Origin: Xiphydria camelus
Lineage: Eukaryota; Arthropoda; Insecta; Hymenoptera; Xiphydriidae
NCBI GenBank assembly: GCA_963678675.1
Contig: OY783192.1
Span: 35,991,250 to 36,055,249, forward strand
Direction: 5' to 3'
DNA: 64,000 bases
In this document: in pieces, positions 1 through 64,000 of the stretch
Numbering within the stretch: position 1 is the first letter of the stretch
How the letters are laid out: each line of letters opens with the position of its first letter
Translations under genes and position numbers: made by a program
Notes under the pieces: model-generated
Database searches by the model: none
Seen by the model: only the letters and a program-made list of their open reading frames with translations
What the model was told of the DNA's origin: nothing

Positions 1-835
1 GTCCGTGTTTTATATGACGAAATAGAAATAAGTAATTTATTACGAATAGTCTGCAAGAGGAACGAAATAAAAGATTAATGTCACAACATATGGTATGTAT
101 TGCCATGACAGTTTATATCGTCTAATATATTTGCGAACTACCGCAGTAACCTTTATTGTACGCATTCTGTAACGGCGTAACGTTCGAATGAGAGTTTCCT
201 CGCGACGAACTTCGCTTTTACTTTTTCACATTGTTCGTACTGTAGTGAAAATTTTAAGTTTAATACCCTGTATCAAGTAGCCCCTTGAGTAAAATCGCAA
301 AGCGAAATTGTATTCGATCGCCAATGACTGTCAATCAATTAATATATTATTCGCGTAATTCTCACGTAATTTATAACTACTCATTTCGAGCGTTACAGTT
401 ACGTCCGATATTGTATTTCTATTCCGACAGAACGAATTGTATAGTCTGTCTCGGTGTTGTGCCCATTGTAATTCGAATATGTAGTCATTTCTATAATATT
501 TACATAGTTCATAACGCCAAGGTAAAATAAAGTGACATGAATTCATAATTCAAAGTATGTAATCGGCTATTTATTTCAAATTATTTCCCATGTTTCCTTT
601 CACACACATCTGATTTAGATTTATTAATACATTACATTTTAGAATCTCTTAAATTGTTAATTCGTAATGGTGCATTACATTAATTCGGATTCATCTCCCT
701 AATGCAACTGAAGAAGTTGCATATTTGAAGAAGCACAGGTAACGAGAGATTGATGTCAATTAGAGAAACTGTGCTTTGTGATTGTGGAGCAATGGAAAAG
801 ATTATATCACAATTTTTACCTTCGGATGTGACTCG
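1..835. other. Gene-free AT-rich stretch (DDX49 3' flank)
   Basis: I see no convincing coding exon here; the open frames are short and low-complexity. It lies downstream of the DDX49 stop and probably includes that gene's 3' UTR. TTTATT (AATAAA on the minus strand) occurs near 570 and could be a polyadenylation signal, but I cannot tell which copy is used. Confidence 0.5.
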
Positions 836-2610
836 TCAGTGGCTCTGTCCAGTCAACGCGCCTTTTTTCTTCTGTGCTTTTCTGTGCTTCCCCTTCTTCT
901 TAAGTAACTTCTCCTCTTCTTCCTCTTCCTCCTCATCATCAGAATCTTTACCTTCCATTATCATTTTTTTCCGCTTATTTATAGACTTTCTTTCGAAAAA
1001 ATCTGTCTCGTCCAGTCTTATTTCCGCCTCGCATTTCGTCATAGATATATGCGTGAATATCGTGACAATCTCTTTATCTAAAAGCAGGTAAAACACCGTC
1101 AATATTACGATGTAAATTGACAGAGTGGTATGCTCTGTTGAGTTTTACCGTCTATTTTGTATTGCGTCAGCTTGACTCCTATGGCATCCTCTATCGCGTG
1201 CAGAAGCTTAATATCGTGCGGAGTAATTAAGCTGATGCTCGTGCCGCCCTTGCCGGCTCTCGCGGTTCTACCGACTCGATGAATGTAGTCCTTCGGAACA
1301 TTCGGTATCGTGTGATTTACGACCAGTTCCACCATAGGGATATCCAAGCCTCTAGCCGCCACGTCGGTAGCGATCAGAATTCGCACATGATTAGATTTGA
1401 ATTTACTTAGAGCCGCTAGCCGTTCCCGTTGCTTTATCATAGCATGCAGAGCTACATTACGGAAGCCCACTTCATTCAGCGTCATCGACAATAGTTGGCA
1501 TTGTCTGAAAATAAAACGCGTTAGATGCAGTCACGATAGTAGCCTGAACGATTCACCTCACGAATTTGCGAGTTGTCATTACTTGCAGGTGTCCGTGAAT
1601 ATCATGATCGAACCATTCTCGTAATTACCGCGATAAGTTCTGATTATTTCCACGAGAAACGCATCTCGCGTCTCTTTGGGTGTTAGGACGTATCGCTGGT
1701 CCAATTCTTTGACGGTTGCCATGCTTGTATCATCCTTTGATTCCCAGACAAAAACCTGCAAGGAGGGAGTACAATTTAACAAAATGAACGCGAAAATTTC
1801 ATTTGAGAGCTACGACATTTGATCGCGTACATTGTTTGAGGCGATTTGCTTCACTTTGTCCAAAGTATCTGTAAGAGTGGCACTGAAGAGTAGACATTGC
1901 TTCTTCTTGGGTAGTGCGCGAAATATAGTTTTAATCTGGTTGTCAAAATCGCCGCCCAATAGTCTATCCGCTTCATCCAAGACCAAAAATTTAATCCTTT
2001 GGAGGGAAAATGTATCGCAACTTTGCAAATGGTCAGCCAGACGTCCGGGAGTTGCTACTATGATATGTGGTCGTTTGGCAAGTTCCTGACCTTGAATTAT
2101 CATGTCCATGCCGCCGACGATAACGCATTTCTTCAGATTAATCGCCTTACCTATCACGGCAAATTGATCTGTTATCTAAATGGGAAAAATATATTCAAGA
2201 TCCCCACTAAATTAATTTTATGATCCAGGCAAAACATTCGAAACTCACTTGGAAAGCTAATTCCCTCGTAGGCGTCAATACCAGGGCAAATATTCCATAA
2301 GGATCCTCGCATAGCTTTTGCAAAATCGGAAGAACAAATGCAAGAGTTTTACCGGTACCAGTTTTGGAGCATCCAATACAGTCTTCGCCAGCCAAGATAT
2401 GTGGGATACAGTTTTGCTGAATGGTTGTCGGCTCCTTTAATCCTAATAATTTAATGTGAGTCAACTTGTTGTCATTCTAAACGTAATAATACCACATTGA
2501 ATTGAGCGTTAGATTCTGCACTAACCTATCGAATTGCATTGCGAGACGATCCAAGAGTTCAATTTTAAATCGGCAAACGAAGTAATAGTTTTCTTCATTT
2601 CAAGAGACAT
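836..2610 (-). CDS. DDX49: ATP-dependent DEAD-box RNA helicase DDX49 (Dbp8 family)
   Basis: The family comprises nucleolar RNA helicases for small-subunit ribosome biogenesis (yeast Dbp8). Six coding exons splice in frame: 2610-2526, 2442-2249, 2175-1831, 1755-1583, 1504-1149 and 1077-836, giving 464 aa against 483 in human. Motifs in order are the Q-motif (PTTIQQ), Walker A in [28 protein letters not shown] in [25 protein letters not shown] motif V read as [14 protein letters not shown], and [10 protein letters not shown]. The tail is Lys/Glu-rich with a run of acidic residues and ends at TGA. Intron 1 must use the acceptor next to 2442, because this restores [15 protein letters not shown], the expected family sequence; an upstream AG would break the frame. 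It lies about 600 bp downstream of CXXC1 on the same strand. A decayed copy of its 5' end sits at 47.4-47.9 kb. Confidence 0.95.
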
Positions 2611-2828
2611 CTTTTTTATACATAACACACAACTTATAGTTATTTTCGTTATGAAACCGAGTATTCGGCACTGAGGCTGTGTTCCAATCCGACAAAAGTC
2701 GCATTTAGTATGTTTGTTCCAACCGTTCCAACCGACGATTCCGGAACTGTCGCGAAACTAGTGGGATCGGTTTAATGCGCAGGCGCGGTGTGATGGAACG
2801 TGCCAATTTGCAACGTCACAACGCATAT

Positions 2829-3058
2829 ACCAGGTCTTTGCGTATGTGTTGACATAGGAATCGTGCGAGTGCAAGTGAGAACGCGGATTAACACTGGTGA
2901 AGCCATAAGAGTTTCTCTGTCGCACACTCCAACTGGACAAGTCCGAGAAGGACGGAGAATGTGCGACAGAGAAACTCTTATGGCTTCACCAGTGTTAATC
3001 CGCGTTCTCACTCGCACTCGCACGATTCCTATGTCAACAACATACGCAAAGACCTGGT
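2829..3058. repeat. Long inverted repeat (foldback, about 98-bp arms)
   Basis: The arms 2829-2926 and 2960-3058 are near-perfect reverse complements. I see one substitution and one 1-nt indel, around a loop of about 33 nt. The spurious open frames on both strands are consequences of this symmetry. It lies between the 3' end of CXXC1 and the start of DDX49, so read-through RNA would fold into a long hairpin. I see no clear target-site duplication or known terminal motif. It is probably a young foldback or MITE-type insertion. Confidence 0.85.
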
Positions 3059-3117
3059 ACTCGGTATACGATACATGAATATGAGCAATTTTCCATGAGT
3101 TTTACGATTATTGTCGA

Positions 3118-3123
3118 TTTATT
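3118..3123 (-). terminator. Polyadenylation signal of CXXC1 (AATAAA)
   Basis: TTTATT on the plus strand reads AATAAA on the minus strand, about 90 nt past the CXXC1 stop codon. The position suits a short 3' UTR. Only the hexamer and spacing support this. Confidence 0.5.
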
Positions 3124-3209
3124 AACGACTCAACGATTACACATATGAAACAGAAATATCACTCAAATTTTTTGTACACATCTTGGGCAACCTTTTTACA
3201 CATTCAAAA

Positions 3210-5344
3210 TCACATAGAATTCGAATGGTCGAGATTTTTCTCCTTCTGATGCATGTTATATCTTCGTTGAAGCTCCTGTTCCATCGCCTCCAATTGCTCT
3301 CTACTTTGTTCCTGCGTCATTTGTTCCATGAGTTCATGGTTGTACGTCGAATGCAACATCAAGGCCAAGACGCCAGCGCGACTGGCCATGTTCGACCGAA
3401 TTTGTCTTTCTTGTTCGACCAATTCATCAATTTTCAACCATTGCCGAACCCTCTCCATATCTATTTCTGCCCGCCTCAATTTCTCCCAGACATAATGCCT
3501 CAGACAACTTTTCTTCGGCGCACGGCAGAATTCACCGGTCGCATCGAACACATTCGTAACCAACGGGCAACCACACACTTCCGTGTCGCTGATCTTTGCA
3601 TCCTTGCAATGCTCGGGACATAAGACGCGTAATCTCTTGCAGTAAGTTCGATTGATCGGATTGTAAAAGTCGCAGAACATTACTTGACCTTCGATTCGTG
3701 TTTTGAAAATAGACCCAAAGGATGCTTGAGATTCATACTAAAATACAAGTACTTATCCTATTACATGAACGATATCTGCTTTGTTACATTAAAATATCAA
3801 ATGTTTTATACCAGAACAGATCAATGGTTCATCGTGCAAAAAGGGAATACTAATTACCTTGTTAAAGCATTTTTCCATGTGTTTAATGGCAGTCCGAGAA
3901 TTAATTTCGTGACCACACGTGATGCAGTACATGCTCATTTCGGTATCGTCATTGTCGTCCACTTCAGCATCTGGGTCGATCGTTGCGCGCTTGGCACGTT
4001 CTATAATTCGATCAAGTTCTACGTGACGCTTGTCGAGCTCCTGCAGAATCCTTCTAACGTCGTTCTGCTGCCTCCTCACAGATTCCAAGGCCCTTCTGTT
4101 ATTTTGCTCGACGACGCATGGCGTCAGTGACCACTCCTGAATCCGCTGTGGTAATACTTGATAAATCCTATTTGTAGCCAGTTTCATGCCACATTCGTCC
4201 GAGCAATATTTACTGCCACAGCGAGACTGCTTCGTGCAAGCAGGACCATAGCAGTGTCTCGGGGATTCGAGAAACTCATTCCTCTCGTTACTAGAGTCTC
4301 TTTTTCGCTTTCTACTTGGCTTTGAACTTCTATTGGAACTTTTGGAAGGCTTGAGCGGAGCTCCCAACGATCTGCACGTCTTGTGCACGCACCGTAATTT
4401 CAGTCTTACGGAAGGGCCAAACTTCTTGAGGTGCCTGGAATACAATCGAGATGTAAAATTAGGCTTATTCAGACGTCACTGCCCTTCAAACTTCTAGAGA
4501 TGGAAAATACCTGCAGGCATCGCATTTTCCGCAATTCTCTAGGCGAAGGCAGCCTGTACACTCCCCGCAACGTTTGGAAGACTTTTTTATTAACGTTGGA
4601 TCCCAGGGGGCATCGTATTCATAACGATGACTGTGTTCTTTTTCTCTATACTTTTTATACTTTCGATCATCCGGATCTAGTCTGCGAGGTTTATATCTCG
4701 TAATCAAGGTAGGGTCTTCCTCTCTGCAGCGCTGCGCATATATCGCAAATGTGATTAGTTCTGATTACATGATCAAGAAATAATTACAGAATAATATTTA
4801 GAAAGATACCTACAACACAAAAAAACTGTTTAATGTGTTTTGCTTCCTTCTCAGTTATATTTATACAATCCCCGTGATACCATTCTTCGCAAGCATCGCA
4901 ACCACTACAAGGGTGAGTAAAAGCAATCAGAGAAATAGTTATTTTATGTAAAGCAACATTGGTATGGCTATAAAATACTCTTTGATTAATGCTTACACAA
5001 TTTTTTACTTACATCATGAAACGAGAGCTATCAGAACTTCGGCAAATACAATACGCCTGCCCGTCTTGTTTTAAAAGCGTAGCAATTTTGCTTTTCCTCT
5101 CTGGCAGCATAAATTGCTTCGCTATCTCCTCCTTCTGCAAAGCAATATATCATAATTGATGAACCAGACATCCGCAGTGTTTCTAGCTCTGGTGCAATGA
5201 ATTTGCAAAGATAAGTTGATCGATTATGCAATAATCAATAAATGTGCAATGAAAAATCTTAGTAGTTATACATGACAGGACGTAAACATTCGAATGATAA
5301 TATAGAATACTTACCGATAAGCCGTGCCGTCGTTTATCACTCAT
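3210..5344 (-). CDS. CXXC1: CXXC-type zinc finger protein 1 (CFP1), SET1/COMPASS subunit
   Basis: CFP1 binds unmethylated CpG and H3K4me3 and recruits the SET1 H3K4 methyltransferase complex in the nucleus. Six exons (5344-5315, 5134-5013, 4904-4814, 4731-4511, 4434-3858, 3737-3210) join in phase to 522 aa; the human protein has 656. The N-terminal PHD finger starts YCICRSSD, continues CDACEEWYHGDC and ends FFCVRC. The last CxxC is formed only if exon 3 ends at 4814. The CXXC domain follows, with CGECTGC and CGKCDACR split by intron 4. A basic Ser/Lys-rich linker leads to the family-specific C-terminal region: CYGPAC, GSKYCSDECGMKLA, a coiled coil, CGHEIN, TYCKRL, CGCPLV, NRHY-like CLRHYVWEKLRRAE. 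The first exon encodes only MSDKRRHGLS. It is shorter than the vertebrate protein, mainly in linkers. Confidence 0.95.
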
Positions 5345-5581
5345 GACTAGATATATAATAACATAGGACAAATGAAAACCCAATAATTAATATACAAATA
5401 TCGATTATTTCGTATGTTAAACAATATTTATAGTCTCAGCGTACGCCGCTTCATCTCTCGGCAGCCATGTTTCTTTTGATCTCTGTGTTATGATCAGCTG
5501 TACCTTAAGGCACCTCTATATGAAGTGAGTGGGAAACTTTAGGCTGCTTCTCAATTAATTAACGAAAATCGACATCAAACT

Positions 5582-5745
5582 GGGTGCTTTTCATTTAACT
5601 GACACGAGTCGACACAAAATTAAACCACTGGTTCTTTCTGCTGGAGCCAGCCAATCAGTGCAGATACGGAGTGTGCAGCCGCCGGTCCTTATTGGTGGTT
5701 CTAGTAGAAGTGTATCGCGACTTGTGTCATAAATGGAAAGCACCC
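5582..5745. mobile_element. Short TIR element (MITE), GGGTGCTTT ends
   Basis: The left end GGGTGCTTTTCATTTAACTG and the reverse complement of the right end, GGGTGCTTTCCATTTATGAC, are imperfect inverted repeats of about 30 bp. The unit is 164 bp. It is flanked by ACT on both sides, which may be a short target duplication. No coding sequence is present. It lies upstream of CXXC1. Confidence 0.6.
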
Positions 5746-8700
5746 ACTATTGGTCCTTCCTTCTGTGATCATAGCTAATCAACTAGTAGATTCATCGGGA
5801 ACTTGTCCACTCATCATAAATATAAATAAACCCAAATATCCAATCAACGCCATAAGTCACGTGAACTCTTACAAAATGGCGCGAATATTCCATTTGAAAA
5901 TCTGTAATCTATATTCTATATAAATCTATAATCTATATAAAGCGAATTTCAATTGGCTTTCTATTTTTGGAAAATTATTGAGCGATTTGCGAATTGGTGC
6001 TCTCGATTAAAGTGATAATTAGACTTACACATGGATGAAAATTTCGTACGTACGTACAGAAGGAACCGAAGGATTGGCGAAGGTTCGATATTTTAATTGT
6101 GAACGCTATCTAACGCACAAAAGTATTAACAATATTATTCAACTTATATTTCTGGGGGCTTCTGCAGGCTGAGATACAATTTTTTTTCCTGTTATTTTTC
6201 ATGCCATTTTTTGATTTCACCTGCCGGCATTCGTAGAATTACGTATTCGATAGCTGAATGTATACCGTGAGCATACAGACGGAGCATAGAAAGAATTCGC
6301 GCAAGAAAACTGATGATTTATCTAGATACAACAAATTTTGCAATGCAGTGTAAATAAAACTATACCAATAGATATGGACGGTAATTGGAAAGTAAAAATT
6401 GAAAAAGCGATGCCCAACGTGAATCTACTATCGATTATACATCGAATCTAAAATGTCCTTTTAGTATTTTTAATGCGTTGTATCAATTGAAGTAGCGAAA
6501 AAAATTGGATTTTCTCAAAATTACGAACAGTTTCTCGTTCTGTATACTCGCGCCAATCACTTTCCACTCGATTTTTTTTTAATCTCGAAGAAGTTACGCT
6601 GGATACCATCGCAGATGTAACGATAGGATTAATCGTGAACGTTACGGTGTCACTTATGGGGTATATCATAGCTATTATGCTCGCAGGTGCGTCGGTTGAT
6701 CGCGATTATTTCGTTAGTTATGAACGTTTTGCTGGAAGAGGTAGAATACTTTTTTTGAAGATCGCACTGCGACCTAGAAAAAAGTTCTGTACCGATGTGA
6801 GCAAAAAATTGATAAGCATCGATATAATTGTAGTTAAAGAATGACACTATAAGCTGGATAGCCCCGCTCTCTCACCACGTGCTCTCAAAAGTTTGCCACT
6901 TCTTTTCACAAACGCTAAACGACAAATTAATTTCGCCAGTGTCTATGAATATGGCCGTGGATCATGAATTTGAGAAGTTTCGTTCGAGGGGCCTCCTCTT
7001 TAGGGCTTGATATAAGGAGAAGACCTCTTTAACAAATCTCGTTGACGCGGTCCGACTTTTTTTACATCATTACTATCCGCGATACTCTTGTTTTTCGGTT
7101 TGCACTCCCCCTTGCGCATTTGTATAGGTATATATAAGTTACGCATCCGCCCTACACATACACATCGCTCGTCCACACATTCCTTACTGTTAAATGGTAA
7201 ATTTTTGGATCTCGAAAGAATTTTCGGGGCCGAATTTTCCGCGATCGGTCGAAGTGAAGCTGGAGCTACGTTGGTAGGAATACTTTGCGGAGTCATTAGT
7301 GGTGAAAAAAGCGCGAATTTCGTTAGCTTCAATCTTTGTTGGAAATTTCGACCCCAAGATTTGGTATAGAATTTCACGCCACAAGCACATATTTTAATAT
7401 CGCTCCATACGGGAACGATAGCATCGTATTTCCGTGCAAACGACGGGAGCTCTCGCTATTTTTTTTTGTATACATAATTCTAAAGTGTTTCATAATTTTT
7501 TTTACACAGAACAAAATTAAGTGCCTTGCTTCTTTCTTTTTATGTATAATTTCAACTTTCTCGCGCTCGCATTGCAGCAGCTTCCTTTCATGTTAATAAA
7601 GGTGTCACAAAAGGGATATCTCGAAGACAATTGTACCATGCGTCGAGCTAATTCCGTCAACGATTACTGCATTCGATTGAAGAAATTAATAAAAGCGATT
7701 ACCACAAGAAAGATGAAAAAACAAAAGATTACGATCCATTTATATTAACTCAAATCAGCACCACTAGAGTGGCTTTCAGTTTCGAGATACGCGAAATCCT
7801 CTTTCCTTTCGAGTATCTTTGCTAAACATAACGCAATTTCATTTTCTTTCATATCTCCACGGTAGACACAATATACAATATGTATATACAAATTCACCTG
7901 TGTGGCACATACGGGCGAATATAAAATAAGTACGCGCCCACAGAGCAAGCACGCTCGATTTAACATCGTGAAAGATTATAGCGTCCCTTGTTTTTTGAAA
8001 CTGTTTCCTTTATTGTCCCTATTTTACAAAAAACAAAGAAGCAACACCGAAATATTATTTAACGATGGAATTAGTTCCTTTCTTTTTGCTCGAAGATACG
8101 TAGAAATATACCGTTTCGTATATAATTTACCCAGCGATATATCTCTCTTGTGTGATAACCGTACCATCACCATTTGTACCTTTTTGCTACTGTATCCCTG
8201 TGCCATACGAGTCTCTACAACGTAGATTAATCCTCGGATATGTGTATGCAAAAAAAAGAGAAAAAAAAACACGTCCTAACAAAAACTTTCAACGCATCTC
8301 CATGGCACCTCGTAGGTTCTCTTTCGTATATCTAGATATCCTATAAGATAAACTCTCTCCTCTGAATGGAATACCCAATCTACCCTTATTCTTCTGTAAA
8401 TAAAGATTTTAAAGAAATTAAATCAGTATGCTCTAACGAAACTAGCTTCAGATCCGATAAGAAAACTTTACTTACAGAAGCCTAAAGACGGCGCATTTTA
8501 TATGCTTCAGCCATTAGGTATTTCATTCAGGATAAGGAGTTTATCATACTCGTGTAACACGCCTTTCGAGATTGTTAAACGTTTTTCCAATACTGATTTC
8601 ACGCGATAACTGGGAATCGCCAAGAGTGCCATGAATTAAAATCACAGTGTGGGTGGTGAGCTGCAACCACAGATGAAAGACATACTTGGAAATAGCGAAT

Positions 8701-10159
8701 AATCAACGATAACGGGCGATTCTTTTTTCTTTCTAAATCGCGTGGCACAGATCAACACACAGCGAAGTAACGGAGAAGATATTGGTTCTTCATCGTTGGT
8801 TCTAGAACCGTACGTTGACTCGTTAAGTTTAAGATCGAGGTGAAGCGTGCATACGTAAGGACGTAAATATGGGGAAGATCTTGGAAGGAAGAGAATATGG
8901 CTTTGAGGAGAGAATGACACGTTATAGCGATGCGAAAGACTAGGACGGCCGGGAAACGGCAAAAACGTATACCAGAATTGTCCGAAAGTTTTAATACCTC
9001 GCGCCAATTCTCTCGGTAGACAGGGCTCAAGATATTTCACTAGAATGCTTGTGAAAAAATCACGCTAATAAAACTCGTCGAATTATATCATCGTCGAACC
9101 AAAAAGCCTAAGTTTACATGGCGAAGTCATCTCATCGTAGAACAGCATTGCTTCCGATCTGAGAGGCTTTATTTTGAACGTCTGCAATAAAACGAATAAA
9201 ATAGCGACATATCACAGCATATACCATACGCAAAACCTGTATGAATTACAGATAGAACAGCATAAAGGCCAAATGGCGACATTCATTTTCTCACATATTT
9301 CCGTAAGGATAATATTCCGTAGTAGATTGTAATAATGCTCGACTCTTTCGCGCTATCTTTATCTCTCTCTCTTTCTCCCCTTCCCTCTAAAATCCTTGGT
9401 CATGACATTCCAATTGCGCCAATTTTACTCGAATTATTCGGTTTTGATATTAATAACAAAGTAACAGACGACGTTTCGGTATTGCGCATCTGACGTAGAA
9501 GAATCGCTCGCCGACTCTCGTAACGATGATGAGAGCAATACGGTGTCGCGTGAACAGGCGTTTCTCGACACACATATCCATACGTATGTGCAAAACACAT
9601 GCACAAGAAAACAGCAGTTATTTGGTTGTCGCGTGCTTCATTCTGTTACGACTTAGAGGAACGATTGCGTGTCGATTTTGCTCGTCGAATGCGTAATACT
9701 GAAAGAGATGCTATGGAACGATACTATAAAATACTTCCCATCGCGAATGATGTTCCTTATTGTGGACCATCCGAAGCTCTTTGTCGGTATTTTTTCGAAG
9801 CTTACGGAGCCTCGGAACTACCTTAGCAGACTGGCGAATCGGACGATAACGAAGATCTCACAGTTAGGAAGGATTCCGATAACTCTCGCGAAATTCTTTC
9901 GCATAGTCACATGGGTTGTCAGCATTAAGGAGGACTGGAGAACGGCGCAACTAACGATAATATTAACAGAAGTATCGAGTATCGCATCGCACGCGGCACT
10001 TTGTACCCATAAAAGGGACTTTGGCAACAGCATCCTGTTTTTTTCCCTCTCAGCCGGGTAGCACAGCCTCCTCCGCATACACGCGGGTGCGTACCGTACA
10101 CGTACACACGCAACAGTGGTGTTTTCCTTTCGAATCAATCAATGACAATAGCAATGCGA

Positions 10160-10242
10160 TGACAGCGATGATGATGATAGCGATAATAATGATGAAGAAG
10201 AAGATGATGATGATGATGGTGGTGGTCATAATAATAACAAGA

Positions 10243-10296
<54 letters not shown>

Positions 10297-10430
10297 GCAG
10301 TAGTAGTAATAGTAATAACAGTTGTTGTAGTAGCAGTAGCAGTAGTAATAGCAGTAGAGGAAATAATAGTAATAATAGTGACAGTTGTAGGACTAATAAT
10401 AATAGTAGATTGACAGTATATTACGAGTAA
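10160..10430. repeat. Degenerate trinucleotide microsatellite (GAT/AAT/AGT)
   Basis: A compound tract runs from (GAT)n through (AAG/GAT)n, (GGT)n and a long (AAT)n to interrupted AGT/AAC units. The open frame of about 60 residues rich in Asn and Ser across it is an artefact of the repeat. Confidence 0.9.
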
Positions 10431-11693
10431 TAAGAATTAATAATTATCTTCTTTATGTACATTACTTAAAAGATGGTGTACACTGAATTAACAACCACCT
10501 ACATCGGCTGTTCTGAGATCGTAGGATCGTCGATATAAGTTTTCTTTCTTTCGTCCAGGCGCAACCAATATTGAACACAGTTATTCGCGTGACAGACTTG
10601 TATTATGAGCCAGCTTCCGGGGGCACATGAAATTAAAAGGCCATCGATCGCTCGTTCTCTCTCTCGACTTGAAGAGTTTCCGCGACCTCCAAAACACCCC
10701 GTGTTTGCGGACAAAATAAACTTAAAATTATTCTCGCTTCGAGCAATAATTTCTCCCAGGGTCGAAAATGAAGTGTGTGAGAGTTGATAAAAGGAATTCT
10801 AATTCAATATAGAATGAGAAGTTGACCGCGATCTAATGGGGTGATTTCGCAATTGGATCATGGAAGTCTTAAAAGGAAATGGTAACGTGCTATCGAGAGA
10901 GAAATCAAGCATTTACAAAATTAGTATTGCGCGGATAAGAAACGGAAACACTGTCCGATCTCGAAAGGCACGATGTGTTTTATCGATACGAACGATATTT
11001 TCTTAGCTTTGCGATAATTCAACGCGCAACCCGTTTCTCGATACTTTAAACGAACAGTAAAGAATATTCTCCGATCATCTGAGGCTGCACCCCCGGCTGG
11101 TCAGTACCGCTATCGTGTGTGTTATCGTGGACTAAACCAAAAAACGAAAACAACCGCAACAACAACAACAACAACAAAGAGCATCTTTCTCTCGTACGTA
11201 ATTTCGCAAGATTTTGAGAACAACCAAAACGCGTTATCAATTTTAATTAATTCACAATGATTAATTATCATTAACATTAAATAGATTACACTTTCATCTT
11301 TTTCCACGTGCGAGACCTCCCTATGTTACGTTTCTCTCTTCCACTTTTACTGAAATCTGGGATGTTTTATGCGATTTTCTACAGCATTCTTTGATTATCC
11401 CTTTTTCTGCTATGTTCTCCGCGAAATTGCTGTTCGAACAAATACGACGCGAGATGACTTTGAATCCTTTTTGTTTTCCTCGCGCAACTCGAACCGCTGG
11501 TTAAAACATCCGTATCTCAGGTCTCGAAACACTATTCTTGTCAATGAGAGACTTCTCGAGCTGTCTCAAGTCTTACTACTTAAGATCCAACTATGAATGC
11601 CGACCAAAAGCCAGCTCGGTTTTGGCTGCGATTTCTTGGACTTTTCTCTAGACAGTCTTTTACGAAATTCATTTTGTCGATTCAAAAGGTAAA

Positions 11694-11713
11694 CGGTACG
11701 GTACGGTACGGTA
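11694..11713. repeat. CGGTA minisatellite
   Basis: Four head-to-tail copies of the pentamer CGGTA, with no role evident from sequence. Confidence 0.85.
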
Positions 11714-14339
11714 CGCAGTTTAAAATAGCATCACAATCGAAAATGAAAGATGCACCGTGGCACGCATTTAAGAACATAGACGAGCGTCATGTACAAGCCT
11801 CTGCGGATGATGCTTTTTTATTTAGTTGACACTACACACTTTTCGTCCCCTTCTTCGATTCACACTTACACACTAGGTACCCAACCAGCAGGCTCTCTCT
11901 TTACACTGTACAAGTCGTTCCGTGTATCGCATAATTTAGCCGATCGGATCTATCAGACCTCCCCACCCCTTCACCGGTGTCTATATAATCCACTCGAGAA
12001 GTTCTATAAACTAGAAACAAGGAACTTGAGGACACGAGGAATTGATGCGTCGTGCAAATAACGCGCATGCGATCGGTTGCAGAAAAAACCCGGTTCCACG
12101 AATAGATTCACCCCCCGACGGAGGCTTGTACAATTTCGGACATCCCATATGTAGTGGTAACCTGGCCAAGGTGTTTCCTTTTTTGCAATCTACGTAGATT
12201 CGTAGGTCCCGATTTTGTTTATAGTCATTGCGAATAAACCACTTCCGCCATAACATATTTAAATGATGGTAATTAATCGAATATTAAATATCGGTAGTTT
12301 AATATCGATTTACTTACTTACGGCATTTAATATCGACTACTAACTTATACAGCCTTTCTTTCTTTTTCTTTTAGCTCTCACTCTTCTCACTTTAAAACAG
12401 GAAACAAAAAAAAAACTCATGGAAAATTTCAGTGCGAACGTTTTGACGCATGATGGTTTCCAAAGACTACGCGCATTACGTTCGAAAAAAATAATACGAA
12501 AATTTTACAACCCGACTTTTCTTTCATCCCTCACGTTTCGCGAACACCCCCCTCCCCTCTCTCTTTCTCTCTCTCTCCCGCCTCTTCGGTTTCTTGAGCC
12601 GGAAACGATAATGTCTCAACAGAACTTGTACCCCGACGAAGCTTTACGAAATGAGAATCGATCTCATACCATCGCGCAAGCTGACCCTTTATCCTGTGTT
12701 CGAACTTCACGCGAAAGCAATGTAGATACATATGAAGAATTCTTTCGAAAGTTGTGCATTCGAACAGCAACCTCGACATTAGATGCAAGTAGCGCAAAAA
12801 TTTCTATATGGACTACGCTCATCCACATTTTCGGGCCGCACGATTGCAAGCAGATATTTTTTTTTCTTCTATCCTGTTATCTTTTTATCAATAAAAGTAA
12901 TAATTAGTTATTTAATATGTATTAAATAAGCGAGTCCGTGTAAAAATCTAGCGCCTTTTCGACACACTCGCACACTTCTCAACGAATGATCTTCACCAAA
13001 ATTCGCCCTTCCCTTTAACTTCGTTCACTATGAAAACGAAAAGAAAGGAGAAAAAAAAAAGGTAATCACCGTCTCCAGTTTCCTCATTCTAAACTATCCG
13101 TTCACGTTGGAAGAGGAAAAAAAATTGTCTTCTAGTTTTGTCTTCACGCCGCGAACACATATTATATCACTTCTACAATCCTACAAGCGATATCACACTA
13201 TTGTTTTCAAATTATTTTATACATACGGCTGCAGCTTCGACACTTGCAATCACTGTTCGTCCTTCATCGCCACACATGTCCTCCACGATGTCGCGTACTT
13301 TGTCCCTCCGCCGAAAGCATCCTCTGCAGCATCGGGTCTGTGTTACTGGTTCGTGTGATTGGTGTTTGGATTTTTTAAATACACGAGCATCTGGCGTCTG
13401 TCGTTTGGACTTCCGAATGGAGAGCGACAACGATGACTGGTCGAAGCAATTCTCGGCGCGCGTGTTCAATACGTGTAAGTTCGTGTGCTTTCACTTCGTT
13501 CGAGCGTCTCTGCGAAGTGGAGACATGACTGTTCGTTTCAATCTCCTTCCACTGAGTCGATCGAGAAGAAAAAGAGAATGCGGAACGAAGCGCTAGATCG
13601 TAACACCAACGCGCAGACGCGTTTCACGGTAAACGCGACGAATAAAATGTCGTCCGACTATTGGTTAACTCCTCCTTCGATCCTTAGAGCGAGGATTTAT
13701 TTTTTTCGTAAACATATCTCGCTCCTGCGCTGAGGGAATCATTTCTGTTATCTCTTTCGAAATTTACACCAACTTCCGAAGTATGTACATTTTGCGGTGT
13801 AAATTCGAAAAATCAGTCCTTCCTTCATTGGCTCACGATAGAAGCGCAAGAATTAGTCGCGATAATGACGTTAAGATTGTTTCTTTTTGGTAGGATTAGT
13901 CACAACTCGATCCAGTGTTATCGGCGACGCTTCGTATTCTTGCCTCCCGTTGGGTGCGCCGAAAATGCGCGATTCACTATTAGAGGCTACGGAAAGTCGT
14001 GTACTTTCGTAAATTTGCCTCGTTACCTCTCATGCACTCGACTCTACATTATGTACACTTAACTATTTCCACAGGCACTGTTCGCACCAAGCTTTGCTGA
14101 TTCTCATCGTTTCGTTCGAATTTCAAATCGCCGACGCTTTTAACTTTAAAGTGACTTAGAGCATCCTCAGTTTTCCTTTCAAACAAACTCTGCTGTACGT
14201 TGGTTTAAGTATATCTCGTACCAGACATATATCTTCATTTGACACGGTGGTCCTAAAGTGCTTTCACCTGATTTCTAGTGTTCATCAAAGTTGATGCATC
14301 GTTTATCCAGTTGCTCAATCGGCGATTTAAATGCTCTTT

Positions 14340-17300
14340 TCACTGTCCGCTGTAGTACTGCACGCGTCCGCTCGTTGATGTCACTGGGATCTCTCGCATA
14401 ATATCCTCCCATGCTGCAAGAACAACCAAGAGAGCGGTGAAAGAACAAATAATGGAAATCACCGTCTTTTTTGTCATTGCTAAGAATTACAAATAGCTCG
14501 CAGTTTCAATGCACAGTGACAAATGACTGGGAGAAATTACAGATTGCTTGCTTACCTGATCCAACGAAGGTAACGATGTTATCGTGATTGTACGTCTGTA
14601 CGTTGACTGCTTCTTCCGGTGCAACGAATCGTGCCGAGAAGTCTTCCTTTGGTTGATGGAGGTATTTCTCAATAATACCAGGCGCTGGAGATACCGTTGG
14701 CGGCGGTGGTAGATACGGCGGCGGATGAAACCTCGGCGGATAGCTCAAGTAGGGCGGCAGTGGGGGTACCATGACGGGGGGATGATGAACAGGATGGTGA
14801 TGGTGATGATGATGCATATGAGCGGGAGGTTGAGGGTTCATGTGGAAATTGGGGGGATATTTGTCATATCTCACTTGCTTGTCAAGCGGCGGTGGTCTAT
14901 CGAAGTTCGGCGGCGGCTTGTCGAAGAGAGGAACTGCCACGGGGGAAAAGACGGGGCTAGCAATTGGCGTTTCCTCGGAATCGTCGGAAAGCAATAGTTG
15001 CTCGTTGACCTCAAAACCGAAGGTGAGCTCGCTCGGGGAATCGCTGCCCCTCGAGAGGTCGGAGGAAGACTCGTCCATCAAGATAACAGCCGGTCTTGAC
15101 GACGTGCCACCCTTCTTACCCTGCGTTTCCGTCGATTTCTGCGCTTGTTCTTTGGTGGATCTTACCGAATTCTGTCGCGACTTTTTACCCTCGTCGTCTT
15201 CCTGTTCCCGCTTTAAATTGTGCGATTGAGGATTGCCCGTTTTTGCCACGTCCTGCTTCATCGCGCTGCTGTTTGGTTGTTGATCCTTCGACTTTCCAGA
15301 TTTATTCAACTTGATGGAAATCTCAGAATCAAAATGACTCTGCTGTTGCGTCGTCTTTTGATTATTCTGCTGCTTACGTTTCGACAACTCGCTACTATCT
15401 TCGTGAGTCACGGACATTGAATTTTGCGGATTGCCGTACTTTTTGAAGTCCTTCTCTTCGCCGTGCAACTGATTCGAAACGTTTGACGGCTTCCTCGCGG
15501 GAGTCCCTTCCTGGTGCTGATTTCCAGGTTTCCTGACCTCTCGTTGTTCCTCGAAATGAGATTGTTGTTGCTGTTGCTGTTGCTGCTGCTGCTGCTGGTT
15601 CTGAGAGTTCTGCATATTTGGCTGATAACCTCTTCGCGATCTGGGATTGTTATTCCTCGCGTTCACGCTGGCGTCCTTCGCTATCGCGGCGTTGTCGTTA
15701 GCAGCATTGTTGTTATCCAATTCGGACTGATTGCAATTCACGATGGAGTTATAGAGCTTAGGCGGCATAGGATTTGTTGGGGTTGTTTCGTTTGAATTCG
15801 GGATAGAATTGTTCGTAATACTCGCAAACTTGTTCTCATGCTGCGACAGCGATTGATCCTGGACGTACTTGAATACTTGGATATTCTTATTGATGGCCTC
15901 TTCGCGAGCTTCCGCCTTTTTATTCTCCGGGGAATTCTTTCCTTTAGGCAGCGTCGGCGACGGAGGCTTTTCGAAGCTGAGATTCAGACTGTGCGTGTGA
16001 TTTGAGTGCGCGAAATTGTGTTGCCGCAATTTTCGGTCAGAGTGTAGTTCGTCTAAGCTCGGATAGTAATCCTGTGGTAGCTTTTCCGGCTCAGACGGTG
16101 GCTTGGAAGGCACGCTGGGCCAGGACGTGGTGCTCAACACATTCGGAACGATCGTGGCTATGTTCAAAACTGAATTCGGTGAAATATTAATCGTCGCCAT
16201 ACGTGTTATTTCCGCGTAACTCGCTTGCGGAGTATTACTGGACGATGTTGTATTTTTGATCATGTTGTGTTTCGAAGAGTTTGAGGTGACCGGAAGGGAA
16301 TGGACAGAGTCCAAGTCGCTACTATCGGATTTGTCGCTGAAAAGAGAATAAAAATAGCTCGTAGTAGAATTATAACGAATGCCGGTGGTCGAGTTTTTCA
16401 CACACATATGGCGAAACTTCATTTTACGGGGTTATAAAAGAAATTCGACTCCTTGATCACAGTTGATATCCTAATATACTCGAATGAATAGCAATGTTAT
16501 TTACCTGGGCGGCATGCTGCTGGCGGATTTCCTTCTCAGTTCGGGTGAAAGCGGCGTTCTGTACTCATTGGCAAATCCTCTAGATCTCTGAAGATATGAT
16601 CCAGAATTCGCCAAGTTCTGAGCCCTACTACCGCTGGAACTCCTACGCTGTTGCTTCTTACTCTTTTTCTTTTTGGTTACGACAAGGAATTCAGTGTCCA
16701 GTTCAGAGTCCGGGTTGAACTTCTTGTTGGAGTTGCGACGAGTCGTGTAGTCATCGCCGGTATCGTTGCAATAAATCGACTGACCCTCTTCGGTTCCCCA
16801 AGACCTTCGATCGCCACGACAATCAACCGCCGCGTCACCGGTACTTCGTTGCTTTGCGCGACGCAACGATACGTTTAGGGCACCACCTGCACATAATGAC
16901 AAAGCACACGACATTGTAAGTCACGCTACAATGTGCACATTCACGATTCTCTTCTCCCGTTGCGGGTAACTTGTATGAAAAATAGGGACTGAGAGTTCTT
17001 GAATATCTATAAAATTTGTTGTCCGATTCTTACGCAACTTACCGTGTTGGCTAGAAATACTGCTCGCTCCACTTGAATTCGTACTTTCTTCCACGGTGAG
17101 GTCTTCGAGCTTCGTCGTTGAAATTTCCTCCAGGGAATTGAACTTGTGCAACTTTGTCGGTAGTTGCTCCCGCTTCGTATCCTTCTCTCTAGTTCGCGGC
17201 TTGGTTCCAGAGCCAGTCTTTACCCTAACCGTATTACTAGTTTTTCCCTTCTTACCCTTGGAGTCCTTGTTCATGATGAAGTTTACCAAGCTGTCGACGT

Positions 17301-20300
17301 CCTCCTCGCTTCGGTGACCCTTCACATTCTCGGCCTTGTACACGATTACATTCGGTTCCTGCGTATGCTTTCTTCGTGTCTTCTTGCGCTCTCCATTGTA
17401 ACTTTGCACAGCATTTCCGTTCTCGTCGAGCGCCTTTTTCTCACCGGCCGAGGATGAATCTTTCATGGTTGCGATATGAGGACCGGCTGTCAGCCTGGAG
17501 ACAGCTTCTGCGTATACGCAACATCCGGTTAGATCGATCATTCGTAGTCAAAATTACAGAATAAGATCACAGGAGAAGCGGAGACTCACCCATGCTGCTG
17601 TTGGGTGACCAATTCATGGAGTATACGTTATTCAACACACCCTTGGCCTGCTGAGAGCTAGAACTACCGCTTGACGATCCGACGACACATTTCACGCTGT
17701 TGTACGGTTGAAACGGTAGAGCTCCCGTCGTCTCTGTGCCGTTGATGGCGATTTTTGACTTGTCCTGTTTCCCGTTATGTTCGCGCAGCGGAAACTCTAT
17801 GGTATTATCTACGGGTGTTTGCGCTATGTCAACTGTTGCATGTGATATGTACTGAATCGGTCTACGTGGCTCGATGATCTTCATTTCAGTCCCCTCATCG
17901 TTCTCCGGGTCCAGGGAGTGTGGCCGCTGAGCGAGAGCGGGTCCCGTATTCGTCGCATTGTGCTCCACGATACCGCCACCCACCTGAAAGGCAAACATCT
18001 TGAGTACGTGGGTGAAACGAACGCAGAAAGCGACAGCACTAAAATACCGAACGCAAGATTAACGCGGAAACGTGAGTGTAAGTCCCATCTTACCTCGACG
18101 TCACCCAGATCGATCACCATGTAATCTGGTTTGCACTCCACAGGTAGATTGTCGGATTCGAGCATCTCATTTGTTATTTGCTTTCCTCTAACGCCCCTTC
18201 GCTCCCGTACTTCGGTTTCCACTTCGTTGGTCCCACTGGTAGTGTCCCTCTTGTTATCTCTCTTCTCCTTGTCCTTGTCCTCCCTCTTGGACCCGCTGTA
18301 GGACGGTTTGTCAAGGGACCTAGACTTTTCCTTGTTAACCCAGTCGTACGACGGTCTCTCCTCGGAGAAACCCTTTTCGCGTTGATAAAACTAAATTAGA
18401 ATCATTGCGAGTAAGTGGTAGGCTGGCGTGAACGTCGCGCCGAAAAATGCGTACCTTTTTGTCGAAAAGCAAGTCCAGATTAGCGAGTGAAGCAAGACTG
18501 TGAGAAGCGTTTACATTCGACGGCAAAGACCCGCCCTCTCTCTGTCTCGCAGATACGCTGGGTCCCGTGTGTTTCTTGGCTTTTCTCCTCCCACCGCCGT
18601 AAGTGTGGCTGGAACCGGAAGACAGATAGGCGAAGCTGCTGTCGAATTCGGAATTAACTGGCTGTGCTAAATTTTGCAAAGATCCTCCGTGAGTGAGACG
18701 TTCGGAAACGGAATCGTGTTTGTGCCTTCGACGATTGCAACCAGGGAGACAACGAGAACTGGCCGCTGCTCGGCGACCCTCTTCAGTCTCGTCCGCTTCT
18801 GCTTCTTGTAAGAGTTCCTGTTTTTTGGACGAGAATGTTTTACCCACTGCGCGCGACGATAACGTCGAGGCACGAAAATGTGCTCATTCACACTGAATTT
18901 AAATTCCACGAAAGAGTATAAGCGTAGTGAAACTTGAAAGTAATATTTCTTGACTTTTCCACGTTTTTCAGTTTGAAATTACTTGTTTTCTCCAAACCTC
19001 GTACATACGTACGTGTATGTAAATCCGATGCAACGAAACTATTCCTTTATAAGCCTGATACTATACGAGGCTCTTTGAATTTGATGAAAAAGTGCACGAA
19101 TAATATAAATGAAACGTCGAAATTGGCCAGAAATAGTAGACAATAAAAAAATGTTTACAACCCCTAGAGATCCCTTTCGAATAGTTTACAACAGCAAAAA
19201 ATCATTTTGCAGAAGTCAGTCCATTCTACAAAAAAGATTACGAATGTTATCTGTATCAATGGGAAGTAGGTCAACCTGCCGCAAAAGTCCTGCTAAAACT
19301 ACCGTAGTTGCGGAACGAGGAAGCCCGTGACAAAACTACTTTCGTTGTAAGTAAAAAATCACTGATACTTCATATCCTCCTCAAAGTATTGATTTTTTAC
19401 GACTGTGGAACTTTCAATTAAATTCAAATCTTCAATATAAAATTACAAATTCCTTCTATAATGCTTATAAATGTCCATATTAAAATCGAGTAAATAAAAA
19501 GTAACAAATTAATTTTTAAAAAAATGTTCAAATCCTCTATTTAATGCGACTCTTACTTTAAAGAGACTGGATTTCCCTTCACGGTCCTTAGGACACTTGT
19601 AAGTTATGGCTTCATCCAGTAGCGCACGTAATTCACCCTCATTCAAGGTTGAAAGTGTTGCAGGCTCCTCCTGTGGACAGAAGATAATGGAATCGTATTT
19701 AAATCGAATCAAAGCAATAACAAATAATTGTTATCTGAAAATAAATAAAACATGTTTTGGAATCACCTTTCAAGATAGGTAATGAAAAGCGTTCAGAAAA
19801 ATAAGAGCTAACTGTGTCGCCCCTATACGAAATAAATTTATACTTTCAATGGTTGCCTTGAAAGAACTATGTGTGCACGTTAAGGAGCTTAGCTCCACGA
19901 ACGAATTTACTTTACAGATATGGTAACAAAAACGTGTTTCACTGACACAGTAGCAAATAAGGAAAGCATGTCATGTAGACGATTCAATGTTTAGGAGTTA
20001 CAACCAAATATGGGATTGGATCTGCTTGGGAAGCATAGGAAACTATACAGCAAAAAAAGTGCCTATCACTTTATACCACCCAAATTTACAAGGTGTGGTT
20101 CACCAATAAAATAATCTTCAAAGCATGAGGGCAATCATGTTTATCTATGAATATCATTATTGTACTTTTGTTTAAATATTTCTTTGAAGTCAGAAATTCT
20201 TGAAGAGTAGTCAGAAATGAAACAGCTTTTGACTAAGTATTTTATAGTAATTTCCTAGTGACGTTATGAGCAGCCTATAAGGGAGAAAAAAACTAATACA

Positions 20301-23026
20301 GCATACAAGTATGTATTTCAGTTCTGCTTGGCTTATCATATCATGCAGAGCCCCTATACAGACGAGGCAGTTATTTATCTGTAATGATAATATACGATTA
20401 ACACACACACACACACAGCTTGCTGGTCTAAACAGGCTTGACAAGCCATTGGCTACCCATAATTAGAAACAATAACTCTGTCGAATTTTCGAAATGTGAT
20501 TTTATCTAGTTTTAAATTGAATGTACCATTCGACTGATGAATGGTTAGAATATAACTAAAATATAAATCTTATATCCAATCGATCGTTTGCCACTGCCAT
20601 TTGCCTTTGTGTACTGTCTCGCTAACGAGTCAACATCTTCCTGATTACGTTAAAAATTCCTCTAATCGCGCGGTAGAAGAAAAGTTTGGTAACTGTTTGA
20701 GAAAAAGGTCAATGAGGAAAGAGAGTCTGGTAGAGCACATACTCTAGTTCCGATAAAATTGGGTTACTACTGCTAGGGTATGAAAAAAGCTTATTACAAA
20801 CACCTTTGAAATTGAGATGGGTCTATAAACACATGACGCTATCCCTCTTTTAATTGAAAAAAGTTTTCGCCGTCACACTCAGAGTAAAATTAAGAGGCAA
20901 CTTACATACATGCAAATGAAAATGTACTGGGCAGTGCCGGCACGGAATTTATATTTTTAGAGGGCACCCGGGTCGGTCGCAGTCTCCGCTCGTTCCATTG
21001 CGCGTTTCCCGGTATTCCATTCCACGAAGATTCTACATCTCTTCTAATAGTACTTCTGATATCAGACGCGCGATCACCGCGGAATGAAACAATCAATCTA
21101 ATAACGAATCTACGACGATCTTAATCGCTAATTCAACGAGCGGGCGCGGCGCGCTCTTCTCGCTGCGGCCGCCGCCATTACACTGGGAACAGTTGCGTCA
21201 GGGATGACTCTATAAGTAAGTACGAGAAGGGAGATCCTTCCGCGATTCTATAGGTATTGCCAATTTTTTGATCGACCGGTGTTGTAGAAAACGCAACGAC
21301 CGCTTTCGATTGCAATTATAATTTTCTCGAGCGTCGATATTTGATCGTGAAACAGGAGATATTTGAGAAATATGAACGAAAAAAAAACGCGAAATATTTA
21401 AACAAAAATCATCAATTCGATAAGTTTCAAAACGAAGAGAATCGCTGAGTATTTGTGCAATCAATCGGCCATTTACGTTGAAAGACGAGTATTAGATTAC
21501 TTTCAATCTTTCGGCACCTAATCTCCGCATACCGCGCATTCAGTACAGTCATCTTTATTTCTTCTTCATTTAATGATATATATCATCAAAGTCCGTTACT
21601 TTGACCCGTAGCTATTTGAGAAAGGAGAAGAGCGTATCTCGACGCTCTGAATGACACGTAATAAAGAAAGAACTTGAATAATGGCATCTTTTCAAATGAT
21701 TCGGGGATCTTTGCAACACTTGCAAAAGTGTTGATACACACGACCAGTCAAATACAGTCTAAAATGAGGGAAACGGAACAAAGAAAGTTCGTGAACTACA
21801 AAAGACGAATACAAAGCCTATACATACAACGACCATTTTCGCCAATGTTATTATCTCCTTATAATCCCCTCCCTGTAGATTTTAGCAGAATTTAGTCAGC
21901 TGAAAAAGGACCCAACCTAATTCCATCCCTAGTAATCAGTGTAGCCACCAGTAAAATCTTACAGTTGCATTTTCGCGATATGTAGTAAAATTTTGAAATG
22001 AAATTCCTTGGCTCTTGCAGTTTGAAATAACTTATTTTCTCTGAATCACGTATGTACGCGTGTAAATTTGTTGTGACGCATCTAATATTAATTTCATAGT
22101 ATAATAAAGAATAAGAAAGAAAGAATCCTTCCAAAATAATCAGAGTTAAATCTTATTTTCCTGTGCAAGATGCTACAAAAGATATACACCAAATCATTAG
22201 TACGACTCTTTGCAAGAATCAACTTTCGCGCCGACGTATGACAAATACCTTCGACATTATGAGACTGAGATAGAAAACCTGCTTCGATCGAACGTACTAC
22301 CAGAAGATCTTTTAAAATTTATTGATAAATATTAACAGATTCAATTCAAGCCTTTCTTTGTATTTCAAATTAACAGAGGCAATTACGGGTGAAAGAATAT
22401 AAATTTTTCTATAATTTATACTCTCTATACAGTTATACCAGAAATACAATGCAGATCGACGTTTGCCAATACAAATTGTGTTACATACTCAGACCTCAAC
22501 TATCGCAAGTGAGGTAAAAAAAGCATAAGCATCTAAAAAATATGACCTTTCAAGATTACACACGTTTGGACGATAAGAATTTGCGAATATACTCACAAAA
22601 TTCTATATAGGAATTCATAAACTTGGGAGGGGGCCTCTACGTAAAAGTGAGGTTAGGAGACGGATGGCAATTTCTAAATCGGAGCATACGCACATTCCAT
22701 GACGATATTTGGCAAATACAGCTAGTCTGAGATTCGTACGAGTCACCGGGCTTTCAAAATCGGCGAACAAAGTCTAAATGCAATAGCGAAGCGCTCACCT
22801 GTTTGTTTTCGATGTTGACGTTAGCCGGCGCGCTCTGAACGGCTTGGTTAGCGTTTAAATCACTAGATTCTGCGGTGATGATCGGGGCATTTGCAATTTC
22901 CGTTTCGTTACTCGTTTCCGCGACAATTTCTACGCGATTTTCGGCACTCTTGTCGGGGGCAACGGGTTCTTGCCGACGATCCGGCCCTGGGGCCATCTTG
23001 GTTAAGACTGACAGCGCCGTGCTCAT
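14340..23026 (-). CDS. Large low-complexity protein of unknown function (1,365 aa)
   Basis: I do not recognise the family. Nine coding exons join in perfect phase: 23026-22799, 19670-19557, 18817-18455, 18390-18094, 17983-17590, 17507-17043, 16886-16505, 16336-14556 and 14413-14340. The ATG follows an in-frame stop; upstream exons would be noncoding. No signal peptide or membrane segment is visible. Residues about 77-125 form an ordered-looking block (LRALLDEAITYKCPKDREGK, then LFKELLQEAE). Much of the rest is Ser/Lys/Gln-rich, with VVTKKKKSKK, a glutamine run near residue 1000, a His run near 1253 and Pro-rich stretches. The C-terminus is again compact: FVGSAWEDIMREIP and VQYYSGQ. Ordered termini around a disordered middle suggest a nuclear or RNA-associated scaffold, which is inference only. 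The 3.1-kb first coding intron contains repeats. Confidence 0.85.
18968..19060. repeat. Dispersed repeat, copy 1
   Basis: Starting at CAGTTTGAAATTACTTGTTT, this stretch matches 22017-22110 (CAGTTTGAAATAACTTATTT) in the same orientation. Similarity continues through a TACGTA-type core and then decays. Both copies are in introns of the 1,365-aa gene. The family is unknown. Confidence 0.5.
22017..22110. repeat. Dispersed repeat, copy 2
   Basis: Direct-orientation partner of the repeat at 18968-19060, located in the large intron 19671-22798. Similarity is clear by eye over roughly 60-90 bp. No terminal repeats are obvious. Confidence 0.5.
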
Positions 23027-24508
23027 AGCCTCCTCGTCATGATCCGGTGAGACTCGAGGCCTTTTGGCCTTTGTTCACTAGCGCGAAGGAATCATTTACG
23101 CTTTCCAAAATTTTGAGCACACCGCGGACGAAGCACGGTCCGGCCCTAACTCGAAATCACCGTCCCCTTCCACGAAAAGACGGCATTATTCGCCGATGCG
23201 ATCGCCGACACGTTGCAGGTACGCAATAGTGCGATCACTCAAGAATCGGTTAAAAACATTGGACGACCGAATTCTCGAACTGCGCCCGAAACCTCTCGCT
23301 TACACGAGGTCGGAGAGACGACTGTTTAACGGTGAAATTTTCGGCGAAACTCGGGAGTCGTCGCGCGTACACGAACGCGTAAAAATGGCACCGTCCGCCA
23401 CTCGACCATCGAAGCTTCGACTGTCGATCGATCGAAACGCACGTTTGTCGACTACTAGCCGGGCTCTTCAAAGTCGTAAATACTAGTTTTCTCGACGAAG
23501 CAATACTAAGATTCACGTGGAAGCTTGACCGACAAGTTTCTTGAAAAATAGCAAAGTGGAGACGATTCGGCATTGAGAAAAATAAAAGTCAAATACTGCT
23601 ATGGTATCGATTTATGACGCGAATTCTATATTTTTTTTTGTCGAATTCTTTGGAAATCTTATGGAATCCGAATTGACGTGGGTCGCGTTGCAGGACTGAT
23701 ACAAGAATACGTTAATGGATTTAACTAATTCGCTTGAAAATATTATAGCCCTCTTGTAAACATGATCGCGATTGCGCCGAAAGACGCGTCTTTGGATTGG
23801 TAGTACCGTCAAATACTTTTCGCGAGTATTTCAAACGTGCCTAAAAACGGACCGATCGCACCTCCATCTTTGAACGCCGTTCAAAACCGATTTGGACTAA
23901 TCGCTTGAAGTCGATTGCGAGATATCGACGAGTTCAAGATGGCTACTCTCGAGTCCGAACGTAATTTCATTTCGTGTATGTTTTTTTTCTAGCAAGTTAT
24001 CGCACATATTCAACGAAATGTCAATTTACGCGATTCAGATTGTTCTTACGGACGGAAGGCTCGGAAAGGAGTGCTTTCTTTCGAACCATCGAACCAAATA
24101 TACGAAACTTGTTGGATCCTTCGCCCGTCGTACCGACGAGGCTTATTTGATAACGCCACTTTTATATCACCATTTTCGGGTATCAACGATTGTCGACGAT
24201 CACCTTCGCGTTGAGTATCACCGACACTTGAATAGAATTCAAACTATCACCGAATCAAAGGCGAGTCATTAGCGGGAGATTATCAATCGCTCAAATAGGA
24301 TTTCCTTTTTCCCCTTTTCCCTCCTCATCGAAGCACACCGAGTTACATTTCACGTGAGGGGTTTGATCCTGTCGGATAATTTCGCGAAACGAGTAACACC
24401 TCGGAGATCTATTTACAACTTCAACACTGGCCATTCCAGAGTACAAGGACAATGAAATCTGCCTAAAACTTCATCGCAACACCAGACAATCTCTCTCTCC
24501 CTCTATCT

Positions 24509-24539
<31 letters not shown>

Positions 24540-25375
24540 CGATCGTCTCGCACAATGACAATCTTCTTCAATCGCGGGAACTTCACTGTCTCGTCTTTTC
24601 CGCGAAGACGCCAAAATATTTACAAGCACGAAGGAACCACGGAAAAGCGGCCGTAAGATCTGCGCCCGGGCAGTTTTCTCGCGACATAATAAACCGATTG
24701 CTTTTGCGCAGAGAGACGGTCGACCAGCCGTTTGGCCTCCGAAAATGTCGTCTGGTTTCAGGGGCGTAATGCGTGGCACCGAATATGGGGTAGTCACGTT
24801 TGTCAAAATTGCTGTTCCTCCCTTGCAAATTCGCCCAAAAATTAGGAATATTTCATTGAATATTAAACGTTCCCTCTCCATCTATCCATTTCTAGAAAGT
24901 AAACCACATCTGTAGAGTAACGCACAACGGTTTAAACGAGACGACAAATCGTCTCACGGTTAGTATCGTATACTCGAAATGTACGCAGTCCTACATTGTA
25001 CTGCAGAAGGACGAATTAATTTTAATGAGACGGCCCTGCCCTTCTACCCTCCCCACGTGCGTCATAGCCATCGATTATAATCGCAAGTTTGTATTCGATT
25101 CGATTTCTTCATTTCGATATCCCCGATTCATTGACGCAGCCCCACCAGCCACAAATTTAAGTATAAGATCGTAAGTATTCCGAAGGAACGAACGGCGTAT
25201 CCCTTGGGAGGTGTGTGTTGTGATATAAGTCACGATAACTAGACGATAACGCTTGACACGACTGACCAGAAGTCTCCAGATAATGAAGCATTCGTTCTTT
25301 TTCAGAGTGGTCAATTTTATTGGGGGAACGACGCGTACGGTTGTGAATAACTAAGAGAAAAAGATTACACGCGAG
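23027..25375. other. Intergenic/5' flank between divergent genes
   Basis: This is the shared upstream region of the 1,365-aa gene (minus) and CDIPT (plus), with moderate CpG content near 23.0-23.5 kb. I see no coding exon. Noncoding first exons of the minus-strand gene may lie here. A CT microsatellite is at 24491-24541. Confidence 0.5.
24491..24541. repeat. CT microsatellite
   Basis: An interrupted (CT)n tract ending in a long uninterrupted run. The Arg/Glu-rich minus-strand frame across it is an artefact. Confidence 0.9.
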
Positions 25376-26609
25376 ATGACCGAGAAGGAGAATATTTTTC
25401 TATTCGTGCCAAACCTGATCGGTAAATAAACGTTTTTCATATCCCTATGATAATGTCAATGTTTACAATAAGTAACTAAAAAGGCATTTATGCTGGTATG
25501 AAGTTTTGACAAATTTTGAAGTACATTTCTTGAACCATATAGATATACTAAACAGGTTGTTGCACTTTAGAGACTTCTTTCTTCGATACAAGTTTCAGCC
25601 CCCTTATTATTTTATATAATCTCTTCCACGCCATTCCCTAGTACTATTTATACAAGAATGTATCGATTATCAGAGATTTACGATATGGCAATGTAGATAC
25701 AAAAAAGTAATTGGAGTCTTTTAATGTTTCAACAGGATTTGGCAGAGTGGTTTTGGCTATAATATCTTTCTACTTCATGCGGACGAATTACATTATCGCT
25801 TCTTGGTGCTACATAATCAGTGGCTTATTGGATGCGGTAGATGGTCACGCCGCAAGATATTTTGACCAAAGCACTAAATTTGGCGCTATTTTGGATCAAT
25901 TGACCGATCGTGTGGGAACCATGTGTCTCTTAGTGACTTTGAGCCAGTTCTATCCATCTTATACATTCTGGTTTCAGCTGAGCATGGCTATTGATATTGC
26001 CTGTCATTGGATTTACATGCACTCGTAATAATTTAATACCAAAAGACACCTTAACGCTTGAGGCACACGGCACCTGTATTTCAAATAACTTGAGAATTAT
26101 ACAATTTTATTTGCTTTTAAAGCAATTTGGAATATTCTAATTGAAAAGGCGGTGCCTCGTGTGGACATACGTCAACTCTGTCTATCTGTTTATATGTCGT
26201 GCTTCTCGTTACAGAGCTCTTCTTCAAGGAAAAACTAGTCACAAATATATCGACATGACTGAAAATCCGATTATGAGGATTTATTACACCAATCGTCAGG
26301 TTTTATTCCTTATGTGCGCGGGGAATGAAGCGTTTTACGCTGCTCTGTATCTCCTTCATTTTACCGAAGGACCCATTTGTAAGTACAAAAGTTTAGATTA
26401 AAGGTTACGTAAAATATGTAATGCGTTTTTAAACTTATATCAATCTTTTTTTAGTGGTCGGTATGAGTTTATTCAGAGCTGTTCTCTACATCTCCGCTCC
26501 GATCGCTCTTGTAAAAACTCTGATTTCCTTGCTGCAAGGTTACGTTGCTTGTATTAACATGAGCATCATTGATGTTAAGGAGCGAGAAGCACGTTTCAAG
26601 GCGCATTAA
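25376..26609 (+). CDS. CDIPT: CDP-diacylglycerol-inositol 3-phosphatidyltransferase (PI synthase)
   Basis: It makes phosphatidylinositol from CDP-diacylglycerol and myo-inositol in the ER membrane, the entry point of phosphoinositide metabolism. Four exons (25376-25421, 25736-26024, 26215-26378, 26455-26609) splice in phase to 217 aa; the human enzyme has 213. The N-terminus MTEKENIFLFVPNLIG matches the family. The CDP-alcohol phosphotransferase signature DG-x2-AR-x8-G-x3-D-x3-D is intact around residues 60-82 and starts with DAVDGHAAR. Several hydrophobic segments follow, including those around VGTMCLLVTLSQF and GMSLFRAVLYISAPIALV. The C-terminus is charged (VKEREARFKAH). The first exon is short and precedes a 314-nt intron. 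AATAAA at 27001 may end the transcript. Confidence 0.96.
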
Positions 26610-28693
26610 ATACTTCTGTATGCGTTAAAACTCGTTTCACGATGTATCATTAAGTTTACGAACCTCTATACTAGTCAACAGAAATCTATATTCCCAAAGT
26701 CTGTGTCTTTCGTGCAAACCATTCTAAAGGCGACTGGTTTCTCTTCCATTGTGTTACGAATGAAGTAAATGCCATCTTCCAATATTCCAATTCTTAAATT
26801 TCCTTTTATAAATAGACTTGATAAACCTTTGTTTTTCTCGTTTGTTTGTGTACCAGTAAATATAATGATTTACTATTTAGGTGGATAAACCATATTTCTT
26901 ACTTAATTTTCAACTTTTAAAAGTACTTAGCATATTTATGTTACCCCCTGTAGATATTTAATTTGAAACTATAAATCTACTATGATTGTGTAACGATCCA
27001 AATAAAGAAATATACAAAGAAAATAATTATTTAATAAACGACTACAGACATTCGATCTTCAGATCCGCTTATACGTTTATCACATTCATGAAAGGAGAAT
27101 CATAGAATAATTGCCGATTAATTGCAGTAATTCCTGTATCCAGGGATACGGGCATTACCTTGATTTATGTTCGACAAAGAAATGGAAAGTTTCAAGGAGA
27201 CGAGTGTACGTAGGAATAGAATATTATTTAATAACAACAATATGATATTCGGAAAAGCAAGAAGGATTGTTACCTGGATTGGAAATCGATCACTAAATGC
27301 AGACGAATAATCGTGTGAAAATATGTAACATTTTCTCACCCCATTCAATGAAATTTGACGTTTAAACAAAAGGTGACATCGTTTTGAAATATCGTCGTAA
27401 TCATAAAATCAAATCCTAAATTCAATGCTTATTGCTTTGTTCGCAAAGTAAATAAGGCGGTAGGAAAGATCGTAAAACTAACCTCAAAAATCCTTTGCTC
27501 ATCTCATCCCCTCATCATGTCCAGTCACGTTTAGGCGCCATGTTATCACTTTAAACATTCGCGCATGTTGAAAAAGTTCAGTAATCCTTTGATGAATTTG
27601 AAACGACGAAAGAACTGCCGTGGAACGTTTGTCACTGATTGTTCACTCACACGCACGAACGACTAAACTATTAATTAATAGTAAATGTTCGTAAAACCGA
27701 GTGAGAAATGCACGACAAACAAACAGCAAACATTCATACCGATGATAACCGGACCACCGGACGCACAACACGGACAACCGGCCTGCTCGGAAGCAAGTCT
27801 CGTTATGGCAGTAGTTTGCGGCAACGCCACTCGTATCGTCGCGGTTCTATTTCAAAATGGCGGTTTTTTGTGACTTGAACTTGGTTATACTACAGCATCG
27901 ATACGAACAATCTTCTGATTGCAAAATTACAAAAAGAATACATCGAATAGATTACATGATCAAATTGAATCTTGGCAGCGAAATTTCTTAATCGAAATTA
28001 GGCGTTTTTTGTGTGGTTTAAGATATATGTTAAATGAAATCACATTTTATTTTCATACAATACAAAATCCGTTTCTCTATAATTTTACCAGATTAATATT
28101 TTCGATTAAGACCACTGTGCATGATGGGACAGGAGTTGTGTGTACGACTTATTTGTAAAAAAGTACAATATACATGTATAGGTATACATATAACGTGTGT
28201 AGAAAGTTAATATTTCTACCAAACTAATAAGTTTTTGCATCGCACTTCATTCGTTGCAAATTGTGCAAGCTTCTTTTGTCGTGTACTTATATGTATATAG
28301 AACTAAGTAACGAATAGGCAACGTATCATATTTTTTGATAGAAAAAAATATTGGAAAAAAGGCTACGTTAGAGTAATAGATAAATATGAATGTTGTTCTA
28401 CATTTGTACTCACTAGAATTTACAGTTACGCGGAGAAAGTTTGTGATTTATTCATAATGAACAATTTTAAATGAAATAGTTCCTTGGGTCCAAAATAATA
28501 AAAATTTATAGTCTGATGCTATCATTGTGCAATTAATACGTAATTGATGGCAAGGCGTAATTAGCGGTTGGTTTAACTAACTCATTGCTTTATAGGCATT
28601 AGAAATGAAAGTATAATCTTTGTAAACATTTCGACATCCTGTAGATCAGCATCTTGCAAATTAGGGTCAATGTGGTTTATAAAGTACGATTAT
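26610..28693. other. 3' flanks of CDIPT and LRRC47
   Basis: This AT-rich, gene-free DNA lies between the convergent ends of CDIPT and LRRC47. AATAAA at 27001-27006 is a likely CDIPT polyadenylation signal. I see no recognisable exon. Frames near 27.1-27.9 kb have no family signature. Confidence 0.5.
27001..27006 (+). terminator. Polyadenylation signal of CDIPT (AATAAA)
   Basis: Canonical hexamer about 390 nt past the CDIPT stop codon. It is the nearest clean plus-strand AATAAA I saw, supported by position only. Confidence 0.5.
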
Positions 28694-30577
28694 TTATTCT
28701 CGAATTATAGTAACGCTATTATCTTCAAAAATTAAATCCGATCTAGAAGGGTATACTTGTTTCATATTACCTTCCATGTCGATAACTTTGACTTGTTCCA
28801 CGGTCAAGCTGTGGTACTGATTGTCCTTTTCCGATGTACATCCGAGGCCCAGAATAACGAGCTCTTTCAGAAACTGATCCAATACGTTCCTGACGATTTA
28901 ACGGAGTGTCAGCGCGCTTTTTGTTCAAGCTACATTTAAAGAGTTAAAATGCCTACCTGCATATCTGCTGAGACGACGCGCTCGTTACTTCTACAAACAT
29001 TGCTGTAGTGCTCGGGGACATTTTGGTTATATCACTATTTGTAATCGGTGGAAATGATATGACTTTTTCCGAACTATCCAGGAGACACGGGTATAGCGAC
29101 TTGCCCTCTAATAGGTACAGATATCTGTGAATTCCGGAATACACATTTCGCTTCTTCTCCTTGCGAAGATTATCGGCTTCTGCTTGCAGCTGTTGAAACA
29201 GCGTGGCGCCGGTAAAAGTTTTATTTCGCATCAATGGTTGAATCTTTATATCCATAGGTGGTTTCGCCGTGTACGTAAGATCTCCTGTTCCACAAGGAAA
29301 ATGATATAACTCTAAGATCACGATGACTATTATAGTTAAGACGCGCGCGCACACCTTGTCCAAGATTGTACATTTACCTGGAACCAGCAAATTCAAGTCG
29401 TGAGTTGCGAGCGTGGCGGCATTTCTCTTCTCGCAAATACCTTCGTGCAACTTGGTTTGAAGTTGAATGAATTTCTTAAAAGTCTCATCATTGAAGACTA
29501 AATTCCTCACGATACAACCGACGATATGCGGTCGTACGAGTTTAACGTGTTCCGTAATCTTTATATCGGGATTATCGGGGAGTACTTTTAATACATGCAA
29601 CTTATGCGTAAGTTTGTCCATGGCGGAAATATTATTTTCGGTCTCGGACGTCTTGCGTCCCTTCTTGTTCTTCTTCAACTTGCCTCCTCCACTGGTAGAG
29701 TTTCCACTCGATTTGGGACAATGCTGTCTCACATAATCCAGAATCTGTTTAGTGCGACACTGCTCGACCAGTTTGTAGAGACGTTTATCGGACAACGTGT
29801 TTCCTTTTAAATTTAACTCTTTCAACTTGTTGCAATCTGCCAGTTCTCCTGGGATGGCTAAAATAGAAAGCAGGTTCTTTAAAGATACAATTATATGAAT
29901 TTTGGAACTTGAAACATTGGTTTACATAAGCATACATATAAAAAGAAATAATTTGGCCGTCTTTTACATTGATTACCTGATATTTGATTATCGGCTAAAT
30001 CCAATAATTTTAAAGAGGGCAAAACGCTAATCGCACATGGAATCTCTTTAATTTTATTTCCATTGAGTTTTATTTCGGCGAGGTGTACCAACTCAGGGTA
30101 ACAGATATCAGGGAATATCTCGAATAGATTGTTCGACAAGTCCAAACTAGCTAGCTTGACGTTCGAAGCTTGCGACGGTAATTCTTTCAAGAGATTTGAA
30201 CTGAAATTGATCGTAGTCAATTGTGGCAGATTCCCCAATTCTCCCGCAACATCTTCCAGCTTGTTTCTGGATACGTCCAAGACTTTTAGTTTCGCCAATT
30301 TCTTTACAACCGCAGGAATTTTTGTAATTCCGTTGGAATGTAAAACGAGGGTTGTCAGATTTTGTAGTTGCCCGATTTCTTCGGGAATATCCTCGAGGCT
30401 CGTCTGGTTTATATTCAGATAATTCAAATTTTGGAGCTCGAAGAGAGCTTTGTCAAATCCGGTCTCTGCAATCTTGTTGGAAATAGCGGTACCAGACAAG
30501 ACCAATTCGTGCCTATTCTCTTTTACGACTTGAAGAACTTCGGGCCATTGTATATTTTTTGCGCCGTCAGACGTCAT
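28694..30577 (-). CDS. LRRC47: Leucine-rich repeat-containing protein 47
   Basis: Four exons (30577-29977, 29857-29378, 29284-28957, 28889-28694) join in phase to 534 aa; human LRRC47 has 583. Residues about 25-230 hold leucine-rich repeats of the LxxLxLxxNxL type, for example LTTLVLHSNGITKIP and LKVLDVSRNKLEDV. A Lys-rich linker follows. The second half resembles the B3/B4 tRNA-binding-like domain shared with phenylalanyl-tRNA synthetase beta chains (VRPHIVGCIVRNLVF, then YTAKPPMDIKIQPL). The family is cytosolic and its molecular function is poorly defined. Intron 2 (29285-29377) is 93 nt, a multiple of three, and has no stop in frame, so its retention would add 31 residues. The stop codon overlaps AATAAA. 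Confidence 0.93.
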
Positions 30578-32496
30578 TTTTATTTGAATAAGCTCTCACT
30601 GAACTGAAGAACGAAAACTCGTGCCATCGAACGTGCAAAATTAGGTTATGGACCGGCGTGTTGTCGAAGGTCACGGTCAGCCGTCCGCGTGGCGGCCATT
30701 TTTACGCGGCAAGCTGTCATACGATTCGAACGAAGTAAATTGATAGCAATTCCAATGATCGTTTAGAATCCCTATTCAGATAAGGATAACGTTTCTGTCA
30801 CTTTCCACTCTGATATGATACTGCGTTATGTTGAAATGATTCTTCTCATTATTCCCTATTCTTATTCTGTAAAAAAGACTCGCGTTTTGTGGATGAATAA
30901 ATTCTCTACATAACCGAACACCGATAATTGGAATATTTACTCTCCAACTGAAAGAACTGCATAATAAATAGAAGACCTCAAATGCCTATCAACGCCAAGA
31001 GAACGTTGACCTAAATAGAGAAAGCTTTGATATAGCATAGCTATATCACAGTGACTACGAACAAGAATACAATGGAAACCAGATTAGCACGTTGAAAGTG
31101 GCAGAACGAGGAAGCCATGTAAATGTATTCCTAGAACACTTAATTGTAGGATCGAGTCTATTATAGATTTCGGACCGGTTCTCGATAAAGCGAATTATCA
31201 TACGCGTTTTAGTGTACAACTTGAACGAACAACTCACGATTACATCCTCGTGAATTAGATGATTAAGTAAAAGGAGTTCAGAGTTGAATTTTTTATTTCT
31301 AACAGCTCGTACGAATACCATTCGAATTGAAGCATGACGATGCTATAGCCTAGAGTTAAAGGACATACTGAATACACATAGCGTGAAAAGATAAAAAAAA
31401 GCTGAACGACAACGATGTGCGTAAATCACACAGTTTAAGGGTCAACTAAACTTCTTCATTATACCGTCTACCCATTAAATCCACTTCCTCGTTGAATGCG
31501 TATCATTGAAGGTAAGCCATCGTCCCTCGAGCACTGATCGCTGCGGGTAAAAAAACCTACAATGCTATGTTTGCCGAGTGAAGAGCTCAGAGTTTGCTCG
31601 ACAAACATAACGAGTAAGCCACGGCGAGGGACGTCCGTGAAATTTTTGTTATGCGCTCCAGAAGCGTATTGCAAGGAACGATAAACTATATAAAACATCT
31701 CTTTATCTTCCTTCTCTCCGTTTAATACCGCACGATGACTTCGATCGAAGGTCGTTGCGCGAGAAATGGTTCCAGTTTCGGCTCTTTCTCTCGGAAGGAA
31801 CAATCATTCCTAGAATGTCCTTGCCAGCAGTGTTGGCGTTTCTCGATTTCATTGCCACTTCCCTGCGCTCTCGCCTCTTATACCATCATCGGCAAGGTGT
31901 CGCAGTCGCGTGTCGAAGGGTATCGGCCGCGCGAGTCTATTTGTCTTGAACAATCGCGAGAAGCGACCGCAAGGAGCCTTGGTTGTCCTTTTAGAAAAAA
32001 ATACATAGTCATCTGTAAAACCAGCGCGAGAGAGAAATATTGGACTCGCACGTTGAATTTGCATGTGAATGCAAGGCGACATAAGTCATTGCGACCCACA
32101 CCCGCGTAAACAAAGCTTCTTTCGCGATTAGCGAGCTGTAATCCATCTCGAGGGGCAACGCCATCGTTTCGAAAGAGAGACCGGTGTCGGAACCACTTTA
32201 CTTTTTTGATACACCAACGTGGGAAGCTCGTTGTCGCGTTGTTGGGCGCAAATTATTTCCGGGGGAATTATCGTCAATGGACCAGAATGAGGATCGGTTT
32301 CGGTATCGCTTGTATTTTTAGGGACTGCGTCTCCTGACTCGGGACGGTCATTGCCACTACGCTATTTCGCAAACTTTTTCGGCAATAAATCTGTGTTTCC
32401 GGTAGCTCGGCTTCGCGGTTATCACTGTTGGCCTCGATGCTTCCGTATGCAGAACGGCGAACGCGTCGAGTGGGGCATCGGCCTCTTCTTGGGCGA
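30578..32496. other. Intergenic stretch without recognised genes
   Basis: This is the upstream region of LRRC47 (minus) and of the astacin gene (plus). Open frames on both strands around 31.5-32.1 kb have no recognisable domain. Nothing else is supported. Confidence 0.45.
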
Positions 32497-32532
32497 TATA
32501 AAGACGCCACCCGAGCAGGGAACGTCGTCAGT
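32497..32532 (+). promoter_or_regulatory. Candidate core promoter of the astacin gene (TATA + Inr)
   Basis: TATAAAG at 32497-32503 is followed by the insect initiator TCAGT at 32528-32532, spacing about 30 nt. A possible 5' UTR intron follows, with a donor after TTCAG near 32634 and an acceptor TTTTACAG near 32761, before the ATG at 32967. This rests on motif spacing only. Confidence 0.5.
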
Positions 32533-32966
32533 TTCACACTTCGTTCCAAAAAGCGATCTTCTGAGTAGTTTGACACGTTCTGTTGGACGACAATAAGAAA
32601 CGGAAAGCGCAACAGAGTTTTTAAGGACTTCAGGTTCAACTAATTGCCGGTAATTATCGTATTATTTCTCGAGTACGTGTATATCAAATTTGACTCCTTC
32701 CTTAAAAGAATAAGGCTGTATTAAGAACTTTTGGAAGCCAATTACAGCTGTTCTTTTACAGAATTTATTATAGCGATTGTATGATTATAAAAAAAGCGTT
32801 GAAGCAAACGAGAGTAAAACATATCAAACGACACCTTATCACGAATATTCCGTTAATAAAATATCTTTCCACGGAGGATTCGTCCTACGATTTGATCTTC
32901 TTGATTACTCATCGAGAAATTACTTTCAAATTTTTACAGTCTCTTGTGACGCTAGTGTGCCTTAAA

Positions 32967-34195
32967 ATGGAGCCTCACTTCCTCCTATTTTTGGTGGTTG
33001 TGGTCATCACGACGACCTCAGCGTGGTCCGTCCGGCGCCGCGACATCTTCGACAATGCCGTCGACAGCCCCGATGGGCCCCTCGCTCATCTGGCGCACCT
33101 CGAGGAGATCCTCTTCGGTCTTCCCAACAACGACACGGGAGCGAAGGTCGCCGAATGGAACGAAGAGACTGGACTGAATCCCGAAGAACTGGGCGAGTAC
33201 GCCGAAGGCGATATCCTCTTCCCACTGGGAATGGGACGTAATGGACTCAAGGCGGAAACTGCACGATGGCCCGGGGGAGTGGTCCCGTACATGATCAGCC
33301 CTTACTTCAGTAAGATTCCTCTGTTACTTTAAAGGAAGCACATCATTGGGACTTGCCCAGTCGCATGTTCGTTACACCAATTCTTCTTTGCAGATGGCGA
33401 ACAGCAAAAGCTCATTCAGGATGCCATATCCGAGTACCATAAGAATACCTGCATCAAGTTCAAACCTTACACCGGCGAGGAAAATGATTACATAAGGATT
33501 ACCGCTGGGAATACCGGATGTTGGAGCAGCGTCGGCCGAATTGGAGGACCACAGGACGTCAACTTACAAGTGCCTGGTTGCGTGACGAAGAGAGGGACTG
33601 TCATCCACGAATTGATGCACGCAATTGGGTTTCTGCACGAGCAAAACCGATACGAGAGGGACGAACACGTCATCATTAACTGGGAAAATATCAGACCTGG
33701 TAGGGGTTCGAAAGAAAGAGTACGATAAAGTCCGCTCGAGGTTTAACTCGGATCGTATTCATCGTCCCTTTCTCCTGGTTATCGGATAATCGTCCATTTC
33801 GTTCATGTGACATTTCAGGCCTCGGCAACAATTTTGAAAAGGCCACGAAGGAGACGACCGATGCGTTTGGAGTCAGTTACGATTACGGAAGCGTGATGCA
33901 TTACTCTTCGAACGCCTTCTCGAAGAACGGCAGACCGACGATAGAGCCAAAGGTACGTTATCGGCGATCAAAAGGAAAGGCACGAAGGATTGCGTGGTAC
34001 TTGAAACAGAACTCACTTTGAATCTGTGAATTGTATTTCACGTAGGAACCAGGCGGACTCTTGGGTCTCATTGGCGAAATCTTCCAGGGCAAGACGAAGG
34101 CCGTTTTGGGACAAAGAGAGGGATTCAGCAAGAAAGATATACAGAAGATTCGAAAGATGTATAAATGCGGTAGACGAAGGCGCAGCGACGATTAA
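32967..34195 (+). CDS. Secreted astacin-family zinc metalloprotease (M12A)
   Basis: Four exons (32967-33309, 33394-33699, 33819-33952, 34046-34195) splice in phase to 310 aa. Residues 1-21 are a signal peptide (MEPHFLLFLVVVVITTTSAW). A propeptide runs to about residue 90, and the mature enzyme starts near ARWPGGVVPY. The zinc site HELMHAIGFLHEQNRYERD begins at residue 186 and carries three His ligands and the catalytic Glu. The Met-turn is SVMHYS. Conserved cysteines are present (NTGCWS, VPGCV, MYKCG). There is no EGF, CUB or ShK extension, so this is a minimal astacin. Family members digest protein in gut, seminal fluid, venom or egg envelopes; the sequence does not say which. The C-terminal RRRRSDD tail is unusual. 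The intact catalytic residues predict activity. Confidence 0.95.
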
Positions 34196-34542
34196 CGATG
34201 GAGCGTTAACCGAACATTATTTTATTGAATCCAACGTCTCGGTGAGGACCGATCGTCACGTTTGTCATTTGCAACGAGAATCGACTTATTTCCCTTTAGC
34301 TGTTAAGTATTCGTTTCACATCCAATTGCTGACGGCTTTGTCAATGAAACGGGAGCTATTGTGATTTTCATTGTTTCCGTTTCACTTAAGAGTGGATACG
34401 GATAGTGCTGTAGTGATTTAGGAGGCTGATAAGATGTTGCGCTATCGCTGCTAGAGGCTGACTATTTCAAGTTGACAATAGTATAAGAGCGCAATGAGAG
34501 TCGAACTTATTGTGTGTGTAGAAGCGTCGGGGATGCATAAAT

Positions 34543-36020
34543 CTAGTCTATATTATAAAAACCGTCGTCCTCGTCCTTCTTCGTAAAGGTCTTTTGTCTT
34601 TTGATCTGAAAAAATTAAATTAACTTTCGCTTTAAGTATGCCCTTGCAGGACTTACACACATGCGCAGCTGGTTCCGTATCGGTAGGCGCACCCCGTCCG
34701 CTATGGTTTCCTGTAATTTCGTGGTAGGTACGATAAATACTGACAGCCAAAATCCGAACCAAATTGCACTACTTCACTGCTTACGTTTATTTGTTCGATT
34801 ATTCGACAAAACGCTGACGAGTATTGAAGCTGTATTGGAATATCTGTCATTCAAATCATTAATGAGTTTTTCCGATGTTTCTCGGACCAATAGTTCCATT
34901 TGATTCGGATCCGGGCTGCCGATATTATCGCAAAATTATAGGAAACTATAGCGGATGGGGTGCGCTTACCGATACGAAACCAGCTACACTCGCGTGTAAG
35001 TTCTATAATGGTTCTATTTTCGTGAACGAAGACTACCATTAAATAGTGACTCCAAAGGTGCATAGACATTTATGTATTATTATTGCCTTCAGTGGTAGTT
35101 TCATAATTAGAACTACTTTGGTTAATCATCAATATTATATCTATAATCAAATAAATATCTTATCAAATTGAAGCAGTAGTTAAAAAAATTACCTTCGAAT
35201 CATCCTTGTGAGCCCAGAAACATTTCGTGAAGCTGTATGCCCTGTCGCACGGATCTGCTAGTCCTGAAACAAGATAGAGCGAATTTGAGAATAGATTTAT
35301 CACATAGACTCACGTATTTGAAATACCAGAAGCTTTAACGAGGTCGCAGTTAATTGGAAACTGTTACCAGCGGAGCAATGATATGAACGAGAACACCTAC
35401 TTGTCGCCGTGCAAGTAATGAGCAAGTCTTTGATGCGTCTCCTGGAAAGTCGTGGCTCCAACGTAATTATCATGTTGTGCAATTGAAATCCTCCGTCACG
35501 GTCCATCTTGAATTGACGGAAAAATAATGGAAATTAATCCTCCTGGTCTATTGAAGACCTCCACTTAAAAATAATTATGAACTTTGCTATGGAAAAGCTT
35601 ACCCAGTCGTACTCAGCATAGAGGCACAGCAGGAAACACTGTAATTATATGCAAATGGAATTGCAGAGACGGACAAGTGACACGCGAATTTTAAATGATC
35701 CTTACTTTGAACGTTCGCAATTGGGTTTCGGGATTATCCATATTTTGGTTGATCAGAGCAGAGTTAATCGCGTTGAGGCTGACGGGGCTGGATGCGTTGC
35801 AAAATCGAAGGATGGCAAAGTCTGCATCTATATTCTGTTATTTGATCGAAATAAAAAAGGCAGGCGTCTCACTGGTACGAATATAAAAACGTAGTGAGAT
35901 TTTATCGCTGAGTACCTACTACTTCCTTGTGTGTCTACTTACATTTAAAAGGGCATGACAGACGTTGGTGCAGGTGATCGTAGTAAGAACCATAAAGAGA
36001 AAGAAACTTCCGTTTTCCAT
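34543..36020 (-). CDS. Classic six-cysteine odorant-binding protein
   Basis: PBP/GOBP-family proteins are small secreted carriers of hydrophobic ligands in sensillar lymph and other fluids. Six exons (36020-35943, 35834-35706, 35638-35603, 35506-35401, 35263-35193, 34605-34543) join in phase to 160 aa. Exon 1 encodes a signal peptide (MENGSFFLFMVLTTITCTNV). All six cysteines follow classic spacing: C1-x31-C2-x3-C3-x38-C4-x8-C5-x8-C6. Landmarks are RFCNASS, CFLLC, ITCTATR and DPCDRAYSFTKC. The last exon (IKRQKTFTKKDEDDGFYNID) is charged and atypical, so the true 3' end is less sure. The intron before it holds an inverted repeat. Small exons and introns match insect OBP genes. Confidence 0.88.
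34677..34985. repeat. Inverted repeat inside the last OBP intron
   Basis: The arms 34677-34775 and 34891-34985 are inverted copies with scattered substitutions; both hold the block GTATCGGTA-GCGCACCCC. The spacer is about 115 bp. It looks like a decayed foldback or MITE. No target duplication is evident. Confidence 0.7.
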
Positions 36021-37119
36021 CGCGCGGAAGAAAATCTCGCGAAGGCTTCTTCGAATTCCGTTGAAAAGGGAGAATGGCTCTTCCGATATATCAAAATATC
36101 GTACCAGAATAAAACAGGACCCGTTCGTAGCTGGTACCGAACACAGACTGCCGCGAATATCGAAGCGAGGTCGACATGTTGGTACACAACAGTAGTAACA
36201 TCGTCGATGACGAGATCTCGGTCGAGTGAGACGGCAGAATGCACGATTTCGGTTGGTCGATGGTATATCTAATTTCCGTCGCCCACGCGTTAACAGAGAT
36301 AGTAAAATTCGCTTTCAGCAGAGTCGAGGCGCGTGCCACGCGCGTTGATTATGACTAATTTGGCAGAAAGAAAGCCACGGTTGAATCGGCAGGCTCGTCT
36401 ATCGGTAGTAGTTTAAAAGTTGGATCGCACGTTTTTTCTCAATATATTTTAATTATATTTTTATTCATTTCAGAACGTCGTGGAATAAATACACGCGTAT
36501 ATGATATAATATATAATAATCTAAGAAAAAATTACGTTATGTACGACTCTACCTTGGTACGTATCGATGCGTCGAGCAAAGGGAGGACGTGTATTCGACA
36601 TTCGTGTGCAACGGTATCAGCGATTGAATCATATTCGGAAATAAGTCGGAAGGAAACAGCAGTCGTCGCTTGATATCGTGGATGGTGGGTTTCTGATGTC
36701 GTTCGCAATGACGACGATTTCGTAAATCGTAGCATTTCGTTTCGAGTGCGGGTTTGCGAGTCCGAGCTTTCGTCCATTTGGATAATTCTATTCCCGAACG
36801 ATGCTTTACCGACATTTACGCATTTTTTTTTCAATTATTCGCTACTTACATCGCACACGCGAGATACGTACCTGCGGTTCTACGCTAAGTGTTACGTGTA
36901 GATTAAAATTACGCGAGGATAACTATAGGTAGTATCGGTAATTCGGAGTAGAAGTAGGCACTTAATCGTTACGTTTGATTCGAACGTCGGTAGTTTAGTT
37001 TTTTTTTGTACATGCATCTAGAGTGTGTCAAGGGGCACAACGGTGACAATTATATGCTACTTCGTCAGTAGAAAGTTTAAATATTAACGAAGAGGCGTCG
37101 CATCAAAATCGAGCGGTCA
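36021..37119. other. Intergenic/GMC 3' flank
   Basis: No coding exon is recognised. The stretch combines the OBP upstream region with the likely 3' UTR or flank of the GMC gene (minus). TTTATT near 36460 could be its polyadenylation signal. Confidence 0.4.
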
Positions 37120-37353
37120 CACTGAACAAAAATGTGCCTCATTCAACTATCGGTAAAGTTAAACGAAGTTGAATACGGCGAACCTCATAGTATAATTGTT
37201 TCAAGCAGATATTAACTTGCTTCAACTTCAAATCGATTGCCTCAACTCCATATACTTTTTTTTTACGGTCTTTTGATATTGAAATAATCACTCCATGAGT
37301 TTCGCCGTATTAAACCTCACCGATGGTTGAACGAACCTCCTTTTCCTTCAGTG
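37120..37353. mobile_element. CACTGAA-ended TIR element, copy 1
   Basis: This 234-bp unit begins CACTGAACAAAAATGTGCCT and ends with its inverted counterpart (reverse complement CACTGAAGGAAAAGGAGGTT). The inner block TTCAACTATCGG is present inverted. A second family member is at 62893-63525. It lies just past the GMC stop codon and is noncoding. Confidence 0.7.
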
Positions 37354-37542
37354 CATCGAGACGCGCTTTCGGGCTCCGCGATGTTGGGCTCTTCTTCGGG
37401 GCGAATCTCTCCCTCGCGCCTATGTATACGAAGACGAATCCTTGGATGCGTTCTTTCCGATCGGTCGTGAGATCAACGGATCTCCGAAAGCTATACGTCA
37501 ACGCGGTCTCGTTTCACGCGACGTAGCCGTCCCCAGGAACGA

Positions 37543-40500
37543 TCAACCGCGCCAAGTCTGCTTGATCATGTCGGCCGCCTTCTCCGCGATCATCACCGCC
37601 GGAGCGTTAGTGTTGCCGGACGTGACTCGGGGCATGACACTCGTGTCGGCCACCCTCAAACCGAGAACGCCCCTCACCCGCAGCTGATCGTCGACCACCG
37701 CCATGGGGTCGTCGTCGGGGCCCATCTTGCAGGAGCCGGCTTGGTGATTTTCCGGAGACGTGTCGTGCTTCACCGCGCACTCCCAGTAGGCGTCGCATCC
37801 GAACGCCAGGTGCTCGCAGCTCTTCACCGGCGTAGCGTCGAACTGGAAGCCGTACCTCTTGAGCGCTCGAGTCTCGGCGAGCTTGAGGCTGAACTTGATG
37901 CCCTCGATGAGGGCTCCCACGTCGTCCGGGTGGGTCAGGTACTTTCCGTAGATCAGCGGCTTCGCCAGGGGGTCGTTGCTTCGCAGACGCAGGTAGCCCC
38001 GGCTCTTGGGGTGCAGCAGGGTCGGGATCACGTAGATCGTTCGATTGTTGCCCTTCTTCTCGCCGACCATTCCCGTTTCCGCGCAGTCCGCCAGGTAGCC
38101 GCCGAAGATCAGCTGTATGTCGGGGTTGTCCTCGCGGGGATCGGCGTATTTCGTGTTTATCATGGCTGTCACCTCGGATATGCCTGCGGGAAGACAGAAG
38201 CGACGGTGCGCGATTGACGAGGGGGGGGCGGGAAAATAATATTTTCGACAGGCGGTACCGGGTGTTCGATTCGAAGTACTCGTCAACCCCGCTGTACACT
38301 TGCAAAGCACGTGCGGATGCCGATAAGTACCATTCTCGTGTTCCACGCTCGTTAGTGACGTAATTGGCAATGCCGATAGCGCGAATTTAGCCCGCGGATA
38401 TATGGATACCACTCGCGGCTAAATGGGAACGCGCGAGAGGAAAACATTCTCGTGCAATCGTATGTCCGCTCGCGTATCCAGAACCTGTCGCGCTCGGGGC
38501 TATGGCACGTGCTGAATTCTTTAAAAGCGTGTCTATATATATATACTCTAGCGAATTCATTTTTTCCCCCCTCATCGAGGAAAGCGCGCGCGCGCGGGGA
38601 AATCGCGCGATGAGAAGAAAACCCTTTTTTCGTCATCCGTCGCGGACGGTCCCGAATACGGGGTCGTGCGGTCGCCAATTTTTTGTCCCTCCCGTTTGCA
38701 CAATTGCACTCCGATGCGACGTTGCATTCTCCACCGATCGAACGCTCGCGAATCGTATCGGGCACAATTGCGGGCAGAGGAATTGCGGAGCATCCGTGAA
38801 ATTTTTGTTTATCGCAAAATCGTAGCCGTCGCGCTGTTGTACACTGAGAGAAGTAATTGCTAATTCCGAAAAAAAAAAAACGTTTTCTTCAATAAGAAGC
38901 ATCGCACGATTCCAGGACCAAGCCATGGTTTTCTTCGCGCGAGAAAATATTTGGCAGGCTCGGTAATTTGTTTTTTTTTTCGCGAAAGTAAAAATTCTCG
39001 TCCCAACGAAAGGATCTTTGAAAATCAAAAATATATCTGTTATATTCTTCGATCATAGGAATCCGTAGTCTTAAAAATTGTCGAGATCGCGTGTTCTTGG
39101 TCCAACAACTATTTTTTTCCTCACCAGCAATTACCTCTCTCGGTGTAAGTATTTCGTTCGTCGCGATTCGGCACCGGGACACAGATAACCGTCCCCGCGG
39201 CGCATTCTCGAGTCGCTCCAGATGCCGGTTTCATTGTCAGTCCGCTCGGCCGAATACCGTCGGCTGAATCGCGTCGGAAAATAAGTTGCGTCATCGCGCT
39301 GATCAACAGACACGAACGAGAACATTGTGCAATGCGCTTTCACTGGCCGGGAGCGCGGAGTCTCTGAATCGAACGAGATGCAACGGGTCGGCGAGCAGGC
39401 GGATGGTCAAAGCGAATTTTATTTGGAATGCGCGCGCCCGGTTGCTCTCTCGTTAATCCCGCCGGTGTTCCTCGCTCGCGCGATCTGACGCGGCTGCGTT
39501 CGCGCTATGGGCATTTCGCAACTCGGGCGGCGCGCGTACTCGGCCTCGAAAAATTCTCGGCAACCGTAGCAGATCCTATCGGGCTCGAGAAAAAAATCAG
39601 CGACACGTTTCCGAATCGATTGCGTATTGCTGGGTCAAAGGCACGTTAAATTACGGTGGAGATTCTGTGGGATTTTTACAAGTTTTCTTCGAGAATCTAT
39701 GGGAATCGGTGGTTTTTTTTTCCAATAGGGCTGACACGCACACAGAGAAAAAGAATTAGTTGGATCTACGGAAAATTATTTGCGGAAACGCGAGTAATTT
39801 CTTCTTTCCGTCAACGAAATCCTTTGATACATCAGTAATTAGACATCTCTTCCTTACAATCATGTGGAATAGTGTGTGATCGCGACGAAGAACTATTTAA
39901 TTAATATGAAAAAATATCTGATTGATGTAAATTCATTATTACTTGCGACTCGGCAAGTAACTATCAGTAGATCCAACCAATTCCTTTTCTCCGTGCAGCT
40001 ACACGGGACGGTCTCGATCGGATATAGGTACTTATCGAATCGATCGGGGACCGCGTTGAAAGGTGGCAAAGGTCGGGCTCGCGATCCCAGGCGCGTTCGC
40101 AGTTCGTTTTTACGGTCGGAGCATTTTTCGTTGCCGGCATTTCGGCGCCCGCGGTTCGAGTTGGTTCAGGGTGAAGTGCCCGAGGTCGTACAGCTCGCGA
40201 TTATCGCATCCTCCTCACCTGTGCCGGACATGAGGCCGTCCCGGAAGAGCAAGTACTCCATCGCGGTGGCCCAGTTCAGGGGAGTGGTATCCGTGTCGTT
40301 TATCGTAAAGGCCAGAGCAAAGGCCGCGTGGTTGTGCAGATTCTTGCCGACGCCGGGTAGGTCCTGGAGAACGGGCACCCCGACCGCCTCGAGGTCCTCC
40401 TTCGGTCCGATCCCGCTGTTCAGCAGTATTTGCGGCGAGTTCACGGCACCTGGACTCGCGATCGCGTTCGATCAGGCGGGAGTTCTTCGGGTTCGAGTTG

Positions 40501-43500
40501 TCGCAGGGGAGGACGAAAGGGAGAGGACGAGCTTCCCGGAGGATTCGTGTACTCACCTCCGCTGACGATGACCTCGTTTGCGGCGAAGACGCGGCGCAGC
40601 TCGCCGCCGTAAACGAATTCGACGCCGATCGCGCGCTTGTTGCCGTCGAACAGCACCCTCGTCGCGGTGGAGTTGAGCATGACGTGGAGGTTGGGACGGT
40701 TCCGGGCGGGACGGAGGAAGGCTCGGGCGGTGGAAAGTCGGGATCCGTTCCTCGAAGTGGTCTGGGCTATGGCGAATCCCGTGTGAGTCCTGCCGTTCAG
40801 GTCCACCGTGTCGTATCCTGCGCGATCGAACGATAACGGACGGTGTCAGGTCAGGCGAGTTATACTGTCCGCAATTTCGGAGCGCGGGAAATCGGCGGAA
40901 AGTCGAGAAACCGCGAGATAACGCGCGTACCGAGTTCTTTGCCGGCCTCGAGAATGGCGTAGCTCAGAGGCGGGTGATAAGGGAATTGCGTGATGGTCAA
41001 CGGTCCTCCCGTTCCGTGGTAACCGTAGTCCATATCCTGGAATTGCAGATTGTCCTCGCTCTTCATGAAGTAGGGGAGCACGTCTCGGTACGACCATCCG
41101 GAATTTCCCAGTCGTGCCCAATCATCGAAATCCTTGCGCGAACCTCTCATGTACATCATTCCGTTCATGACGCTGGTACCGCCCAGCACCTGCGATGGAA
41201 ATTGGGAAATTCGATGCGTTTTTTTTTTAGATTTCGAGAGCGAAAATCACGGATATCTCGGTGTTCCTTTGATATTGTCTCGATAAATTGGCGATTTTCG
41301 TAATCGGAATGAAAAAATACATCAAATAGAGAATGGTCGGGAATTCGATTCCATAAATTTCGATTTTCGGGAAAAATTGACGTTTTTATCAAAAATGTTA
41401 ATCTCACAAATCGACTAACCTATCTTATGTATTTTTTCATGCTGATTACGAAAAGCACGGTTATTAATCAAAGGAAGTTTAAGATATCTGCGATTTTTCG
41501 CACAAGAAGAGTCCAAGAGTAACGACGTTTGGTTGATATCTACATCTTTTTATCATTCTGCGTATGCCATTAGAAGAGAATAAAAGAAGATTCGCGATTC
41601 ACAAATATTTCTCTTCCAAAAGTCCAGACGAACCGTTCCTTCCAGTTACGGGTCTTTGAAATTCAAATCGATGTTATCCGGGCGACGCGTCTCCGGTGGA
41701 CGCGCTAATGACGGCAAATTAACAGCTGAAAGGAGACGCGCGACATCGTCGTCAGGTTCGACGAACCGATGTTTCCCGGGATAGAAGAAAAGACGGCCGA
41801 CGCGAGTATTACGACTTCGTTATTGGCAATGCACGGTCGCGACCGTCGAGACCGGTCTCTTGGCAAGGAGTAATCGCGATATCTCGTTCGACCGCCTTTG
41901 ACGCGACGCGCGAACGGGATTTTCAATGACGAAATGGAATTCTCGTAAATCCAGCGTCGCGAGATGTACGCCGTCTAATGGGTTTTATCGAGGCTACCCG
42001 CTATGTTCGACAAAGGGGATTGTAAATGGTTCGCGGAAAAAATGAAGTTTGGTTAACCGCGGCGACGTAATAAGTACCTTTGCGGATGTTTTTACCGTGT
42101 AAGGACGAAAGTAGCTCTTACATATTTAGTTCCAGGTATGTGCACACATATACATATGTATGTATATCCAATGAGGAAAACGCTCGTATTACATTCTCAA
42201 GATAAAGCTGTGTTACGTGGAAAGACTGATACCTGTAAATTTTACACGTGAGGGTTTTCGGATCTTTTTACAGTGCGGTACATTAATTTTTGCTTTAAAA
42301 CATTAAATCATGATAGTTTCAATTACATAATTTACCAGTTTCTAAGGAAAAATTTTTCTCCACCAGAGTTGGAACGTCCGGAACTCCTCACGTGCACCTT
42401 TTTTTTTTATCATAAATACAGTAAAAATTATTGTCACCAGTCTTTCCGTGCAGAAGTCGTCGGAAAGAACGAATCCTCGCAACGCGCGAGAAAGGCTCGA
42501 GATTGATTTTCCCCGAGAATTCGTTCGAACGCCTCGGATCAGCCGCGCGCCGATCCAGTTCGAGATAATCCTGCAGGCCTAATGGACTTTGCCGAGTTTA
42601 ATTTCATTCGTCGGAGAGGATCGCGTCAGTCGTATCCGCATAACAAAATTTCATCGTCGGAGCGGAGCGTCCCCCGCTTTCCTCCCGGGGAGGATTTCCA
42701 TGCGCCCGAGCAATGGAATTTAACTTTAAATGGAACGGCGGCGCGCTGCCTTCTCATAAATTCAGTTGATATGACCGTTCCGTCTGGACGAGCGAGTCGG
42801 AGTAATTCGCCAAAGAGGACGACGAGTATACGGAGAAGCTCGCCGGGCCAATCGGCCGAAAGATCGATTACGTCGAGCCGCTTTCGTCTGTTCGGTCAAT
42901 TTCTACCCCCACGCGAGTCAATTTCGAACTCACCTTTCCTCTGGGCCAGTAGCATCGTTTGTCTTCCTTATTCAGACACGCCTCGTCCTCGCTCTCGGTC
43001 GTATACTGCCAGTCGATGTCACTGCCGATAAAGTTGAAGAAGAAGCTCGGAATCTGCGTCCCGGTCGGCTCGTCCAGTCCAGCTTCCAGCAGCAACACGG
43101 AAAATTTCTCGTCCTCCGATAGTCGCGCGGCCAGCGTCGCACCCGCGCTACCGCCTCCTATCACCACGAAGTCGTATCTGAAAGCGCGCGCGCGCGCATG
43201 CGACTCGATGAGATCGGTATGGCTTTTCTTCTCGTCCAGTCAGTTCGTCGGGGTCCAGGAAAAATACGTTGACCTATCGATCGTGGAATGGTTTTTTTTC
43301 GAGCGCGTCCGTTCCGCATCGCGTGACGTTACATCTCGTATTATCTCACACATCCGGAGAATATGTGGATCGAAACTGGGTCAGCGGAACGCGAGGGATT
43401 CCGCGGAGCGAGAGTCGACCGCTCGGGCGAAAGGTGCCGTTCTCAGGACTCGCACCTAGGCGTGTACGCGTATCGAGATCGAGTGTACGAGTACCTATAC

Positions 43501-44765
43501 CGATCTTGGGATGATCGGCGGTGATGCAGCCTCCGATGCGTTTGGTTCGCGCGCGAGTACTTCGCGGGTTCCAGCGAAAGGGGACTTTTTGTAATTATTT
43601 TCGTAATTGTTGGTAATCATTTTGTAATTATCGCGCTCTCGAAGGCCACGATGAGACTTTAGTTACGAAAGATCTTCCGAGAGGGTTTTCGGGCACTCGA
43701 AGATGCGATATTTAATCGTACGATTACCCTGATGATTACAAATGTGTGCGACTTTTCTGATGCAATTTTTATCCTTACAAGTTCCCTCATATGATGCGTA
43801 TTTGATTCGATTTATACGGGAGAATGAAACGATAGAATTTCGTTTCATTCTCCCGTATAAATCGAATCAAGTACGCATCGCGAAGAAATCTGTAAAGATA
43901 AAAATTGGAAAAATGTCCCGTAGGAACATACTATATAAGGCTAAGGTTACTGGGAAAGAAATTTCAAACGTTATTATCTCATTATCAATGAACTTCAGGC
44001 CTACATCGATATAAGACTTTATTGTAGATTGGAATGTAATGTTCAAAAAATCATTCAACATATATGAGCCAAAAGTTCACAGATAATGAGATAACAGTGA
44101 TTTGATTTCCTTTCCTAGCGAGCAAGTTTAGCCTGATGCGATATACACACTGAAAGAACTCTTGATTGGACTGACAAAATAATCCGAATGAATACGAGCT
44201 GAGACGAAATGTTCTTTTTTCTTGGAATCGCAAAATTCTTTGGTCGATTTTACAAAAATTTTAACGGCAGAGTTAAACATTTGGATGATCCAACAATTAT
44301 AATATTTCTTTAAGTTATCAAATTGACTCGACAAAACTATTTTGCTGCCTACTTTTTTCTCCGTGCGCGCGTCGAGTCTGTGAATGGATCAAACATGACG
44401 AGAAAAAAGAATCGCGGAGGCTCGATTCCAAATGATCCGACGTGTGAGCAACGCCCCCTCCTTTTTTCTCGACAAAAGCGAGAGGCCGAGTCGGGTTTCG
44501 CGCCGAATTCGCTCAACACCGTACGCGCGACATAATACACTCGACGTCGCAACGGCGGATCGAAGCTAGTTATCGAATCCGCAAATGAGGCCAACCTCGA
44601 GTCGATGCGATCTCGCGGCTGAGGCCGATTGCACGGGTCCTCGAGGTCGCACTGGCTCCGCAGAAAGACTTCCAGGAGGCCCATGAACAGCATGAAGGAG
44701 GGCCCTCCGCAGGTCGAAGCCAAGGTGGGGCCCGTGGTGGCCGTCAGTGGACAGTTGCAGCTCAT
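37543..44765 (-). CDS. GMC oxidoreductase, glucose dehydrogenase (FAD, quinone)-like
   Basis: This flavoenzyme of the insect Gld-like GMC family probably oxidises a sugar or other alcohol. Six exons (44765-44596, 43177-42934, 41189-40931, 40817-40557, 40449-40219, 38183-37543) splice in phase to 601 aa. The cysteine-rich N-terminus (MSCNCPL, STCGGP, FMLFMGLLE) is typical of Gld. The ADP-binding motif VVIGGGSAGAT is at about 61-71. LGGTSVMNGMMYMRG and the second GMC signature GGAVNSPQILLNSGIGP (about 311-327) follow. The C-terminal catalytic region has ENHQAGSCKMGP and then VMPRVTSGNTNAP. The ATG lies immediately after a splice acceptor, so an upstream, probably noncoding, exon exists. Introns 1, 2 and 5 are long and hold several small inverted-repeat elements. 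The product is probably secreted or membrane-associated. The substrate is not readable from sequence. Confidence 0.93.
38842..39145. mobile_element. CACTGAGAG-family TIR element A (304 bp)
   Basis: Begins CACTGAGAGAAGTAATTGCT and ends with the inverse of CACCGAGAGAGGTAATTGCT. TA dinucleotides flank both ends (38840-38841 and 39146-39147), which suits a mariner-type target duplication. It is noncoding and sits in intron 5 of the GMC gene. The composite element at 47001-48406 has related ends. Confidence 0.75.
39741..39995. mobile_element. CACAGAGA-ended TIR element C (255 bp)
   Basis: Begins CACAGAGAAAAAGAATTAGT and ends with the inverse of CACGGAGAAAAGGAATTGGT. The arms match for about 60 bp, including TTGGATCTAC on both sides. 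CA dinucleotides flank both ends. It is in the same GMC intron as element A and has related termini. Confidence 0.7.
41248..41495. repeat. Palindromic intron repeat (TGATTACGAAAAGCAC family)
   Basis: Arms of about 85 bp are inverted copies; the right arm carries ATGCTGATTACGAAAAGCAC and the left its diverged complement. The same family occurs at least three times in the third listed GH9 intron (60.5-61.3 kb). No coding potential. Confidence 0.65.
43750..43920. repeat. Hairpin palindrome with a 39-40-bp near-perfect core
   Basis: The core 43794-43878 reads ATGCGTA...TACGCAT with a loop of about 6 nt and nearly perfect pairing. Weaker pairing continues out to about 43750 and 43920. It lies in intron 1 of the GMC gene and is probably a foldback element. 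Confidence 0.8.
43945..44130. repeat. Inverted repeat, TTATCTCATTATC arms
   Basis: Arms near 43945-44000 and 44060-44130 are inverted copies sharing TTATCTCATTATC and TGAACTT blocks. It adjoins the hairpin palindrome at 43750-43920 and may be part of the same decayed insertion. Confidence 0.55.
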
Positions 44766-47000
44766 CTGAAACACGAATAGCGGGGGCGATGACTTAATTC
44801 GGCGGTTGCTCGGGCGCCGCTGCGGTCCGCGGAACGCGACCTTTCCCCGAAATTGACGGGGCGGAGATAATTCGCGCGGAAAGTGGATCGCCGGTTCATT
44901 GGACGACCTTCGAATGTCTCCTGGCGAAAACGTTGTATAACGCGCCTTACGGTTTTATCGTCCGCGTCAACGGCCGGGGAAAAATGCGGGTTTATACTGC
45001 AGCACGGTGGATCTCGCGTCGCACACGCGAGAGGTGCTCTCTTCACGGGACACGAAGGCGCTTTCTACGGCGCGATGCTCCGATCTTCCGTTCGCCGCTT
45101 GCGTAATGACATTTTTACTCCTCCGGTTTCCTCTTCCCGTGTACCCCGGATTCGCGCCGGCTAGGTACCCTCGACGTGGGCGCGTATACCCACTCGTAAA
45201 CTACGTACCGCCGTGCGTACAAGCTATTGTCCGCCGGGCGTATTGCGCTGGTCGTCGCTTTCACGCCGAAGACCGGAGAGAAGGAAGTCGACTCGCGCGC
45301 GCGTTCGTTTCGTCGAATGCTTCGCAATTTTTTTTACGCGCATTACGGACACGACATCGGTTCGCGACTCTCCGGTATGCTTTTCTCCGTTGCACTCGCG
45401 GTTGGAAAATCGTTGAGAGTTGCGCGCCACGGGAGCTCGGTCATTCGGCGGCGGATACGAGAAGTCGGCAGAGTCGTAGAATTCCGATTTCAGGAGAGGG
45501 CACACCGGCGCGGTAGGGTACCGCTGTCGATGCACACCCGTCCGCGCGCGTGTATACGTACAGGCGTCCGCGATACCGTTACGTTCACTGACCGAGAATC
45601 GCCGCGCTTAGCCGGTCGTTCCCTCGACTCGGTCGCGTGGATTACGAGAGTCGCGCAATTTTACACCTGTTTTAATTGCGCGGGAATGACTCTCGGATCC
45701 GACCCAGAATTTGCGAGCGGGTACACCCGAGCGTCGCTCGCCGTACGACGCGGAGAACACAGGTGCGCGCGGGGGATATATTCTCGATAAACACTCGGCC
45801 GCTCTCGAGCGATACTCGATGCGCGGAGTGCGCGTCCGCGCGGCCCTCTAGTGTCCCAGATTAATCGGGTCGCCGCCGATCGGGAATCGCCGCTCGATTT
45901 CGGAGCTCGTCCGGTCCACGCGCCGCGCGAAAAAGAGCCGGAGCAGTTTTTAGTCCGGCGTGGCGTGCACGCGCGATCCGTGTAGAGCGCCGAGGTCGCG
46001 CTACGACTCGCGAAAGCGTTTTGGCGATCGGTTAAAAAAACGAGATCAATGACACTTCGTCGCGCGGCGGAGCGCGCGATCGCCTCTTGAACTTGACTTT
46101 GGCGCGACTCAGCGATCGAGGCGAAATATAGAAAAATTTGCCCGATCGGAGTTCGGCAGAGGGGCGAGGGACGTTGATCGAAATCGTCGCGCGATAAACG
46201 CTGCGAATCTCGATGCGCGCGCGAAGAATCGGATATCCGGGAAACGAGAGAGACCGATGATCGGCGGTTATAGTTTTTCGCGTTACCGATTATCCTTCTT
46301 TCCGCAATCGCGAGACACCGGTACCGCGTCGCGTTTTACGAGTAGCTCTCGCACAAGTGCGTAATAACCGCCGCGTCTCGGACATTTGCGCCGGGATCGA
46401 CCGCGTGAAAGCACTGTAGCGCGCGAGTCCGACAATGCGATTGCACAATCCCTCTCGTAATTGGATCAACTCGAATTCCGCTCGAGGGATTCTTTTCTTC
46501 TCGCCGAGCAAGACGAGCCGATATCCCGCTCGGTTTTCCCTCCCCGCGCGTCGCGTCGTGGGCGCGGGAGACGAGACCTCGAGTCGCCGGAGAGTCCTCC
46601 CCCCGCGGCGCGCGGGAATAAGCATCGTCCCCGGGACGCGTGCGCGAATCTTCCGACGTGAGGTTTCACTTTTTGATTACCTCTGTACGCGGCGGTTCCG
46701 TTCTGAGGAGCGTTTATCGTCAGCCAAGCGTTGTAATTATAAAGCAGACGTTACATAAACGGAGGAAACGTCTTTGCGGGTTCCTTCGGGAATAATGATA
46801 ATGATGATCGCTCGTTTACGCGCGGCATCCCTCGTTGGAAGAGTCGCGCGGCCGGAACGACCGTTCCGCTCGCGGGACGATAAGTGGAGTCGTCTCGTGC
46901 GAGGGGACCCTCCGAGTGCGTCCGAGTTCTTTGTGGTTTTGTACCGCCTTTTTTCGGGACGCCCCGTGCACACGATATTGCGTGATATATCCCTCGCGTA
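44766..47000. other. CpG-dense stretch without recognised genes
   Basis: CG dinucleotides are very frequent and stop codons rare, which yields many long spurious frames on all strands with Arg/Ser-rich translations and no family motif. It is upstream of the GMC gene and could hold its promoter and noncoding first exon. I support no gene here. Confidence 0.5.
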
Positions 47001-47605
47001 CGCCGAGAGGAATAATTGCTGGTGTCGAAAAAACATTTTCTTCGATCGAAAACAATTACTCGAGCCCGTCAAATATTTTCTTCGCGCGAGAAAATAAAGA
47101 ATTTGTATTTAAAAAAATTGGGATTCTCTTGGTCGAAGAGCGCATATTTTTGATTCAAGAATATCTTCGTTGGAATAAAAGTTGCTTCCTAAAATAAAAA
47201 ATATATGAACTAAGTAGGTACTCTGTTTGGAACTTTAAATGTTATTTACCACAACTGACCGAGTCAACCGCAGAAGTACTACTAACGACACGTGCGCATG
47301 TGAAGGCTCAACCTTTCCGCCAGCAGCACTGTCGCAAGCACCCTTGTACGAGGGTCTAGTCGGTACGATTGCGTAAACAGAAGCACGTGTCAATTTCTCC
47401 ACGTTTAATAAATGCCTGAAGTTGTGTGTCATAGGTATATAAAAAAGATGTTATTTGAAATGAAGAAAACTATTGCTTCTGTGGCGACCCGTCACGCTAC
47501 GACGGCCTGTCGCCAGATGGCGCCGATCCTCTCGGCCATCGACTCCGCGGCTCCCGGCCCATGGCTCTCGGCTTCTCGTTAGTGGTCCGACAACGGGCAA
47601 GTTAC

Positions 47606-47636
47606 TATATAAGACCGTAACTGCCCATCACTCAGT
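47606..47636 (+). promoter_or_regulatory. LTR core promoter (TATA box and initiator)
   Basis: TATATAAG at 47606-47613 is followed by TCAGT at 47632-47636. The predicted start A at 47634 is 28 nt from the TATA box. This defines the U3/R border of the LTR. Confidence 0.7.
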
Positions 47637-47645
47637 GAGGAGTCA

Positions 47646-47720
47646 CGGAGCGTTTAGACGCAGGAGTCGGCCTAGCCTTACTGACGAGTCCACGGGCCGA
47701 CTCCAGGACGAAACGCTCCG
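47646..47720 (+). ncRNA. Hammerhead self-cleaving ribozyme (type III layout)
   Basis: All core elements occur in order. Stem III is CGGAGCG (47646-47652) with CGCTCCG (47714-47720). The U-A pair and cleavage-site U are at 47653-47654. The CUGANGA box is CTGACGA (47681-47687), stem II is GTCC/GGAC (47688-47691, 47706-47709), and GAAA is at 47710-47713. Predicted cleavage is after 47654. Loop I GGAGTCGGCC (47663-47672) is perfectly complementary to loop II GGCCGACTCC (47695-47704), a strong candidate tertiary contact. Stem I is the weakest helix (three pairs, one of them G-U, then an internal loop). It lies about 12 nt past the predicted LTR transcription start. Confidence 0.88.
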
Positions 47721-48030
47721 CCACGAGTTGGCGAACTCACTTTTCGTTCGCCACACTTCGTTTGCCGATTTAAAATTGAACTCTTGAATCGCCTCGCAAT
47801 GTAATTTGAATACTTTATGGAGAACCTAACGCTCAATTTAGTTTGGTTTTATTACGTTTAGAATGACAGCATGTTGACTCACATTAAATTGGCGAGCTTC
47901 CTCCCCTTACCATGCCTCGTGTTAAGACCTAATTATAAACACAGTCTGAAAAAACCTCGGATTTCCGCCTAATGATATAAGATACTATTCTCGCACGAAA
48001 AAAACTGTGGCTCGATCCTGGAATTATATA

Positions 48031-48185
48031 TGTGCCCATAAGTATGAAAGTGGTCTGTCAAAATTAAAAAAAAAAGAGTTTATCTGTTATTAATTTAGTT
48101 TAAAATAATGTGGTGTGAAATAACTGATAAACTCATTTTTTTTTAATTTTGACTTATATAGACCACTTTCATAATTATGGGCACA
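48031..48185. mobile_element. Palindromic MITE, TGTGCCCATAA ends (155 bp)
   Basis: The left end TGTGCCCATAAGTATGAAAG and the inverse of the right end (TGTGCCCATAATTATGAAAG) pair over about 65 bp, including GTGGTCT, A-rich tracts and GAGTTTATC. TA flanks both ends, which fits a Tc1/mariner-derived MITE. It is nested in element B. Confidence 0.8.
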
Positions 48186-48406
48186 TACATAAATATGTAT
48201 GTAATATTTGAAAATATATTTGACGGGCTCTCGAGCAATTGTTCTTCTCTTTCGTGCAGAAAGAACTTTTTACACCAACGAATTCTTTCTTGAATCAAGA
48301 ATACGTATTCTTCGACCAAGAATCTGTATTCTTAAAAATTTGTCAGATCACGTGTTTTCTTAATTAAAGAAATATTTTTTTACACCAACAATTATTTCTC
48401 CCAGTA

Positions 48407-50027
48407 TACAGGGACGGGTAGCATTGTACGATCTAGCGCGGGATTCCATTGGAAAGCGAAAGTCATCGAGCGCAATGTTTACAGCATTACGATTGCCGTC
48501 TCGCAATGCCGGCCGGGGGCACGGCGTAGGTACGCTTCGCGGTCCCTTCCTTTTCCGCTCGTTTTCGGGATATACGAGCGAGCGCGCGGCATTGAGATTA
48601 ATCATGCACGGCACTGATCGCTCGTTGGACGTATCTATGAAAAACACATTTAGCCTAATGGCACGGAGAGCTTCAAAAATAGAACGGGATCTGTCGTGGC
48701 TCTTTGTAAGATACTCTAAAACGCGCGATCGGATCCGACACGTCGAGGACTCGGGCGCGTTGCTCCGGTTCCACGCAGGATAACGATCCGAATCGACGCT
48801 CGAAAGTCGCGTGCGACCTTGGCTCGGGTCTGCAGACGCGAAGTGCAAACGTCACTTTGAAGAGTACAGAGGCGAGTAGAAGCTGTACACGCATAGCCCC
48901 GAAGAGCGATCCGTACGAAATTTCGATTTCCGCCTACGGTCGATCGCCGATCGCAATCGGCGATTCGACATCGAAACCACCGCGGTACGCGTGATGCCGC
49001 TCTTTTCCCGATTCGTCGTTTGCACTTTTTCATCGCCCCTGCCGCACGACGCGGATCCGAATCGAAAAGACGTTTCGCAATTTCGGCCGCGCACGCAATG
49101 TCGCTCGTGGGGTCTCGCTTCGCGACAGTTTCGGTCCTCGACGAATTTGCATAATGCCGGTGCTCCTATTTTCTGCGTACGTAAAATCCTTTCACTTTTT
49201 TCACTCCTCGGGTCAGCGTCGAGACGCGGTCACCGCGCGCGCGTACGAATCGAGCGGTGCACGCGGAGCGGTACGTGTTTTATCGTCCGGGTCTTCCCTG
49301 AGCATGCGATACCGGCGATCGAAATACCCGCGCGCGCGGATAACGGAAATCGCTCGCGGGAAGATTCTATCGCTGTTCGACGGCGATTCGCGTAATTTCA
49401 AAGTGCAAAACAGCGGCTCCGCCTGATCGTGGGAGAATGTATGCACTTCTTCGTCGGAACGGGATGCTGATATTTTCTCGCTCGAGAACTCTAGCGTTCG
49501 CCGACCCGAAGTCGCGCCGCGATTTGACCTCGAAACCACTTCGCAGGAGCGGGTGATCTTTAAACTCGCGAATGTGTCGCCAGGCTGCGACGACGGGATA
49601 AATTCTCCGGTCTCTGAAAATTTCGCGCGGGACGCACTCGCGATGCGAACTGTAACAGGCGTAACCAGCGGTTGACTGCATAAACGCCTTGCGACGTCTA
49701 AATTAGCATTTCTCACGGTAAAGGAGTTTCTCACTTTCTCCTATTACGTGCGATTCTTGTCCTTTGGAAGAAAAAATGAGTACGTTCTGCTCATTGTTCG
49801 TCGTCGGGAAGGAAGATCGAAGGATTGCCGATTCATCGGTATTGAAGTCCCTACGAATCGGTCGCCGATCGTGCCGAGCTGATCAATTTGACGACAGTCC
49901 CGTGACTTTACAAAAACTCCGAATTTTTTCGACAATTGTATCGTCGCGCGGAATTTGAAGGACGCATTCCTACATCGAGAAAAAATGTACTCGATCGAAA
50001 TAAACGTATTTCTCGATAGTCCTTGCT
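48407..50027. other. CpG-dense gene-free stretch
   Basis: Many overlapping frames result from CG-rich, stop-poor composition. No conserved domain is visible on either strand and I support no gene. Confidence 0.45.
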
Positions 50028-50326
50028 GCACATTTATTCGATTAGAATGAATATCGATTGGACGAATATAAATATTATCGATTCAATTGAATATTAATAG
50101 GTGCACCACTTTGCTTCCACCGTTTTTTTCGATTTATGGACCGCTTCAAAAGATGATCAGTTTTTTTTAAGATAGGAGAAAGTAGTGGCCAGTGACGGGC
50201 AAAATCATAAATGCGTAACCAGTTTTTTTTACAATAAAGCCTCGAATTTCGGAAAAACGGCGGAAGCAAAGTTGCACACCTAATATTTGGATCAGGTCGA
50301 TATTCATTCGAATCGAATAAACGTGC
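50028..50326. mobile_element. TIR element, GCACRTTTATTCGATT ends (299 bp)
   Basis: The left end GCACATTTATTCGATTAGAA and the inverse of the right end (GCACGTTTATTCGATTCGAA) are inverted repeats. Pairing continues for about 100 bp through GGTGYRCMACTTTGCTTCC. It is noncoding and AT-rich, in contrast to its CG-rich surroundings. Confidence 0.75.
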
Positions 50327-52892
50327 TCTCAGGACTGTCCAAAAGCACGTTCACTTCGACCAAGCAAATTTTGTCCTCAGTGTACGAAACTTTCCGCCTT
50401 TTTCGGAAAATCATCGGACTGCGTTTACATGTGAAAAAAAGAAGAAATTATTCGACCCACCTTGGCCCCTCGAAAAGTCACCGTACGTCGCACCTCTCCG
50501 TTCTCTCTTCCGTACTTCGTGCGGCACGCGCGCGCGCGCGATAAACGCCGAAGAGAACTGTCTCCGCGAAGGTACGCGATCCGTCTCCAGTTCGCGGTTC
50601 CGCGAGCGGCTCACGACTAGCCCGCTGTACCGTTCCCCATCGCCGTACCCACGCGACGCGTTCGACAACTTCCACCACATCGATGTTCCCTCCTGCCGGG
50701 CGGCGGAGCGCGGAGCGGCGGCGGTTCCCTGTCGGGTGGTGGATTCCGCGGTGCGACGAGGGGCGGGATAATTTCTTATGTGCTTTTTTTTGCAACAGCA
50801 CTCAGCTTCCCCCCCGAGACGCGCGGTCCCTCGCGCGCGCGTTCCGGCGAACCGGCTGCACGGATTTTTCGCGAAGACGGGACGAGGATCGTCCCGATCG
50901 ATTTTCGAGTCCAAGGGTATCGCCTGAAGAAGAGACGGCCCCGAAAAACGCACGACGCCGCGGTGCGGATCGCCGTTTCAGCCTAGGTTGCATCACCGCG
51001 TCACCGTGATCGGCGAATCGGTACGGATAATCGGTCGCGATACAGCGTAGAGCCGACGGGCGAAAAAGTCGTCGGGTTGTTCCGACCGAAAGCGACGACG
51101 ATCTTAACCCGATTTTTGCGTCGAAGGATCACGGGTCGTCGACCGGGCGTGGCGCGGAATCCCAGGGTCGAGAATTTTGCGAGTCTGCGCGAAAATCGCA
51201 CGCGGGAGCGCGGTTCCAGGTGACGGTTGTTGAGGTAAAATCGGTTGGACGGAAACGAGGACTTCTCGGGTGGACTTCATAATTTTTGCGGATTCGTGCT
51301 CCCCGTCCGGCTCCGATTTCCCTTCGGCGCGCGCGAGTACGCGAGTTTTTAGCGATCGATCGAGCGTTGCGCGCTTCCGAACCGGAGCGCTTTTTTTTTT
51401 TTGGAAATAATCACCGGCAACGCGCAGAATTCGCCAACGGGATCACTGCTGCGGGAAGTTTAATTAATACGCGCGGAGAAAAAAGAAAAATTCGTCACGT
51501 TTCACCGCGCTTCCGCGGTCATTTTTGCGCCGAGTCCACGGAGCCGATCGTCCTTCCCTGCGAGTGTAAAGATACAGCGATACGCGGTCGGACCGCGACG
51601 CGCAAAATCGACACGGTACGAAGAAGCAGCGCGACGAGTGCTCCCTCCCTTCGGCGGCCTCGATCCGCTGACGATACGCGATGACCGGTGTCCGATGTCC
51701 TTGAGAGGTACGAGAACGCCGTAATAATTCGGCGAGGTCCTCCCGATGAATCGCTGCCGCGGAAAACAATGCACGACGACGGGAGGGGGCGAAGGGTGCA
51801 GGATGTATCGATTTGGAGACCATCCGCTGAGTAAGGATCGTGATTATACGGCTCGCGGCGAACCACCGGTTATGCGATACGCGAGGATAATTTCACGCTG
51901 ACGTCCCGGATGGAGGGGCGAAGCGGTCGGGCATGCTTCCTAAAGCGGTCGCGATTTATCGTCGCTTTTTTCGCGAGGAATCGGCGAAATCGGTCGACGC
52001 GATAACGCTTCCCGCCGTTCTCGACCGATTGTTTCGAAAGGCGATCCGCGTTGGCGACCTTCACCTTCCACTCCGAGAAATGAAAATCGGCCTCTGTCGC
52101 GGATGTCGATTATCTGAGGTCGCGACGGATCCGATAGAGAGGCGCCCGAGTAAAAGGAACGGAGTAACTTTGCGCGAGTGCAAGCGACGTCCGAGGGACG
52201 ATTTACAATGCGTATTATGTATACCGAGAATCGTTAAACGATAAGAATTTTTTTTTATGGAAGCATCACGAGCCGATTCGACTGCAACGGACAGCCGTTG
52301 CACGAATGTATGCGAAAGAGCGCGAGTCATCGACGCTGATGTACCTCTCCCACGCGAAGAAAGGTGGCGAACGTAAGAGTCCGCGCGTAAGTGCTCATCC
52401 TTCGTTTCGAAGCTCTTAACGGGTGCGTCGTGTCGCGATCCGAGAAGCCGTTTTCTCCGATCCTAGGTCGCGCTGCTGCGCTGATTTATGGACCACTCTT
52501 TAGCGTTGGAAGTCGGTCGGCAGTGTGTACCGTTCAACTCTCACCTTTCGGCCGACCTCGTACCACTCGTACGCTCACGGGTTTCGAGTACCGCTTCGAA
52601 CGATTCAGCGGAAGCATTGATACACGCGTTGAAGTCGCGTGGATGCTGCAAAATGTTTTCTCATCGTATGAAGAGCGATTGGATGAAATTCGATGTAAGG
52701 ATTCGAGTGGATTTCGCTCGTACTATTTTATACGTCTATTATGTATACGTGTATTTACAGCTGTTGGTATCTCTCGCACGGTGGTGACTTCTCTCGATCG
52801 AAAGTCACTTATTAACCGACCAAAAATCTCACCGGCGGTTTTCTTTTCTTCTTCCCGGGAGAAAGTAGAAATTCGCTTTCGGTCGTTTCGTC
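50327..52892. other. CpG-dense gene-free stretch
   Basis: As at 48.4-50.0 kb, long overlapping frames on both strands lack recognisable motifs. It flanks the 3' end of the cysteine-rich gene and may include its 3' UTR. Confidence 0.45.
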
Positions 52893-55800
52893 CTACTCGT
52901 GCTTGAAATTTAGAAGTTTTCGGGCAGGGATATCCTTCGATGACGTGTAACGAGGCTGCGGGAAATCTTCCGCTCCTGTTCTTTCGCCGTTAACGTTATC
53001 GTCGTAATATTCCTCGACGCTGTAGCGATCACCCTCTTCGTAGTAATACGATTCCTCTTCAGTGGACGTCGACTTCCAGTCCTAAATTATACGAAGAATG
53101 TGATCAATATATTTTTTTTTCACACCCGTTCTATACTTCTAAAATCGTCGAAAGATTCTTTACCGTTACCGCATCGTTCTCTCCGTCGTTTGTCGTCATC
53201 TTCAAGTTCTCTAAAAAATCCAGGCTTCCCCCGAATGGCAAATCCTCGAAGACGATCTCTTCGTCCTTGCTCTTGCTCCCTTCCGATAGCTCGATCCTGC
53301 CAGTCCGTTCCTCTTGGTCTTCATCGTCTTCGTCGTATCCGAGTCTCTCTTCGTACGAGGGTATCGCTGCTTCATTCGCCTCTTCTCCCGGCGCGGCCCG
53401 CGCTTTCGCTCCTCCGGTTGAATTTTCGGAAGTGAGGAGATCGTCCGGTGCCGCGTTCAAAATTTCCCCCGGATACGGAAACTCGATGTAATCGATCGCG
53501 TTGAAATCGGTCGATTTGACGTTTCGTTCGTAGTCGTACGCATTTTCGTAGTTGTCCTCGTAACTGGATCTCGCCGTGTCTTCGTAGACGAGAGGCTCGT
53601 CGCTCGAAACGATCTCTCGGCCGGCGACGGTCGTCGATTGACCCGTTTCTTCGGGGTTCTCGGTCGTCCACTCGAGTCGAAAACGAATTTCGTTCGGTTC
53701 GAGAAACTTCTCCTTGTCCTTGAGCTTCAGGACTCTCGGGACCTGATCTATTTCGATGATATCTTCCAGGTACGGTGGCAACGGGAGGCTGCCTACTCTC
53801 GTCATCCCCGTTCGGTTCCTTCCGTTCGCAGCTGTTTCCTTTCGACGAACGTTTCCTCGAATCGGCGTTTTGTCAGGCTGCAAGATCATCTTCGTTGAAT
53901 TAACTTTATCGGAGCTTCGCACACGTGAAATTGGGATTTTTGAAAAGTATGGAATCAACGGGAAATTTTATATAATACGTCACCCCGTAAAGAAGTCAGG
54001 AAGAAACTAGAGATCGATTCTACGGGTTTTGCCTTTATCGAAAATTTTAATATGCCGTGTGAAAACGTCAACTCACCCTCGGCTCGCCCTTTCGACGACG
54101 CGGATACTCATCCCCCGGCTTCTTCGGCTCGTCGCCCTTACCGCGCGAGCGATTCCGATGACCGATCGATCGGTTGGGATTGGTCCAAGCGAGCTCTGCG
54201 GGAGAAGGCCCGCCGACGGTGTCTCGGAAGAGCTTTCGACTGTCGTTACGAATCCTGTTCCGAACCGGAGGCTTCTTCGTCGAGGTCGTCGATGTCGTCG
54301 AGTCCGTCCATTTTCCAGAAGAGAAACTACGACGAAGAACAAAAGGATAACCCTGAACCACGATCACCTCGGATATCCGTGAACCACTCTTTTTTCTTCC
54401 TCGATATTTAATCATACCTCGCGCTCTCGGGTAATCGATTCGCCGGAAGCCGGTACCACCTTGCCAGGGGGTGGTACCGCACGCTACCGTGCCAAGGGAA
54501 CGCTACCGATTGTCTCGGCGCGAATAGACTCGGTCTCCTCGCCATTAGCATCGGTCTCAGACGGTGAACCGGGTTCCGGTGGCTCCACATCGGTAGCTGC
54601 GTCTGACGGAACAGGTTGGATGGTCCCTTCGCGAGATACCGATAGGGCGCTCGCGGTATTCCTTGATAAGGCCACGCGTAATAGCGCGGTCCCGCGGAAA
54701 CGATTCTTTTGAGAAACGGGGGAACGTGGACGTTGGGATTTCCGATCGCGTATCCCGGAGGTATCGGGGAGAAGGTCAGATCGCGCAGGTAACGCATTCG
54801 GAGTGCATCGAGGAATCGCTGGTCGAAAGCCGACCATTCGCTTCGACGGACGGTGGAACTAGGATTCAGGTACGGTGGTCCACCGTGAACTTGAATTACG
54901 GGAAATCCCGCGTAATCGGTCGATTGCAGGAGATTTTTATAAGCTTGCAGCCAGTTTTCTTCGATTCTCCACCAATTGTCGAATCGATTAAGCGGCCAGG
55001 GATTCCCCGTCAGGTTTGCTCGATCTTCCGTCATAACGCTCGAATTGAACGGTGAATTTTCCGCAGACGAGATAACAGTCGCGTTTGGCCGATTTTCTTC
55101 GACATTTTTCCAATCTTCCGCATGATTTTCATCCCCCGTGTGGGGGAGTTTCTCGGTGAGGGGCTCTTTGAGGAATCGTTGGGGAAGCGAAGAACTACCG
55201 TGGAAAAGGCGATTCAGCCAATTTTGGAACTCTGGACTCTTCGCGGTAATACTTCGCACTTCCCCCACCCAAATTTCGAACCCCTCCGGTCCCAAAATAT
55301 TTTTCACGGTTCCCAGCCACTCTTCGAATTGCTGAAATCAACGACGCATCGTTCCACGAATTTTTTCGTTCGCGAAGAGAAAGCGATTCATCGTTCGCGT
55401 GGAAAATCTTAATTTTATCATACCGGATAATATCTATCGTCTTGAGAAATCTTCACCCAAGCGTTGATCGCGTCGATCCCGGTCTTCAGTCTGAGATAAT
55501 TCAGTTCGTCGGAGAACGAAGACAGCCCCGGTCGATGCACCGGCTGCATCGGCGGTGTCGCAGGGGGTATTTTGGTCGGTGCGACGTACACGGCTGACTT
55601 GTAGATCGGTACGTCGTCTGCCATCCTGGGATTGGGAACCTGAAGATCTTTCCTCGGATCGAAGCCCCTGAAGCAGCGCAACCGTTTCTACACGCGCGAC
55701 TCGGCGAGTGCGCGGAAGCGTAGATACAGGATTCGACTGACCGAATGACTTTTTTCGCGGTAAATCTTTTTAAATAACAGTAGTACGCTAGGACAATGGA

Positions 55801-58401
55801 TTTTTTGACTGGGGGGAATACAAATTTACATTCGTTATGAAAGAGTCGGTATCGTTCGTACTTATCCGCTGTTGGATTTTCATCGGCGTTTCCGGCTCCG
55901 AGAGATGCATCCGACACCGGCGCAGGCGTTCTAGCAGTCTGAAAGCGAAACAGTTACGGGAATACGCGGCAGAGACGAAAAAAAATTCGACGGAGGTGCT
56001 CACTTCGATTATTTTCGTCGACTCGATCGTCGTCGGAATCGGATCGGTCGCGACCACTGTGATCGGCGGCGCTTCGTCGTTGGCGTTCCAAAGGGTCCCT
56101 CGCGAAGGAGAAATAGCCCCGGAGGTACTGGCGGACGAGATCAACGGCCCGTGGCAGGATCGCGTTATCGTGCAGCTGCCTGATTTGCAAGGTTCCTGAA
56201 CGCTCGCGAGACACTCTTGCATCCGAGGACACATCCAACCCCGGCAGTTCTCGTCGGTCGTGTCTTCCGTGTCTGCGAAGACGTCAGAGTGGCGATGAAT
56301 TCTCGAAAGCTTCGCGCGCGGTGCATTCGGAGAAGTTTATTGGAATACGAATCTGCTGGAAAGTTTATTAGTCACGATGAAGAATGAGATAAATGTTTGA
56401 GTACATCGTAGAACATTTATTTAATTCAAACTTTTGTTTGCTTGTAAATAAATTTCTCATTCATCGCGAATAAATGTTTCTACTAGGTTCGTCTATATAT
56501 ACGTATATATAATAAATGTCTACGTATATATAATATATTATATCCTGACTGACCGATTCATCAAAGCTGAGCCAAAACCGCTGAAGCTAATTATATGAAA
56601 TTTGGACGGTAGGTTCCTTTTGTGACATGAACACCCACTAAAAAAGGATTTCACGAAACTCTTCCCCATAAGGCAGTCAAATGGGGGATATAAGTTTGTA
56701 TGAAAGTTCGTAATTTTTTAAGTCTGATCCATGAAAATTGGTATTTGACTTTTCGGTTAGAAATTAAAAAGAACGTGTTTCAGGATTTTTGGAAATGTAT
56801 CCCTTAAGGGGGTAGAAATATTTGTAGGGGAATTTCTACTTATTTCGAGATCCTCACAGAATAAGTAGTATTCAAATAAACTTTTCTCTGGGTGTTGTGC
56901 AAACGCGTGCTTCGTTATACATACCATCGTTCGTCCTGGTGCAGTCGGGGGTGCGTTTGCAGGGTGGCTGCGAGCAATTCGATGGCGGTTTCCGCAGGAA
57001 GCACTCGTATTCCGAGGGACAGCCCAATTGTTTGCACCTTTCGTACCAATTTCGTACGTCTGTCGACGGGAAAGAGAAACCGATCAGACACATCGCTCGT
57101 TATGTTTCCATCGCTACGCTGTAAACGAAAAACCTTCGACGCTGGCGCAGCTCTTCAACAATTTGCAGGGTGGTTTCACGCAGAGGGATTCTCGGAGGAT
57201 GCACTCGTGTCCGTCCGGGCAACGGAAGTCGGCGCAGGTGGCAGGACCCTCGTAATATTCCCTCTCGGGCACGCATCGCGCCGTTTGCTGCTTGCAAACT
57301 GAACGAAAAGATTAAAAATCGGTAATTTATTAATTATTAATGATATAAAAAATAATACAAAAATCACAATTATAATTTTTAAATTATAAATAATTGAATA
57401 TAATCATTACCGTAAACACGAATTAAAATAACAATAAATGGTAAATCCGAAGATCCTTCGCTGACTGAAAAATCTAAATGAATAATTCTTAAATATTCAT
57501 TTATATTTGAATAGATAGAATTTAAAAACATAAATATAAATAATGTGTGTGTGTTAAAATCATAAATTCTAAACTTATTAATATTAATGACAAATGTTCG
57601 GACGCGCGATGTATAATTACTTCGATCCCAACGACAGTGACGAACCCTCACGAGGCAGACGTATCCTTTGCTGCACCGAACCGTGTCGCAGGTGGCGGGA
57701 CCCTTCAGAGATTCTGTAACGCGAAGAACGGGACGATATCTTTCCAGACGATTGCTCGAATCGTCCGTATACCTTTCCGGTTGCTCGAACAGTACAGCAT
57801 ACTGGGACAGGAGGGATTCTTGCACCAGAACTTTCGGTTCACGCACTCTTCTCCTTTCTTGCATTCGAGGTGCTCGCATCCCTCGGGGAAATCACCGCGG
57901 ATCTCGCCTGTTACGAAAGTACCGCGATAGAAGTCGCTACGACGAGCCTCGTTCGCTCGCCGGCGTTACGCAGTTGTACGTGATTAGCGCAACGAGGACT
58001 GTAAATATTTTGAGTAGATCGGTCGCGATGTTTTACGCGCGCAATATCCGACGCGTGCAACTGGCGGCAGCGATCCTCGAGTTCGGTAGCAGTTTGCGCT
58101 GTGTGCGACGAGTTCGAAGGGTGTTCTTTTTTGGATAAAAATTTCAACGTCAGACTCGAGGGGAAATTGATCGCGGGCGATATTCGAGCAACTCGGATGA
58201 CCACAAGTGTGAGTACAAATAATAGCAGGATCGATTTGATCAATCGCGGTACCAATAGGGATTAGGAGCGAAAACGATGCGGCGTATCAGTTATCGTCGC
58301 GATCACTCACCGCTCTTGTAAAGATTTTTTGCAGAAACTTGCTCGCCCAACAGTAGCGACAACGCGAAGACGATTCGCAGCCCGAGCGATTTCCGACACA
58401 T
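52893..58401 (-). CDS. Secreted modular cysteine-rich protein with acidic tail (1,120 aa)
   Basis: I do not recognise a named gene. Twelve exons join in phase: 58401-58311, 57907-57773, 57713-57621, 57298-57134, 57059-56925, 56272-56004, 55938-55822, 55687-55424, 55331-54418, 54326-54077, 53877-53137, 53081-52893. Exon 1 encodes a signal peptide (MCRKSLGLRIVFALSLLLGE). Exons 2-6 each carry a follistatin-N-like C-x4-C-x2-G/x-x2-C module, for example CEHLECKKGEEC, CDTVRCSKGYVC, CADFRCPDGHEC, CKQLGCPSEYEC and CRGWMCPRMQEC. Exons 2-5 have phase 1 at both ends. The middle is rich in Pro/Arg/Tyr; the C-terminal third is acidic with Tyr/Glu clusters (EEESYYYEEGDRYSVEEYY). The 91-nt intron 9 must use acceptor TTCGTCGTAG to keep the frame. 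An extracellular matrix, cuticle or secreted-product role is inference. Confidence 0.85.
56500..56870. repeat. Unclassified AT-rich repeat in intron 5 of the cysteine-rich gene
   Basis: A TATA/TACG-rich microsatellite-like stretch (about 56500-56550) runs into a sequence with phrases such as AAAACCGCTGAAGCTAATTA and ATGAAATTTGGACGG that look like a dispersed repeat, not unique intron. I have no second copy in the window to prove it. Confidence 0.35.
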
Positions 58402-59376
58402 GACGAAGAACGACTGAAACGGGCGATTCGAACGGCGAACGGTGCGTTCGCCAGCGAGGCGTTACTCATTGCTGTAGTTTTCGCACGTGAATCGGTGTAA
58501 CGGGAGACAAAACACGGAACGCGAGCCGTCGAAGAGACGACGACAAACTCGTCGATGTCGTATCGCTCGAGCGGGTCTTTTGTCGGTTAGCTGCGCCTCA
58601 GAAAAATGCATCGTGGAAAATAAATAGTTCCAACCCTGTGGAGTGGAACGGATTTGTTAAATAATCGGTAGCGAAATTGGGTTGATATTTATTTCGAGGG
58701 AGAAAAATAATACGAGAACAAAAAACTCCTCGTTACGAACATTTATTCTGATTTGCTTACAAAAGAAATTGCATCCGGTAGCGGATTTCGTCGTGCGCGC
58801 CACTTTCTTCCACTTCTCCCCTCCGGACTCGCCTCCGCGATCGTCGTATTCTCTCCACAGTGTCGCGCACTTCGTCATTATCCTCGAACATTATACACTA
58901 CGGTAAATAACGCACAGCCCCCGTAACGACGACAAGACTCCTTATACACGAGACACTCTTCGCGAGCTTCACCAATCTAAAACGATATCGATCGTATTAT
59001 AAAATATTTAAAAAAAAAGAGCGGATCAATCGGTAAGAATTACGCGACGCGGTGTCAGAAGACCCTCGTCTCGGCTTCGAGATTCGAGCCTCTCGACGTT
59101 CTCACGCGTGCGCTATAAAATAAATACGTACAGGGGTATAAAAGAAAATCAAAGCGGTAAAAGAAAGTACGCGTCACACAGCTTCGTCGAGTCTCTGCAC
59201 ATTTTTTGTTTCAGCGCAACCCTTTCGCCCGGCACAATTGTCGACTTTCGTCGTGGAAAATCGTCGTTCTCGCGGTAACCTCGAGCTCGCGCGCAACGAT
59301 CCGAGTTCCCGGGTTCTCCGAGAGGACGCGAGAATTTCTGCAAGAATACAGAGGCACGTGTCGAGAGATTCCCAGG
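58402..59376. other. Intergenic stretch
   Basis: This lies between the 3' end of the GH9 gene and the 5' end of the cysteine-rich gene, both on the minus strand. No exon is recognised. Confidence 0.45.
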
Positions 59377-62300
59377 TCAGACGACACCCCTGACGCGTAG
59401 TTGCAGCAGTCCGGCGAGCGCGCTGGTGAATCCCGCGTTGTAGTCGAGCGTCACCTCGGTGTAGACGTAGTCCTCCCGCTGATCCTGAAACTTGTCGGCC
59501 TCGTCGGGTCCCGAGACGAGAGCTCCGTAGAGCACTTGAGGGTTCGGCGAGTCCTTGTCGAACTCGGGCCAACCGCAGGGCGCCGGTCTGTCGGGGCACG
59601 ACGACGCCGCGTGATGCGGTTGCCTCGGGGGGTCGTAACCCCAACCGACGACGTAGCTTCTGCCTGTGTGACAGGGATCGAGCGTATCGGAAACCGAACT
59701 TCGCGGAGTCGACGAGGTGGGATGCGGGGGTCTCGCGCGTCTTACCTCCACCGCCCAGCATATAGTGGATTTGCTCCTCGGCAAATCGACGATACTCCCG
59801 CGGATCCCCGATCCCCGACGCGTCCGCCGCTTGCAGGCAGACGAACGCCACGTTGGCCGCGTGACAGAGGGTGCCGAATTTGTCGATGTAGAGCAGCCCC
59901 TTCGGGGTGCGCTTCTGCTGCCGGGCGGAAAAGTCGCAGAAGGCTTGCGCGGCGTTCTGGTACTCCGGCTGGCCGGTCGTCTGCGCCAGGAGAACCTGCG
60001 GGGTGTGCGACGAATGCGATCGGTTGAACGGATGGGACTTCTTCGTTCATTCTCGTCTTCTTTTTATCGCGACGACGAGATATCTCGCGGATTTTCGTAG
60101 CTTGCGAAGTTAATTCTACCGGACTCGCTCACCTGCACTCCGGCCACCTTCTTGTTGTAGAAGAATTCATTGGGTCGCTCCTTCAGGTGAAAGTGCTGGT
60201 AGTGGTGTTCCGCGTCTTCGAGGTATCGCGAGTCGTTGGTGGCTTTGAAGAGCCAGGCCGCGGCCCAGGCCAACTCGTCGCCGTAGTCCGTGCTCTCGTA
60301 GTACTGAGCCGCTCCGCGTATCGCCTCGTGGTAGAGACCGCGATGATTGTTGGCGAATTTGTAGAGCTCCTTGGCGTGTCGAAGCAGCTCCGAGCTGTAC
60401 TCGGGGTCGGCGTCTCTGAAAACGACGCTGGACGCCGCCAGCGCGGCGGCCGTTTCCCCGGCGAGATCCGAACCTGTTTGAAGATTTTTCGGCTCTGGTA
60501 TAGGGGTCACGCTTCGAGGGAGGGAGGGAAAATTACAGATATCTCTGTATTCTTTCGATATTTGTTCAATGAATCTATGATTTTTATAATCAGCGTGAAA
60601 AAATAGGTGAGATGAGGATGATCGAGAGTTCGAATCCAGAGATCTTGATTTTCGCGAAAAACTGAAGAAAAAATGTGAAGGGAAATTTTCGTGAAAATCG
60701 AAATCTCTAGAATCGATCGCTCAATCTACTTGTCTTGTGAATTTTTTCGTGTTGATTACAAAAAGCACGATTATTGTGTTTTCACATCAAAGGAAATATT
60801 ATGAGATATCGGCTCGAGACATTTTTTATCAGAAAATCATCGATACGTCGGTGTTCTTTTGATATTGCTGAATAAATCTATGATTTCTAGATTCAGTATA
60901 AAAAATTACACAAGATAGGGTGGTCCAGTGTTCAATTTCCGAGGTATCGATTTTCACAAAAATTCTTGCGAAAATAGAAATCTCTGGAATCGATCGCTCG
61001 ACCCGCCTATTTTATGTGTTTTTTCGCGCTGATTACGAAAAGCACACTTACCAGGTCAATGTCTAGAGGGGAATAGAAAATATCAGTGGATTTGCGAGAC
61101 ACTGAATAGTGCTGAAAAAAATGCGAAAAATCGAAATCTCTGGAATCGGTTACTCGACCACCCCATCTTGTATGCTTTTTTTCACGCTGATTACAAAAAA
61201 AAACACGGTCATCATGTTTCCATCTCGAAGGATGTAATAAAATATCAGTGATTTTCCATACGGAATTTTCTGAACGCCACGGATGAGTCACGTTCTCTCC
61301 ACTCGATTCCAATCGAGCCTTCGGTTAATCAATTCGAGTCGTTGTCTCCCGACGAGCACTGCCAGTGTCAGCGCGGACTCGAATTTTCCTCTCTTCGAGA
61401 GAGAAATATCTCCGGGAACGATCGAGACGCGCGGGGGTTACAATACCCTCGCACCTCCGGACCTCATCGACCACGCCTACCGATCCGCCTATGACTGGTA
61501 CCTATTTAGATCTTTTATCGTCCAGTCATTCATCCACCCGACAGTATTTAATTCCAACTCGCGAGACCCCGATAGCCTTCGTCGGGTTTTACAAAACGCG
61601 CGACCCCCGCATGGTGATCGTGAAACGCGCGTTGACCGAACCTGACGCTCCGGTGCGGTCGAATCGTCCGAGACACCGCGATTTTCCTCCACAACGACGG
61701 TTTCAAACTTATCCGAAGGCTGCTCAGCGATAAATTATATTTTTTTTACTCGAGGGCTCCAACGACGTACGCCTGGCGCGCGGGCATCGACGATTTCCCG
61801 GAATGTACTTTCCCCGCGGCGAATCGTTAATCGGCATCGATCATTACCTGGATGATCCGGGTCTATCTTGTAGGGAGGCCGCGTGGTGTTGAGCTCCTCC
61901 GGTCGTCCCCAGAACGTGTGATCGAGGGAAAAATCACCGACCTGTCCGTAAAGAACGAACTCGCTGACGTGACACTTGACGAAGTAGTCGGTCGCCCATT
62001 TAATGGCCTTTCGCAGTTCGTCGAGTTGGCCCGCAGCGGCGTAGCCCTCCGGCCAGCTGACCGCGCCCCAGGCCAGGAGGGTAGTGGTGGACGCCATTGT
62101 GAAACCGAACTTGACGAAATCACCGGCTGCGGCGATGGAAGGAGAAGGAAAAAGTAGAGCGCCCCCCGACTATTCCACGCGACGACGACAACACAATTAC
62201 TCATCGATCGGCGCCGATTTTCGTAATGTGCCGCGATCGCGCGCGCGAGACAGAGCCCTCCGCGCCTTCCTACCGTCGTAGTAGCCGCCGGTGAGATCCT

Positions 62301-62511
62301 CCCCGTCGAGGCCGCGATCCTCCAGGGCGGAATCTTTCCTCCAGGGAATCCTGTTGTCGTCCGGCAGTCTCCCCGATCTCTGGGCCTCGTAGAACAGCAA
62401 CGAGAGCTCCAGAACCTTGGCGTAGTCCTCCTCGTCGTCGATCGGCTTGACGCGCGGAGACGCGTACGCGCGAGCCTTACCGATCGTGGCCGTTGACGCA
62501 ATCGCCAAGAT
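59377..62511 (-). CDS. GH9 endoglucanase (beta-1,4-glucanase), first exon missing
   Basis: Secreted GH9 endoglucanases hydrolyse beta-1,4-glucan in insects. Six exons found (62511-62274, 62126-61848, 60473-60133, 59995-59746, 59663-59377, giving five joins' worth of consistent phase) encode 464 aa ending at TGA; the five intervals listed are all the coding exons I can place. The first residues ([15 protein letters not shown]) are the end of a signal peptide and lie after an acceptor, so the start codon is in an upstream exon I could not place. Catalytic landmarks are intact: [14 protein letters not shown] (catalytic Asp pair), [17 protein letters not shown], the His motif [16 protein letters not shown], and [21 protein letters not shown] with the acid/base Glu. 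No carbohydrate-binding module is attached. Codon use and introns fit an endogenous insect gene, not a recent bacterial transfer. Confidence 0.92.
60531..61260. repeat. Clustered palindromic repeats in a GH9 intron
   Basis: At least three partial units of the family seen at 41248-41495 occur in series. Right-arm cores lie near 60740 (TGATTACAAAAAGCACG), 61025 (TGATTACGAAAAGCACAC) and 61185, with inverted left arms between them. The intron (60474-61847) is otherwise featureless. The repeat is shared between two unrelated genes of the window. Confidence 0.65.
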
Positions 62512-62892
62512 CTGCAATTGAATATTCACCGTGTACAAACGACGCCCGGACTCGCCCGATTACACATTCTCGTTGCACATCCGTGACGTCGATATACCGG
62601 GAAGACGATTTTTCGTTGATTCCGTGAATTAATGGGGGCGTGCGACGAATATCGGCCGAGAGAGAACCCTATATCACACGTCGTCGCGGGTGCACGTACG
62701 TCGCGTATAAATCCAATTGATTTCGACGAGCTCGAATCTCGATGGATTCCGTCCTTTCACTCGTCGATCGAGTGTAGGATAAGACGCGTCCGACGCGTGT
62801 ATCGCGCGTTGACATTCAACCGTTCCCCGGGTATATCCGCGATGAAATCTAAATCGGTGACGCGTCTCGCGTCGAATTCGATACACATCGAA
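62512..62892. other. 5' flank of the GH9 gene
   Basis: The missing first GH9 exon should lie in this direction, but no ATG with a signal-peptide-like reading and a matching donor stands out. Nothing else is recognised. Confidence 0.4.
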
Positions 62893-63525
62893 CACTGAAA
62901 ACAAAAATTGGCTTCATTCAACTATCGGCGAAGTTGAACACGGCGCAATAGTTTCAACGCAAAGCTGAAAGACTTCTTCGAGTCGTCTTCAGGACGTCTT
63001 ATGACCCACTTTCGGACTACTTTTATCATCCGAAGACGTCTTTAACCCTGTAAGGTTTACTGCTGTTTCACTGCTATTATTTTTCAATTTAAAAATATGG
63101 TTTTCTTACTATGCATAAAAAGAGACCTACAAACCTTGTTTATATGAAAATATTAAAGTGATTGTTATAAAAAAGTCATGTTTGTAGTTGTTACCAAATG
63201 TCAACATATAGGTGTACAATTCATAAAAAATGTTGTAGGATACCCAAAGTTTCGTTGTAACCGTATGGCTACAAGGTCCCTTACAGGGTTCAGACGACTT
63301 ATGACTAAAAGTCATCTAAAAGCGGGACATAAAACTTCTCGAAGATGACTTAAAGACGTTCTTTAGCTCTTGCGCGCCGTCCAGAGAGTGCGAAGAAAAA
63401 TAAATAGAATCGAAGCAACCAAATTGAAGTCGAAACAAGTCGACATCTACTCGAAACAATTACACCGTGAGGTTCGCCGTGCTCGACCTCACCGATAGTC
63501 GAATGAAGCAAATTTTGTCTTCAGC
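62893..63525. mobile_element. CACTGAA-ended TIR element, copy 2, with nested insertion
   Basis: The left end CACTGAAAACAAAAATTGGC and the inverse of the right end (CGCTGAAGACAAAATTTGCT) match the ends of the 37120-37353 element, including TTCAACTATCGGCGAAGTTG. It is longer than copy 1, partly because a piggyBac-like element sits at 63046-63288. Further inverted sequence (GACGTCTT, AAGTCATC blocks) surrounds the insertion. Confidence 0.7.
63046..63288. mobile_element. piggyBac-like MITE (243 bp), TTAA target
   Basis: The 10-bp ends CCCTGTAAGG and CCTTACAGGG are perfect inverted repeats. The left flank is TTAA (63042-63045) and the right flank TTCA (63289-63292), one change from the TTAA duplication diagnostic of piggyBac. 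It is noncoding and nested in the CACTGAA element. Confidence 0.75.
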
Positions 63526-64000
63526 GAAGGAATCGATCGCGAGCGCGCACCTACACCGGAACACGCGAGTCGACATACGCCCTCGGAACTTCTCCTCGTT
63601 ACGGCGAATCTCTGCCGATATCTCGACCGTTTCCACGGCGCTGTCACACGCCCGCGACATAAATCAACACGCGCGTAATGAACTCGCGCGAGACACGTAC
63701 TCGCGCGTGACACACCTGACAAAGGCCCGCACCGGGTCGGGGATCGAAGTTTCGTGACATCGCGAGCTCTGGGGTCCGCGATCGGCCGCCCCGTCGACGT
63801 ACGGGCGCAACGCTCCGTAGTCCATTCGCGCCTCGCGCGCTTTATTCTTACGCGTATTGCGCGCGGTGGATGTTCGCGGTCGCGTACACATGTGTCGCGC
63901 GCGAGGAAATATTTGAGTTATCCACGCGTCGGAATGCAGACGAAGGAACGAGTTCGCGGGGACTGTCGTCGAAGAACGTTTCGACGCGCTCCGTCCACCC
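63526..64000. other. CpG-rich window end
   Basis: No exon is recognised. The sequence is CG-dense with spurious frames on both strands. It could contain the GH9 promoter. Confidence 0.35.

Follow-up and report, generated by a model that had tools for sequence, protein, structure and literature searches.

A solo LTR carrying a predicted type III hammerhead ribozyme marks a hymenopteran retroelement family built like plant LTR retrozymes

The window, by which we mean the whole 64,000-nucleotide stretch of DNA analysed, comes from the hymenopteran Xiphydria camelus. Glycosyl hydrolase family 9 domains lie in hymenopteran DNA at 60064-62169, and an LRRC47 gene, with its two exons joined, matches Cephus cinctus best (72%), followed by sawflies and parasitoid wasps; among the 120 of 334 matches listed, the first named non-hymenopteran is Anabrus simplex (57%). 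A repeat of about 190 bp occurs twice, at 2448-2635 on the minus strand and at 47419-47890 on the plus strand (86.5%), and inside one of these copies lies a solo long terminal repeat (LTR), whose features are collected in Table 1. Downstream of it is a palindrome (48024-48192) with arms at 48024-48075 and 48141-48192 (83% over 52 nt) and an inner pair at 48057-48091/48119-48153 (94%), possibly a small foldback element. Inverted arms at 47062-47190 and 48213-48321 (64 nt at 77%, 18 nt at 94%) surround both the LTR and the palindrome.

Table 1. Positions in the window of the solo LTR, its insertion site and its predicted promoter and ribozyme parts
Feature	Position	Strand	Basis
Solo LTR, 276 bp	47480..47755 (C6:36038729-36039004)	+	Ends, duplication, empty site, genome match
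Left CTTC target site duplication	47476..47479	.	Empty site with single CTTC
Right CTTC target site duplication	47756..47759	.	Empty site with single CTTC
Terminal inverted repeat TGTGGCGA	47480..47487	+	Complementary to TCGCCACA
Terminal inverted repeat TCGCCACA	47748..47755	+	Complementary to TGTGGCGA
Paralogous empty site (flanking repeat without insertion)	2448..2635	-	Alignment to joined flanks
TATA box TATATAAG	47606..47613	+	Motif; not in every subfamily
Initiator TCAGTG, predicted A+1 at 47634	47632..47637	+	Motif; start site is an inference
Helix III 5' strand (U16.1 = 47653)	47646..47653	+	Core pairing
H17: U in the window copy, C in the majority of descriptor-passing copies; cleavage predicted on its 3' side	47654..47654	+	Descriptor
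Helix I 5' strand UAG, pairs with UUA at 47678-47680	47655..47657	+	Fold
Loop 1 arm of loop-loop pairing GGAGTCGGCC	47663..47672	+	Complementary 10/10
CUGANGA box (CTGACGA)	47681..47687	+	Descriptor
Helix II 5' strand GTCC	47688..47691	+	Fold
Loop 2 arm of loop-loop pairing GGCCGACTCC	47695..47704	+	Complement of loop 1 arm
Helix II 3' strand GGAC	47706..47709	+	Fold
GAAA box	47710..47713	+	Descriptor
Helix III 3' strand (A15.1 = 47713)	47713..47720	+	Core pairing

An earlier, sequence-only reading had proposed a solo LTR with 8-bp inverted ends and a CTTC duplication, and the window itself bears this out. The two ends are complementary at 8/8 positions, and the LTR flanks, when joined over one CTTC, match the minus strand of window 2635-2448 at 86.5% across 193 alignment columns with the junction intact. 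Because this paralogue has one CTTC and no element, it proves that a 276-bp insertion took place and duplicated the 4-bp CTTC. The window holds one pair of such inverted ends with a duplication spaced 150-600 bp apart, and 100 simulated windows hold 0.17 on average and 2 at most, so that these two features alone would be weak support. The G+C content is 61% within the LTR vs 41% and 33% in its flanks. An LTR end followed by TGGC occurs nowhere within the window.

The LTR had also been credited with a full hammerhead core. Its parts do stand in type III order (helix III, UH, helix I, CUGACGA, helix II, GAAA, helix III) and match a type III descriptor, composed after the motif had been seen, that requires at least 3, 3 and 5 pairs in helices I, II and III. 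This descriptor is matched once in the window, in 0 of 20000 shuffled LTRs and once in total in 300 simulated windows; the single simulated match is lost when helix II must reach 4 and helix III 8, or loop-loop pairing 6. The word "full" needs qualifying, in that this copy has a GUU triplet and only three pairs, one of them G-U, in helix I, both of which are traits of a variant subfamily. Decay of the window copy was considered as the source of GUU and rejected, the triplet being present in eight of the 24 intact copies. Rfam gives the window copy 22.4 bits for Hammerhead_3 (cut-off 48.5). A register suggested by Rfam, with the cut after the GUC at 47666-47668, was rejected because it leaves UUA between helix I and CUGACGA and because the GUC subfamily confirms the other register.

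Upstream of the ribozyme, the predicted A+1 lies 12 nt from where the hammerhead begins (47646) and 21 nt from the expected cleavage site at 47654/47655. TATA box and initiator were found together in 0 of 20000 shuffled LTRs and seven times across the whole window on both strands. The proposed order of TATA box, initiator and a hammerhead about 12 nt past the start thus describes the window copy; it does not extend to all subfamilies. TATA[AT] and TCA[GT]T are both absent from all five 214-bp LTRs of the two-LTR copies described below, and the LTR of a sixth such copy (L314) has only TATAT among the promoter motifs sought; the TATA/initiator promoter is therefore not general to the family.

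The LTR was then compared with the host genome (357,211,407 bases in 38 contigs), which returned at least 42 further matches besides the window copy, the full-length ones at 89-95%. This count is a lower bound, as 40 of 1579 candidates were scored, and three of the 43 matches are partial. The sequence-only reading was to be given up if no further copies shared these ends and carried 4-bp duplications, but such copies exist: the duplication at the mapped end is exact in 20 of 39 fetched copies vs 26 of 1482 in a control whose left four bases were taken from other copies, with one of the 20 (L269) fitting only with a shorter end. The exact core pattern CTGANGAGTCC N(3-30) GGACGAAAC occurs 636 times in the genome (312 and 324) and the reversed pattern 0 times; among 100 of the 636 places listed there are 15 same-strand core pairs 629-865 bp apart. 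Pattern scans of IMG/VR for relatives gave 0, 3, 117, 4 and 0 matches, with no relative recognised (10 of the 117 read by eye), and a scan of GTDB contigs gave 0. Seven of 116 core matches agreed with a type III descriptor, and comparison of the LTR with 234 DNA stretches yielded three matches of 19-50 bp.

Thirty pattern loci were fetched, and six distinct two-LTR copies were found among them (L301, L306, L308, L312, L314 and L317), each with an interior, a tRNA-Trp primer site and a G-rich tract; the earlier reading had advised looking for two-LTR copies and their internal region, primer-binding site and polypurine tract. Five have 214-bp LTRs ending in CGCCAAA (one has TTGCCAAA on the 5' side), and L314 has 250-bp LTRs with the ends of the window copy (TGTGGCGACC...TCGCCACA). 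The 18-nt primer site TGGTGACCCCGACGTGAT begins one base past the 5' LTR in 6/6 copies and is the complement, 18/18, of the 3' end plus CCA of a host tRNA-Trp gene that ARAGORN identified in one of the three genomic stretches given to it. The G-rich tract GGGGGGAGTAC precedes the 3' LTR in all six (L314 has one G more). Target duplications are exact in 5/6 and match at 3 of 4 positions in L306, while the LTR pairs of the six copies differ at 3, 1, 1, 5, 3 and 0 sites. The interiors measure 563, 571, 568, 446, 386 and 651 bp and are mutually alike, with internal repeats. Ribozyme cores lie 636-865 bp apart, intact in both LTRs of five copies and damaged in L312. A retrozyme-like anatomy, with ribozyme-bearing LTR pairs, primer site and tract, is thus seen in six copies. 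Stop-free frames run through four of the six interiors (188 codons in L308, 184 in L306, 181 in L317 and 142 in L312; G+C about 60%), so that the interiors are not necessarily non-coding; the frames recall the one that NbRZ1, a plant retrozyme, is reported to have. Outside the LTRs, long hairpins at L308:558-666 and L306:259-460 match miRNA precursor families below cut-offs.

The ribozyme core is kept in many copies. With the window copy included, 24 of 40 LTR copies pass the full descriptor (16 with GUC, eight with GUU) and the other 16 fail, mostly through single changes; among distinct cores of the pattern loci 28 of 31 pass (26 GUC, one GUU and one GUA without a normal helix I). The commonest form reads GAGCGUC^UAAGGC-loop-GCCUUA CUGACGA GUCC-loop-GGAC GAAA CGCUC (^, predicted cut), with a GUC triplet, a 6-bp helix I (UAAGGC/GCCUUA), a 4-bp helix II and a loop-loop complement of 11 bases, and is a predicted textbook type III hammerhead. 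Loop 2 has 14 nt and the loop-loop pairing 10-11 bp; contacts of the plant type (a 4-nt loop 2, non-Watson-Crick) are not found.

We therefore read 47480-47755, with a probability of about 0.7, as the solo LTR of a multi-copy, non-autonomous hymenopteran LTR retroelement built, and most likely working, like a plant LTR retrozyme. RNA synthesis would begin in the LTR upstream of the type III hammerhead, in which 10-11 Watson-Crick pairs would lock loops I and II, and the ribozymes of both LTRs would cut. These cuts would release an RNA made up of a single LTR and the interior (636-865 nt in the six copies), with a 5'-OH and a cyclic phosphate and without a terminal repeat; a ligase or the ribozyme itself might close this RNA into a circle. 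In NbRZ1 the ribozyme lies downstream of the transcription start and cleaves off the 5' end (PMC12029980), and in plants the lost terminal repeat is resolved by circles copied with Gypsy machinery (PMC4918200). In the insect, tRNA-Trp would act as primer for the reverse transcriptase of a Gypsy-type helper, whose integrase would insert the copy with a 4-bp duplication. Such a helper is likely, because Gypsy has been suggested as the helper of Helenus elements in animals and one Nasonia Gypsy uses tRNA-Trp (PMC10886601). The family is built, and would work, like an LTR retrozyme with different loop contacts, and would count as one provided that circles form. The fuller picture appears probable too, if slightly less so: animals would have LTR retrozymes of their own, here a hymenopteran family both recent and numerous, whose textbook type III hammerheads are held by 11 kissing-loop base pairs and which moves via circular RNA with tRNA-Trp as primer, next to a Gypsy relative whose LTR bears the same ribozyme.

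That relative, an old one (L281/L282, C14:17095206), supports the strongest competing account, which we consider unlikely: the LTR would belong to an autonomous Gypsy-type lineage with short derivatives, and the ribozyme would trim the 5' leader or make the 3' ends of a linear RNA, with no circle. Its LTR is 89% identical, its primer site is the same, and broken gag- and pol-like frames lie behind it (DUF7041 at E 2.6e-24; protease and reverse transcriptase matches under Pfam cut-offs). However, C3 of its ribozyme is changed (TTGACGA), no 3' LTR was found within 9.6 kb, and cuts in both LTRs would remove the terminal repeat required for ordinary strand transfer (PMC4918200). The six interiors have only the 18-nt primer site in common with it.

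An inert ribozyme, the hammerhead boxes being there by chance in a conserved LTR hairpin, is clearly less probable than this. It agrees with the minimum free energy fold, a hairpin nesting the loop-loop pairing at -31.8 kcal/mol vs -15.8 kcal/mol for the ribozyme fold, the latter value excluding that pairing because the program scores no kissing pairs. It agrees also with Rfam, whose gathering score was reached by none of the sequences searched: L314 obtained 21.9 bits for Hammerhead_1 (cut-off 34, E 0.0048), and five two-LTR loci searched together gave no hammerhead at E<=0.1. Yet young copies keep a complete core, GUC, a 6-bp helix I and a 4-bp helix II, and relative to the commonest form 12 of 439 core sites are changed in the 40 copies vs 167 of 2351 other ribozyme sites, which, with subfamilies and shared descent pooled and kinship ignored, is only a hint that core sites change less than the rest of the ribozyme. 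Ginger-like DNA transposons have TGTNR ends and 4-bp duplications, and the window copy has inverted ends, such a duplication and inner TGGCGA motifs (a number reached in 135 of 10000 shuffles), but for the family a transposon is refuted by the six copies with direct LTRs, primer site and G-rich tract.

Among known systems, the retrozyme-like reading places the family closest to plant LTR retrozymes, which have a type III hammerhead in each LTR, 4-bp duplications, a primer site, a purine tract and solo LTRs (PMC4918200, PMC12029980), and whose similarity to Gypsy is described as confined to the primer site (PMC4918200). The insect family, known here from DNA alone, shares all of these, and its cut-to-cut distance of 636-865 bp compares with 697-776 bp in Jatropha. 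It differs in its animal host, in tRNA-Trp rather than the tRNA-Met of plants, in LTRs of 214-276 bp and in the 10-11 Watson-Crick pairs between loops I and II. Published animal retrozymes are likewise non-autonomous hammerhead retroelements, but of type I and non-LTR (PMC7229834, PMC11722881), described as tandem repeats without LTR, primer site or purine tract (PMC7229834); the contrast drawn by the sequence-only reading between type III in plant LTRs and type I in animals matches these accounts.

The hymenopteran TRIMs PbTRIM (PMC3532108) and Helenus (PMC10886601) are small LTR elements with 4-bp duplications and solo LTRs. They differ in that the available text on PbTRIM lacks the word "ribozyme" (PMC3532108) and Helenus LTRs carry a tRNA-like promoter (PMC10886601); an ARAGORN scan of our window, which a decayed tRNA could escape, found no tRNA. 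Type III hammerheads with Watson-Crick pairing between loops 1 and 2 have been described in fly and termite DNA and in termite and toad delta-like RNAs, where the pairing is about 4 bp, the termite genomic motifs are isolated with no recognisable ORF, and the reported structure search lists none in hymenopterans (PMC7936874). What is new is therefore the LTR setting only: of the distinct insect class that had been proposed, the LTR placement stands as new and the type III hammerhead was already known from insects. We found no animal LTR with a hammerhead among the listed results of open-access literature searches, and reviews assign LTR retrozymes with type III to plants and non-LTR, type I retrozymes to animals (PMC7761336, PMC11722881, PMC12029980). 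One of them refers to unpublished work, in preparation, on insect elements carrying type III hammerheads, so that others may know such elements, and suggests that plant LTR retrozymes may have come from insects (PMC7761336). A hymenopteran LTR retrozyme family would break the split between plant, LTR, type III and animal, non-LTR, type I elements, supply a vehicle for the type III hammerheads of insects, and be relevant to how delta-like and viroid-like circular RNAs arose.
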